From positions 29,022,202 to 29,086,201 of the forward strand of contig NC_055987.1 in the NCBI RefSeq assembly GCF_018446385.1: a stretch of DNA of 64,000 nt, read 5' to 3'. Positions 1 to 64,000 of the stretch are shown one piece after another. This DNA is from Zingiber officinale. Taxonomy: Eukaryota; Streptophyta; Magnoliopsida; Zingiberales; Zingiberaceae. Position 1 is the first letter of the stretch. The number at the start of each line of letters is the position of its first letter. The notes under the pieces were generated by a model. The model was not told where the DNA came from. It saw only the letters and a program-made list of their open reading frames with translations, and searched no databases. The position numbers and the translations under genes were made by a program.

Positions 1-489
1 CTCAAAATTATTTGCTTCGACTGAAGGTCGTGAAATGCTAGATCGAAACCCCCTAGCATAAGGTGATGCATAATCCTTTAGTGGTCTATTCGCCATGCTT
101 GAATGTTCTTGTTCTATTTGTTGTCTTTGCAGAATTTTCCTTCTATGAAATGTTCTGTCAATTTTGGGGTCTAGAGGAAGAAGTTCTCCTACAAAGTTAG
201 ATCTTCACATACACAAGAACAAGATCGCAAGATATATATACTCAAAGGACAAAGAAGAAAGAAACTACATCAAAAGAAAAATAGAGATTAGGCTAAAATG
301 TTAGAAATCAAGAATGCAAAATTAGAATTGAAACAAAGAAAAAGAAAAAAAAAATTAACAAGAATGTTATACCAGAAAAAGAAAAACTTATGAAAACAGA
401 ATTCTAAAGATTAGGTTCAACTATGCAAATGAAAAGAAAAGTTATGTTTAGTCTAACTCAATTGATAATCTCTAATATTATAGCGCAGT
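1..489 (-). mobile_element. Internal (post-PBS) region of gypsy-type element D
   Basis: Lies downstream, on the minus strand, of the primer binding site at 490-506, so it should be the untranslated leader of element D. It is A-rich on the plus strand and has no open frame of note. The rest of D would lie beyond the left edge of the window. Confidence 0.45.
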
Positions 490-506
490 TCCCGGTAACG
501 CCGCCA
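490..506 (-). other. Primer binding site of element D (tRNA-Asp type)
   Basis: Minus-strand sequence TGGCGGCGTTACCGGGA closely resembles TGGCGCCGTTGCCGGGGA, the site complementary to the tRNA-Asp 3' end used by Athila/Tat-type gypsy elements. It lies 6 bp inside the LTR end at 513. The few mismatches fit an old copy. Confidence 0.6.
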
Positions 507-1999
507 AAAACTTGTTGACGTTCCGCAAGTGTACAGAAATGTCGTAAGTAATAAAGAAAGATATCGTATCCACAGGGACTGATATAAGCACTAAAGATAT
601 CTCAACGCGAATTAGCTAAACAACCGGTCAATTGATTTACAGGAACTAAGTGTAACTATGAAGTAAAAAACATAGAAATAAAAGAATAGAAATAGGGCTG
701 AGATAAAAGATGTTCTAGGAGTTTTGGTTTCTTTGTAATGTTCTTCAACGTAAATGATCTACCAAATCTTATTCCTCAATTGTCTGTCATTTGTAGAAGG
801 TTGTCGGTTCTCTCTTGCAATAGACAACTGGTCTAAGACTAAAATATATCTAAATGTGATTGATTAGGAATGAAACCTATGTTGTCCTTACTCGGGCTTG
901 CCTGTCACGTGCGTCCCTCGGATAATCAACATAAGAATTCATCACTTCACAACCTCATTAAGATATAAAGATTAATGCATACAATCTATCCTACCCTCTT
1001 GAACGACCTTATTTCACCTTCAATATTATCCCTCAAACGTCCTTACATGGACTTGTTCTTGTCACGAACGTCCCTCGAAAAATTGAATAAGGAATTACCT
1101 CTATAAGATCCACAAGGTATTCAAACATTCAATCAAGAATGAGAATTAGGTCCAAATCACAACAATCCATACAAGATTGAATAGGTACAAACAGAGCAAA
1201 ATCATAGAAATAGGAAATTGGCAAATCCACACTAGTTTTACATCAAATTTTCATTACAAATACTCTCTTCATCCTAGAACAAGAGATCTAATCCATAGAA
1301 CAAGGAAAGAAACCCAAAAATAATAGGATTACAAGCATCTTGATTCCCAAATCCAAGAAAGAAATGGAAGAAAAGCTTATCTTCGATGAAGAACAATCTT
1401 CGGATCCAATCCTCACTTCCGGAGTCGAAACGATGAAGATCTGTCCTTGAATCATCAGAAAATCCCTCCAAGAAGGTGGAGGAATGTCCCAAATCTTGTT
1501 CCCCCCAAAATGGAGAAGATCCCCTTTCAAATGAAGAAGAAACCCTTGTTGGGGCAATTTCCTTAGGTCATGTTTGACCAGTTTAGCTAAGCTTGAGTTG
1601 AGTCAAGCTTGAGTCGGGAATTGAGTTTTGATGTTTGACAATGTATGAAGAATGCTGAAGCAATCGTCCGATTGTGGAGATGGTCAAGGGATTGACCAGG
1701 TTGATGAAAAGACAAGTCAAGTGGGTCAGTGTTGATCGGAGACTTGACCGGGTAAGTCCTAACTGGAGTTTAGGCAATGGAAAAGTCCTAACTGGAGCTT
1801 AGACATTTGGGAAAGTCCTAATTGGAGGTTAGGCAAGAGTGAAGTCAAGTAGATCAAGGTTGACAGGAGACTCGACTGGGAAAGTCTTAATTGGAGATTA
1901 GGCAAAGGTAAGTCCAACAGAAAGGTTCGCAAGAGTGAAAATCCAAGTAGGTCAGTGCTGACCAGATGTGGTGGTGAAAGTTCTGATAAGTGAGATCAA

Positions 2000-2230
2000 G
2001 TAATTGGAAAGTCCTAGTATAGCTAGGCAAAGGGAAAGTCTTGGTGAGGAGTCAGGCAATTGGAAAGTCCAAATGTGATCTTGGTAAAAGGAAAGTCCTG
2101 GTAAGGAGCCAGACAATTGGAAAGTCCAAGTGTGATCTTGGCAAAAGGAAAGTCCTGGTAAGGAGCCAGGCAATTGGAAAGTCCAAGCATGTGGTCTTGG
2201 CAAGGTAAGTTCTAGTGTGACTTAGCAAGG
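2000..2230 (+). repeat. 57-bp tandem repeat in U3 of LTR A
   Basis: The start CAATTGGAAAGTCC recurs at 2057, 2114 and 2171, an exact 57-bp period, with partial copies before and after. AAAGTCC spacers also occur at lower density from 1750. Confidence 0.75.
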
Positions 2231-2235
2231 AGAAC

Positions 2236-2500
2236 TCGATAACTAGGATGAGGCTGAAGGAATCTCCTGAAGGCAAGGCGTGAAGGATGGGTGGATATCC
2301 GAGGGACGCAAGACTGATGGAGGAGGCTAGAAGGCTAGTTCGAGGTTGATCGAGTGTGGTGTATAATCCGACAAATAGGATGAAGCCGAAGGAAGCTCCT
2401 GAAGGCAAGGCGTGAAGGATAGGAAATATCCGAAGGACGCAAGGCTGATGGAGGAGGCTAGAAGGCTAGTTCGAGGTTGGTCGGATGTGGCCAAATGCAA
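2236..2500 (+). repeat. 132-bp tandem duplication in U3 of LTR A
   Basis: GAAGGCAAGGCGTGAAGG occurs at 2269 and 2401, and the sequence around it (GATGGAGGAGGCTAGAAGGC and neighbours) is repeated with the same 132-bp offset. Confidence 0.8.
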
Positions 2501-2583
2501 GGCATGGAGACCCAACAGGTCACGGTTGACCTGGAGTTGGGTTGGGGGATTTGGACTTGATTTTGAGTCAAGTCCCAGCAGTT

Positions 2584-2945
2584 CAATCGATCGGGCAATC
2601 GATTGAACCGGGCTCCAATCAATCGGTCGATCGATTGGAGTGTGTTACGAGTGTGGGCTGGCTTCAATCGATCGGCCGATCGATTGGGAGCATTTCTCGC
2701 GAGCACAGAAGCCATCCCAATCGATCAGCCGATCGATTGGGAGCTACCAATCGATCGGTCGATCTATTGGAGAGGAGAAGTTCTCGCACGTGCGCAAGAG
2801 CACAGAATGGTTCTGAATCGATTGGTCGATCGATTCAGATGGTCCCAATCGATCAGTCGATCGATTAGGAAGTGATCGTTGGGCAGGAAACGAGCGATGG
2901 ACGGCTGGGATGAAGCGGTGCTGATGTGGCAATCGATTGGGGATG
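2584..2945 (+). promoter_or_regulatory. ATCGATCG palindrome array in LTR A
   Basis: Eight imperfect palindromes of the form CAATCGATCGGYCGATCGATTG occur at about 2584, 2616, 2665, 2718, 2748, 2815, 2846 and 2931, separated by unrelated 8-60-bp spacers. The array lies just upstream of a weak TATA-like TTTAAAG near 2970, in the plus orientation of LTR A. A regulatory role is inferred from its position only. Confidence 0.6.
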
Positions 2946-3114
2946 AATTGGATCAATTGGGAGCACTGTTTAAAGCCTTGGCAGAGCGTTTTCTCCGTAG
3001 TTCTTTGCGAGCTTCATCTGCGACTTTTCTGCGATTCTTCACGCGAGCTTTCAGATCTTCACTGCCAGTTCTTGAAGGCACTTGAGGGTGTTTCTCCAAG
3101 GTTCAAGAGGCAAC

Positions 3115-4233
3115 TGATGGATCGAAAGCGCTAGAGGGGAGGGGGGGTGAATAGCGCTCGTGGCTATTTCGTTTTTCGAAATCGTAAAAGCTTGTTCAGA
3201 AATAATGCAGCGGAAAAGTAAATAAAGTAGACACGAAGGATTTACTTCGTTCGGAGCCTGTGACGACTCCTACTCGAAGGCCCGCGATCCTTGATCGCTT
3301 CCGGTGGGCAACAACTATAATTCGTAAAATCTATTACACGCTAAGTACAATTCAAGAAGAAAAGAATATTGTACCGACAATAAAAGGAATAAAGCTGAAG
3401 CTCCGAATTGTCGTTGCAGCACTTCTGAGTCGAGACGTTAGCAGCTTGTCGCACGGAGAATGCTTAGAAGATGGTTGTTCCTTGAAGCTGCACCTCAACC
3501 CTCTTTTTATATGAGGTTTCGGGCGCCTGGGACCTTTCTGGGCACCTGGAGTGTGACGTGGCCAGCCAACTAGGTTGCTCCACGTGGTGAAGTCGCGCAG
3601 GGGATAAAATTTGGTCCTGGGCGTCCGGACCTGTTCCGGGCGCCCGGATCCATTCCGGGTGCCCGGACCACCTTTTTCCAGGAGCCGCTTCTCCTACAAA
3701 ACAAGGTTAGTCCGAGCAATTTCGTACCCTGCAAGATAATGTTAGAATATGATAATTCATAAGTGAAAAAGAGCTGACACTCTTCGGACTGTCCGAGTCT
3801 GACTTCGGATTCCCAACCGGAAACTCTAGGTCGACTCGACGCCTACTGTTCCCTCTACGGGGAACGCGTCCTCACCTACTCCACTCAGGAGATTTACCTG
3901 ATGCTAGTCCGGTCCTCCAGACCGACTGGACTTTTCGCCTAGGGTTACCACCCCCTAGGACCTAAGGTTACCGCCCCTTAGGGTTTTTCTCCACCTAGGG
4001 TTACCGCCCCCTAGGACCTAAGGTTACCGCCCCTTAGGGTTTTCCTCCACCTAGGGTTACCGCCCCCTAGGACCTAAGGTTACCACCCCTTAGGGTTTTT
4101 CACCTGCCTAACCGCAGCTAGGACTTTCCTGAGACACTCATTCAAACATGTTAGATCACACACTAACTTAACTTTGAATCCTTTGCCATTATCAAAACTA
4201 AGGTTCGATCGTCGGATGCTTCCTGCACCAACA
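3115..4233 (-). repeat. 3' LTR of element B
   Basis: 1119 bp, nearly identical to 11256-12331. On the plus strand it opens TGATGGATCGAAAGCGC and ends GCACCAACA, giving TG...CA on the minus strand. It differs from its partner mainly by about 43 bp extra in the GGGCGCCCGG array (near 3617-3660). The minus-strand TATA (CATATAAAAAG) is at 3503-3513, and five GGGCGCCCGG-type words lie at about 3518, 3537, 3617, 3637 and 3656. Confidence 0.85.
3938..4105 (+). repeat. CCTAGGGTTACC tandem repeats in LTR B
   Basis: About three units of roughly 58 bp, each carrying CCTAGGGTTACCGCCCCCTAGG followed by a CCTTAGGG half. The same array recurs in the partner LTR (about 12036-12200) and in solo LTR C (about 7370-7565), so it is an ancestral LTR module. 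Confidence 0.8.
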
Positions 4234-4247
4234 ATCTCCCCCTTTTT
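4234..4247 (-). other. Polypurine tract of element B
   Basis: Minus-strand AAAAAGGGGGAGAT immediately precedes the 3' LTR start (TGTTGGTGC). This is the normal place and composition for plus-strand priming in copia-type elements. Confidence 0.75.
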
Positions 4248-4679
4248 GATAATGACAACCGAAATTCAATGTTAAGTAAAAAATATGCAGTTATGTATAA
4301 GCACAAGAACCAAGATTTATGTATAAGCACAAGAACCAAGATAAGCGTGATAGCAAGATAAACATAGCTCCCCCTTAATATAAGTTATTCTCTTTGAATT
4401 TTTTACTAATAGCCATAGCTCCCCCTTAATACAAGCTCCATTTAAAATATTTCTTTGAATTTCTCTACTCTCCCCCTTTGCCATATATCAAAAATGAGCT
4501 AGTTTTGAAAAATTTAACTTTTCAAGACAGAATTTAGCAGAAAACATTTTAACTTAGGCAAGGAGCAAGTGAAAGGCAACACCTTAGAATTGATTTTGCT
4601 TGAAGAGATATAGCAAAAAGGAACTCTTTTTAACTTAGTGTATTTTGAGGAGTTTCCAAAATTTTCACAGGAAAATTTT

Positions 4680-4830
4680 CAAAACACAATTTTCAACTTC
4701 AGAAATTTTCAAACAAAATTTTCAACTTCAAAAATTTTCAAACAAAATTTTCAACTTCAAAAATTTTCAAACAAGATTTTCAACTTCAAAAATTTTCAAA
4801 CAAAATTTTCAACTTCAGAAATTTTCTGGA
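4680..4830 (+). repeat. AT-rich short tandem repeat inside B
   Basis: About five copies of a 27-28-bp unit containing AAATTTTCAACTTC and AATTTTCAAACA. It lies in non-coding DNA between B's second gene and its 3' LTR. Confidence 0.75.
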
Positions 4831-4984
4831 AAAAAAAAACATTCAGGTTTTTAAAGAAAATTTCCAAGGAAAAAAAATTCCAAAGTTTTAAATAATTTTC
4901 TAAAAAACTTTTTTTTTTAACTTAATGCATTTTGGAAAAAGTTTCAACTTAAATAACTTTCTAACAAGATAAAAAAAATTTTCA

Positions 4985-5125
4985 AAGTAGAGGACACTTG
5001 AAAGTTTTAAATTTGGAGAAAGTTTTTGAGAATGCTACTTAAGGCATGTTTTTGAGTAGAGGACACTTGAAAGTTTTAAATTTGGAGAAAGTTTTTGAGA
5101 AGGCTGCTTAAGGCATATTTTTGAA
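4985..5125 (+). repeat. 69-bp tandem duplication inside B
   Basis: GTAGAGGACACTTGAAAG begins both copies (about 4987 and 5056). The copies stay nearly identical through TTTTTGAGAAGGCTGCTTAA, with single-base differences. Confidence 0.75.
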
Positions 5126-5884
5126 ATGAATTTCAAGAATACTTAAGGAAAAGGAGAAGCGATAACCTTATTTTTTAATAGCTTGCCATTTGTTTTAGTA
5201 AGGTATCAGAGCCCTAAAGTCCAAGCATGAGTCAAGATTTGTTTTGATCAGGTATCAGATCCCTTAAGTACAGACATGCTTAAACTTATTATTTCCTTCA
5301 CCAACTGTCTAACCGTTTAGCTACTTGCTGATTGCCTAGAGGGCAACAGTGTTCACTTGGTTAGTCAAGTCAAGTCAATTGATCCAGTTAGATTTGACTA
5401 AGGCTGGAAGACTTGATTTGATTACTTTTAATCACGTATTTAACACCCAGACTCATATTGATGCACAGAAATAAGCATTCTCGAGTCCAGGCTGTACCCT
5501 ATGCATCTCACACCGTTCTATGTTTTACAAACACAATCAAGGTAAACCTAGGTATTTGTGAGATGCTCTGGTTGAGTCCTGGGGGAACATGATTTCTAAG
5601 AGAAAATCCTAGGCTAAATCCAACTTTTGAAAGTCTAGTAAAGTAGAGATTTGAAAAATCAAAGTTTGCCTAGAATTTTAAAAATGTGATTAAAAGACTG
5701 ATCTATTAGATTAAGGTATAGTTAATCAAGTCGAAGTAAAACAGTCTATTAGATTAAACAGTCGACATAGATAAAAGAGTCATAATAGAGCTGCTACATG
5801 CTGTACTAGAGTCATAATAGAGCTACAGTCGGAGCTACTGAGATGATGAAGGAGGTGGTCCGGAACCCAGCGACCGGAGTAGTG
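5126..5884. other. Non-coding tail of element B
   Basis: About 760 bp between the end of B's second gene and the tandem repeats. It has no open frame and no family I recognise. A short repeat, GAGTCATAATAGAGCT, occurs at about 5776 and 5809. Confidence 0.5.
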
Positions 5885-6389
5885 TCAGGAGCTCAGTGTG
5901 ACGAGCCCGATCGTCCTCTCATAGATCTCGGCGCAGGTCGGAGAGCTCCTGCCGTAAATAATAGTGGAAAAGATGTGTAGGCTGATGTCTATGTCTAACC
6001 TATGACACAGGGCATAGAGAAGAAAGGAGTGAAATGGACGCATCACAGCAATGTCGTGAGTGGTCAACGATAGAATACAAAGTACTAGAACCCTATAAAG
6101 GGCGTAGTCCTGAATTCTAAGGTTAACTGACCTAAACTGGGTCTCAGTGGGATCACGCTGGTCCTCAAAGAAATATGAATAGATCGTATCGAGGGTAATA
6201 TGTGAGTAGGGATCTCCAAAAGGTAGCTCCCTAGGAGGATAGCATAAAAAGGTGCAGGGTGACTCTCGTAACCCTAGAAACTCACGAATGGTAGTGGGAG
6301 ATAATGTGATATCCGTGCCAGCTGCCCTAGTGGTATAGGTGAAGTCGTCTACTTTTACTAGGTTGTTGTAAAATTCGGCACATAAACTT

Positions 6390-7700
6390 TGTTGGATCGA
6401 GACGCGCTAGAGGGGGGGGGGGTGAATAGCGCTCATGGCTATTTTGATCGTATCGGAATCGTAAAACTATCAAAGTAAATATACGCAGCGGAAATAACGA
6501 ATGCAATCACAGAGGGACACAAGAAGTTTACTTCGTTCGGAGCCTAAGGCGACTCCTACTCGAAGGCCCGCGATCCTTGATCGCTTTCCGTGGGCAACAA
6601 CTATAAGCTCGTAAAATGTACAATAAGATATTACAATTGAAAGAACTAAAACAAATTATACCGACAACAATAAAGTAGCAGAATCTGAAGCTCCGGGTTG
6701 TCGGGGACTTGTAACAGCACTTCTGGGTGTTTCTAGAGCAGCTTGTAGCGTAAGGATTGCTTGGAGTTCGTTATTCAGAGCTGCTGCTCGAGACCCCTTA
6801 TAAAGGGTGTTCAAGGCGCCTTGAACCCTTCACCAAGGCGCCTTAAACAGCCGAGTCAGCCGTGGAGATCAGGAGCGAACTGGTCGAACTTCATCAAGGC
6901 GCCTTCAGCCTACCCAAGGCGCCTTCAACCTTCGACCCAAGGCGCCTTGAACTTCATCTAAGGCGCCTCCAACCTTCTGCGCTGGCTTTTCCTGGTTCGC
7001 ACCCGAGGCGCCTCCAAGCTCCATGGAGGCGCCTCGGACACTGTTCATCCGAGTTGTAACTTGCTCCTTTGTTAGTCCCAAACACATACCCTGCAAAACA
7101 AAGTTAGCACAGAAACATAATGAATGATAATAATGAAAGTTTTGACAAGATTCGAACTGTCCGGGTCGGATTTCCCGAAACCCTAGGTCGACCCGACGCC
7201 ACTGTCTACCGGGAACACGTCCTCACCTACTCCACTCGGAGATTTACATTGCCGGTCGATCCTCCGGATCGCTGGACTTTGCTCAAGACTGACGCCGCCG
7301 GACTTTCTGCTGGACATCCGCTTCCCGGCTAGTCCAGTCTTTCACCTGGTTCGCGACACCAGGACTTTCCACCTAGGGTTACCACCCCCTAGGACTTTTG
7401 CCTGAAGCCATCGACCTGCCAAGACTTTCCGCATAGGATTACTACCCCCTATGACCTAGGGTTACCACCCCCTAGGGTTTTTCCCTTTGCCTAACCGCAG
7501 CTAGGACTTTTCTCCACCTAGGGTTACCACCCCCTAGGACCTAGGGTTACCACCCCCTAGGGTTTTTCACCTGCCTAACCGCAGTTAGGACTTTTCCTGA
7601 AATACTCATTCAACATGTTAGATCACAACACACCTTAACTTTGAGTCCTTTGCCATTATCAAAACTCAGGTTCGATCGTTAGATGCTTCCCGCACCAATA
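6390..7700 (-). mobile_element. Solo LTR C inside element B
   Basis: 1311 bp, starting TGTTGGATCGAGACG and ending GCACCAATA, flanked by AACTT at 6385-6389 and 7701-7705. It shares blocks with LTR B (GCGCTAGAGG(n)TGAATAGCGC, ACTTCGTTCGGAGCC, ACTCCTACTCGAAGGCCCG, GTTCGATCGTTAGATGC), so it is a sister family with a different U3 word array. Orientation is minus by homology to B. The terminal TA in place of CA is a point change. Insertion split B's accessory gene. Confidence 0.75.
6790..7040 (-). promoter_or_regulatory. TATA box and AAGGCGCCTT array of LTR C
   Basis: Minus-strand CCCTTTATAAGGGG (6792-6805) is the TATA region. Directly upstream of it, in minus orientation, are eight AGGCGCCT palindromes at about 6813, 6837, 6898, 6918, 6941, 6961, 7007 and 7022. 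The first word starts about 10 bp from the TATA, as in LTR B and the 8161 module. Confidence 0.65.
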
Positions 7701-8160
7701 AACTTATGTTTATTGGGATGGTACACTCAACAAGGTTTCGCAACCTATAGTGGTTTATAGCCTCGGTGACTGGAATACAAGAGCGTAGAAAGAACGATCT
7801 ATCTATACATTTGGTTCTAATGGCCATGTAATTTGTTGACATAAACTTAATCCTAAGTTCGTCGGTTGGAAACCTAGGGTCAATGTTAGGTGTAGAGGGC
7901 CCAGCACCAGATTTAGAACGCTTCCTAAATTTCAAACTAATATTACACTAAGAAATAAACAAGCATTATAAGAAATAAAGTTTAGGAGGGGATAGACATT
8001 TTACCGAGGAGCCATTGTAAGAAATTTTAGAACTGACGACCTCGGTTGAGTCACGACTCCGTATCAACCGCGGAAAATTTAAATTTTGAAAGTCTTCGCA
8101 GGGAAGCCAAAAAGCTTAAGGAAGACTTGAAGGTGCAAGGGTAGGGAGCGCCCCCTGCCC

Positions 8161-8285
8161 CCTATATATAAGGGAGTTCGGGCGCCCGGACCTGTTCCGG
8201 GCGCTCGGGGTCGTGTGAGGCGGGGCGCTCGGGTTCTCTGCGGGCGCCCTGAGTCCGAATACCGAGGGTGCCCGCCCCCGGTTTT
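8161..8285 (-). promoter_or_regulatory. Internal promoter-like module of B's accessory gene
   Basis: Minus-strand CCCTTATATATAGGGG (about 8159-8174) is an excellent TATA box about 145-160 bp before the ATG at 8015. Immediately upstream of it lie about five GGGCGCCCGG-type words (8180, 8196, 8222, 8240, 8268). The arrangement copies that in LTRs B and C, yet it lies inside the element. It could be a true internal promoter or a relic of another LTR captured with the gene. Confidence 0.5.
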
Positions 8286-9460
8286 TGACCCTTGTTTGTA
8301 CGTTTTTTTTTTAATGTTTTAATTAATTTAAAAACGTTTAAGTTAATTTGATTTTAAACATGTTTAATTGGAAATTATTTTAAATTAATTCAATTTTGAA
8401 ATTGTTTAAGTTAATTTGATTTTTGAAAATGTTTAACTTAACTTACGTAAGATTTAAAATTTAGTTTGCTTAGTCATCTCACCCGATCTATGTTTTCAAT
8501 CAGGGGCTCCTATTATTCTGTGAGATGAATTAGTTCAATTTATAGGATTTTGTTTAACTTTATGTTAGATTCGGGTTTAGCTTTGGGTTCAACAAGTAAG
8601 CGTTCTTTGGATAAACTTCTGGGCTATGGTGAGTCACAAGGAGCTCATTAAAGTAACCATGCCTTCGAGGTTTCCCAAATAGTCCTACCAATTGAGCTTA
8701 ATACTAAACCTTGGTCTAACTAGTTAGGATCCATTTAAGGGTAGCTTCGGTTAGTTCCACTTGGCCAAATGCACCAGGTCGAAGCCATATCTTCCTAGAC
8801 ATGCGATGCCCAAGTTTTCCCAACGTACTATCATCCAAAAACTTCACCAGTACTGTGCTTCAAGTTAAAATTTAACCCTTTTTAATCTATCCTTATTTAC
8901 CCATCCAGGTAATCTACTCTTGTTTACCCATTTCGGGTAGATTAAGTTCGGTTACCCTGTCGGGTAAATAGATTTTGGAGTTGCCAGCTATTCTAGACTC
9001 TCCTTCTATTTGAGTTTTAAATTTATTTTGAATTTTGAATTTTGAGTTTTTTATTTTGAATTTTGAATTTTAAGTTTTAGGTTTATTTTGAATTTTGAGT
9101 TTTATTTTGAATTTTGAATTTTAAGTTTTAGATTTATTTTGAATTTTGAGTTTTAGATTTATTTTGAATTTTGAGTTTTAAATTTTTAAATTTGAGTTTT
9201 AGATTAATTTCGAATTTTTAAATTTGAGTTTTAGATTAATTTTGAATTTTTAAATTTGAGTTTTAGATTAATTTCGAATTTTTAAATTTGAGTTTTAGAT
9301 TAATTTCGAATTTTTAAATTTGAGTTTTAGATTAATTTCGAATTTTTATTGTTTTGGCTCCCCCTGGATCATAGCCTCGATAAGGTTTATTGAGGTAATG
9401 TATTTGATCCTTAGGAACCCAATAATGTCCAAGTCCAACTTGATTGATCAGGTTGGACTT
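8286..9460. other. AT-rich non-coding middle of B
   Basis: No coding potential seen. It contains runs of TTTAATTAATTTAAA-like text (8310-8460), short TACCC/GGGTA repeats (8895-8970) and the tandem repeats listed separately. Confidence 0.5.
9010..9350 (+). repeat. AT-rich tandem repeats (about 31-34 bp) in B
   Basis: First a block based on ATTTTGAATTTTGAGTTTTA. Then, from about 9185, about five copies of a unit TTTAAATTTGAGTTTTAGA plus TTAATTTCGAA. Confidence 0.75.
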
Positions 9461-9466
9461 GGCAAC

Positions 9467-9805
9467 TCATGCTTGGACTATTTTTCTATTTGGTTTGTTT
9501 ATTAAGGATAGGTAAGATTTATATTTCTTTTTATATCCTAGTCCAGTTCGATTGTAGATTGCCCTTTGTGTCCCAAGAATCAAGTCAAGATTCTTGGATC
9601 CCAAGGAGAATCGTTCTAGGGTAGTTTTCAAATCCTTTACCTGACTTTTCAGATTGGAATTCTCTTCCTCAAGTTTTTGAACTTGAGTTGAGGTTCTAGT
9701 CTGAACTTGATCAGTTAAGGATTCGTTGTTTGGTGTTTCTTTAAGGAGTGTTACCTCCTTTAGAAGCGTTTTGATTCGAATCTTGGACTTAGCTACTTTA
9801 TGCAT
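9467..9805 (-). CDS. Coiled-coil linker fragment of a copia gag-pol polyprotein (B)
   Basis: A 112-residue frame with a leucine-heptad coiled coil (KLEEENSNLKSQVKDLKTTL) followed by FSLGSKNLDLILGTQR and RTGLGY. That last signature is typical of the stretch between gag and protease in plant copia elements, and element F carries a related version at about 60040-60180. It ends without a protease, so only the start of the pol side survives. It is separated from gag by about 96 bp of non-coding sequence. Confidence 0.6.
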   Translation of the reverse strand: MHKVAKSKIRIKTLLKEVTLLKETPNNESLTDQVQTRTSTQVQKLEEENSNLKSQVKDLKTTLERFSLGSKNLDLILGTQRAIYNRTGLGYKKKYKSYLSLINKPNRKIVQA

Positions 9806-9901
9806 TAAATAATTAATTAAGCTATATAAACGATTTTTACTTACAGAGAGGTTCGGTCCTTCGGAAACGGATGCGGATCCGTGGCTTCTCTCGGACTCGA
9901 T

Positions 9902-10990
9902 TTATGATTCGTCCTCACTTCCGGATCCGTTGGTGTAGTCCCGGGCTGTCAAGGTGAGAAAGTTCGTCTGTTCTAGTTCTTCGTCGTCGGATTCCTCGGA
10001 AGAAGACTCGTCCCATGTTGCCTTCAATGCCTTCTTTCTTTTGGGTTTCTTTGGATCCTTCTGGTTCGGGCAATTTGCCTTGATGTGACCCTTCTGATTG
10101 CATCCATAGCAGGTCACTTCGAATTTAACCTTCGAGCTTGGTTGGGCTTCTTTAGACTGAATGACCTTCATGAGATCCTTTTTGTTGAAGCCCTTCTTTT
10201 TGCAGAGCTTCTTTACTAAGTTGACTATTTCGGTTGTAAGTTCATCGTCATCTTCTGAATCTGATTCTTCTTCTGACTCAGGTTCGGTTCTCCGCTTGTT
10301 TTTTGACTCACGCGATCTCCCTGTTCCTGCAACCAAAGCCAACCCTTTCTCGGTCGGGCGTGCATTAGTCTGTTCATGAAGTTTGAGTTCTGCAAACAGT
10401 TCATCTAATTTAATGGTAGATAAGTCCTTGGAGACCTTGTAGGCATCTACCATGGATGCCCACAAGGTGTTCCTTGGAAATGCGTTTAGAGAATACCTTA
10501 TGATGTCCCGGTTGTCTACCTTCTGTCCAATTGCATGAAGCCCATTGAGCAGATTTTGAATCCGGGCATGGAGTTGGGCAGCTGTTTCACCTTCCTGCAA
10601 TTTGATGTTAAATAATTTATTAAAAATTAGGTCTCTTTTACTTACTTTGGTGTCGGATGTCCCTTCGTGAAGTTCAATTAGTTTCTCCCACAACTCTTTG
10701 GCACTGTTGAAGGGGCCGACGTGGTTGAGTTCTTCTTTTGATAGGCCACACTGGAGGGTGCAGGTTGCTTTGGCATTAGCTTCCACTTTCTTGATCAAAG
10801 ATGCATCCCAGTCCTCGTACGGTAGTGGTTTGCCGGTGCTGTCAGATGGTAGTTCGAATCCAGTTTTGACAATTATCCAGACTTCAAAGTGAGTCTGGAG
10901 ATATGCCTCCATCCGACCTTTCCAATACCCGAAGTCGTCTCCGGTGAATAGCGGAGGGCGGGCAGTACTGTAGCCTTCTTGAAGGGCCAT
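9902..10990 (-). CDS. Copia-type Gag protein of element B
   Basis: An intact 362-codon frame starting MALQEGYSTARPPLFTGDDF. The N-terminal part (FGYWKGRMEAYLQ, ELWEKLIELHEGT, IQNLLNGLHAIG) matches the UBN2/gag-polypeptide family of plant Ty1/copia elements. An acidic Ser/Glu stretch (about residues 235-255) precedes one CCHC zinc knuckle, CYGCNQKGHIKANC (about residues 294-307), and a Lys-rich then acidic tail. It should form virus-like particles and bind element RNA. The ATG is 252 bp inside the PBS. The frame is uninterrupted, unlike other retroelement genes here, suggesting recent activity or selection. Confidence 0.88.
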   Translation of the reverse strand: MALQEGYSTARPPLFTGDDFGYWKGRMEAYLQTHFEVWIIVKTGFELPSDSTGKPLPYEDWDASLIKKVEANAKATCTLQCGLSKEELNHVGPFNSAKELWEKLIELHEGTSDTKVSKRDLIFNKLFNIKLQEGETAAQLHARIQNLLNGLHAIGQKVDNRDIIRYSLNAFPRNTLWASMVDAYKVSKDLSTIKLDELFAELKLHEQTNARPTEKGLALVAGTGRSRESKNKRRTEPESEEESDSEDDDELTTEIVNLVKKLCKKKGFNKKDLMKVIQSKEAQPSSKVKFEVTCYGCNQKGHIKANCPNQKDPKKPKRKKALKATWDESSSEESDDEELEQTNFLTLTARDYTNGSGSEDES

Positions 10991-11241
10991 TTCAGTTTTA
11001 CCTAAAGTAAAAAAACAACCAAAAAGGAATGTCCCAGGACTTGGTCCTGGCTTAGTAGTGCGGTAGGAAAAAATGGATCACGAACTCGGGTGGTGTTGCA
11101 CCAATTCCGAGAAAAATCGATTCGAGGGGAAAAGAATTAGAATATAGCTATGAGGCTAAATTCTAATCGACTCTGAAAATAAAATAAAAATACCACGAAA
11201 AAATATTTTGAATGGTGGTTGCACCGATTCAAAATGACCCC

Positions 11242-11253
11242 GCTCTGATACCA
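11242..11253 (-). other. Primer binding site of element B (tRNA-iMet)
   Basis: Minus-strand TGGTATCAGAGC is the classic copia PBS complementary to the 3' end of initiator Met-tRNA, and is a perfect match. It lies 2 bp from the 5' LTR end at 11256. Confidence 0.9.
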
Positions 11254-11255
11254 AT

Positions 11256-12331
11256 TGATGGATCGAAAGCGCTAGAGGGGGGGTGAATAGCGCTCGTGGC
11301 TATTTCATTTTTTGAAATCGTAAAAGCTTGTTCAGAAATAATGCAGCAAAAAAGTAAATAAAGTAGACACGAAGGATTTACTTCGTTCGGAGCCTGTGAC
11401 GACTCCTACGCGAAGGCCCGCGATCCTTGATCGCTTCCGGTGGGCAACAACTATAATTCGTAAAATCTATTACACGCTAAGTACAATTCAAGCAGAAAAG
11501 AATATTGTACCGACAATAAAAGGAATAAAGCTGAAGCTCCGAATTGTCGTTGCAGCACTTCTGAGTCGAGACGTTAGCAGCTTGTCGCACGGAGAATGCT
11601 TAGAAGATGGTTGTTCCTTGAAGCTGCACCTCAACCCTCTTTTTATATGAGGTTCCGGGCGCCTGGGACCTTTCCGGGCGCCTGGAGTGTGACATGGCCA
11701 GCCAACTAGGTTGCTCCACGTGGTGAAGTCGCGCAGGGGATAAAATTTGGTCCCGGGCGCCCGGACCACCTTTTTCCAAGAGCCGCTTCTCCTGCAAAAC
11801 AAGGTTAGTCCGAGCAATTTCGTACCCTGCAAGACAATGTTAGAATCTGATAATTCATAAGTGAAAGAGAGCTGACACTCTTCGGACTGTCCGAGTCTAA
11901 CTTCGGATTCCCAACCGGAAACCCTAGGTCGACTCGACGCCTACTGTTCCCTCTACGGGGAACGCGTCCTCACCTACTCCACTCAGGAGATTTACCTAAT
12001 GACAGTCCGGTCCTCCAGACCGACTGGACTTTTAGCCTAGGGTTACCACCCCCTAGGACCTAAGGTTACCGCCCCTTAGGGTTTTTCTCCACCTAGGGTT
12101 ACCACCCCCTATGACCTAAGGTTACCGCCCCTTAGGGTTTTCCTCCACCTAGGGTTACCGCCCCCTAGGACCTAAGGTTACTACCCCTTAGGGTTTTTCA
12201 CCTGCCTAACCGCAGCTAGGACTTTCCTGAGACACTCATTCAAACATGTTAGATCACACACTAACTTAACTTTGAATCCTTTGCCATTATCAAAACTAAG
12301 GTTCGATCGTTGGATGCTTCCCGCACCAACA
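11256..12331 (-). repeat. 5' LTR of element B
   Basis: 1076 bp, near-identical to 3115-4233, opening TGATGGATCG and ending GCACCAACA on the plus strand. It has lost about 43 bp of the GGGCGCCCGG array that the 3' LTR keeps, and shows scattered point differences. The minus-strand TATA CATATAAAAAG is at about 11639-11649. Confidence 0.85.
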
Positions 12332-12690
12332 GCAACAACGAGCAACAAGTAAGCAAAAAGAAGTGTATTTCACTTGTATTTCTGTATTCTCTTCTTGTAG
12401 TGGTGTTGTGTTGTTGTGTGAGTTTGTACGAGGCTTCTCCACCTCTGGTTGCGACCGAGAAGGAGGTTTGCATAGTGGAGATTATGTCGTGTGTGTGGAT
12501 CCTTGGATTAGTTACCTCTTCTTGAGGTGGATACCAAGTAAACCCTAGGTGTTAGTGTTGTGAGTATTTTGTTTTGTTTTGTCTTTGTATTCCGCTACAT
12601 ATTATCAAGACGAAGCAAACGACGCAAGGAGCGCGACGAAACGCTATTCACCCCCCCCCCCCTCTAGCGGCCATCAAGGTCCCAACAACC

Positions 12691-13135
12691 CTTATATAGG
12701 GCAAGGGTTTGGGCGCCACACGACCTCGAGACACGGCCGTGTGAAGCTGACACGACCTGTGCTACTCCCTTCTCTGCCTGTCTCACACGGCCGTGTGTGG
12801 GACACGGGCGTGACTTGCTTTGCCACTACTCCCCTTGCACGGGCGTGTAGATCTACATGGCCTACACTGCCTCCGGCTCTGGAGCTCCTGCACGGTCGTG
12901 TGGTGCACACAGTCAGGGCATTCTTGGCCTCTTGAAATGTTGCACGGCCGTGTAGATCTACACGGTCATGTACTGCTTCAGCTCTAGAGGGTTTGCAAGG
13001 CCGTGTGGTCTACACAGCCTGGCTCCTGTTGGCTTCAAAACTTAGCATGGCCGTGTGATGCTCACACGGCCATAGCCACTCCCTTTCCTGCTGCAGCCAC
13101 ACGGGTGATGATCCTCACACGGCCTGGACAACCCC
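12691..13135 (-). promoter_or_regulatory. TATA box and ACACGGCCGTGT array of LTR D
   Basis: Minus-strand CCCTATATAAGGG overlaps the insertion point of LTR A (its TSD is part of the TATA flank). Upstream lie one GGGCGCC (12711) and about 13 full or partial ACACGGCCGTGT palindromes (for example 12731, 12784, 12802, 12837, 12891, 12943, 12961, 13063, 13116). LTR A therefore landed a few bases from D's core promoter. Confidence 0.6.
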
Positions 13136-13399
13136 CCATGGCAGGGTCATGTGACACACAAGGATGGTGCCTTCCTCCTTTGGTTTGCTTGCCTCGGACA
13201 TCATTTCTTCTCCAAAATCGACTCCTGTGTACAAAAAATGCACAAAAGCAGATCTCCGAACAAAAAGAGTAAATATGCTAAAAGCAAAGTTAGAAGTATG
13301 AAAATACATAGATAAAACATGCTCAAAATATGTGAATGTACATCAAAACATACTAAATAAGTGTATACAATCTACGTACATCAGTCACAACCTCTATCT

Positions 13400-13810
13400 A
13401 CCGAGGCACTAAATGAGATTTACTATGATGTTGTCGGTGGACGGACAAAAAACTCTACCCTTTACGACCTTTGCTCCTAGGCTAAAGTTGCATTTGATCG
13501 GTTGAGGACTCCTAGTGATCGTGATGGTTCCTCGTCCTCTTCTTCTATTGAGATATAGTCTTTAAGACGAAAAATTCAAGAGTTGCACACTCAAATTGCC
13601 TCAATGGATCAAAGGATGGATTGGTAGATGGCTGTTGAGGAGTAGAGGAGAGCCAAGAACGATCATAGGTGAGCCAAGGAGTGAACTGAGGATCATGATG
13701 CTCTCATGGCTCATATGCGAGCATTCATAACTAATTTGCCCCCGCCATCAGTTTTATTTCATTTTGATTCACAAGAGACTCAGGATCTATCAGCTCCTGT
13801 TGATTAATTT
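13400..13810 (+). pseudogene. CACTA (En/Spm, Ptta-like) transposase C-terminal fragment
   Basis: Conceptual reading gives YYDVVGGRTK-type text, then a coiled-coil-like KIQELHTQIASMDQRMD, as at the end of plant Ptta/En/Spm-type proteins. At least five in-frame stops break it. A GT-rich junction near 13819 may be the donor of the usual 3' intron. Assignment rests on motif memory. Confidence 0.4.
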
Positions 13811-14519
13811 TTTTTTCCAGGTTTGTTCAACTATAACTCAATTTTTTTATCATATATAAATCATGTAAAATATATTTATTCTGTTTTAATAATCTAATAT
13901 GCTAATTTCTAAATATTGTATTATATGTTTCAGGAGTCCACATGCCTATTGATATTGATGATTATTATTTGCTCATTTCTTCTATCTAAGTATCTAAATT
14001 GGTTATACGATTTTTATTTATATATAAATATGATATACATCTATCGTATTTGACTTTATCTATGATTTTCTATTAATATTTTATATATAGATAAACTATT
14101 TGGATTTTGGATTATGGATATGGATGGATAATTTAGTTTTTTTTATATTAGTTTGTTTGTATTAATATTTAGATTTATTTGTTTTAGATGATTATGATTA
14201 TTTCTATTGTGGATATTTAGATACTTTCTATTAGTTTGTTTGCATGGATGTTTTGTTGTATAAATGTTAGTTTATTTGTGTTAATGATATTATGGATTGT
14301 ATGAAATGTATAAAATGTATTTGTTAAAATGTATGAAAATGCGTTTGTATATGTGGATTGTGAAATGTGATAGTATAGATGTATAGATGAATGTGAAATG
14401 TGATTGTGTGGATTGTGGAACACTTTAAATCATTTGTATGTATGAAATGTCATTGTTTGTGATTGTTTCTTTTATATATGAAAATTGTAAACAGATTAGA
14501 GCCTAAATATAACCGTGCA
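13811..14519. other. AT-rich internal DNA of the CACTA remnant
   Basis: About 700 bp with no coding potential. Variants of TGTATGAAATGTA and GTGGATTGTGAAATG recur between 14280 and 14440. It lies between the decayed transposase and the subterminal repeats, so it is probably 3' non-coding element sequence. Confidence 0.4.
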
Positions 14520-14524
14520 TTGAT

Positions 14525-14959
14525 TTTTTTTTTTCATTACCGACGGAATAGGATATTCCATTGGTAAATATCGAAATGACTTACCGATGGAAGCACTGTT
14601 TCCATCGGTAAATCCTATTATAGAGTACCGCTGAAGATGGATATTCTGTCAGTAAAAATCGAAGCGACTTATCGACGAAATCGGTGATTCTGTCGGTAAA
14701 TCCTATTATGAAATATTGACGAAATTAATGATTCCGTCGGTGGTATTTGCTACGGAAGTTCATTTTCCATCGAAAAATAATAACTACGGAAATTTATTTT
14801 GTCGGTGGTTATCGACGGAATCTATAATTCTATCGGTAAACTTTTTTCTGACTAATTAGCTCTTGACAAAAATTATTTTCTGTCGTAATTCTATCACTAA
14901 ACACCTACACCAATGGAATTACGACGGAATTATTCATCAGTAATCCTATTTTTTTAGTG
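14525..14959 (+). mobile_element. CACTA subterminal repeats and 3' terminus
   Basis: About 14 variants of a CGACGGAAT/ATTCCGTCGG word in both orientations occur between 14541 and 14935. They are followed by TTTTTTTAGTG ending at 14959, whose reverse complement CACTAAAAAAA is a CACTA-type terminal inverted repeat. Bases CAG (14960-14962) would be the 3-bp target duplication. The other end is lost or lies beyond element D. Confidence 0.65.
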
Positions 14960-14962
14960 CAG

Positions 14963-15499
14963 GTTAAGTAACGTCGAACCTGGGGCAACCGACCCTACTT
15001 CACAAAAGTTTCTTATTTGACTGCTAGACTTAGAAAATTCAGAATGACGTGAAATCAGATCCTATGTTTTGTCTAGTTATTTTAACTATATAAATACTCT
15101 AAAAGACCTACTATATTAATTTTTTAAATATAAATCAGTTATTTTTTTATGATGTAAAATTAATGGATTTGATTGCTATAATTATAGCAATCACTTGGGA
15201 ATAATAACAAGATAAAAATAAAATTGGATATGTAATTTAATAATTTTAAAATTAGGATGTGTGCTTTAAATATTTTAAAAGTTTTCCTATCTGCTTAATT
15301 TTTTTTTATTTGATGAAATAGTGTAGACATCCGTTACGAATGCACATGAGATCTTAATTGCTATTTTATTGGACAAACGCGAGTTCCCGCATTGATCATG
15401 AGGTGGGGGCCCTTCCGACTCCATTCATCCGTTATGAATTGAGATGCGTAACGGATGCCGATTAGGATTGAAAACAAAGTCAAATAATACGCTCAGGAC
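14963..15499. other. Upstream region of the PS1 gene
   Basis: AT-rich, with no coding potential. It holds a perfect 22-bp palindrome at 15171-15192 (half-site GATTGCTATAA). Near 15330-15460 several CCGTTA/TAACGG cores occur. No strong TATA is evident, so the core promoter is not assigned. Confidence 0.4.
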
Positions 15500-18400
15500 A
15501 TGTCTCAACTAGCCGTTGCAGAGGTGGAGGCCAACGGTCGAATCCTTTTGTTTATAATAGGAAAAAAAGGTCTCTCTTTTTTTTCTCCTGGAAATACAAT
15601 TGTTAGAGCCCGAATGGATTCCAAGCAAACCCTAGGAACTATGGTGGACGAGAAGAGATTGAGAGCTTTGGAGGAAGGGGAGGAGTCCAAAATTGCCCTT
15701 CTTTCCGTCTTCAAGAAAGGTAGCATCCGAAAGCATATCTTCCTCAACCTCCCCCCTCCGCCGCCGCACATGGCGAAAGCCCGAGGCAACGCCAGCCCTC
15801 GCGATCGGTTACTCCCAGGAAGAAGGGAGGGAAATGAAAATGAAGATGAAGATAAAGACGGTCCGATCCTCTTTGGCCGGCACCCCAATTGCCATATCGT
15901 CTTGGATCACCCCAGCATCAGCCGCATCCACCTCGCCGCCCGCCTTGTTCCTTCCAAGCAAAAGTTATCCGTCATTGATCTCTCATCCGGTGATTATTAA
16001 ATGTCTAGTTTTTTTCCCCATTCTTCATGATGTAGTTATTCATTATTCGTCCATTGCTTTCTGTGTACAGTTCATGGAACATGGATTTCGGGAACTAGGA
16101 TCGCGCCGAACACTACTGTGGACATGGTGGATGGCGATTCACTGAGGTTTGGTGCTTCGACGAGGTTTTATAGGCTTCAGTGGCTCTCGGTGAGCCAGGC
16201 GATGGAAATGGAGAACCCGTTGGAACCTGTCCTTGAAGGCAAAGAAGAAACTTATCAGGCATTGATTCAAGTCCTTTGATCTCAATAAAAATGTCGTCTT
16301 TTGTGCAATTTTTGCTTGAAGTTTGATCTTTCAGGAGGATTGTGGAGAGTTACTTGCTGGAGGTTATGATTTGCTGTTGCCCAATGTAATCCCGTCTGCA
16401 CCGCCTTTGCCAGAAGTTTCGAGTTCATCACCTTTGCCACCTGGAATAGCGCAGCGGAGCCCAGAGAGGAAGGTGACTGAAGTACAAAGATCAAATTTGC
16501 TTTCTTCTGCGCCAGAAGAAGTTTTGAATTCATCACTTCTTCAATCAATAACGGAACAGCAAAGCGCTTCAAAGGAGTTGGAAATTGAGAACTTAGGTTT
16601 CTCTTCTGTTGCGCCAATAGGAATGGAGCAGCGGAGCCCAGACGGGAAGGTGACGGAAGTACAGAGATCAAGTTTTCTTTCTGTTGTGCCAAAAGAAGAG
16701 CCTGTCCTTGAAGGCAAAAAAGAAACTTATCAGGTATTGATTCAAGTCCTTTGATCTCAATAAAAATGTCGTCTTTTGTGCAATCTTTGCTTGAAGTTTG
16801 ATCTTTCAGGAGGATTGTGGAGAGTCACTCGCTGGAGGCCATGCTTTGCTATTGCCCAATGTAATCCCTTCTGCACCGCCTTTGTCGGAAGTTTTGAGTT
16901 CATCATCTTTGCTACCGGGAATAGCGCAGCTGAGCCCAGAGAGGAAGGTGACTGAAGTACAAAGATCAAAATTTCTTTCTGCTGCGCCAAAAGAAGTTTT
17001 GAATTCATCACCTTTGGAAGTTGAGAACTTAGGTTTCCTTTTGGTTGCGCCAATGGAAACGCAGAAGCGGAGCCCTACGAGGAAGAAGACAGAAGCTGAG
17101 AGCTCAAGCTTCCTTTCTACTGCGCCAATTAAGAATTTTAACTCATCTATGCCACCAGAAAGGGAGAATCACAGTCCACAGAGGAAGGAGCTCCAAGTTG
17201 AGAACTCAAGCTTCCATTGTAATTCACCAATGATGGAATCTAATGGATCTCTGATGTCAACTGTAGCAGTGGACTCGAGCAAAATTATGAATTCATCAAC
17301 TCTGCCACAGGATATGGAGCATCCGAGCCCGGTTTGGAAGGAGTCAGAAATTGAGAGCTCAAGCTTCCATTCTGTTGCAACAATGGTAGATTCTATTGCA
17401 TCTTTAATGTCAACTGTGGTAGTGAACTCGAGTAAAATTTTGAACTCATCACCTCTGTCACAGAAAATGGAGCATCAGAGCCCAGCAAGGAAGGTGCCAG
17501 AAGTTGAAAACTCGAGCTTCCATTCTGCTGCACCAATGGTCGAATCTTTTGGATCTTTGATGCCAGCTGTGGTAGTGGCTTCCAACGAAATTTTGAACTC
17601 ATCATCTCTGCCAGGAGAAATGAATTGTCAGGGCCCGCCAAGGAAGGAGTCTGCAGTCGAGAACTCAACCTTCGATTCTTCTTCACCAATGGCGGAATCT
17701 ATTGGATTCTTTACGTCAACTATGGTAGTGGACTCTAGCGAAATTTTGAATCCATCACCTCAATCACAGGAAGCAAAGCATCAGAGGCCATTAAGGAGAG
17801 AGCCAGAAGTTGAGAGCACAAGCCCTCGTTCAGCTGCACCAATAGAGTACTCAAACCCTCAGGTTTTGTCTGTTACTAATCTGTCATCAGAGCCAGAGCA
17901 TCTGACCCCAAAGAGGTCTGATAAGAGGAGAGCATCATCTAGCCTCTTATCGAGGAGGAGCAAGATGAAATCGCTTGGCTTCCTTTGCCTTGACACTGAA
18001 AGAGATAAGAAGAAAGTTCAACATGCAAAAACTGAGAGTGAAGAAGTTGTTGATAAGGAAAACCACCATGTTTTTGAGCAAACCAAAAGAGAGGATAAAC
18101 TCTGTAGAGTGCTATTTGACAATGTAGGAGAGAAGAAGCAAGTCAGAGAAGAATTTTTTGATTCAGACAAGGAGAATGTCACCCCAATGTCATCGCGCCG
18201 CAAGATTATGAAGAGGAGCCCTCGAATTCTGCATCAATCCTTAGGCGTTGTAGAACAATCTAAGGTTGAGCAAAATGCTATTATCCCTTCGGCTAACAGC
18301 TTTAAGAGCCAGAAAACATTGAAAGCTAATATATCTGCAGCAAAATCTGATCAGCAAGAGTTGATTGCGAGTTCATGTTGGTTAGAAGACATTCATATTG

Positions 18401-19768
18401 ATAAAGAAAACTCTATCATGGAATCTTGCAAGGGTAAGAAATCAAGGAAAACCTCAAGTCGGACTCCTCTGGTAGTTCAAGACAATGAAGAAGCATTTCC
18501 TTGCAACAAGGAGAATATGACGCCTGAAATTTCGGTCTCTCTAAAGTCAAAAGAACTGCTTCTTAATAATACTTGTGCAAGAATTGAAAAGGAGATCATG
18601 AAGAAAAGAGTTGAAAGGATTCCGTTGCAGTCTCTGCTGAATAATACTCCTTCAAAACCTAATGATGCTCTACATTCGATGAAGCCTTCCAAGGGTAATT
18701 CTGTTTCCATTGAAGATGACCTTGTCACAAAATGCCAACTGAATAATCGATCTATTGTAAGTTCCCTCTTTCGTTTTTTGCCTGCAACTTGATTTTATCA
18801 ATGGATCATTTTGTTAATGTCAATGAAAATTGAAGACACAGCCCATGGGTGGTGAAGTGCTCCATAAAACAGAGAGGAAAATCTGGCACCTTGTCGTCGA
18901 TGCAAATTGCTTCCTAGATGAAGAATCAACAAAGTCCTTACAACTTTTAGAGGGATTAAAAGGGACTCATCTCATCATTCCTCAAATTGGTAAGCAGCTG
19001 AATTCTTACCTAGTTCGACATCCTCAGAGTTGGCTGATGCTGTGTATTTTTTTTTTCTCAGTATTAAGGGAACTTGATTGCCTCAAGCGGCGTGAGAGTT
19101 TTTTCAGCAAACCAACAAAAATGGCATCCAAAGCACTGCAATGGATAGAAAAATGCATGGTGAACGTGAGCTGGTGGATTCATGTCCAGAGATCGTTTGA
19201 GACTCTGCCAGCAGCACCAACCCCTCCGATTTCACCTCGGTCACCATTGTTTACTGGCCCTAAATCATCTTTCTCCTCCTGCGGAAACTTGACAGAGATT
19301 GTTTCCCCGACTGCAGAAGACCACATCCTTGATTCCGCACTCTTTTTCAAGAACAGGAAAAGAGACGGACAATTTGTCATCCTATCCAACAGCATCACGC
19401 TAAAGATCAAAGCCATGGCAGAGGTACGAATTTCAAATTTATACTTTTCCCAACTGTGGCCGCGGAATGGTCAGAGCTGAGAAAAATCGTCTTCTTTTCA
19501 GGGGTTGCTAAGCGAATCACCCAAGGATTTCCGCGCGAGTCTCGTGAATCCATTTTCCAAGAGGTTCCTATGGGCGAACAGCAGCCCGAGAGGATCAACT
19601 TGGTCCTGCTCCACTGATACTGCCCTATTCAATAACCATCTCCCTCCAGAACCTTTAAGAAAAGTAGGCAAAGCACCTGCGGACGTGAAAGGGTTGAAGC
19701 TGATACTGCTTCACAATGCCCAGTTTGCCCAAACGAACTCTACCTTTCCATTCACAGGCAGTGAGTGA
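15500..19768 (+). CDS. PS1: FHA- and PINc-domain protein, PARALLEL SPINDLE 1 homologue
   Basis: Seven exons: 15500-15989, 16071-16258, 16335-16733, 16810-18756, 18836-18989, 19062-19423, 19502-19768. Phases close, giving 1268 codons. The ATG at 15614 (in frame, MDSKQTLG) may be the real start, giving 1230. The N-terminus holds an FHA domain: GRHPNCHIVL, then SISRIHL, then HGTW across intron 1. The C-terminus is a PINc domain: VVDANCFLDE, LRELDCLKR, DHILDSALFF and ILSNSITLKIKAMAEG. This FHA-plus-PINc order is that of Arabidopsis PS1, which orients meiosis II spindles and whose loss gives unreduced pollen. At the third PIN acidic position I see SNS, not Asp. The long Ser-rich middle carries tandem repeats. 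The exon 2 donor is GC. A GTGAGT at 19761 could allow another 3' end. Confidence 0.88.
16226..17060 (+). repeat. PS1: 475-bp tandem duplication of intron plus exon in PS1
   Basis: CCTGTCCTTGAAGGC starts both copies at 16226 and 16701, offset 475 bp. Both introns are 76 bp (16259-16334 and 16734-16809) and nearly identical. The following exon starts (GAGGATTGTGGAGAG) match too. Copy 1's donor is CAG|GCATTG, copy 2's is CAG|GTATTG. Exon 3 (399 bp) is phase 0 at both ends, so it can be included or skipped without a frameshift. Failure to use the GC donor reaches TGA at 16277-16279. Confidence 0.85.
17211..17822 (+). repeat. PS1: Four 153-bp (51-residue) in-frame repeats in PS1
   Basis: The position equivalent to CTTCCAT falls at 17211, 17364, 17517, 17670 and 17823, an exact 153-bp period with no indels. 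Each unit encodes SSFHS-xAPMVES, then SLMSTVVV-SS-ILNSS, then xSPxRKxxEVE. Copies differ by many substitutions, so the array is old, but length is strictly kept. Confidence 0.88.
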
Positions 19769-19970
19769 GGATTAAATTATGGAACATGGCACTGTAAAAC
19801 ATGTGCCTGAACTTGTGTTTTCATACACGATTTTGCAGATCACGTTGCAAGTAAGAAGTATTACAACCACAGCTTAGTTTGTGATATACTCTGGTTAAGA
19901 ATCAAAAATACGTTTGATTTGTTGTCACTGAAAGAAGATATATCATCGAACATATTTTTTGATAAAAAGT

Positions 19971-21101
19971 TTAGAGAAGGTTTAAGGCAGCTACAACTTC
20001 TCCCATGGCGGGCCTGTTCCTGGAATGCTCTTCGGTGCAGTGGAAGGCCACTTCCAAGTATGCCCTCACCTCGCTCTCCACTACCCCTTCGCTCCCCATC
20101 TCGCGGTCTAGAATCTCCGGGATCCGCCCCTGCTCTACCATCCGGCGCACCCAGTTTACCAGCAGCATCTCTTTCCCTCTGGCGCCCCCCTCCTGTCGCA
20201 CACCCAGGTTCGGCCGTCGCCCCGTCGCCACCTCCAGCATCAGTATCCCGAAGCTGTACACGTCCCCCTTCACCGTGGCCGCCGTCGCCCCTTCCCAGTA
20301 CTCCGGCGCCATGTACCCCACCGTCCCCGCTACCTGGGTCGACACGTGCGTGCGGGGCGCCTCCACCAGCCGCGCCAGTCCGAAGTCGGTGATGCGCGCC
20401 CCAAACCCCTCGTCCAGCAGCACGTTGCTGGCCTTGATGTCGCGGTGGATCACCGCCGGGCGGCAGCCCTCGTGGAGAAAGGCCAGCCCCGCTGCCACTC
20501 CGCGCACGATGCCCAGCCGCGTCGGCCAAGGAAGCCGCCGGGGATGACCCTCGGCGTCCGTCTCGTGCAGCCACTCGTCCAGGCTGCCGTGCTCGACGTA
20601 CTCGTAGATCAGCAGGCGGTCGCGGCCCGCGACGCAAAACCCTAGCATGCGCACCAGGTTCGGGTGGCGGATCGGCCCTAGGGTGTCCATCTCCGCCTTG
20701 AACTCGCGCACGCCGTGCGCGGCGTCCGCGGAGAGCCGCTTCACCGCGACCGTGGCGCCCGACGAGAGCCGCGCCTTGTAGACGAACCCGAAGCTGCCGT
20801 CGCCGATGATGCCGTCCGCCGCGAAGTTCCTGGTGGCCGCGGCCAACTCCGACATGGAGATCTGGTCCAGGGACGGGTCGTACAAGGTGCTGCTCTCCCC
20901 ATCGGCGTAGGAAATGGACAAGGCGCCGGGACGGCCAAACGAGCGGAGGACCGGCGAGTCCTCGACGGCGGATTCGATTAAGGGACCGGAACGGCGGGAC
21001 TCAAAGCGGCGACTGCAGAGGAGGAGGATGACGACGAAAAGGAGGGAGACGAAGATGAAACTAGCTACAGTGGCGATCAGCACTTGGAGAGGCGACACCA
21101 T
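19971..21101 (-). CDS. Receptor-like Ser/Thr kinase without an ectodomain
   Basis: A single exon of 376 residues. Residues 6-30 form a hydrophobic membrane segment (VLIATVASFIFVSLLFVVILLL), preceded by only five residues, so there is no extracellular domain. A short juxtamembrane stretch follows. The kinase has a glycine loop IGDGSFGFVYKA, lysine in VAVKRL, helix-C Glu in EFKAEM, catalytic HRDIKASN (RD kinase), DFGLAR, the activation segment THVSTQVAGTVGYMAPEYW and a late RNRPAMGEVVAAL. The sequence is of the plant LRR-receptor-kinase type (BRI1/EMS1-like subfamilies), with the ectodomain absent. Likely a plasma-membrane or anchored cytoplasmic signalling kinase. GC-rich throughout. Its 3' end faces the PS1 3' end with 202 bp between. 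Confidence 0.85.
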   Translation of the reverse strand: MVSPLQVLIATVASFIFVSLLFVVILLLCSRRFESRRSGPLIESAVEDSPVLRSFGRPGALSISYADGESSTLYDPSLDQISMSELAAATRNFAADGIIGDGSFGFVYKARLSSGATVAVKRLSADAAHGVREFKAEMDTLGPIRHPNLVRMLGFCVAGRDRLLIYEYVEHGSLDEWLHETDAEGHPRRLPWPTRLGIVRGVAAGLAFLHEGCRPAVIHRDIKASNVLLDEGFGARITDFGLARLVEAPRTHVSTQVAGTVGYMAPEYWEGATAATVKGDVYSFGILMLEVATGRRPNLGVRQEGGARGKEMLLVNWVRRMVEQGRIPEILDREMGSEGVVESEVRAYLEVAFHCTEEHSRNRPAMGEVVAALNLL

Positions 21102-21403
21102 GGCCGCAGTGGACTCGAATTGGGGTCAAGACGAGGGTTTGAATGATGGGCCTCGATTGCTTGAAAGAAACGTTAAGAGGGAGGACAAGGAAGGCGACGG
21201 GAGCCTCATTTTGCGAGCAAGCCGACTCCGCGCCCCGCGTTTTGTTAGGGTATGCTCGCTTTCTGTTTGTGAAAAGTATTCGGTCTTCTCTCGAAGTCAA
21301 TTGCTTTGTGTTGTTTCGCTCTTCTGCTTTCACGCCGGATCGATCACTTTGCAAATACAATTAATTATGATCTAACTACATTGTCCTTAAGGGGAAAAAA
21401 AGC
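21102..21403. other. Upstream region of the kinase gene
   Basis: About 300 bp, GC-rich near the ATG and AT-richer outward. Open frames here are short and overlap on both strands, so I call none of them genes. No clear TATA box is visible. Confidence 0.35.
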
Positions 21404-21743
21404 AGTGTTGAGAAAACCGGATTGGTCGGTCCGACCGGTGGAACCGTGAACCGATACTTGATCCGGTCTGATCAATCATCAAAACCGAAAAAATAAAAAA
21501 AACAGTCAAAAATCTCTCAAATCCGGTCAAAACTGTTCAAAATCTATCAAAATCACCAGTCCAACTAGGATTGAAGCATGAATTTTAATTATTAAAATAT
21601 GATTTATATATATATAATATGATTTTTTAATTATTGAAGTATGATATATATATATATATGGTTGAATCATCGGTCTGACTGGTTGAACCTCAACAATTTC
21701 AAGCTGAACACCTCACCGGTTCGAACCCAGTTTTCAAAACATT
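21404..21743. mobile_element. Probable non-autonomous element (ACCGG-rich MITE-like)
   Basis: Opens AGTGTTGAGAAAACCGG and closes with GGTTCGAACCCAGTTTTCAAAACA, whose reverse complement (TGTTTTGAAAACTGGG) is an imperfect inverted partner. The inside repeats CGGTCCGACCGGT-like and GGTTGAACC words. I could not fix a target duplication. Confidence 0.4.
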
Positions 21744-22094
21744 GAAAAAAAGATATACCACTTTCAAAAAAATATCTTTGTGCGGCCTAATAAATCATTC
21801 ACATTCAGGTAAGATAAACTTGTTAGAACATTGAAAGGTTGACAGTTGACAAGCCCAACTTGTTTGAATTTCCCTATCCTGTAGATGCTGATGTAGAAAC
21901 ACTATTCCTGAAGCAGATTAATGTCAACTTCGGCAATTTAATTTCGACCATTTGCTATTAACATTAAAACCACAGCTTGATTTTCTGCAGTAGATTCTAT
22001 CGAACTGTTTGAGAAACTCTCGTCATAACCCCACAGAAGTGTAAGCGACTTTTCACCCTGCAGTCAATTAGATTTTTCATTCCACTGTCAAAAC

Positions 22095-22098
<4 letters not shown>
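21744..22098. other. Intergenic, nothing recognised
   Basis: About 350 bp of moderately AT-rich sequence with no coding or repeat signal that I can support. Confidence 0.4.

Positions 22099-22150
<52 letters not shown>
22099..22150. repeat. (TA)n microsatellite at the left edge of element E
   Basis: About 25 TA dinucleotides directly abut the LTR end TGATCCTGTCC at 22151. A second (AT)n tract abuts the broken right end of the same element at 32501. Confidence 0.85.
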
Positions 22151-22154
<4 letters not shown>

Positions 22155-22972
22155 CCTGTCCAAACACTGAGTCAACGGACACTGGAGACGTGACGCTCTC
22201 TGCTGTCTCCAACTGATGATGTGGATCTCCGGTGAACCTGCAAAGAAGCCGAGCCGGGAAAGGATTTCCATCAACGACCCTCCGACGCTCAAGTCAGGCA
22301 ACGAAGGAGAAAGAAGACAGAGTAACTGTGGCTACAGTGATGAGAATATTACATATCTCCCTCGAAATTTGGGATCCTTATATAGGACCCCGGGGAGGCA
22401 CGGGCACGCTTCTCGATGCGTGCACGCTTCCCCAAACATACCTCCAAATGAGTGTGTCAGAAAAGCATGTCTGACGTCATTCCGCAATCGTCCGAGCATA
22501 TCTCTGACGTGACAGTGGAAACTTCCACCGTACTATACTCTGTCCGGTCCTTCCGCCGACCATGTTGTTTGTCGGCGGCAGGCGTCTCGAGGATGATGTT
22601 ACCAACTGTCCCTTTCGTCTTTTTGCATCTCTTGTCGGTTCTAGGGCCAAGCGGTCCGGCCGCTTGGCGCTCCCAGCACTCGAGTACGTGTATGTATTGG
22701 ACCGAGCGGGAAGATCCTCGGTCCTGTGCTCGGATGGGATAGCACCTCAATGATCTATACTTCGACCGAGCGGTATGTCCGCTCGGCCCATATGCTCCTT
22801 TACTTCCGACCTGTGGTCAAGCTATGTTCCGATCGGCCTGGAGGACACCCTGCCGTCCGGTTAGATGTTCTGTCCGCTCGGTAAGACCTTGGGGCCGCCC
22901 CTATTGACCTTTGACCTCCACGTGTCGTTGACCACCGCCGACGTGGGGCCCCGTCCTTACCACCGGATCACA
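22151..22972 (-). repeat. 3' LTR of element E
   Basis: 822 bp, plus strand TGATCCTGTCC...GGATCACA, flanked inside by the PPT (22973-22987, minus-strand CTTGAGGGGAAGACA). The TATA motif CCTATATAAGGA (minus) lies at about 22376-22387. U3 words CCGAGCGG/CCGCTCGG occur at about 22703, 22765, 22781 and 22876. Bases 22151-22652 match 32004-32500. Confidence 0.8.
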
Positions 22973-23716
22973 TGTCTTCCCCTCAAGTCTAGTCGAAGGA
23001 GGCGCTAAGTTTGACTGACTGGACTGTGCTTCTTGGTGGCGTGTTTGCCACTCATCCACCGAGATTAGTGTCCGACCGTCCGGGGACTATGCAAGTAGGC
23101 AACGCCGCTCGGCGTGTTCCCGGTTGGTACTTGGAAAGTTTCGTTTGCCTGCCGTTGTCCCGCCGCTCCGGCAGTGGTCACGCTGATTATCCCTAGAAAA
23201 CTCCTCGACATTTGTGTAAATCACCGTCATTAATGCTTAGCACGCGGCCATGCTCGCATGATGGTGCCCATTAAATGCGACCCGTGAGCGAGCACCACGT
23301 GGTCGTGCATCCGTCACCGTTCACTCGAGTCGTCAGGTCTGATGTGACCTTTGGCTTTTTTGAATTCGACGGTCAGATCCCCTCCTTGGATCCCGTAACC
23401 TGGATCGGACGGCTCCGGTTGATCGAGCCCAATGTTTGCATATCTCCTCTTCGGCCGCTTCGCGATATCGCGTGCGCATCCGAAGGCTTCTGCTTCCTCT
23501 CGTTCAGCGTTCCGGCGAACTCGTTGCTTTGCTTTCTGGTGATCCACCACCGCCTCCTTCGGTCCTATCTTTCGTAAGGCCCTTTCGCCCTTTTCCTTTC
23601 AGTTCCTTTGTGCTTTTCTTCGCACTTCTCGTTGTTTTCGTGCTCCTTTGGACACTGTTCCGACCATTCTGCTCGTCAAACTTAGACTTCCTCTGTGTCG
23701 TTCCTTGTCTTGATAA

Positions 23717-25963
23717 TGGCCAGTTCTTCTCGTCCATCCGACCTCGCCCCCGGCCTCTGATATACCACTACTGAGAGCCGGTTCGATGAGAGGGATGCGC
23801 TGAACTTCACCCTAACCTTTGAACTTCCATCTGACCATGAATTGATATTAGCCACACTCTCCGATCGGCCACACGACCCTCCGACCGGCACTGTTTATTT
23901 TTTTCGAGATCAGTTCGTGGTCGGTCTGCGCTTTCTTATTCATCCGTTCATCCTTGAGGTGTGCAACTATTTCCGCCACCCGCTCGGCCAACTCGTCCCT
24001 AACTCCTTTAGGTTGCTATGCGGGGTGATTGCCCTCTTTAAGCTGCACGACATCCCCTTAGTCTCTAAGACTTTCCACTACTTCTACTATCCCAAACAGT
24101 CCGAGTGGGGTACTTTTCTCTTCCAATCGCGGATCTGTCTCGTTTTCTTCGACAAGATGCCGATCTCGAATAAACATTGGAAAGAAAATTATTTCTATCT
24201 TCGTTTTCCCGAGCGGTCGTCCTTCCGCACTAAATGGCAGACCACTGTGCCGAGCCCGCCGGACCTCGGTAAATATAAGAGCCAGCCAGATTACCTTCAT
24301 GCAGCCAATCTGCTGGCTGGGCAAAGATTTAACATCAACAAGCTGCTCCACGAGGGGGTGCTATTTATATTTGGACTGAGCCCGATCAGAACGAAGCTTC
24401 CGAGCAACATGGATAAGCATTTTCCTTGACCCCCTTCCTTTTGATCTAACTGATTTATTCTTCTTTTATGCAGCCGATATCATGTGGCGCGCCAAGGTTG
24501 CTGATCGGATGAAGCTGAAAGTTGCCCAAGTGGAGGCGACAACTGCGAAGGAGATGGCCGATCTAGGCATCGAACCGGTCGGCTCACACTGGGGTGAAAG
24601 CGAAGAAGCTTCTCCTGCAGTTGGAGAGTCGGTCATTCAGATCCCTGCAACTGCACCGGTCGGTGATGCTATCTCGTCCGCTGGACAACCAGCATCGGAA
24701 GAAGCGGGGCACTCGACCGAGGACTCCCCATTGATAATACGCAAACGACGCCGGACGGATCTCCACACCCAGTCAGCTACATCTGTGGAGCCAGTGACTG
24801 AGCCGACCGGCGCCCCTTCTGTAGCAATCGCCCCGGCCCCTGCTCCAGTCGAGGCCATTTCTTCGGATCGAACTCCTTCCCAGCTTGATCTGCCGGTGGC
24901 TTCCCTTGGAGCGCCGCCCGTCAGTTCCTAGCCACTAGCACCCCTTTGGCTTAGGCGTTCTAGTATAATATCCGCCCCGCTTGGCGAGTCATCCGGGCGC
25001 GCAACCTCAGCTCAATCTAATCCGAGCGGTCGTCGAGTGGTTAAGGCCGTCCTCCACCTCCCAACAGAACAATTTCTCCTGGCGGCTGATCGGCCAGTCG
25101 CCCCCGAGCATCATATTACTATCCGCGGACCGCTCGCCAAGATATGGGACGATGCGAGGGCCCGCGTCGCCTTGATGACTCCCGGTCAACTCGGCGACAA
25201 CCACTTGCAGCAAGCTACCGGGGTATGCTTCTTAACACACTACATGACTATTTGACTTGGTTCGTGATATTATTTCCTCTGTGCGCAGAATTGGGTAGAG
25301 AACATCGCAGTCAGCAACCGCCTGGCTGCACTGGAGGAAGAATTGAAAAAGCTTCAACTTTCTGGGGGGACGCCAACTCAGGGGCCCTCATATGCCACGC
25401 TTCGAGCCGAGCTGAACAAATCGGAGAAATTACTGGCGGCCGAGCGGCACAAGTCCTCTGGCTTGGAGACCAGGGTAGCTGGACTTGAAGCCCAGGTCAA
25501 GTCTCACGACCAGGAGATGAAGCTGGCGACCAATAGAAAAAATAAGGTCGTCTCCGATTTAGAGGCAAAGAGTGTGCAGGCCCGAGCGCTGAAGCAGCGC
25601 GTCAAGGAGTTGCCCGATCTGCTATCTACTGAGCAGGAGGGCCGATCGGCCGCCAAAGCTAAACTTCAAGGAGACAAGAAAGATCTCCAAGACGCTCTTG
25701 ACGCTTCCCGAGCTGCGCTAAAGGAATATCAAGACGGTGAATCAGGCCGTTTTGAGGTGATGAAACAAAATTATCTCCGCTCGGACAAATTTGGCGAGAA
25801 GTTTAGCGATCGACTAGTTCTAGCATTTGAAGAAGCTATCCGGGTGACAACGGTTTATCTGAAGGCTAAGGGCCAACTTCCGGAGACGGCCTCCATCCCT
25901 CCTAAAGACTTTGTCGGTCTGCTAGAAACCATCCTCGAGCCCATGTTTAAAGCCTTGGAGTGA
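23717..25963 (+). pseudogene. Antisense gene of element E (putative gypsy-type transposon ORF)
   Basis: Runs opposite to pol, between pol and the 3' LTR, as in Grande/Retand relatives. An ATG at 23717 (MASSSRPSD) is followed by an early stop near 23758. The open part 23842-24429 has FHYFYYPKQSEWGTFLFQ, FDKMPISNKHWKENYFYL and LLHEGVLFIFGLSP, matching the family named 'putative gypsy type transposon' (PF04195). A likely intron (acceptor TTTTATGCAG near 24474) leads to 24482-24931, acidic and Pro/Thr-rich. Another (acceptor GTGCGCAG at 25288) leads to 25289-25963, a long coiled coil ending EPMFKALE. Function is unknown even in intact relatives. Confidence 0.6.
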
Positions 25964-26169
25964 GGAGCGTTTTCAGCTTATCTTTGTTTTTATGTTTTGA
26001 ACTGTATCTGTATGTTCGCCGTTCTGCGAGTCACAATTATCCGCTTTAATCTGACTTTCAAACTACTTGACTGTGTTATTTTTGTACGCTGCGTTAATAT
26101 AAAATTTCGTCTCTGCTAATGTTACTTCTCCGCACGCATTTCTCTTGAGTGGTATTCAGTAGTCTTTGG
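25964..26169. other. 3' flank of the antisense gene
   Basis: T-rich sequence with AATATAAAATT near 26095, plausible as a 3' untranslated region of the antisense transcript. No other signal. Confidence 0.35.
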
Positions 26170-26693
26170 GCTGGGGGATTAATAGTCACCGGTCCGACTC
26201 AGGGATTTAACGTCGCCGCTCGACGGTCTTCAAGCCTGGGGGTTTATAGTCGCCGGTCCGACTCTAGAGTTTAACGTCGCCGCTTGACGGTCTTCAAGCG
26301 GGTGGGGGGAGTTTATAGTCGCCGGTCCGACTCTAAAGTTTAATGTCGCCGCTCGACGGTCTTCAAGCCGAGGGGTTTATAATCGCCGGTCCAACTCTAG
26401 AGTTTAACGTTGCCGCTCGACGGTCTTCAAGCCGGGGGGTTTATAGTCGCCGGTCCGACTCTAGAGTTTAACGTCGCCGCTCGACGGTCTTCAAGCCGGG
26501 GGGTTTATAGTCGCCGGTCCGACTCTAGAGTTTAACGTCGCCGCTCGACGGTCTTCAAGCCGAGGGGTTTATAGTCGCCGGTTTGACTCTAGAGTTTAAC
26601 GTCGCCGCTCGACGGTCTTCAAGCCGGGGGGATTTATAGTCGTCGGTCCGACTCTAGAGTTTAACATCGCCGCTCGACGGTCTTCTAAGCGCT
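26170..26693 (+). repeat. 62-bp minisatellite in element E
   Basis: Eight head-to-tail copies of a unit containing TTTATAGTCGCCGGTCCGAC, TCTAGAGTTTAACGTCGCCG and CTCGACGGTCTTCAAGCCGG. Outer copies diverge and inner copies (26440-26560) are almost identical. It lies between the convergent ends of pol and the antisense gene. Confidence 0.9.
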
Positions 26694-26902
26694 TTGCCAT
26701 TCGGTGCCAAATGCTCCAATCCTTTGTCTTTTTTAATTTTTACTCCTGCAGCCAAAGGATACAGACAAACGGAGCATACATGAAATAAATTACACTGCCG
26801 CACCTTTTACCCCGCTCGATACGGTTGGAGGTGGTTTGCGTTCCATGGTCATTCTAACCGTCGTCCACCCTCATCTTCCAAGTAGTATGCACCCGATCGA
26901 AG

Positions 26903-27964
26903 CTATTCGACGACTCTGAAGGGCCCCACCCAGGGAGCTTCCATCTTGCTCACATCACCAACCGGCTTCACCTTCTTCCATACCAGGTCACCGACCTGGA
27001 ATGCTCTGGGAATTACACGCCTGTTGTAATTCTGCTTTATTCTTTGCCTGTATGCCATCAGCCGGACGACAGCTTTAGCTCGCGCCTCGTCCACTAGGTC
27101 CAGCTCCAGCTGTCTCCACTCGACATTGTCCCCATCGTAGTTCTGGATCCGATCGGACTCGACTCCGACTTCGACTGGGACGACCGCCTCGCCCCCGTAC
27201 ACCAAATGGAACGGTGTCACCCCCGTTCCCTCCTTTGGGGTTGTGCGAATGACCCATAGCACGCCGGGCAACTCGTCCACCCAGCTTCCTCCCACGTGAT
27301 CGAGCCGAACCCGAAGCATTCGTAGGATCTCCCAATTGGCTACCTCGACTTGACTGTTGCTCTGAGGATACGCCACGAAAGTGAAGTGTTGTTCGATGTC
27401 GTATCCCTTGCACCATTCTCCGAGCTGCTGACCAACGAACTGTCGCCCGTTATTCGAAATGAGCCGACGAGGAATGCCAAACTGACAAATTATATGTTGC
27501 CAGATGAACTTCTTGACCATCTGCTCGGTTATTTTGGCTATTGGTTCGGCTTCGACCCACTTGGAGAAATAGCTGACCGCCACTAATAAAAACCTCCGCT
27601 GCCCGGTCGCCATAGGGAAATGTCCCACTATATCCATACCACACTGGTCGAACGGGCAGGACACAGTAGACGCCTTCATCCTCTCCGTTGGCCTATGGGA
27701 GAAGCTGTGGAACTTCTGACAAGAAAGGCATGTGGCGACGGTCCGAGCGGAGTCTTCCTGTAGAGTTGGCCAGAAGTATCCGGCCAGCAGGATCTTCCTA
27801 GCCAACGATCGCCCGCCCGGATGACCTCCGCAAGATCCTTGATGTACTTTCTGGAGAATATATTCTACATCTTCTGAGCTGACACACTTCAGCAGCGGGC
27901 GGGAGAACGCCTTTTTGTAAAGCTGGTCCCCAATGAGTGTGAACCAGCCGGCTCTTCTCCTCAA
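26903..27964 (-). pseudogene. Integrase of gypsy element E
   Basis: A 353-residue frame. The HHCC zinc domain (HQGSCGGHPGG, CLSCQKFH) is followed by the core with FDQCGMDIVGHFP (first Asp), LISNNGRQFVG and QVEVANWEILRML (Glu). The usual SDNG-type motif reads SNNG, so the second catalytic Asp appears to be Asn. A C-terminal part with YNRRVIPRAFQVGDLVWKKV and WVGPFRVVE follows. The frame is open, but the altered active site argues against function. Confidence 0.8.
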
Positions 27965-28153
27965 TAGTTGGGCTTCCTCCCGATCGGACGACGTGGCTTC
28001 CGAACGTAAAAATTCTATTATGGTTGTTCTTCAATCACTCGGGAATGTGAGGCCTTCCATCCGGTCGATGTGCGCCACCAAGGAAACCTGCTCAATTGGC
28101 TGTTGGATGACGATCGACGATATTGAGCTAGCGAGCTTGGCTAATTCGTCTAC

Positions 28154-28489
28154 TTACTGGTTCTCGGCTCGGGGGATCTTCTGTATGACAACCTCGATGA
28201 AGTTAGTTCTGAGCTTCTCATAGGCCTCCGAGTAGACCCGGAGCCTTGCGTTGTTTATCTCGAAGGACCCCGAGAATTGCTGAGCGGCCAATTGGGAGTC
28301 AGAATATAGTATCACCCGGCTGGCTCCCACATGTCGTGTGGCTTGTAGGCCGGCTATGAGGGCCTCATATTCTGCCTCATTATTTGTTGCCCAGTAATTC
28401 AGACGGATGGATAGATGCATCCGCTCTTCTTGAGGAGAAAGCAGCAAAATACCGATTCCACTACTGAGCCGAGTGGATGACCCGTCCAC
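28154..28489 (-). pseudogene. Second (archaeal-type) RNase H of element E
   Basis: Motifs MDGSSTRLSSGIGILL (first Asp), NNEAEYEALIAGL (Glu) and YSDSQLAAQQ (Asp) match the extra RNase H domain of Tat-lineage elements. A stop codon at about 28154 falls just before VDELAKLA, so the final part is cut off from the frame. It continues the pol reading of the adjacent segment after a stop. Confidence 0.7.
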
Positions 28490-28498
28490 AAATACTTT

Positions 28499-29296
28499 TC
28501 ACGAAGCTTCGGGCTCAGGATTGTGTACGTCAGTTACAAAATCTGCCAAGGACTGCGCCTTAATCGCTGAGCGAGCTTGATACTGGATGTCAAATTCACT
28601 TAGTTCCGTCGTCCATTTGATGAGCCGCCCGGACGCCTCTGGATTCAGGAGCACTCTTCCCAACGGGCTATTTGTCATAACGATGATCGTATGTGCCAAG
28701 AAATAAGGGCGGAGTCTCCGAGAGGCGAGGACTAAAGCGAACGCAAGCTTCTTGAGGCCAGTGTAGCAAGACTCGACATCTTTTAAAATGTGGCTCAGGA
28801 AATACACGAGCTGCTCTTCTTCGCTTCCTTTCACCAACGCCGAGCCGACAGCATGCTCGGTGGAGGACAGGTATATACGGAGTGGTTCGCCTACGTTCGG
28901 CTTAGCCAGCACAGGTAAAGAATTCAGGTACATCTTCAGCTCCTCGAATGCCTGATTGCACTCCTCGTCCCATTGGAACTTTGTGGCTCGGCACAAGATC
29001 TTAAAAATTGGCAAGCTTCGGTCGGCTATCTTAGAGATGAATCTCGACAATGCCGTTATCCCGCCGGTGAGGCGTTGCACTTCCCTCAGATTCCTGGGAG
29101 GCGACATGTCTTGCAGTGCTTTCACCTTGCTAGGGTTCGCCTCTATGCCCCGCTCGGTCACGATGTATCCCAAGAAGCGCCCGCCTTTTGCTCCGAATAA
29201 ACATTTTTGGGGTTCAGCTTGACTCCATACCTCCTCAGTGTTCGGAAGGTTTCCTCTATGTCTGTACAAAGATCGTTTAATTAGTATATCATCCAC
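28499..29296 (-). pseudogene. Reverse transcriptase C-terminus and RNase H of element E
   Basis: Starts at the catalytic box, which reads AVDDILIK where YVDD is expected. RT thumb motifs FLGYIVTERGIEANPSKV and VQRLTGGITALSRFI follow, then RNase H text (LRIYLSSTEHAVGSALVKG, YFLSHIL, WTTELSEFDIQY). The loss of Tyr and the stops between 29297 and 29389 mark decay. Confidence 0.75.
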
Positions 29297-29389
29297 TGCA
29301 TTTATTTTAACTCACACTTTTAGAACACGATGTTCATTAGCCCCGTATGCGTCTTTTCGATCCTACAATTATAACAGTATGTTCCCTTA

Positions 29390-29842
29390 TCAGTGATAAA
29401 ACTCACTTTTCCCGATCTTCCACCAAGTGACTTGGTGGTAGCCCTGATATGCATCCAGTATGCATATCAGCTCGCATCCAACAGTAGAGTCTACCAGTTG
29501 GTCGATCCGGGATAGAGGGTAAAAATCCTTCGGGCATGCCTTATTTAGATCCCGGAAATCGATGCAGACTCTCCATTTGTTGTCTGGCTTGGAGACCAGC
29601 ACCACATTGGCGAGCCAGCTCAGGAATTGCACCTCCCGTATGTGGTCGGCCTCCAGAAACTTCTCAACTTCAGCGCGGATGATGACATTCTGTTCGGCGC
29701 TGAAGTCCTTCTTCCTCTGCTTCACCGGCCGAGCGTCCGGGCGGACGTGAAGTTCGTGCTGCGCTACGCTCGGCGAGACCCCTGGCAGCTCGTGGGTCGA
29801 CCAAGCGAAGACGTCACAGTTTTGCTGGAGATATCTGATCAT
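29390..29842 (-). pseudogene. Reverse transcriptase N-terminus of element E
   Basis: Motifs CDVFAWSTHELPGV, KQRKKDFSAEQNVIIRAEV, WLANVVLVSKPDNKWRVC, IDFRDLNKACPKDFYPL and the start of RT motif A, LDAYQGYHQ, are clear. A frame break follows before the YVDD region. Confidence 0.8.
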
Positions 29843-30031
29843 CTTCTCCTTCTAACTCGGCTCCAGGTCGGATGCGATGAACGTAGTGGTATCCGGTTGG
29901 ACAGGGTGGATCTTTACTTCCTCCTTTTCTTCGTAAATTAAAAAAGGTGGCTTTTCGGTTATAGCATTTACCTCAACGCGTGGTGCCTTCCGAGCAGCAT
30001 TTGCTTCAGCTCGGACCATCTCCACATAACA

Positions 30032-30589
30032 TCACCGGGCTGCTAGTTGGTCTCCGTGGACTTCTCCAACTTGATCTTCTACGGGGAATTTGACCTTTTG
30101 GCAAAAGGTGGAGACGACCGCTCGGAATTTGTTGAGAGCCGATCGCCCCAAGATCACATTGTACGCGGAGGGGGTGTTGACTACGATGAAGTTAGCAGTC
30201 CGTGTTCTTTTGAGCGGCTCCTCTCCCAACGAGATAGCTAGCCGGACCTGTCCGACCGACAAAACTTCATTACCGGTGAACCCGTAGAGGGGGGTTGTCA
30301 TCGGCAGTAACTCGGCTTGGTCGATTTGCAATTGGTCGAAGGCCTTCTGGAAGATTATGTTGACCAAGCTGCCTGTATCAATAAAGATGCGGTGAATAGT
30401 GTAATTAGCTATTACCGCTCGGATGATGAGGGTGTCATCATGTGGGACTTCGACTCCCTCGAGGTCCCTAGGTCCAAAGCTGATCTCGGGCCCGCTCGCC
30501 CTGCTCCTGACTGCAATCAACCGCATGGATCGTGAGCTGCCTTGCATGCGCCTTCCTTGCCCTGTTGGAGTCACCTCCGGTTGGTCCAC
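30032..30589 (-). pseudogene. Aspartic protease region of element E
   Basis: Contains the protease active site IHRIFIDTGSLVNII, followed by FTGNEVLSVGQVRLAISLG and YNVILGRSALNKFRAVVST, the usual flap and ILGR motifs of gypsy proteases. Stops separate it from RT. Confidence 0.78.
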
Positions 30590-30692
30590 CAGCGATGATG
30601 TTAATTTCTCCTCGGGACACGTTGCTTCTATTCTCTTCCTCCCGAGCGGATGGCCTGGGACACTCGTGTGATGCCTGAGGTTGAGTCCTAGG

Positions 30693-30878
30693 CTACTGAT
30701 GATGTTGCCGCTCGGGGGATCCTCTCTCTACACGCCGACCAGGGCTCTGGTGTCGATGTCGCCGGTCCGGCGAAGGTGATCGACAGCGATAGTTCCTTGG
30801 CGTAGGATGAGCGACTGGGGGGAGACTTCGACAATCGTGCGTGTTGTGGGTTGCTGACTGATGGAGTGAACAAAACAT
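30693..30878 (-). pseudogene. Zinc-knuckle-like segment of element E gag
   Basis: FCSLHQSATHNTHDC matches the C-x2-H / H / C pattern of Tat gag proteins. It is followed by an Arg/Ser-rich tract (RCRSPSPDRRHRHQSPGRR). It lies between the gag core and the protease. Confidence 0.6.
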
Positions 30879-30998
30879 GGGAGTCCATACCTTCCCCCTG
30901 GGCTTAGGCCGATCGACCGCTACCTGTTGAACGGCGTGCGGCCTTGCTTGCTGATGAGGCCGGGCTGCTTCCTCCCGAGGTCCTCTAGGTCGCTTCCG

Positions 30999-31556
30999 CT
31001 AGGCAGAGGCCGGTGGTTCAGATGGTGCTTCCTTCCTTCTGGCCGCCTGCGCTTCCTCTACGTTGATATACTCATTGACCTTGTGCAGCATATGGTCGTA
31101 GTCGCGAGGCGGCTTTCTGATGAACGAGCGGAAGAAATCACCATCCACAAGCTCCTGTGTGAACGCGTTCATCATAGTTTCTGAAGTGACCGTTGGGATG
31201 TCCATGGCCACCTGGTTGAAGCGCTGGTTGTAGGCTTGGAGTGGCTCCTTCGAACCTTGTTTGATGGCGAACAGATTGACGCTGGTCTTTTGGTAGCGCT
31301 TGCTGCTCGCAAAATGATGGAGGAAGACCGTTCGGAAATCTCTAAAGCTCTTAATTGATCCATCCGGCAACCTCCGGAACCAGCGTTGAGCCGAACCGGA
31401 TAACGTAGTAAGGAAAACCCTGCATTTGACCCCGTCGGTGTACTGGTGAAGAGTGGCTGCGTTATCGAACTTACCGAGATGGTCGTCCGGATCGGTCACA
31501 CCACTATACTCCCCGATCGATATTGGAGCATAATGCTTCGGGAGAGGGTCTTGCAA
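30999..31556 (-). pseudogene. Gag core of element E
   Basis: 185 residues of the Retrotrans_gag type: YSGVTDPDDHLGKF, LTTLSGSAQRWFRRLPDGSI, SFRDFRTVFLHHFASSKRY and LQAYNQRFNQVAMDI. The upstream part is broken by stops towards the PBS. Confidence 0.8.
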
Positions 31557-31982
31557 GATCGCCTCCGAGAACTAGCGATTAACCCGCTCGGGGGATGACT
31601 CCGCGCGCGGTGCCTTCCCCTTTCTGACGTCCCGTAAGGGTGCTTCATCGAACGATCCCTGGTTGGCTAGGGCCAATTCCGACGACGTTTGGAACAATGC
31701 TCAATGGAATGGAATAGGGGCGGCCGGCGCGTCCCCTGTCATGCCGGTCTGCCCCTTGTTCTGAGCCCAGGTAGAATATTGTTCTGGTCGGTCCTCCATT
31801 GCCACTCGGCCTCCAGAAACCGAGGCGGCCTGCTGCGCTATTCTATCCGCTTGAGCCTTCTGTTGTTGCTCCACCATCTTTGCGGCTCATGCCTGAATGA
31901 GTGCCTCTAGTTCCTCGGGAGAGAGCGTTACCATGAGTTGGCGTCCAGCTTCTTCCATCTTCTCAGCTCGGAACCAGGTGCG

Positions 31983-32000
31983 TTCCCACAGATGGCGCCA
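31983..32000 (-). other. Primer binding site of element E
   Basis: Minus-strand TGGCGCCATCTGTGGGAA, two or three bases inside the LTR end at 32004. It has the TGGCGCCRTCTGTGGGAA form used by Tat-type gypsy elements. Confidence 0.75.
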
Positions 32001-32003
32001 ATT

Positions 32004-32497
32004 TGATCCTGTCCGAGCGCTGAGTCGACGGACACTGGGGACATGACGCTCTCCGCTGTCTCCAACTGGTGATGTGGATCTCTGGCGAACCAGCAAAGAA
32101 GCCGAGCCGGGAAGGGGTTCCCGACAACGACCCTCCGACGCTCAAGTCAGACAACTAAGGAGAAAGGAGGCAGAGTAACTGTGGCTACAGTGATAAGAAT
32201 ATTGCATACCTCCGTCGAAGTTTGGGGTCCTTATATAGGACCCCGGAGAGGCGCGGACATGCTTCTCGATGCGTGCACGCTTCCCCAAACATACCTCTAA
32301 ATGAGTGTATTAGAAAAACATGCTTGACGTCATTCCGCAATCGTCCCAGCATATCCCTGACGTGATAGTGAAAACTTCCACCGTACTATACTCTGTTCGG
32401 TCCGGCCGCCGACCATGCTGTTTGTCGACGGCAGGCGTCTCGAGGATGATGTTACCAGCTGTCCCTTTCGTCTTTTTACGTCTCTGGTCGGTTCAGG

Positions 32498-32501
<4 letters not shown>
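32004..32501 (-). repeat. 5' LTR of element E, truncated
   Basis: Matches 22151-22652 of the 3' LTR, but stops at GTTCAGGGCC and runs straight into (AT)n. The 320 bp that would hold the CCGAGCGG words and the LTR start are missing. The TATA motif at about 32231 is kept. Confidence 0.8.

Positions 32502-32545
<44 letters not shown>
32502..32545. repeat. (AT)n microsatellite at the right edge of element E
   Basis: About 21 AT dinucleotides at the LTR truncation point. Confidence 0.85.
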
Positions 32546-32547
<2 letters not shown>

Positions 32548-33783
32548 GGTAAGTGCGTAAGAAACTACTTGAACGCCTTGTCCTTGCATCAGGGCTCGGG
32601 AGCACAGCTAACTGCTATGTGAGATCGAATTTTATCATTAAGAAACAAAAACCTTGCTTTCCGATGCAATTTGTCATGGGAATGGTAGCCTAAGTTTATT
32701 TTGATAATGAAACATAAGAATGTTTATATAGCTATTTTTTATTAAAAAAAATAGCTATTTTTTTATATCTGGCATCCAACTTATTGACTAAATCTGAAGT
32801 GGACGGTTCCACTCAATATTTTGACTACTAAGTAAATCTAAAAAGTAAGTGGCTTATTACATGCCGCCTGAGCGCCATTAGTTGTCCAAACTTCATATGC
32901 ATGCATTGTATAAGTTTTGAATCCTGATTGCTTAGGAATAACACTGTGTCTTTTGCCACCACACCATGCCACTTACCACCACATCATGCTATAGCAAATT
33001 TATAAGAAAATTTTCTTTCAAATAGGACAAGCAACTAAAGAATGTTAGACTCCTGAGCTGCCTGTTGCGAGCGTTTCCCTATTTATCCTGGTACTAGTGA
33101 AAAACTTTTATAAAACCAGACAGATCATCCCAAACTCAACGTTACCCAATTAATCATTTATTTTACCACCACACTATGCTAGGTGGAAATAGCTATTCCT
33201 TTCATAGCAATTGGCCCACATAGCTATTCTAAAAGCATTTATTACATCAAAATGATATATATTTTCTGAGTAATAGCTATATGATAAAACACATTATTTA
33301 CCTAAAAATTACGACCACACCATGCCGGGTGGAAAATAGCTATTCCTTTCATAGCAATTGGCGCATAGAGCTTATTCTAAAAGCATTTATTATATCAAAA
33401 TGATATATATTTTCGAGTAATAGCTATATGATAAAACACATTATTTACCTAAAAATTAAATGCATAACTAGGTTTCTATAACCTAAATAAACAAATAGAA
33501 CAATTTAAATAGATAGCAAAATAGTTTTGAACAACAATTACATTGTTTTAAACGAAAACTGACCACTTTAAATAAAAAAAACTTAATTCATCAGCATAAA
33601 TAACTATAACCTATTCTACAGGAATAACCCAAACAAAATTAATACAACATTCTCAGGCTAAGAACAAAAATTCCATAGTCATTTCAATGGTGGTCAAAAT
33701 GACACATTACGATAGCAGAAACTATCAGCTCAGTGTGATGTGCGTAAAACAAGGGAGTTAGAAAATAGAGTGCTTACATGAAA
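32546..33783. other. Intergenic, downstream of the COG0212 gene
   Basis: AT-rich with no genes. It holds a roughly 137-142-bp tandem duplication (33172-33450) whose copies share GGTGGAAA, TAGCTATTCCTTTCATAGC and TAATAGCTATATGATAAAAC. TAGCTATT words are scattered from 32730 on. Confidence 0.55.
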
Positions 33784-34901
33784 CTACCGGTTGCGTCTGC
33801 GTCTGCGATTGCGGGCCGCTATCGGAGGAAGCTTTTCGGAAGGCCCAGTAGGTAGCAGCTGCCCAGTCCCTTGCTCTATGCGTTTCTTCAGCTCTTGAAG
33901 AATTCGAATTTGACCCAACTTTTCTGGAGATAACTTTTCCCAATAGATTCCTTGTATGTGCAGTCACTTTTTAGAATCACATTGAAATTTGATTAGGGAA
34001 GTGAAATGGAGGAATTCAACTATGGTACCTTGTGGCTTTGGTATTTTTGTGTTGGTGTAGATGACCTGAGTTGGAGTGCAGATAATGTCAACCGGCACAT
34101 CATGAACCAAGAGCTTATCCACTGGGATATCATCATTCACCAATTGCTTATCATGAACTGGGAACATATATAAGGTTTAGTGATTGCTACTGTGGATAAA
34201 AGGATTAAAGAAGTGGCAAATCATAAAACAAATGGGAGAACTTGAGGTATGGTATAGACCGGATGTTACTATCATCGTATTGTCATCAATAGCTCCCATG
34301 TATCGCAGCATTCCATACTCAAGTTCTGCAAAGCCCTGCAGGCCAGATGACAGATTATAGCAATGAAAATATATCCTGATGACAATATTAAATGAGCATA
34401 AATTGGCAAAAGGAGGAGACTGATTGCAACAAGAAGATGGAAAACTTGCCTCGCCCTTGCCCAATCGTGCTCCAGTTCTTGGATCGACTGCAACTGAACC
34501 AATAACTAACAAATCAACTTTTATTTTTTCATCCAAGCCAATAGGACGGCCATATTTTGCAGCTCCTACAGAAGTACATGCTTCCAAAATTGACCCAGAA
34601 GGTAGTGCCTCAGATTCTAGTACAGAGAAAAAACCAGTCCTCAGTCGTGGTTGAGGAGTCAACAATTGCTTCCCACCTGCATACACGACATTACAACCTT
34701 ATTCGAGAACAGGTAGCTCTTCTGTAAAGTTTGTCATAGATGAACCAATAAAAGGATTTGGTATTTTAAACTTGGTAGATGTATTAAAATATGCACGCCT
34801 CCAATAACTCTTCACCTCCAAAAACTACAGAAAATATTACAGATAGGAACAATAAGATAATCGCGAAATGTTCCTTATTGTAACATCCAACCCAAGAAGA
34901 A

Positions 34902-34937
<36 letters not shown>

Positions 34938-37900
34938 AACGGGCTGTTTGTTATTAGAATATAGCTCGCACAAAGTACAAGATTTCAACCAGTTGGCAAG
35001 GACTTTGTCCCATACAGTGTCCAATGGTACACAGTCCACCTAGTGTGGTGCAGACATTAAAAACATGCCAATGATAGCATTCTACTCTTTATGAAATCCT
35101 ACTTGTAAGAAGTATCACTAAGGACATTGGCCTAAACAAGTAAAACTTCTGCAAATGATCAATTAGCCCATGAATGTAGTTACATAAATGAAGTGCAAAA
35201 CCATGACTAGAACATTAGCAAATTCTTTGACCTTTGTTGTATTCAAGAGAGATGGATTTTGTAAGGCTGGAAGATTTTAAAAAGTTTTAAATTCACCTGA
35301 AGAAGCATCCATCATTTGCTCCCTATGTGAGAAAACTCTTCTGGTGGAGGCATCTATTAACTTTTTTTTTTTTTTTTTTCTGGTTCTCATGCAGGACTAT
35401 AAGTGTAGAGCTATATTTCTATGGCAGGCTTTGTCTAGGATCTGAATAATGGAACTTTATGAGGAATTGAGGAAGGGTTTTCAAGTAAAGAAAAAGGATG
35501 GTCCCGTGAACATGGCTCCTGTAAGAAGCGGAGTCAAAGGAGAAATCATATACCTCAAAATAGCATCCGGTAGACACAGATAATGACACATCAAATAGTT
35601 GGAACAGGTATCTTTTAGTGCTCTTGTTGTCAATTTGTTATATTCTGATTTAATCAAGGAAAGAAATTTTAGACATTTTTAAAAATTATGAATAAACACT
35701 ACATACTACTTGTTCAAATCTTAATACAGAAGCAAAAAAGGAGCCAAAAATTAAAAAAAAAATAAAGAAAGAATTGCAATCAATGTATTGGTATATGTAT
35801 GGTCCTACTGTTTGCAGAAAAACAAAAGTTTACCTAGTAAAACCATAGCACAAAATGGAGATAATTAAAATCAGGTAACCTGTGAGTGTCAACAAGCGGA
35901 CTTGTTTCTGAGGTGAATCAGGATTGACCTTCACACATCCAGCCTTCTCAAATACATCCAACTGACCTAACTTAATTCCACAAGTACTTAAATAATTCAG
36001 AAACATCATTAACTCTATGTAACTAACAACACTTATAAATTTGAACTAGACAAAGAAGACCAAGGGGTAGAAGCATTAGAAACTTGCCAAAGGTACCTGA
36101 ATGTGACGTGCCCAACTGTTATGTAAAATTTAGAAGACTTGAAATGAAAACAAGCAAATTCTGTAGAGCCACAGTTTGAACAACTCTCCTACTAATATGG
36201 AATTGATAAAAATTAGAATAATTTATGCTTCCACTTTTCAGGGGTTATTATGTTGTATGTAGCAACTGACAATGATAATCCATGACAGAAAATGTTAAGT
36301 ATTAGAAAAAAAAAACCGCAAAAGGTCTCACTGCCACCACCATACCCATCCACGTGCACGCATTCCTTTTCTTTTCCCCCTTTCTTCTTCTCCCCATTCT
36401 TCTTTTTCTTTCTACAGCGGCGACGAACGGCAGATCAATCCCTGTTCTTCTTCTCCAAGCTTGCAACCCCTTCTCTTCTTCTTTTCTCTTCTTCAACGGC
36501 AACAAGCAACAAGCTTCCCCTTCCTTGCTGTCCTGCTTCTCGGCAGCACCGTCGGAGCTCCTCGGAGTGTGCCGGAGTTCGCCGGACCACCAGAAAAGAG
36601 GGGAAAACAAAGCCCTAGTAGCTGCCCTCTTTTCTAGCCAAGCACAGCAGCCACCGGAGCTTGCTGTGGCCTTCGCCGGAGCTATCCCAGCAGCCTTCTT
36701 TGTTTTCAACCTTCCCTAACTGTCATAGTTAGCTTTCGTTTTCTCCAACAGCAGCCTAGCTGCGGTCTAAACATGATCTACGACTCAATAATTATTTTTT
36801 ATCTCGCTATCTCGTACCATTTCACATTCCTAAATGAAATCTTTGTTCCAATCTAAATAGCCCTCCTAACTACACGTCAATTCACTCAAAGCATCAAAAT
36901 ATTCCTTCTACAGGTTACTGTGATTGCTGAAAAAAAATGACAGCAACTAAGATTGTTTCCCTTCGTCGCTGGCTGACTCAGCTAGCTCCAGCGAACTCCG
37001 GCAACTCCGGCGGTGCTGTCAAGAAAAGGACAGCAGCCCTAGCTGCTGTTCGAGAAAACGAAAGATAACTATAAAATTCGATAAATTTTCTGATTATTCT
37101 ATTAGGTGGTGCTTAGGATTTCTTCTATTATACTATTATACTGTCATGAGTGTGAGATATCGAATGGGATACCGGGAACTATATCCCTCACCGAATGAGG
37201 TACCGAGAACTATAGGCCGGGGCGTGACAGAAAAAAAGGCATAAGTTCATTAAAACAGTTAGTCCGCAACAAGTTCATTAAAACAGTTAGTCCGCAACCA
37301 GATGAACCACATTAAATGGGTTCTATCAGTACATTGATTGGTCATTACTCTTTACAATCATTTATCAGATTCTGAACCAGAGAGGCTAAAGTGTTCTCGC
37401 ATTAGTCTACAATAGAAGGCCATGATTCCAGTCTTCCACTCCGCTACAAGGTTGGCATGAAAATTGATTCGAGGACACTTACCAAAGGTTATTTTTCTCA
37501 CGTTCTTTGATTGACCCAGCGTGTCCTTTACCAGTGGCGATGGCAGGCCAATGAACATCTATCTATTCTTCAAGTGTCAATTTGTAATCTCCAGTTTGAA
37601 CTTCATTAGCCTAACTATCCACTCTGCTTGATACCTTGGACTGTGAAGTCCTCAGATACTTTTCACTGTGGTTCTACATCTGATTGGAATACAATAAATG
37701 ATGGTATATTCAGAACATTCCTCCTACCTGCTGGAGTCTATAGAGCATTCTACGAACAAACACAACTTAGGATATGTTTGAACCCTAACTATGCAGTTTC
37801 TTTGATCTCCACAAGTTGTCATCTAACCAGCCATTCTTGCATCTAAAAACAAATTTGTTTTCTTTCCACCATCAATTAGCTAACTTTTCATATCAAATTT

Positions 37901-38340
37901 TTAAAGAAATATAATTCAAAGTTGGATAAAACAGATTGTGGAAATACCCGATCAGCGGCTAGAGCCGCGCCGTCGAAATTAGGGATTCGGTGGTGGACGG
38001 GGCGAGGGTTTCGCGCGATGTTCTCTGCCTCTAAGAGATCCCACACCCTCTTCCGGATCTTCCACTTCCATGCCTTGAGATCTTCTTCGCCGGCGCCCTC
38101 TTCGGATACAACGGCCGCGACGGCGGCCATTGAAGACCGTGCCTCCGCGTCGAGGCGAATCCTCTCTGCCTCAAAGGCTTGCGGGTCGAAAGAAGAGGAG
38201 GAGGAGGCGCGCTCCGTTCCTGCGCGTGCGGCAGATGCCAACGCCCTCGGGCCGGTGATCGAGAATGGTCGGCGGATTCGAGGGGAGCCGACAGCAGTGG
38301 CAGGAGGCCACCGAGCGACGCGATGGAGAGAGAGCAGCAT
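33784..38340 (-). CDS. 5-formyltetrahydrofolate cyclo-ligase-like protein, COG0212 type
   Basis: Six exons on the minus strand: 38340-37948, 35970-35880, 34676-34450, 34335-34260, 34157-34029, 33950-33784. Phases close exactly, giving 360 residues. The N-terminus ([25 protein letters not shown]) is Ser/Arg/Ala-rich, like an organelle transit peptide. Then come [135 protein letters not shown] and [18 protein letters not shown]. This is the plant COG0212 protein, related to 5-FCL. Whether it has that activity is unclear. It ends in an Arg-rich tail (RNRRRRRNR). Intron 3 has a GC donor. It shares a promoter with SDG41. Confidence 0.88.
36290..37235. mobile_element. Probable insertion in intron 1 of the COG0212 gene
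   Basis: A GC-richer block inside an AT-rich intron, bounded by A-runs (36304-36314 and 37231-37238). It contains an inverted repeat: CTTTCGTTTTCTCCAACAGC at 36733 against its near-perfect complement at 37043-37064 (21 of 22 bases), with flanking similarity. The end has GATACCGGGAACTAT and GGTACCGAGAACTATAGGCC, a near-repeat. Its open frames (36292-36719, both strands) are low-complexity Ser/Phe or Lys/Arg text, not a known protein. The class of element is unknown. Confidence 0.4.
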
Positions 38341-38536
38341 ATCTGATGGCGACGTGGCATCAAGTGGTTGGTGACTCTGTTACTTCAAGTCCCGCGTTCC
38401 GTGAGTGGCAAACGACCGTTGGATTCCGGAGCATTGCTCATGTGTTAATCTTCGAAACAGATCGGGCATCACATTGCCGTTTCGATTGTCGCATCATATC
38501 AATCAACGGCGCAGGGGAGCTCTGATAACATCGGCA
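38341..38536. promoter_or_regulatory. Head-to-head promoter of COG0212 and SDG41
   Basis: Only 196 bp separate the two start codons, which point away from each other. Neither side shows a TATA box, as is common in bidirectional plant promoters. An in-frame ATG for SDG41 at 38405 inside it would extend that protein by 44 residues of low resemblance, so I prefer 38537. Confidence 0.65.
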
Positions 38537-41500
38537 ATGGAGATGCAAGCGCGCAAGGAGGTAGGGTTGGCGCAGGACCTGATCCCACCCCTCCCGCCGC
38601 TCGCCGCTGCCCTCCACCGTCGTTTCTTCTCCTCCCACTGCGCTGGTTGCTTTAGGCCCCTTGAATCCCCCTTCCCCTGCGCTGGCTGTCGGGGTGTCAC
38701 CCACTACTGTGACGCCTCCTGCTGCGCAGCAGACTTCCCAGCCCACTATTCCAGTGGTGAGTGTCATTTACTACGTCTCCACCATGAAGGAGACACCTCC
38801 GATATTCGTGCGGCCCTTCGCCTCCTTCGCTTCTTGGAGTCCATGGGGTCCCTCCCATCCCCTTCACTCCCCGAGAGGCCGCGCCGGGTTGCCGGATTGC
38901 TCGCCAGCGATCTTGATAAGGTGCTGGAAGAAGGAGGGGAGCTGGCGGAGAGGATTACAGAGGGAGCCACGCTGATGTCGGTCGCGAGGGATCGTGATCG
39001 ATCGCAGGTGACCGGCGGCCAGGAGGCTGTCACGACGGAGGAGGTGCTCTGGGCAGTGATAACGAACGCTGTGGAGGTGCACGTTAACGAGGTCGGCGCA
39101 CTAGGGGTCGCCGTCTTTGGGCCGGGCTTCTCTTGGTTCAACCACAGTTGCATGCCCAACGCCTGCTACAGATTCGAGTTGGCTCAGAGATCCGGTGGAT
39201 GCGGAGCATATGAGCTGGAATCGTTTCTCGTATCGCCTGCTGCAGCTGGACTGGCAACGGAATCGGTAAGTAGGACACGCTTCTCCAATTCCAAGCTGTT
39301 TTTGAAAAAAAAAAAAAATTGAATTTCTTAGATGATTTGAACTTATTGCATGTTTGTACTGTGTGGTGAGGTTTTGATGGGTGTTATGTTGGTTGCAGTT
39401 CAATGCATGGATTTCTGGTGAAAACAAATTGACCCACGGTGAATTTTTTGGTTTTATTTTGCATAAAATATGAAATTTATTTGATTCCTTTTGACAGTGC
39501 ACATCATTCAGGATTTTCTAATATTGGGCCAAGAGTAATAGTCAGGAGCATAAAGCCAATGCAAAAGGATGAGGAGGTTTGCATCACTTATATCGACTTG
39601 CTGGAACCTAAGGTATTAAGTACTGGTACTTGCTGGCTAGAAACGATAGAAGGTTCTAACCTAACTCTACTTTATTGTGTTTATTGGTGTCAATCTATTT
39701 TCGCAAAAGAGAACGTATATTGGCGCTGGTACTTGTGAGTCAGAAATGATAAAAGGTTCTAATATGACTCTTCTTTATTGGTGTTTGATGCTAATCTGTC
39801 ATTGAAGTATAATGGAAAAAATGATCCTTGTATCCACAATCCAATTTCAAGGATATTCTAATTATTTTTTTGTGTTCCTCATTTGCTTGAAACAGGATTG
39901 GCCAGGTTGACATCTCTTTTTATTAAGTTCCTCATCAAGATTCACCTTTTAGTACATCCATTGTGTTGTCTATATCAGTTTACTCATAGTTTCACATTAA
40001 CATACACTGCAAGGCATCTTTAATTTAAGCTCCCTGCATCCTTACCTAATTCACCACAGCTCTTAGAATGGCATCTTCTTTTCAAATTGATAGTAAACCT
40101 TTTGAAGTCGATATATTTTTTTCATAAGCAGTTAGGGAACCCGAAAATATTAATGCTCTTTTCTGTATGTATGATAGAACTTTATCTACACGGTATTCTA
40201 ATTTGTGCTATGAAATAATCTATTTTCTATCCAATAAAAAATTGTACTGATGGAACAAATATTATCTTAAAAACTACACTAAATGCCCTTGAATTTGAAT
40301 TACTTATCAAACTATTATTCTACTATATTTGTTCCTTTTTACATGAAACTGTGCAAATGCATGATTGAGGCCTGCATTTTTACTAAATTTTCTTCTTTTT
40401 TTCTAAATCTTTTTCTTACTGGTACAGTTTTGTAACTTTCTCAAAGTAATTTTACATCTCAGACCAAAAAGCTGACCATTTTGTTTCTAGGTTAGGAGAC
40501 ATGCTGACTTATTGGAAAAATATAGATTTGTTTGCTGCTGTGGGCGATGTAGGGTAGCATCTGAGATGTATATGGATTTTGTTCTGAATGTAAGAAACTG
40601 AACTTATGCAAGGATATTGAACTTTCATTTTGCTTTTCTCTTGTTACTTACATGAGACCAAAAAGAGTTAGCTCATATATCCACCATTACATTAGATGAA
40701 TTTATTGTTTGATCAATCATTGAGTTCGGAAACAGATAAACTCTGTCACTACCTCATTAAAGTCTGGCATGAAGAACTCCATTAGTTCTTGTACTTGTAA
40801 TCTTTTTTTTTTCTAAATCTTCACAAGTTCATAGCAATTTTAATTCTATACTTTCTTTATGGATTGTGCATTGCTTGTATATTTATACTTCTATTACCTT
40901 TCAGCTTCTTTTTAAATTTTAAACTGAGTTTTTGTTTTTGCCCTTCATCTTGACATCTTTATATAATATATCTTTTCGGCTGCAAGAGCTGAATTCAGGT
41001 TCTTTGATCTCCTAGTTGGATTTCTCTATGAATGTCATTATCCTTTTCATTCTTTTTCTTTTGTAAATTGTAAATGTTAATTTAACTTCATCAATTATGA
41101 GGCTATTGAGTGGGCCATTTGTGAGTTGGAGTCTTAAATTTTTTGAAATTTTTATCTGAAATGTTAAATTTATTTAGTGCATCACAAGCAGGAAGAAATT
41201 CATTAGCTTAGAGTGGCTAATGTTGGGGTAACTATACTGCACTATGATATGGACAGTGACCATTCCTCTTCATAAGGTTCAAGTGCCTCCTACCCTTTGC
41301 TAAATTACTTTCTAGATCCCTATAAGGAACCAACTGGGCAAGATTGTTTTTGCACCCTTTCATAAGGGGTGTCTCCACTTTTCCTTCTTAACAAGACTTT
41401 ATGGTTCACTCTGAAAATGGTGTATACCTTGATGCATGCTACAGCCTAGATTAATTATAAGAATGACCTTAACATTGATGACACTTTGAATTTAGGTTTA

Positions 41501-43269
41501 CTCTGCCATTGTTGATTTTCCTCTCATTTTTAGCCACTACGGACTCCTGGCACTCTGCTAAAGGATGAGTTCTTTATTTTCTGGAGTTTAGTGCAAAATC
41601 ATTTTTTATTTCAAACTTAAGTTTCCATGTTTGATTTTACTTTTGGGTACCATATCCATCTTTCCTGGGATTAGAGGTGTTCCTCTGGGTTATATCTATT
41701 GATGCTCCTTATAGAGGACCTTAATAATAGAAGCTTTAAGCATGTGTTCTTCTGGTTGTATAAAGAATAACTTACATATACCATACCTAAATTTGAAATC
41801 ATGGTGATAATGATGAAACTCAACCACACCAGACCCATTTTTCAACTTGCACGAAGTATTGAAAGTTTGGTGTTGGATGAGCTTTGATTTGTGTCATCAT
41901 GATCCTTGATCAAAATTTTAAAGAGATGTTAAGAGGAATAAATTGAATTGCAATTACTTGGAACAGTTTACGAAAATTTGTTCTAGATTATTTATGAGAG
42001 CAATCAGCATTTTTGAAAATATCCTGAAATGTCCTTCGTGAATCTTCAAGAGCAGCTAGTCCCTAAATATAATACCACTTGATAAAAAAGTAATAGTATA
42101 AGTTAATTACTCAAGGGTGGTCAGAATAGATGGATTTGTGTTACTTGTCAGCATTGTGGCTATTAGAAGCATGCTTGGATCAAAATTATATATTGTCTCA
42201 CATAAGTACCTGATTTTCTCATATCTGTGAACCTTAATTTGTAAATACATGAACTACTTGGCAACTGTTACTGAATATCTAATTTGACACCTATAATTTA
42301 GTGAAATATAAACACATAAGATTGACTTCAGATTAGTGTGATGCTAGGGAATTGAGCTTTAACAACTATAGCAATAGCACGTATCCCAATTGTGAAGAGC
42401 TTGCTGATTTATTCGACCAAGCTATGGATGAGTACAGATTACATGAGAATCCTGAAGCTTGCAGTAAGAAACTTGAAAGCATGCTTTACAGAAGCTCTGT
42501 GGACCAAGAGTCTCAAGCTGGAGAGAAATTCAAATTACATCCCCTTCATCATCTTTCCCTTAATAGCTACATCACACTTGCTTCTGCATATCGAGCACAG
42601 GTGTTCTCTATGGATGAAAGCAATAATACTGAGTGCCTCAAGTTGGACAGAGCTGCTGTTTCATACACTTTGCTGCTTGCTGGAGTTGTCCATCACTTGT
42701 TCTTGTCTGAGCCCTCCCTAATAGCAGTCACTGCACATTTCCTTATAAATGCAGCTGAATCTATCCTTGTGCTTCTTAGACTTCCAGAATGGTCTTTTGA
42801 TAAAAAACTTTGCAAGTCAGAGATTGACTTGATTATATGTCACTATCCGAAAGACATGATGGAATTTTCAGTGGATAAGTGCAGGGATGCATCAATGAGG
42901 TTTCTTGGATCGGTTTCACAAATCTTATTCAAAACTTGGCCTTACCTTACTCAAGATTTAACAAACTTGAAAAATATTGACAGCCCTGTAAATTTCAATT
43001 GGCTCGGGTCTAAAGTGTTAAATACTCAGTGTTTAGCTAGCCATAGAGAGTTATCTGACTTCCTTGAGAAAGAATGTGTTGAAGATAGATATCTTGGGCA
43101 TAGATTGATCAAAGACCAAAACACAAGCTTATTTCAGCTTGCTCTTCATTGCTTCATTTATGGTAGATATCTTGCAAGCATATGCTATGGACCAGAATGC
43201 TATTTGGTACATCATGCAGAAAATATACTTCATGGTCTTTGTAAACATCTTTTGACCAAACACAGCTAG
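38537..43269 (+). CDS. SDG41: SET-MYND protein, SET DOMAIN GROUP 41 homologue
   Basis: Five exons: 38537-39265, 39399-39438, 39512-39612, 40491-40589, 42337-43269. Phases close at 633 residues. Exon 2 boundaries are the least certain. A MYND-type zinc cluster CAGC-x8-CAGC-x4-YCDASC-H-EC spans about residues 36-77. SET motifs are FNHSCMPNACYRFEL (residues about 205-219), then GPRVIVRSIKPMQKDEEV and ITYIDLLEP, with a post-SET CCCGRC in exon 4. The long last exon (DEYRLHENPEACSKKLE, HPLHHLSLNSYITLASAYRA) looks like the helical TPR-type tail of SMYD/SDG41 proteins. Predicted protein-lysine methyltransferase. Substrate unknown. Intron 4 is 1.75 kb and unremarkable. Confidence 0.88.
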
Positions 43270-46200
43270 TAGTATTTTTCACAATGTCTATTGGTTTTAT
43301 TCTCAACTGAAGACGTTGCAACAGTGTGATTCAAACTGGCATTCCACATTCCTTTCCTTTTTGTACATATCTGGGTTGATTGCCATTTTATGCTCTAATC
43401 CAAATCTGAAGTGAGGACGACAATCAATGATCCGGCGGTTCATTCAGAGAATATGTTTTTCTGTACATTTTATTGCTTCTGATCAATGGTTCTGCTTTCA
43501 GTCTAATGCACCCTTTTGGTGTTCCTTTCTAAATCACTTTTCTCAGAACCTTTAAGATGGATATGCTACTCGGCGGTAATGACTAGGCTCTGCTAGTCTA
43601 ATTGATGAAGTATCACCATCCTGATGTCATTTATCACTTTTGTGACCCTTTTTTTATTTTAGCTTCCATTTTGACTGGAATAAGTTCAAGTTCATAAGTT
43701 TGATAGGTCAACGGATGCTCTAGCTTAGCTTTTTGGGTCCGAATCAGGCAATTATGTTGTGCTGAAGGATACATCTGTATGATGAATCACACTCTCATTT
43801 TGGCTGTAAGAACGAGAGGCACTGCACTTGCTTCTCATAAGAAGGATACGTGTCATTCATTTTATTTTCAAAAATTTCTTGAGGATATGTAGGTTACATT
43901 GGTTGTTATTAAAAGAAGTTTGATTTTATTCATCTCAGCTAGAGAAAATTGCATGTAGTGATTATCAGTACTTTCTCACTGTATTGATTAAATCACTCTT
44001 GGACTTTATGGATTGTATAATGATGTTCCTTGGAAAGGAAGTGAGTTTGATTGTCATTCTGCAGTCTGTGTATTCTTATGTTTGAACGCTAATGATCTTT
44101 GTTTATCATTTCTTATAATCCTACTAATGATAGATCCACTGGTTTGTTTTACCAGGTTGTTCCAGACCGGATTCATGTTGTTCCACACCTTGGTTCTTAT
44201 CTTCTAATATCAATCCTCTACAGCTTCTTACTTCACAAAAATTTGCCATCTCACCTAGTATTTGACCTTCATAAGGGATGATTTTCAATCTTTTCTGAAT
44301 AGGACTAGTATAATTTATCTGGTCCAAGTTCTGATCCACTTAGGCTTAAAAGTCCATTTTGGATAGATCAGTCAAAATTAATTCTAGATATAAGTCCAAT
44401 GTAAATATTGTACTTTATATTTTCATTATATAACCTATTAGTTCAAGTTATTATTCTATCATTTATATTTTCAGAGCGTGAGTTGTTATCCAAATAGAAA
44501 AATCTGGCCAGAAATGTCTAAATCCCCATTTCCTTGTTAGCTATAAAGTATAGTTCAATTTCTAAATTAATTTAATGAAAGTATTCATCAGATTAAATTT
44601 TGATGGTTTATCTCAAAACAAGAGAATCAATGTTTGAATCCTTCCAGCTAGTTGATGTGTTTTGCAGATCGACTCGGGTAGGGAATTTTATTTGTTGAGT
44701 ATAAAGATGTAAATTGACCTCTTTCCTAATAGCTACTTTAATGAAATGGTTATTCAATTAAATTCAGGTTAAATGGTTTACACTTGTTTAGATCTGAATT
44801 CTGAATAATTATATATTGACCTTAAAGTCTTATTTGCTTACTTATTTCGGTTTATATATTATGCTAGTTTGTTATAATGTGAATCAGTATCTTTTTTTGT
44901 GTTTGACTGGGAGAAAACTTGACCACGCCACAGACTTTCAAATCAACTTTATTCCAAAAAAAATGTCTTTCCTCACAAGCTTTCAGCTGATCCTTGCACT
45001 AGCTAGCTTGGCTTCTACCATGATACTTCTTTTCATAGTTTGTAAAATTATCATTCTAGATCCGCAACATTGAATCAATCCTGGATATTGCAGGATTATT
45101 TTTTTTTTACAATGAAATCGGAGTAGAATTAAAACAAAATTGATAAAAATTTTGAGATGTCATAACTTTTAATTCAAATTAAATCATGAAATTTATAATT
45201 TCAAATTAAAGTTTGCTCAGTTAGTTAGTGGGTGAAATACATAACCGTTCAAATTTTAGATTAAAAAACATCATTTAAAATTTTTTTTAGATTCAAAAGA
45301 TTTTTAATTTTTTAAATTATTTTTAGACTATTTTATAATTTAGATTATTTTTATTTTTTTAGAGAGTAAGGATTCTGAGATTATTTAAATATTTATTTAG
45401 TTATTTTTAATTATTTTTATTAATAATATTATATTATTTTTTTATCAAAATAATAAATTTTTAGATGCCTATTATCTGATTTTCTATCGTTAGAAGATTG
45501 CTTTTACTGTTTGTGTTCAAATCAAAGGTTTCAATAAATTTACTAAGTCAATTGTTTTGTTAACCTTGAACAATTTGTTAACTTTGAAACGTCCTGATAA
45601 GAGATTATTTTTTTTTTAATGTTCAATCCAATTATTATTAGTGTTAGCAGAAATTTTACTCTTTTATTTTTTAATATAAAAATATAAATATTATTGAATA
45701 TATTGTATTAGAATGATAATTAAATTATTAATTAATTTAAATTTGTATAGGTAATACTGTCAATGTTTATGTAAAATTATTAATATATTTTTATGTAAAT
45801 CATTTTTTTTAAAAAAATATTTTTTAAATTATTAATCAGGTATAAAATTTCAAGAGTTTTTAATATGATTTTATAATTCTACTATTCGATCCTGTATAAG
45901 GTCACTGTTATGTAAACTACACTTCTTTCAATATATATATATATATTGATTTATTTAAGGAAAATTGCTTTTTTTTCGATGATATCTCTATTCCACAATC
46001 TTTATAAGAGAAATTTTTTGATGATATTAGAACATCTATGTCACGTGTAGATATAATAATGAGGTGGAGTGATGATTTACTATCTCCATCCCGGAATTTC
46101 ATCCTAACAGAATCAAATCCCCATCCTTGCCCATCTTCACTCCTTTTCTTGAAATTAATTTTATATTATTATTATTTTGTATTAATAATAATATTAATAT

Positions 46201-46740
46201 TCATATCAATATTATTTAATGATATCATTATTATTAATAATTTACGAAATATATATTATTATATTATTAATATTAATAATAATAGAATACTTATTATTAT
46301 TTTAGGAACGGATTAGGAGATGAGGATAGTTCCATCCTTGAAAAAAATCTCTGAACCTATCCTCATTTTTAAATAAATCAGGATCCCTGTTTCCGTTTAG
46401 ATTTTTTTCCATCGAGCCTGAACCTGTGAGTATTGACATCTCTAGCCACCAATTAAGTTAGGATATGCACTATAATAGGACATGTTAGATGGATACATGT
46501 CTAAGAAAAACTTCTTCTCATTTGACAGTTGATTAAATCACATAATCTGGACGGACGGATCATTATGTAATAAATAATCTCAAAAGAAGAATTTTTACGC
46601 AACAAGTCTTAACTTTTTTTTATTTCGATGAAAATAATTCAAAAGCCATAAACGCAGCAGCTTCTTTTTAAAGAAACACTAGCCATACTCTTTCTTGCTT
46701 AATAATTATAATCAATACCAACACATTATACGAGACCGAC
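43270..46740. other. Intergenic between SDG41 and ROH1
   Basis: About 3.5 kb, AT-rich, with no gene I can support. Short open frames near 44013-44339 and 44816-45073 lack any family signature. From 45100 AT content rises further. 46140-46310 is dominated by ATT/AAT trinucleotides in both orientations, and flanking GAATTTCATCC (46094) and GGATGA-type text near 46317 suggest a small AT-rich inserted element. Confidence 0.5.
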
Positions 46741-47121
46741 ACAGTAAATAAATCAATCAGTTAACAATCGTTCCACATAGAAAAAAAAAAAAGACTGGAA
46801 AGTTCACAGGGAGGGGGGTACTGCCTATATCCCAGCAAAACATGCATACAAAGACGCAAAAGCAAAAACAGAGAGATGGCAATGGATCATCATCAGATCC
46901 ACAAATTTGAATCCAATCATTTTCTTTCACAGAATGCATGATACAAGACATCGCCTGCTGATTTATTTGTGGAAGAAAAACATTCCATCCATCCATCTCT
47001 TAATTCTTCCTTTCCAGGAGGTTTGTCACTGGCCATACAGCTTGGCACCCCGAATCTAAGAAGACTATATTCATATAACATCAGCATCAATGTTTAGTAG
47101 AAAATCCACAAAGAGACGAAC
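46741..47121 (-). other. Probable 3' untranslated region of the ROH1 gene
   Basis: Directly downstream of the ROH1-family stop codon. No other coding signal. The extent is a guess. Confidence 0.35.
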
Positions 47122-48300
47122 TCAATCAGAAATCTTCAAGCAATCCAATCCCTCAGTGCGGCTTCGTACGATGCGAAGGAAAACTTCTCTGACTTGCCGT
47201 TCCAATGGTTCAAGGCCTTCCTTTACAGTTTCGTAGATTTGGGCCAGCTCCTGCATCTGCTGCCTCACCTCCATCTCCTTCTCCTCTGTCAAAGGAAGCT
47301 GGGCAACATCTATCACTTCCATCAAGTGATGAACGCACTTCTCGATCAGGTGAATTTCCTTCAACAGGCCAAGAGAATTCTTCCGCTCCTTCTTCTTGGA
47401 CTCCTCTACTATTTTCTCATGGAGGGTCAAGAAAGGGGGCGCCCACAGGTAAGCCCGAGGAATGGAGAAGTGGATCTGTAGGCCGCGGTCCTGGCAGGGG
47501 ATCGCCGCCACCAGAGACCACATCACGAAGGTGAGGACCGAGTTCATCGTGTAAACAGGCACGACGAATCCAGCGGTTTCAGCCACCTCGTGGGTCCGAG
47601 GCGCGGATATGTTGTTCGCGATGGCTTGCAATTGTCGCGCCGCGGACCACGAACGGGAGACGCTCCAGGACAGGGAGCGGAAGTGCGAGCGGCGGCCACC
47701 AGGCCCGCCGCCGCTTGACGCGTAGGAGGAGCCCCCGTTGCGGCCGAAGGAACGGTTGCGGTGGGAAACGACGGAGCCCGAGTCCTTCTCGTCGAGCATG
47801 AGGATAGCGATGTCGCAAAGCGCTTTCTTGGCCCGGCGAAGCTGTCCCTCCCCGAATTCTCGCTGCTGGGGGTCGAGGGCCACGAGCACGATCTCGATGT
47901 GCTTCCGCCACTGTCGCACCTGCTCGATGCCGTCGCGCACGGCGTTGCAAATGTCGAGCGCCTTCACGGCGCGCTCGAAGAAGTCGGAAACCAGGCGGTC
48001 GATCATGGCCGGCGGACGACGGTGGCCTAATAGAATCACCCGGAATTCCTCCTGGCACACGAGGAATGTGTCCAGAAGCCTCCGCAACCAGGAAATTGAT
48101 AGAATCTCGTCGTCTCCGCCTGCGAGGTCGTTAAAGAGGTCCGCTACCTGTTGCTGAAAAGCGTCCAGCTCCCGCTGCTCGCCGGCATCGGCGTGGCGAC
48201 GATCCATCGGATTGGCGGAGTGATCGCGTCGGAGGCTTAGGAGCGTGCGGCCCGCCAGGGCGAAGGGGGCCGATGAGCCATGGAAATCCGCGGCGGGCAT
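47122..48300 (-). CDS. ROH1-family (DUF793) protein
   Basis: A single exon of 392 residues starting at 48300 (MPAADFHGSSAPFALAGRTL). The frame extends 26 codons upstream to 48378, but the family normally begins MPA-DFQGSS, so I use 48300. Conserved blocks: LDAFQQQVADLFNDL, ISWLRRLLDTFLVCQEEFRV, SDFFERAVKALDICNAVRDG, IEQVRQWRKHIEIVLVAL, RSFGRNGGSS, RSLSWSVSRSWSAARQLQAI, and a hydrophobic segment YTMNSVLTFVMWSLVAAIPC (about residues 250-269). The helical C-terminus has heptads. Arabidopsis ROH1 binds an exocyst EXO70 subunit and affects seed mucilage. This member's role is inferred from family only. Confidence 0.85.
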   Translation of the reverse strand: MPAADFHGSSAPFALAGRTLLSLRRDHSANPMDRRHADAGEQRELDAFQQQVADLFNDLAGGDDEILSISWLRRLLDTFLVCQEEFRVILLGHRRPPAMIDRLVSDFFERAVKALDICNAVRDGIEQVRQWRKHIEIVLVALDPQQREFGEGQLRRAKKALCDIAILMLDEKDSGSVVSHRNRSFGRNGGSSYASSGGGPGGRRSHFRSLSWSVSRSWSAARQLQAIANNISAPRTHEVAETAGFVVPVYTMNSVLTFVMWSLVAAIPCQDRGLQIHFSIPRAYLWAPPFLTLHEKIVEESKKKERKNSLGLLKEIHLIEKCVHHLMEVIDVAQLPLTEEKEMEVRQQMQELAQIYETVKEGLEPLERQVREVFLRIVRSRTEGLDCLKISD

Positions 48301-50195
48301 CGTCACACCGCCAAATCCCCACGCACCGAGGCGAAGCACATCACCCAAACCCCACTCTCGATCGCAATCGGAGGGCAAATAAATGCGGGGAAAGGAGCGA
48401 ACTGATCGACGGAGGAAGAGGAGGTCGACAATGGCGGATGCCTTCGAAACCCTATCGCTCCTCTTTTATTGCCATCGGAAAGGAACTCGTCCCCTCCTCT
48501 CCGGGGGCCACACGAATTTACCTCTTTCAGTAATTCTCAACTATATTTCTAAGGTGAAAAAAGCGGGTCGCGTCGGCCGTCTGTTATCTTAAAAGAGCTG
48601 AGACGCCATCGTTACACGTGGCACGGAGCAGCATCACCGCACACGTACGCTTTCTATGCGCGGGTCATTGTGCGGCCGCGCTGAATCGACGCTCGGCGAT
48701 GTTGACTCAGACAACTTTTGCATTTCTTTGACGATACAACCCTCGCTACTTCGTACTTTACCATTATGCCGTCGGAGGGCATTTAGGACATTCGGGGCGG
48801 AGCTCGGTTAAAAAGAATTAGACGCGACCGACGGGCTGGTGAGGGGTCCACGTCATGCTATTTAGTAGCGAGATCTCTTCGATCTGGATTTGCCGATTTT
48901 ATACTCAAATCTAATAAATATTTAGGTTTTTTAGCCGCTTCTACGACAACCCGCTTCCGCACCCGTCTAGGTTCATGGGACCCACGTCGTGAATCACAGA
49001 TATGGACGGTAGGATCAAGAAGTCTGCTTGGGATCGGACGGGCTTGATCGCGAAGGCATTTTTGCGGTCGGCCTCGAGCAGGTTGAAGTTTTCGTGGGTT
49101 GACGCCGACCGACGGCAGACACGTCGACTTTTGGTGTTTGTTTTTTTTGTTTATAATGCAGCGGATGAGATCATGAGAATCAGATGGAGAAAGCCAACTC
49201 AAAAATCTCCATTTTGGTCAAAGCGCATGGCTCGTGTCAAATCCGACCGTCAGGTTTGACTTTGACTTCCTTGATTTTTACCTGGAATCTTGAGACAGAG
49301 TCTGTTTAATGTCACGCAATATAAAACAACAAATAATACATTCAGTTCAACTGCAAACAGTAAGTTGGAAATATTTCCACCGACAAGTCTGCTTAATCAA
49401 TTTGTGGGAACAAAATGATGGCTTATGGCATAATCCTTGAAGGATTTAGAGAAAAAAAACAGGGAAAGCAGACAAATGGAGACAGCGACTTGGAAGTCGG
49501 CAAGTGTAGCAATTTTAATAAATTATATATTTTTTATATCGTTTTTGAAGTTGAGATCTAATCCTTTAAAGATTGTTTGGTTTTTTATCAAAAGATTGAC
49601 GAATATCGTATTTATTAAATGACTTATCGTAATTTTATTTATATTAAAGGGTGTACATAAATGTAATTCTTTTTATCCTTTCCGTCAATCTCCTCTTCTC
49701 ATTCAATATTTTTTAAGAATTTAAATTATATTTTTAATTGAAAATCATTTTATGATTCGGATGCACGTAATTTCATCCTCTCTCTCCCTCTTCCTGGTCT
49801 TATAAATACGAAATGATCATGAATCTCCTCCGCTTATCACACCTCCTCATGCTGTTTTACGAGATTGCAAAAGACTATTTAGGATTTAGGGATATGTCAT
49901 AAGAGTTTCAAAAGACGAGTTCAAAGTACGACAGCGATTAAGAACAACAGCGTTGAAGGATAAATTTCTAACAAGAGTAAAATTAGTAGAAGACAGATAA
50001 AGATTGAGCGATGTATGTATAAATTTATTACTGTAAAATAGGGTTGTCATGCATAAAGAAACTACTATATATTTTGTAGTAAAAGGTGTTGACAAAAATT
50101 ATGTTTATGGTGTCATTGGATGTGTAAGGAATAAATATTGAACAACACGTGTAATATGATGTACTCCATTACTTAATCAGTTTGCAAGGTGTTCC
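48301..50195. other. Upstream region of ROH1 and intergenic
   Basis: The first 100 bp are GC-rich and probably 5' UTR. Further out there is no supported gene. Short open frames near 48858-49259 overlap on both strands without family signal. A TATA-like TATAAATA lies at about 49800 with nothing coding beyond it. Confidence 0.4.
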
Positions 50196-50203
50196 ACTGT
50201 GAT

Positions 50204-50782
50204 TAGGGTTATAAATGGACCAAGCGTTAGTGAACAAGCTTGGTGTTCGACTTGGTAAAAGATTATTTATGTTCGTTAAATATACATAAGATCAATTAAA
50301 CAAACAAGCTTAAATAGCTTGTTAAACTAAACAAACAAGCTTGAACACATATGTGTTCAGCTCGTTAACGTTCGTGAACAACTTTCATGACTAATATTCG
50401 TGAACAATGTTCACGAACCATGTTCATTAATAAAACTCTTATCAATATGCTAAATAAACAAATATATTTGAATTTATTAAAATCAATAATCAATAAATAA
50501 CTAAAAGTTTTAAATAATCAAACAAACCTGAATTCAGAGTTCAATAACATCTAAACAAATTAAGCTCAAGTTAAGATTGAATTGAGAGCTCAATAACATC
50601 TAAATTAATCAAGCTTAAGTCAAACTTCAAACAAGTTCAAGCCCGTAAAAAATAAATCAAGCCAAACTTGAACAACTATTTCAAAAGCTTAGTTCATTTT
50701 AAGTTCGGCTTGACTCGGTTACCTTATCAAACAAGCTTGAACACCCTAAAACTCGTCTCGGCTCTGCTCGTTTATAACCCTA
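50204..50782. mobile_element. hAT-type non-autonomous element (MITE), 579 bp
   Basis: Perfect 12-bp terminal inverted repeats, TAGGGTTATAAA at 50204 and its complement ending at 50782, flanked by the perfect 8-bp direct repeat ACTGTGAT (50196-50203 and 50783-50790). An 8-bp duplication is the hAT signature. The inside is rich in AACAAGCTTGAAC and GTTCGTGAAC words in both orientations and has no ORF. Confidence 0.88.
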
Positions 50783-50944
50783 ACTGTGATGCTAGATTTC
50801 AGCTAGACCTTGCTCATGCATGTTAGGTTGATATGGTATGTATAATGAATAGTACAAACCAAGTATGATTATATCAGATATAAAAGTTAGGTTTGGAGCG
50901 ACCATATCATATAAAAAAACATAGATAGATCGGGAGAACGCGAT

Positions 50945-52080
50945 GAAGTAGGTTGTTGGAGATTATAAGCAAACATATAGAGATCTTCCATTATATCTGT
51001 GTGAGTTAAGAGTCAGGGATCTTGAAACCTATGTGGCACTATACAGGAATGGTAATAATTAGTTCCAGCACTATTTTTGGGATTTTGGAGCTTGTCGAAG
51101 AGTATTCAGGTCTTATTTATGCAAATTGATTGGAATTGATGCCACACATATGAGAGGGAAGTATTCGGGTGTGTTGTTGATCGTTACAACAATTGATGCT
51201 AATGACAATGTCCTACCAGTAGTCTTTGGAATCACTGAAGTTGAATATGAATCTGCATAAGAGTGATTTTTGGATTATACAAAGAGATTTTTTACTGTTG
51301 ATGCACAGTTAATGAGCATAGTATCAGATAGACATTGTGACATTATATCAGTAGTTAGAAAAGTCTACCCAACCGTTCATCATGCTTTCTATTGCTACCA
51401 CATATCTTGCAATATGGTAATAGATACTGACAGTAGGTCAGCTTTACGCTTGTTTTGGACAGCAGCATGAGCAAAGACAACACTCCAATATGATCTCATA
51501 ATATAGTCCATGCTTGAAAAACATCTAAATGCCCATAAATGGCTTCAGAACATGGAGGAGGTCTCAAAATGGTATATTGCTTTGACACCTCATGCTACCA
51601 AAGAAATGGGTTCAAAGAGAGAGAAAGCTAGACGATATAAAGTCCACTCCCACTCTCAATCTGAAATGGAAGTAGAGACATAGGGTGCTTCATTCATTAT
51701 TGATTTGGAAAGAAAATATTGTAATTGTAGGGAGTTTCAAATTTCAAAACTGCCTTGCTCACATGCTATTATCATCACCATTCATTGGAAATGGATACAC
51801 TCACATATTGTGAGCATTATTTTTATTTACAGAATTGGAATGCGACATACATGGATCGTATTTACCCCTATCTAAGCAAGGAATTTGGACCAAGGGGCGT
51901 AAACAATATTATAGTTCTATGCCCCCGTAGCTTTGTGCAACCGGGTAGGTGAAAGAAGACATGGATCAAGTCGAAACATAATGGGAAGGTAAAAATCAAA
52001 TGCAGCCTGTGCAAAAAACTATGCCATAATCGAAGGACTTGTAGAATGTCATCAGCCCATAGTGTTTGACTTACTTGTAT
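50945..52080 (+). pseudogene. MULE (MuDR-type) transposase relic
   Basis: Conceptual reading shows FWDFGACRRVFRSYL, then IGIDATHMRGKYSGVLLIVT (DDE core start), LPVVFGITEVE, SIVSDRHCDIISVVRKVYP (second Asp), HHAFYCYHISCN and a SWIM zinc finger CNCREFQISKLPCSHAI (51720-51770). Many stops and frameshifts break it. It is 150 bp from the hAT MITE. Confidence 0.8.
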
Positions 52081-52289
52081 ATATATATACAAGAATATTC
52101 TGCTTGATTTATATATTTTATAAGCAGGATGAGTAGATCCATATATTTTCTATGTAGTACATCCATAGTGTTGTAAGAAAAATAGTTGTACAAAGTGACG
52201 TTACTGTTATATCTTTATATATAGTATTTATTTTTTTAATACAGTGTTATCTATGATATGAGAAATGTAAATCAATCCTAGCAAGGTAG

Positions 52290-55200
52290 AATTAATACTT
52301 CACACAATATCTCCATTTTGTAAACTAAAAACTCGCTAGTAGTTGTAAATTTTTAGAAATGTAATAGGCTTAGACCAATGCATTTCAACTTTACAGGTTG
52401 AAGTTGGAAATTTCAAAGTCTTGTAAATTTATTTTTAATTCTAACTAAGTTATGACTTAAACAAAATGAGTGTTGTTGTGCTTGAAAAATAAAATAAGAT
52501 AGCAGTTGTTGTTCATTGAACATAAATCAGATGCACTGTTCTGTGCCAACAGGCATGGAGCAAGAACTTCAATTTTAGCAATTACAATTAAGTTTTGACA
52601 CCATATCTATCTTCTCCTCTCTCAAACCTTCCTAGAGAACGTGAATTTAAAAAATTCAAGTACCCTAGGGCTATTAGTTGGTTTTAGTTAAAATCCACTG
52701 ATAGACCTAAACAGGTTTGATTGCACCCATTTTAAATCTTGTGAGTTTTTGTTCTTGCAAGGACTCCAACGGTGTTATTCATTACTTATTTATAGCTCTC
52801 TAGAGGTAATCGAACGTTACAAAAAAATTCATCTTGATTGTGGGCCTAATAGGTTGGGGCCTTGGCCGCTTTATCAACCGATTACTAACAAGTTTTTGAT
52901 CCCAATATAGAAAACTTGAGGCCATATCTCCATTCTATAATCTAAAAACTTGCTACGAATTGTGAAATAGTTTAGAAATTCAAATAAGCTAGGTCTAACA
53001 CTGGATTTGAAGTCTACAATGTGTAATTGGAAATTTATAATATTATTATAATTTAGCTTAAATCTCTAACTAAGTTTTGACTTAAAAATAAATTGGTGAT
53101 TACTGTTTTTGTAAATTAAAATTTGACAGGGTGTGTTGTTCATTAAAATCCTTAAGGTACACATGTTCCGTACCAACAAGCACGGAGTAAGAATTTTAAC
53201 TGTAACGGTTATAACTAAGTTTTGATACTATATCTAGATTTTTCTCTCTCAAACGTTCCTAGGGAACATGAATTTAAAGAAATACAAGTACCCTAGGGCC
53301 ATCAGTGGATTTTGGTCAAAATCCACTGATGGATCTAGACAGGTCCGATTGCACCCATTTCAAGTCTTGTGAGTTTATGGTCTTACAAGGACTCCAACGA
53401 TATTATCCATTACTTATTTATAGCTCTCTAGATGTGATCGAACATTACAAAAAAATTCAGCTTGATTGTAGGCTTGATATGTGATAATATCAGGCCCACG
53501 TTAAGGCTGATATTATCCTATATCAGGCCTACGTTGGGCATGATATGGTATCATATCAAGCCGAACTTGGGACTGATAGGTTGGGAGCTTGGTCACTTTA
53601 TTCAACCAATTACTACTAAGTTTTTGATCCCGATATCTAAAACTCAAGACTATATCTCCGTTCTATAATCTAAAAACTTACTACAAATTATGAAATAGTT
53701 TAGAAATTCAAATAAGCTAGGTCCAACACTAGATTTGAAGTTTATAGCGTGTGATTGGAAATTTTTAATATTATTGTAATTTAGCATAAATCTCTAACTA
53801 AGTTTTGACGTAAAAAAAAATTGATGGTTGTTGTTTTTGTAAATTAAAATTTGACAAGGTGTGTTGTTCATTAAAATCCTTAAGATACACATGTTCTGTG
53901 TCAACTGGCATACAGTAAGAACTTCATTTGTAGCGGTTACAACTAAGTTTTGACACCATATCTAGCTTCTCCTCTCTCAAGCCTTCCCGGAGAACGTGAA
54001 TTTGAAGAAATCTAAATACCCTAGGGCTATTAGTGAGTTTCAATCAAAACCCACTGATGGACCTAGATAGGTCTTATTGCACCCATTTTAAGGTTTATGA
54101 GTTTTTAGTCTTGCAAGGACTCCAACGGTACTATCTATTAGTTATTTATAGCTCTATAGAGGTGATTGAACGTTATGAAAAAATTTAGCCTGATTGTGGG
54201 CTTGATATGAGATAATATCAAGCCCATGTTGGACCCAATATTATTCCATATTAGGCCTATATTGGGCCTGATATGATACCATGTCAAGCCTAACATGGGC
54301 CTGATAGGTTGGGACCTTGGCCACTTTGTTCATCTGATCACTACTAAGTTTTTGATCCCGATATCTAAAACATGAGACCATATCTCCATTCTATAATCTA
54401 AAAACTTGCTACGGATTGTGGAATAGTTTAGAAATTCAAATAGGCTAGGTCCAACACTGGATTTGAAGTCTACAACGTGTGATTAGAAATTTTTAATATT
54501 ATTGTAATTTAGCTTAAATCTCTAACTAAATTTTGACTTAAAAATAAATTAGTGGTTGTGTATTTTGTAAATAAAATTTGACAGGGTGTGTTGTTCATTA
54601 AAATCCATAAGGTACACATGTTTCGTGCCAACTGGTATGGAGCAAGAACTTCAACTGTAGCAATTACAACTAAGTTTTGACACCATATCTAGCTTCTCCT
54701 CTCTCAAACCTTCCTAGGGAGCGTGAATTTAAAGAAATCCATGTATCCTAGGGTCATTAGTGGATTTTGATTAAAGTCCACAGATGGACCTAGACAAGTC
54801 CAATTGCACCCATTTCAAGTGTTATGATTTTTTAGTACGTCTTTCAAGGACTCTAACGGTGTTATCTATTACTTGTTTATAACTCTCTAGAGGTGATTGA
54901 ATATTACGAAAAAAATTCAACCTGATTATGGGCTTGATAGGTTGGGACCTTAGCCGCTTTGTTCAATCGATCACTACCAAGTTTTTGATCCCGATATCTA
55001 AAACTTGAGACCATATCTCCATTCTATAATCTAAAAACTTGCTACGCATTGTAAAATAGTTTATAAATTCAAATAGCTTATGTCCAAAGCTGGATTTGAA
55101 GTCTACAGCATGTGATTGGAAATTTCTAATATTATTGTAATTTACCTTAAATCTTTGACTAAGTTTTGACTTAAAAATAAATTGGTGGATGTTGTTTTTG

Positions 55201-56790
55201 TAAATTAAAATTTGACAGGGTGTGTTGTTCATTAAAATTGTTAAGGTACACATGTTCTATGCCAACTGGCAATGAGCAAAAACTTCATTTGTAGTGGTTA
55301 CAACTAAGTTTTGACATTAGATCTAACTTCTCCTCTCTTAAATCTTTCTAGGAAATGTGAATTTGAAGAAATGGAAGTACCCTAAGACCATCAGTGAATT
55401 TCGATCAAAGTCCATTGATGGATCTAGACAAGTCCAATTGCACCAATTTCAAGTTTGTGAGTTTTTCATCTTACAAGGACTCTAATGATGCTATCCATTA
55501 CTTATTTATAGCTCTATAGAGGTGATCGAATGTTATAAAAAAATTCAGCTTGATTGTGAGCCTGATATGGGATAATATCAGGCCCACGTTGGGCTTGATA
55601 TTATCCCATATTAGGCCAATGTTAGGCCTAATATGGTACTATATCAGACCCAACGTGAGCTTGCTGGTTGAGACCTTGGCCGCTTTGTTCAATCTATCAC
55701 TACCAAGTTTTTGTTCCCGATATCTAAAACTTAAGACCACATCTCCGTTCTATAATATAAAAACTTACTACGGATTGTGAATTACTTTAGAAATTCAATT
55801 AGGCTAGGTTCAACACTGGATTTGAAGTCTACAATGTGTGATTGGAAATTTCTAATATTATTGTAATTTACCTTAAATCTCTAACTAAGTTTTGACTTAA
55901 AAATAAATTCGTTATTGTTGTTTTTTATATTAAAATTCGACAGAGTGTGTTGTTCATTAAAATCCTTAAGGTACACATGTTCCATGCCAACTGACACATA
56001 GCAATAACTTTATTTGTAGTGGTTAAAACTAAGTTTTAACACCATATCTAGCTTCTCCTCTATCAAACTTTCTTAGGAAATGTAAATTTGAAGAAATCTA
56101 AGTACCCTAGGGTCATCAGTGGGTTTCGGTCAAAATCCATTGATGGACGTAGACAAGTCCAATTGCACCAATTTCAAGTCTTGTGAGTTTTTGGTCTTAC
56201 AAGGACTCCAACGGTGCTATCCATTACTTATTTATAGCCTTTTAGAGGTGATCGAACGTTACGAAAAAATTTATCTTGATTGTGGGCCTGATATGGGATA
56301 ATATCAGGCTCACGTTGGGCCTAATATTATCTCATATTAGGCCTATGTTGGGCCTGATAGGTTGGGACCTTGCCCGCTTTGTTTAACCGATCACTATTAA
56401 GTTTTTGTTCCCAATATCTAAAACTTGAGATCATATCTCCATTTTATAATCTAAAAACTTGCTACAAATTGTAAATTAGTTTAGAAATTCAAATAGGCTA
56501 GGTCCAACATTGGATTTGAAATCTATCGTGTGTGATTGGAAATTTCTAATATTATTGTAATTTACCTTAAATCTTTAACTAAGTTTTGACTTAAAAAATA
56601 AATTGGGAATTATTGTTTTTGTAAACTAAAATTTGAAAGGGTGGGTCGTTCATTAAAATCCTTAAAGTACAAATGTTCCATGGCAACTTGCATAGAGCAA
56701 GAACTTCAATTGTAATAGTTACAACTAAGTTTTGACATCATATATAACTTCTCCTCTCTCAAACCTTCCTAGGGAATGTGAATTTGAAGA
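52290..56790 (+). repeat. Seven-copy tandem array of 0.63-0.74-kb units
   Basis: The marker GTGTGTTGTTCATTAAAAT recurs at about 52503, 53131, 53869, 54586, 55220, 55945 and 56641, giving periods of 628, 738, 717, 634, 725 and 696 bp. Each unit also holds AAGTTTTTGATCCCGATATC, CTCCAACGGTGCTATCCATT and TTTGAAGTCTACA text. Length varies because a sub-block of GGGCCTGATAT palindromes (for example 53470-53580, 54200-54310, 55555-55665) is present, expanded or missing. There is no coding potential. Confidence 0.9.
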
Positions 56791-56846
56791 AATAATTTTT
56801 TAAAAAAATAAAAATAAATAAATTAAAATAAAAAATATTAAAAATA

Positions 56847-56847
<1 letters not shown>

Positions 56848-56932
<85 letters not shown>
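56848..56932. repeat. Long (TA)n microsatellite
   Basis: About 40 uninterrupted TA dinucleotides at the end of the tandem array. Confidence 0.9.
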
Positions 56933-56935
<3 letters not shown>

Positions 56936-56939
56936 TAAT

Positions 56940-57600
56940 ATTAAAAATAAAAATAAAGGAAAATAAAATAGAGTAAAATAGATTTTATTGATTAAAAAAT
57001 TATATAATGAAATGAAATATATCTATAAAATATAAAATACATTTTTATAATATAAAAAAGTAGTAATATATTGAATAAAATAAATATATTAAGTAGAAAA
57101 TAATAACCTAAAAGTTAAAAAAAATAATAAAAATAAAAATAAAAATAAAAATAAAAAATATAATAAAATAAAATAAAAATAAATATAATTATATTATAAT
57201 TAAAATTAAAGGAAAATAAAATATGAGAAAAATAGAGTATATAGATTTTAAAAAAAATCATATAATTAAATGAAAAATATAAAAAAAAATATAAAATACA
57301 TTTTTATAATATAAAAATAAGGAGTAATATATAGAATAAAATAAATATATTAAGTAGAAAATAAGTAACTTAAAATTTAAAAAATAATAGAATAAAAGTA
57401 GAATAAAAATGAAAATATAAATAATTATATTGAAATTAAAATTAAAGGAAAATAAAATTAGAAAAAACAGAGTATATAGATTTAAAAAATTGTATAATGA
57501 CATGAAATATATAAATAAAATATAAAATACTAATATATATAGAATAAATTAAAAAGAATAAATAGAAAATAAATAACTTAAAAGTTAACAAATTAAAATT
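56940..57600 (+). repeat. AT-rich tandem repeat, about 240-250 bp, three copies
   Basis: GGAAAATAAAAT starts at 56958, 57211 and 57447. Each copy then has AGATTTTA, ATAAAATACATTTTTATAAT and ATTAAGTAGAAAATAA text, the last copy partial. More than 85 percent A+T by eye. Confidence 0.75.
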
Positions 57601-57984
57601 AATTATTTTCTGACATTGGGCTTGATGTTGGGGGATATTAGGTGAACATTTGAATTACATTACAAGCTCACACTCTCCTGCTTCGGCCACCGTTGTCTTC
57701 TTGAAGGAAACCTACATAGCTTCATTTGAGGCATGCCTCTAGCATCACCGACTTTCGATCATTGATTTTGTACGCAACTCTGTTGTTTGTTTAGTGGCTA
57801 TTTTTATAATGGTTTCACCTAGGGTTTGTGTTATTGTTAAGGGCATATTAGAATAAGAGCAGAGCCATTATTACAGAATCTAAGAGTTTTTTTTCTGTGT
57901 ATGATTGTTGATTTATGGTTACTAAGTTTGGAATGGCTACAAAAGGAGTGTCGACAAGTGGAGGAGCTGCTCTGCCCAGTTTCC
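57601..57984. other. Short non-repetitive stretch before the DUF1985-like relic
   Basis: Returns to normal base composition. No frame or family recognised. It may be the 5' part of the relic that follows. Confidence 0.3.
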
Positions 57985-58440
57985 AAGTTATGTTAACAGA
58001 GGATTGAACTAAAAGAATGAACTGGAAAAGTACTCTTTGTCATTTCAGGAAGTTTATTTCTTTTGTTAAATCGACTGTAGAACAAGAACAGATGATTCGA
58101 GGCACACCCTTTTCGTGGATCCTTGACCTCCCTATTAGTTCTTTTATTAGAGCTTAGGTCCAGAATATGTTTGATAATTGGGATAAGGAGGAACACAACT
58201 TCATCTTCTACGGGAAAAAATTGAAATTTATAAAGGTAGATGTTGCACTGATTCTAGGTCTAACGAACAATTGAGAGATAGTTCGTCTCGATTTAAATGA
58301 GGCCTCAAGCCCACTATACATAGTTTTTCCAAGAGTCTAATTGTTCTACGAGAAACTTATAAGGAAGTCAAGATTAAATGACAAGTTGTACTGTCAACTG
58401 TATATCCTGTATTTTTTTATAACTGTTCTATTTTATGGTA
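57985..58440 (+). pseudogene. Relic of a MULE-associated (DUF1985-like) ORF
   Basis: Reading with stops ignored: RGTPFSWILDLPISSFIRA, FYGKKLKFIKVDVALILGL, EIVRLDLNEASSPLYIVF and QLYILYFFITVLFYGSS. The P-F-W-LLD and VALILGL pattern matches the N-terminal domain of plant Ulp1-bearing (KAONASHI-type) MULE proteins and their relatives. At least five stops. Confidence 0.45.
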
Positions 58441-59643
58441 GTAGCAGCATTCTTAGAATACCTATTGATTCTGTCAGGAAGTTGAGAAGATGGAACGACC
58501 GGAATGATGTAGCTGGAATGCTGACCAAGTCGTCATGCCCCTAAGGGGGAGGGTATGATATCCTGTCTTCCATGTTGACCAAATCGTCATAAGGTCTTTG
58601 GTCAACACTACCTGCAGATAGCCACTGAGTTTCCTCGATCCCTTGCACCCCGATGCTCGAGGCGGATCCCACGAATATATAAGAAGTAGACTAAATAATA
58701 GCATAATAAAATGAATAAAGAGTGAGTATGATGACGTACCCTAGCCTAGGGGGCACCCTCTGGTTGATCGGTGAGCTGGTCATGACGCTCATCGAGTAGT
58801 CGTGGAACTGAAGGGTAGATGAATGTGAGCCAGAGGAGCCGAATCTGATGGCACAAAGCTAGATTTGACGACATAGAGCCAGATGCGGTGGGGATCTATC
58901 AGTACAAAGCTAGATGCGGTCTGGATTGTCAGAATATGATAGCGGTACGTAGGCCAGAATATAATAACAACTCAAAGGACGGATAATACCAATAGCTCAC
59001 AATCATAATAGTTGTGCGAAGAGCGAAACACAGCGGCTCGATGGTCGGAATGCAATAATGGATCAGATGTCAGATCGACATTGAAAGCGTGCTATAGTAT
59101 GAAGAACTCGGAGGATGGCGTCGGCTAACCATGAGGGCAATAAGGAAGAGGGGGAGATCGGAGATCTTCCCGGCACCGTTGGTCAGAGAGGTAGTGTAGC
59201 GTCCAAGGCTGAAAAGAGGAGGTCTAGCCGTATGAGGGAGGCTAGTGGCTAGACATGAGGAAGTCAATGTCGTCGGCTAGTTGTAGACGACAGAGAGAAA
59301 GGGGTGGCTAGTGTAAGCGACCATCACTGGTAGCGGTGCGAAGGCATGGCTAGTGGAAGAGACTTGGTGCTCATGTGCGTAGGTGGTGTGAATGAAGGGC
59401 GGTGTTGGCCAACGAAGAATCAAGGCTGGCTACAAAGCCGGTGGTTTACAGCTAAATGGTTCAATTGAACCTTGACCTAAAGTCCAAGTTTTGACTTTCT
59501 CTTGATGTATTTGCCCATACTTACCCACAATGCATCCCTAGCATTGGTTTATATGACATCTATACATCCAAAACCAATTATCATGCTATATGCCCCCAAT
59601 GTCATATTTCTTGCATGAAATATAAACTAATTGTGCCAAATCC
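58441..59643. other. Transposon-like DNA, class uncertain
   Basis: At 58500-58560 the text DVAGMLTKSSCP followed by a purine run CCCCTAAGGGGGAGGG looks like a copia RNase H end and polypurine tract, with TGATATCCTG (58554) as a possible LTR start and AATATATAAGAAG at about 58673 as a TATA. The far LTR end and a partner were not found. TGACCAA-TCGTCAT is repeated at 58522 and 58577. Confidence 0.35.
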
Positions 59644-60213
59644 CTAGGTTTGAGACTCAAGTCCGTCTCCAAACCACTTGTCACATTCCATGACTCTTCT
59701 AAACTCCCAAGTAAAATTCACTTGAGATCCATTAGCCATGGGTCCCAAATTGACTCTTTGAGCTCCCCTAGAGCTCTTAACCTTGGTCACCTCCCTAGGT
59801 GACTCATCCATAATTACTAGGTCACATCGGTGCACCTCCGATGACACTTGGCCTACAAGCCTAACCTTTTTAACCTTGAATACCTTGTCCTTGGTTAATT
59901 TCTTCTTACCATTAAATGAATTTTCCTTGTCATTTATTGGCTTCTCCTTACTATAGTCATATGCAATCCTAGCATAAGACTTTCTCTTAGTCTTGGAGAC
60001 ACTAGATCGATATCCCAAACCTGATCTATCATTGTTGGATCTTTGGCTACCCAACACTATACTCAACCCTCTAGATCCAACATTGAATCTATCTAGGGTT
60101 TTCTCCAATTGATTAATCTTTGCTTTCAAAGCTTGATTTTCCCTTTCTAGGTCTCTAACCCTAGAGTTGATTTGTCCACATTGGACATTCCTAAACCTAC
60201 CCTTTCTAGGCAT
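59644..60213 (-). pseudogene. Gag-pol linker of copia remnant F
   Basis: A 189-residue frame. The coiled coil INSRVRDLERENQALKAKIN is followed by RFNVGSRGLSIVLGSQRSN and DRSGLGY, the same signature as 9467-9805 of element B, so F and B are distant relatives. A Lys-rich region and GSQVNFTWEF follow. No protease is seen. Confidence 0.6.
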
Positions 60214-60454
60214 GTGTCTCCCCTTCTTGGGATTAATGCCTTGATTCTACTAAGGTTATATGATCCACATTAACCCTACTCATATCATGATATTTAAATC
60301 CAAAATTTTGCATGGGTATATAATGGTAATCAAAATCATTTCTCCTAGCATGCATGGGAACATAAGAATTTGAATTTGAATTACGATTCAAATTTGGGTA
60401 TACGTCCCTTATCCTTGAAACTCCCCCTTGATTTGAGCTCCTTTTCTTCTTCTC

Positions 60455-60997
60455 CTATTTCTTTAAATGTGCAAGCTTCTTGATTTCCCTCTTCTTGGGG
60501 CATTTGGTGTGGTAGTGTTCCTTCTCTCCACACGTGAAACATCGAATGCACATTCTCCTCCTTTGGGCTTCTTCTTTCCTATAACTCAAATTAAATTCTA
60601 AAGGAATTGAATTGAGTTTAGGAGTTACCTCTTTCTTACCCAATGAACACCTGCTCTTGTAGTGTCCCTTTTCATTGCACCCGAAACAAATGATGTGGTC
60701 CTTTGACTTGACTTCGGTGGAGACACTCACTAAGTTTACCTCCAAGACCTCTTCTTCATCCGTCTTGAATTCTTCTTCAACCCTTGAGGATGTTGATGAT
60801 GCTTCCTCATCCTCCTTCTCCTCCTGATGTTGAGCATGGCTCAACTTCCTGTTGCACCACCTCCTCTCCTTGAGCAATTGAACCCATTTCCTTGGGCTCT
60901 CTTTCTTCTTGTATAGGCATAGGTTTTCCCAAGGAATCTTCTTTATTTTGCTCCAAAAATCGTGGACATTCTTGTATTTACCTACACAACTCATCAC
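60455..60997 (-). pseudogene. Gag C-terminal half of copia remnant F, two zinc knuckles
   Basis: 180 residues. An acidic stretch (EEKEDEEASSTSSRVEEE) precedes CFGCNEKGHYKSRC (about residues 109-122) and a second knuckle CFTCGEKEHYHTKC (about residues 154-167). The N-terminal gag part between here and the PBS is broken. Two CCHC boxes distinguish it from B's single one. Confidence 0.7.
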
Positions 60998-61291
60998 ATC
61001 ATTAGGTAAAATATCAATTAAAGTAGATATTACCTTATCATTTGCCTTTGATTATGAGGTTTGCTCCTTTGTCCAATGATGTGGTCAGAGTCTCTTTCCT
61101 TTCTTGTCTCTTGGGACATTGAATAACTCCTTGACCACCATCATGGTGTCCCAATCCGTATTGAAGAAGCCCTCCATCTTCATCATCTAATACGTGATGC
61201 CCCATAAGCCTCCTCCTTCGAACTTTAGAGGTGCTATCAAGCCGGCCATCTTCTTGCTTCCTCGGCGATTAGTCCGAAGGAGAGCGTCCTC

Positions 61292-61303
61292 GCTCTGATA
61301 ACA
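61292..61303 (-). other. Primer binding site of copia remnant F
   Basis: Minus-strand TGTTATCAGAGC is one base off the tRNA-iMet site TGGTATCAGAGC and lies 2 bp from the LTR end at 61306. Confidence 0.7.
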
Positions 61304-61305
61304 CT

Positions 61306-62281
61306 TGTTGGAGATCTTGCGGCTGGCTAGAAGAGGGGTTGGATAGATGACACCCCCAAATGATCACTTTCTAAGTATTCGTTAGTTGTGCAGTGGAATA
61401 ATACAAGAACAAATACGAATATGAATACAAATATAAACAAGAAAGCTAATCTAAAGACAATAAGGAAATGCAAACCGCTAACACATTTATTTACTTGGTT
61501 CATAGATAATTTTCTCCTACTTCATGGCTATGCATAAGGTGGATGATCCCTCAATCCGTCAGTGAATTAGTCCCCGATAAACTCCGGCTAACTCAAGCCT
61601 CCTTGTGGGTGGACAAACCTCACCACAATTCCAACCAAGACCTTTTGGATTACACAAGCACTTGAGAACTAGTAGACTACTAATTAGACTTTAACCAAGT
61701 CCAATTTTGTCATCTTGGCCGGCTATCTCAAGCTCCTTCTTATAGAGCTTTGAAGAAAACAACCCTACTATTTTACCGTTATAAGTTGACTTGCGTATGC
61801 ACCAGTTGACTGGTGCCTGGCCAAGGACTCTCTTAATGGCTCTCTACCAGTCGACTACTACAGTGAACTAGTCGACTGCTATAATGCACTAGTTGATTGC
61901 TACAATACACCAATCGATTGCTACAGTAACAACTACAGTGTCGTTAACTTCTACAATACCCGTTGCCTGCTACAGTACCCCGTTGACTGCTACAGCACCC
62001 CCCAAGATTTTTTTCTGAGTACAATCTCTCATGCACTCGTACCCTCATGACTCATTTAACTCTTCTTTGCAGCCTTGACATCTTACATTCAAGCTTACTT
62101 CCTTTGGTTCTCGTCCCTCGGATGCATCTAAGCCCGCGGCTCATCCCCAATGTCATCCTTCGCATATGTCTTGAAGTCGCTTCCCTTAGCCCTTGTCCTT
62201 GCTTCCTTGTCCACAGTCCCTCGGATGCTCCATCCTTCACGGACCCGAAGGCATTAAGCTGAGTCATATGTGTATCCTACA
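61306..62281 (-). repeat. 5' LTR of copia remnant F
   Basis: 976 bp, plus strand TGTTGGAGATCTTGC...GTATCCTACA (TG...CA). A TATA-like CTCTATAAGAAGG (minus) lies at about 61734-61746. No matching second LTR is in the window, so the element's other half is missing or degraded. Confidence 0.65.
61795..62000 (-). promoter_or_regulatory. AGTCGACT / CTACAGT word array in LTR F
   Basis: Variants of AGTCGACTGCTACAGT occur at about 61806, 61851, 61868, 61890, 61914, 61968 and 61983 (for example TAGTCGACTGCTATAATGC, CAGTTGACTGGTGCC), upstream of the TATA on the minus strand. Confidence 0.55.
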
Positions 62282-63327
62282 AACCTGCACACTCACATGC
62301 ACATATCAAATAACAAGAGTAAACCTAATTTAAACCCTTTGCCCAAACATCAAAATACATGGTCACACTGGACCATTGGGATTTCTCCAATAGGATCAAG
62401 GCTGGCTACAAAGCCGGTGGCCATTGGAGGTGGCTTGGACATGTGCGCACGCGAGAGAGAGAGAGAGATTGGAGTTGCAGCAGGGGAGGTGGCATGCGTG
62501 AGGTCCTACGATGGTGTGGTCACGAGAGAGAAGAAGAAACATAAGGTGGAGACCACACAGAGGACATTGGTGAGAGGGGAGTCCTCCACGACGGAGACGG
62601 AGTCAGCGTAATCATCCTCATTTGTTGGCCCCCTCCTCCCCTTGAGGCGACGGTGAAATCCTCCAGCCAAAAGCCCCTCCTTTCTCCCTATGAACAATGC
62701 CCCATAAATGCCAAAACCCTTAAAATATAAAAAGACCAAACTGCCCATTGCCACCTCTATAATTTCTCTTGGGCCCTTGTGATATATCCGAATCACCTGT
62801 GATATTACTAATTGACTGTGTAGATGATTTTGAAAACTTAGCTAGGTTTAACTGGTGAAATGCAGTATACAGTTTCATGGCTCCTTAATTAGAAGCCATT
62901 GGCTTAGAGCTTACATTGAGACCAAAACCACTTGTTGTTGATTCAATGCCCAAAGCCCCTTTCTCAAGGAGTTTTCAAATATTTTAGCTATAAGTTAGAT
63001 TATATTTTTCTCACAATATTTGTTATAAATATTATTTATTTTTATAATCACATTATAGGTATGGGTGTGTGAGCACATCATAATTATTGATCCATACCAT
63101 CTTGAACAATTTCCTAGAATCCTATGGTAGAGTTGACCTAACTATCATGTTCACACAATCAAAAGTTGATAGACCGTGTGAATGCAAATAAAATTATTAT
63201 AGATTTAATTCTAGCAGAGTCAGAGTTGAATTTAGTACCACACTGGACTCCTCCAACTCAAGGCCTTGAGTTGGTTGTCCAAGGATCTTCACATCAAGCC
63301 CAAGAAGGTATACTGTAGTGCCCAGAG
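62282..63327. other. Region flanking F, no gene recognised
   Basis: Contains a short (GA)n at 62453-62468 and the 26-bp sequence ATCAAGGCTGGCTACAAAGC... (62396), also found at 59412. Short overlapping frames at 62270-62796 have no family signal. Confidence 0.4.
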
Positions 63328-63988
63328 ATGGTAGACTGTAGTCAGTGCAAGGAAAAGAGAGAACAAATTAAAAATTTAAAGCAACAATTACATAGAGCTA
63401 TTAAAAGTTTGGAGGATGCTAATAGCAACATGACAATGGTCATAAATGAAAAGGATAGTTTCTTAACAGCAAAGGATATTTTACTTGCTGAGATGGAGTG
63501 CATGCTTAAAGAAAAAGATCTTCAAATAAGTGAACTTTGTGAGTTATGAGATAGGAGTGACAAAATTGCTGACACTAGCAATGTTGTTGTGGACAATAAA
63601 ATTTTAATTGTAAAAGACAAAATCATAGCCAATGTCGAAAATAAAATCAAAGAGCTCTAAAAAGTACTGCAAAGCAAGGTCTCAGAAGAGCCAGGAGCAT
63701 CCCCTACCATGGATAAAGAGGGCATAAAACCTAATTCGCCAAGACTACCAACTAATTTTGGACTAGGCCCCAAGAGAAAGAGAACTTAGAGAAAATAAAT
63801 ATATGAGGGTAAAAAAAAAAGACAAATGGATTGTTCAAGATGTAGAACCAGAAGCTCCTATTCCATCAAAGACTGAAGACACATGTTCATCAAATATAGA
63901 AATTAAATGTGTTGAACTGAAGATGCTCAAGACCAAAATATTAAAGGTAGGGTCAATTGTAGGTAATTCGTTCTTTTGTAATCCTTAA
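63328..63988 (+). pseudogene. Degraded coiled-coil ORF, unrecognised
   Basis: Opens MVDCSQCKEKREQIKNLKQQ (C-x2-C then heptads), stops at 63547, and resumes in the same frame with KIADTSNVVVDNKILIV and LQKVL-like text to about 63788 after further stops. A change of frame near an A-run at 63811 gives KKKDKWIVQDVEPEAPIPS to 63988. It may be a retroelement gag-pol linker, but I cannot name it. Confidence 0.35.
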
Positions 63989-64000
63989 TAACAGGTTAAT

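Follow-up and report, generated by a model that had tools for sequence, protein, structure and literature searches.

A pol-less element of the sirevirus type in ginger carries a conserved, intron-bearing second gene behind a putative internal promoter

The 64,000-bp stretch of DNA analysed here (the window) spans positions 29,022,202-29,086,201 of contig C2 in the 3.09-Gb assembly of Zingiber officinale. The ginger genome was published as a haplotype-resolved assembly (PMC8342452), and because the assembly holds both haplotypes, the genome copy counts given below may include allelic pairs. On the minus strand, positions 3115-12331 are occupied by element B, flanked by the TSD GCAAC at 3110-3114 and 12332-12336. 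Its LTRs are about 1.1 kb each (5′ LTR, 11256-12331, minus strand; 3′ LTR, 3115-4233, minus strand) and are 97% identical over two aligned blocks. The 5′ LTR carries a TATA box at 11639-11649 and palindromes starting at 11762, 11683 and 11664, and the primer binding site, TGGTATCAGAGC, lies next to it at 11242-11253 (minus strand). Four polypurine-tract octamers, (A)AGGGGGAG, are found at 4236-4479 (minus strand), the last of which adjoins the 3′ LTR. AT-rich tandem repeats whose length varies between copies were seen in the linker (9031-9383) and in the 3′ region (4658-4855). The family to which element B belongs is abundant, with hundreds of copies, and of the sirevirus type (Ty1/copia). The copy in the window is damaged, its second gene being broken twice and its gag once. 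The closest pair among the 29 other copies of element B that we used shows a divergence of 1.4%.

An earlier note on this DNA had proposed a copia-like element with gag and without pol, and this description was borne out: a Pfam profile search identified gag as PF14223 (E 3e-17), with a zinc knuckle scoring slightly under the Pfam cut-off, and no pol was found in element B. The length of 362 codons assigned to gag at that time (9902-10990) was wrong. Other copies show that gag has 507 codons family-wide and ends at 9467 (9467-10990, minus strand), the stop at 9902 being premature and present, among 22 gag rows, only in the window copy and in one copy of a sister family, P, which is described below. 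The 3′ part of gag thus cut off (9467-9901) gave only weak coiled-coil matches in Pfam.

The second gene lies on the same strand, within a cassette that stands where P has pol. Its TATA box, start codon and 80-bp intron were located where the earlier note had placed them (about 8165, 8015 and 7925-8004, respectively). The TATA box of the putative internal promoter occupies 8161-8171 (minus strand), exon 1 is the 11-nt sequence ATGGCTCCTCG at 8005-8015 (minus strand), and the 80-nt intron at 7925-8004 (minus strand) has GT-AG borders. Without splicing, the frame opened by the ATG runs into a stop after four codons. Exon 2 is interrupted in the window copy: its 5′ part (7706-7924, minus strand) is separated from its middle part, which codes for a PF20167-like domain (5957-6384, minus strand), by LTR C at 6390-7700, correctly recognised before as a TSD-flanked solo LTR, with AACTT on both sides (6385-7705 including the TSD, minus strand). 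LTR C is missing from all five other copies read at 10 kb (L031-L035). These five copies all contain a stretch of 460 bp that is missing from the window copy, the size having been measured in the three whose two ends match letter for letter. The deletion junction lies in a 4-bp repeat, TACG, at 5953-5956, and because the window copy lost 460 bp, the codons from this junction to 5885 are out of frame (junction and tail, 5885-5956, minus strand). The 244-codon frame reported to close exactly at 5885 is consequently accidental, being read from a copy that carries both LTR C and a frame-shifting deletion, and the apparent stop at 5885 is fortuitous.

The intact exon-2 frame has 418 codons and would give a protein of about 414 residues after the predicted splicing. 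This protein consists of the PF20167-like region and a charged, coiled-coil-like tail. In all five copies it scored 39-41 bits against most of the PF20167 (Transposase_32) domain, which is below the 45-bit Pfam cut-off. The usual hydropathy threshold for a transmembrane segment is 1.6, and the best 19-residue mean of the second gene product was 1.55 in a crude test that gave no clear transmembrane segment; for this reason, the label 'env' given to the gene denotes its position and not a function.

We ranked the copies of element B by similarity to the second-gene protein of the window and aligned the region upstream of the gene in rows L002-L030 together with the window copy, the rearranged L011 being left out (29 rows, that is, 28 other copies and the window). 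All 29 rows have the same ATG, donor (GTAAAA) and acceptor (AG). Cells that depart from the majority, which are not independent because the rows are related, amount to 5.25% in the middle of the intron, 5.0% in the 5′UTR and, over the first 200 exon-2 columns, 2.4%. Only 12 of the 228 six-mers between the TATA box and the acceptor are fully invariant, donor and acceptor among these, indicating that the conservation of the splice sites exceeds chance.

We also measured N/S against an expectation in which mutation type and methylation context were matched. The six of the 29 rows under 94% identity were dropped, which left 23 copies; a run including truncated rows gave 0.58-0.69. N/S in the second gene was 0.50 for singletons, 0.33 for variants found in two or three copies and 0.46 for those found in four or more, with 0, 0 and 67 of 2000 draws as low, respectively, the last being a weak class. 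Since the copies had been ranked by likeness to the window's protein, N/S is biased in the region of the query; the C-terminus lies outside the search query, and its value of 0.54 for shared variants is thus largely free of this selection bias. In gag, N/S was 0.70 for singletons and 0.32 for shared variants across 15 copies of B. These codon changes indicate that the second gene is under purifying selection. As the earlier note had predicted, copies of B keep the frame open with low N/S (0.33-0.54): open frames of 415-434 codons were counted in at least 62 copies, 62 of 150 among the matches listed, of which two are marked as containing an internal stop. A chance ORF was ruled out by copy number together with N/S. 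We also weighed a view of B as a relic with two genes, derived passively by deletion, mobilised through its LTRs and carrying its second gene as unselected baggage. Such an origin would agree with a window copy broken in both genes, and PMC6317226 openly questions whether such extra ORFs have a function, but the long open frames, the N/S values and the invariant splice sites all speak against it, and we judge it distinctly unlikely.

Three GGGCGCCCGG-type palindromes, a motif of the U3 of B's own LTR, precede the internal TATA box (8178-8249, minus strand; starts at 8249, 8206 and 8187). With one mismatch allowed, GGGCGCCCGG has eight sites on the element strand of the 13.5 kb surrounding B, all of them within the two LTRs or directly upstream of the second gene, and two sites in the remaining 50.5 kb of the window, where both strands were counted; the palindromes adjoining the TATA box of the 3′ LTR have more than one mismatch to it. 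Measured from start to start in the window, palindrome and TATA box are 15 nt apart in the 5′ LTR and 16 nt apart in the cassette. An LTR-type palindrome lies before the internal TATA box in all 28 evaluable other copies, at a distance of 17 nt in 26 of them and of 15 and 13 nt in one each, and palindromes outside the LTR were absent from the eight P loci scanned. The internal promoter could be aligned with the 5′ LTR over 55 nt including the TATA box with a score of 23, a value reached by none of 300 shuffles (best 22), and an alignment of LTR C with the internal promoter scored hardly above shuffles (3 of 300 as high). Sireviruses carry palindromic repeats both in the LTR and upstream of the ENV gene, and none in the linker of ENV-less elements (PMC2829016), and an internal promoter was supported or suspected in these elements by Bousios 2010, but could not be identified (PMC2829016). 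Judged by the conservation of their sequences, the private promoter and the sense intron claimed for element B are both supported.

Splicing of the 5′ LTR transcript, or internal initiation on it, might instead be the sole means by which the second gene is expressed, the TATA-like box being inert. Splice acceptors have been predicted for the env-like genes of Athila and Bagy2 (PMC2829016) and splicing has been reported for Bagy2 (PMC7264820), and the TATA box is barely more conserved than the stretch before it, with 1.9% of off-majority cells in the 29 rows compared to 2.7% in the 60 columns preceding it. Yet the same 1.9% contrasts with 5.0% in the 5′UTR, and the palindrome-to-TATA spacing is fixed in 28 of 28 copies. 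Furthermore, efficient splicing of the LTR transcript before copying should leave intronless insertions. A pattern search allowing up to two mismatches located the unspliced start of the gene at 465 places in the genome and the spliced junction at none, for either of the two in-frame acceptors; the 465 places are a positive control that covers the gene start and not the exon-2 side of the pattern. Spliced retrocopies were accordingly set aside, an absence of matches not amounting to proof. Since the search gave no spliced copy, the template that is copied would be unspliced RNA, which lends support to the earlier suggestion that unspliced genomic RNA is what is copied. We consider expression from the 5′ LTR alone unlikely.

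Eight gag loci, chosen because no match to the second gene was listed nearby, were read downstream, revealing pol in five and the second gene in three. The pol of these P elements has copia-type domains, the integrase core and RVT_2, read as two pieces from the two loci of one copy. P and B cease to be homologous near window position 8361, some 0.1 kb ahead of the pol frame, and become homologous again near 5680, no more than about 40 bases past the stop of P's pol; these approximate ends delimit the cassette (5680-8361, minus strand). The second gene is absent from the three P copies that were read through to the 3′ LTR, each of which has four polypurine-tract octamers. A P-type pattern taken from just before the protease matched 783 places in the genome, which are pattern matches and not confirmed copies. 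The block has no TSD of its own and occupies the same place in other copies. A nested fragment with its own TSD was rejected: in 28 of 29 loci, L011 being rearranged, the B linker leads into the cassette, and it does so in all three further loci (L037, L039 and L043).

Five P gags, selected by likeness to the end of the window's gag, were read; they are 97-98% identical to the window gag, and four of them contain a stop. Their N/S was 0.77 for singletons and 0.38 for shared variants (138 and 35 of 1000 draws as low, respectively). In a tree of these five and 15 B gags, built after exclusion of the gapped rows L060 and L033g, a single clade of the P gags was rejected (log-likelihood lower by 65, p-AU 0.00015); most forks of this tree are open, and its well-supported branches alone force no more than one change between P and B. 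Linker variants are common to both types, being shared by L031 (B) and L038 (P) and by the window copy, L035 (B) and L040 (P). Finally, locus L085 (G000:C4:155222900-155223400) is a P/B chimera, P-like over positions ~53-201 and continuing as B cassette from ~194-205 on. The interleaving of the gags, the shared linker variants and L085 fit template switching between co-packaged RNAs of P and B, and gene conversion between genomic copies could be an alternative source of the mixing. From the interleaved gags we infer that B may be mobilised in trans by P. In L085, P-type sequence from before the protease is joined straight to the 5′UTR of the B gene, and the stretch read contains no palindromes or TATA box.

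Genes coding for PF20167 proteins are numerous in ginger, with at least 150 matches above the cut-off (150 of 150 among the matches listed). Eight of them were read, and those closest to the second gene were L076 (37% identical), which scores 58 bits against PF20167, and L081 (34%). Both start about 1 kb after the end of an RNase H that is 74% identical to that of P, and L083 (32% identical) likewise follows such an RNase H end. Upstream of a TATA box at 900, L076 carries seven palindromes that differ in sequence from those of B (CAGTCGACTG); its ATG is at 1153, and its intron splits the start in the same phase as that of B's second gene. Since these relatives share layout and intron phase, the second gene appears to be old within the lineage, as do the design of its promoter and its intron, and the likely ancestral order is gag, pol and gene. 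Because a sirevirus-type family carries this type of gene right after pol, loss of pol from a gag-pol-gene element, or recombination with one, is a simpler origin for B than capture, though not a proved one.

The earlier note had suggested that the gene may have been captured from another element, and the gene could in principle have come, together with its promoter and intron, from an unrelated donor of the Athila-like (Ty3) type. The aORF of a sunflower Athila is reported to match PF20167 (PMC11728184), and ginger has many other PF20167 genes whose element type was determined for few. The closest relatives found, L076 and L081, however, stand right after a sirevirus-type RNase H with the same layout, promoter and intron phase, and the palindrome is one that B has in its own LTR. 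We find no support for capture from an unrelated element and hold it to be very unlikely. An older exchange between lineages is possible given the Athila match. When read by eye, L080 and L082 have a short first exon followed by a phase-2 intron and then a basic stretch, and GATCGATCGA-type palindromes were counted upstream of the PF20167 frame in L080, which suggests one promoter design across families.

Taken as a whole, the element retains gag and a conserved second gene in the absence of pol, in support of the two-gene, pol-less element originally proposed. We regard it as probable that B is a non-autonomous element of the SIRE lineage (Ty1/copia) in which pol has been replaced by an env-position gene that is expressed from a spliced subgenomic mRNA, and that P serves as its helper, the transcription, splicing, packaging, helper use and protein function being steps deduced from sequence. 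The promoter of the 5′ LTR would drive synthesis of a genomic RNA that would be translated into Gag and packaged unspliced. The second promoter, with its palindromes about 17 nt before the TATA box, would give rise to a subgenomic mRNA, and removal of the 80-nt intron, probably from this mRNA, would join the four-codon start to the main frame and allow synthesis of the ~414-residue protein. Reverse transcriptase and integrase would be supplied by P, which has gag and pol and no second gene. P and B share gag, the linker and the 3′ region, and template switching of co-packaged RNAs would mix their gags. Because no transmembrane segment stands out, the second-gene protein may be a cofactor of Gag or RNA, and our guess is an accessory factor acting with either. 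It is doubtful, to our mind, that P and B are halves of a split gag-pol-env-like sirevirus, co-packaged, recombining in gag and both selected as mutual suppliers, that is, a bipartite retrotransposon and not a host with its parasite.

Element B resembles the sireviruses (SIRE/Maximus, with an env-like gene or eORF-3′F) in its copia gag, in its palindromes in the LTR and before the env-like gene, and in its repeated polypurine-tract octamers, several identical ones lying near the 3′ LTR in sireviruses and four in B (4236-4479). The sirevirus distribution of palindromes, in the LTR U3 and before the env gene and not in an env-less linker, is that found in B and P, and P has a copia pol. B differs from them in lacking pol, with an env-position gene in its place, and in its visible tiny first exon, intron and TATA box. 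An env-like gene is expected in sense orientation between pol and the 3′ LTR, a position held by L076 and L081; B has no pol to precede it. TR-GAG elements are non-autonomous and consist of LTRs and gag; B likewise has LTRs and gag without pol, but is not gag-only, adding a conserved second gene with promoter motifs and an intron. The CGG-CCG core of the sirevirus palindrome, as given in PMC2829016, is matched only partly by GGGCGCCCGG. Gene23 of Grande and other antisense aORFs are likewise additional genes with a promoter of their own within LTR elements (PMC7264820), as proposed for B, but in Grande the gene runs antisense and the element retains pol. A sense intron is also kept in Ogre and in the spliced env of Bagy2 (PMC6317226; PMC7264820); the intron of Ogre separates two portions of the polyprotein, whereas that of B follows a tiny first exon after a putative internal promoter. 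Titles and abstract openings on PF20167, TR-GAG, sirevirus introns and pol-less env elements contained no description of a pol-less arrangement of gag with an env-like gene.

The type of gene and the promoter palindromes are already known for sireviruses, and the sister family and the exchange of gag are the more interesting part of these results. The expression of the sirevirus env-like gene and the function of such extra ORFs are treated as open questions in PMC2829016 and PMC6317226. The second gene, the promoter motifs before it and its splice sites have all stayed under constraint in a family of hundreds of copies without pol, an argument that the protein is important to the element. For RNA, B provides exact predicted positions, namely a start near 8140 and a junction at 8004/7925, and the P/B exchange of gag provides genomic evidence for co-packaging of a helper with a dependent element.

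Other elements were seen beside or around B. The B copy of L033 (615-9123) is seemingly inserted within the pol of another copia element, pieces of which lie on both flanks. At 23761-24931 (plus strand) beside 26903-31571 (minus strand), the window has a Ty3 element with a PF03732 gag and an integrase, together with an oppositely oriented ORF that gives a weak match, below the cut-off, to PF04195 (Transposase_28), comparable to what has been reported for the antisense aORF of Retand. A second, decayed gag-like stretch with a zinc knuckle, a coil and a GLGY motif is found at 59644-61051 (minus strand) and is, by eye, of the sirevirus type and from a family different from that of element B.
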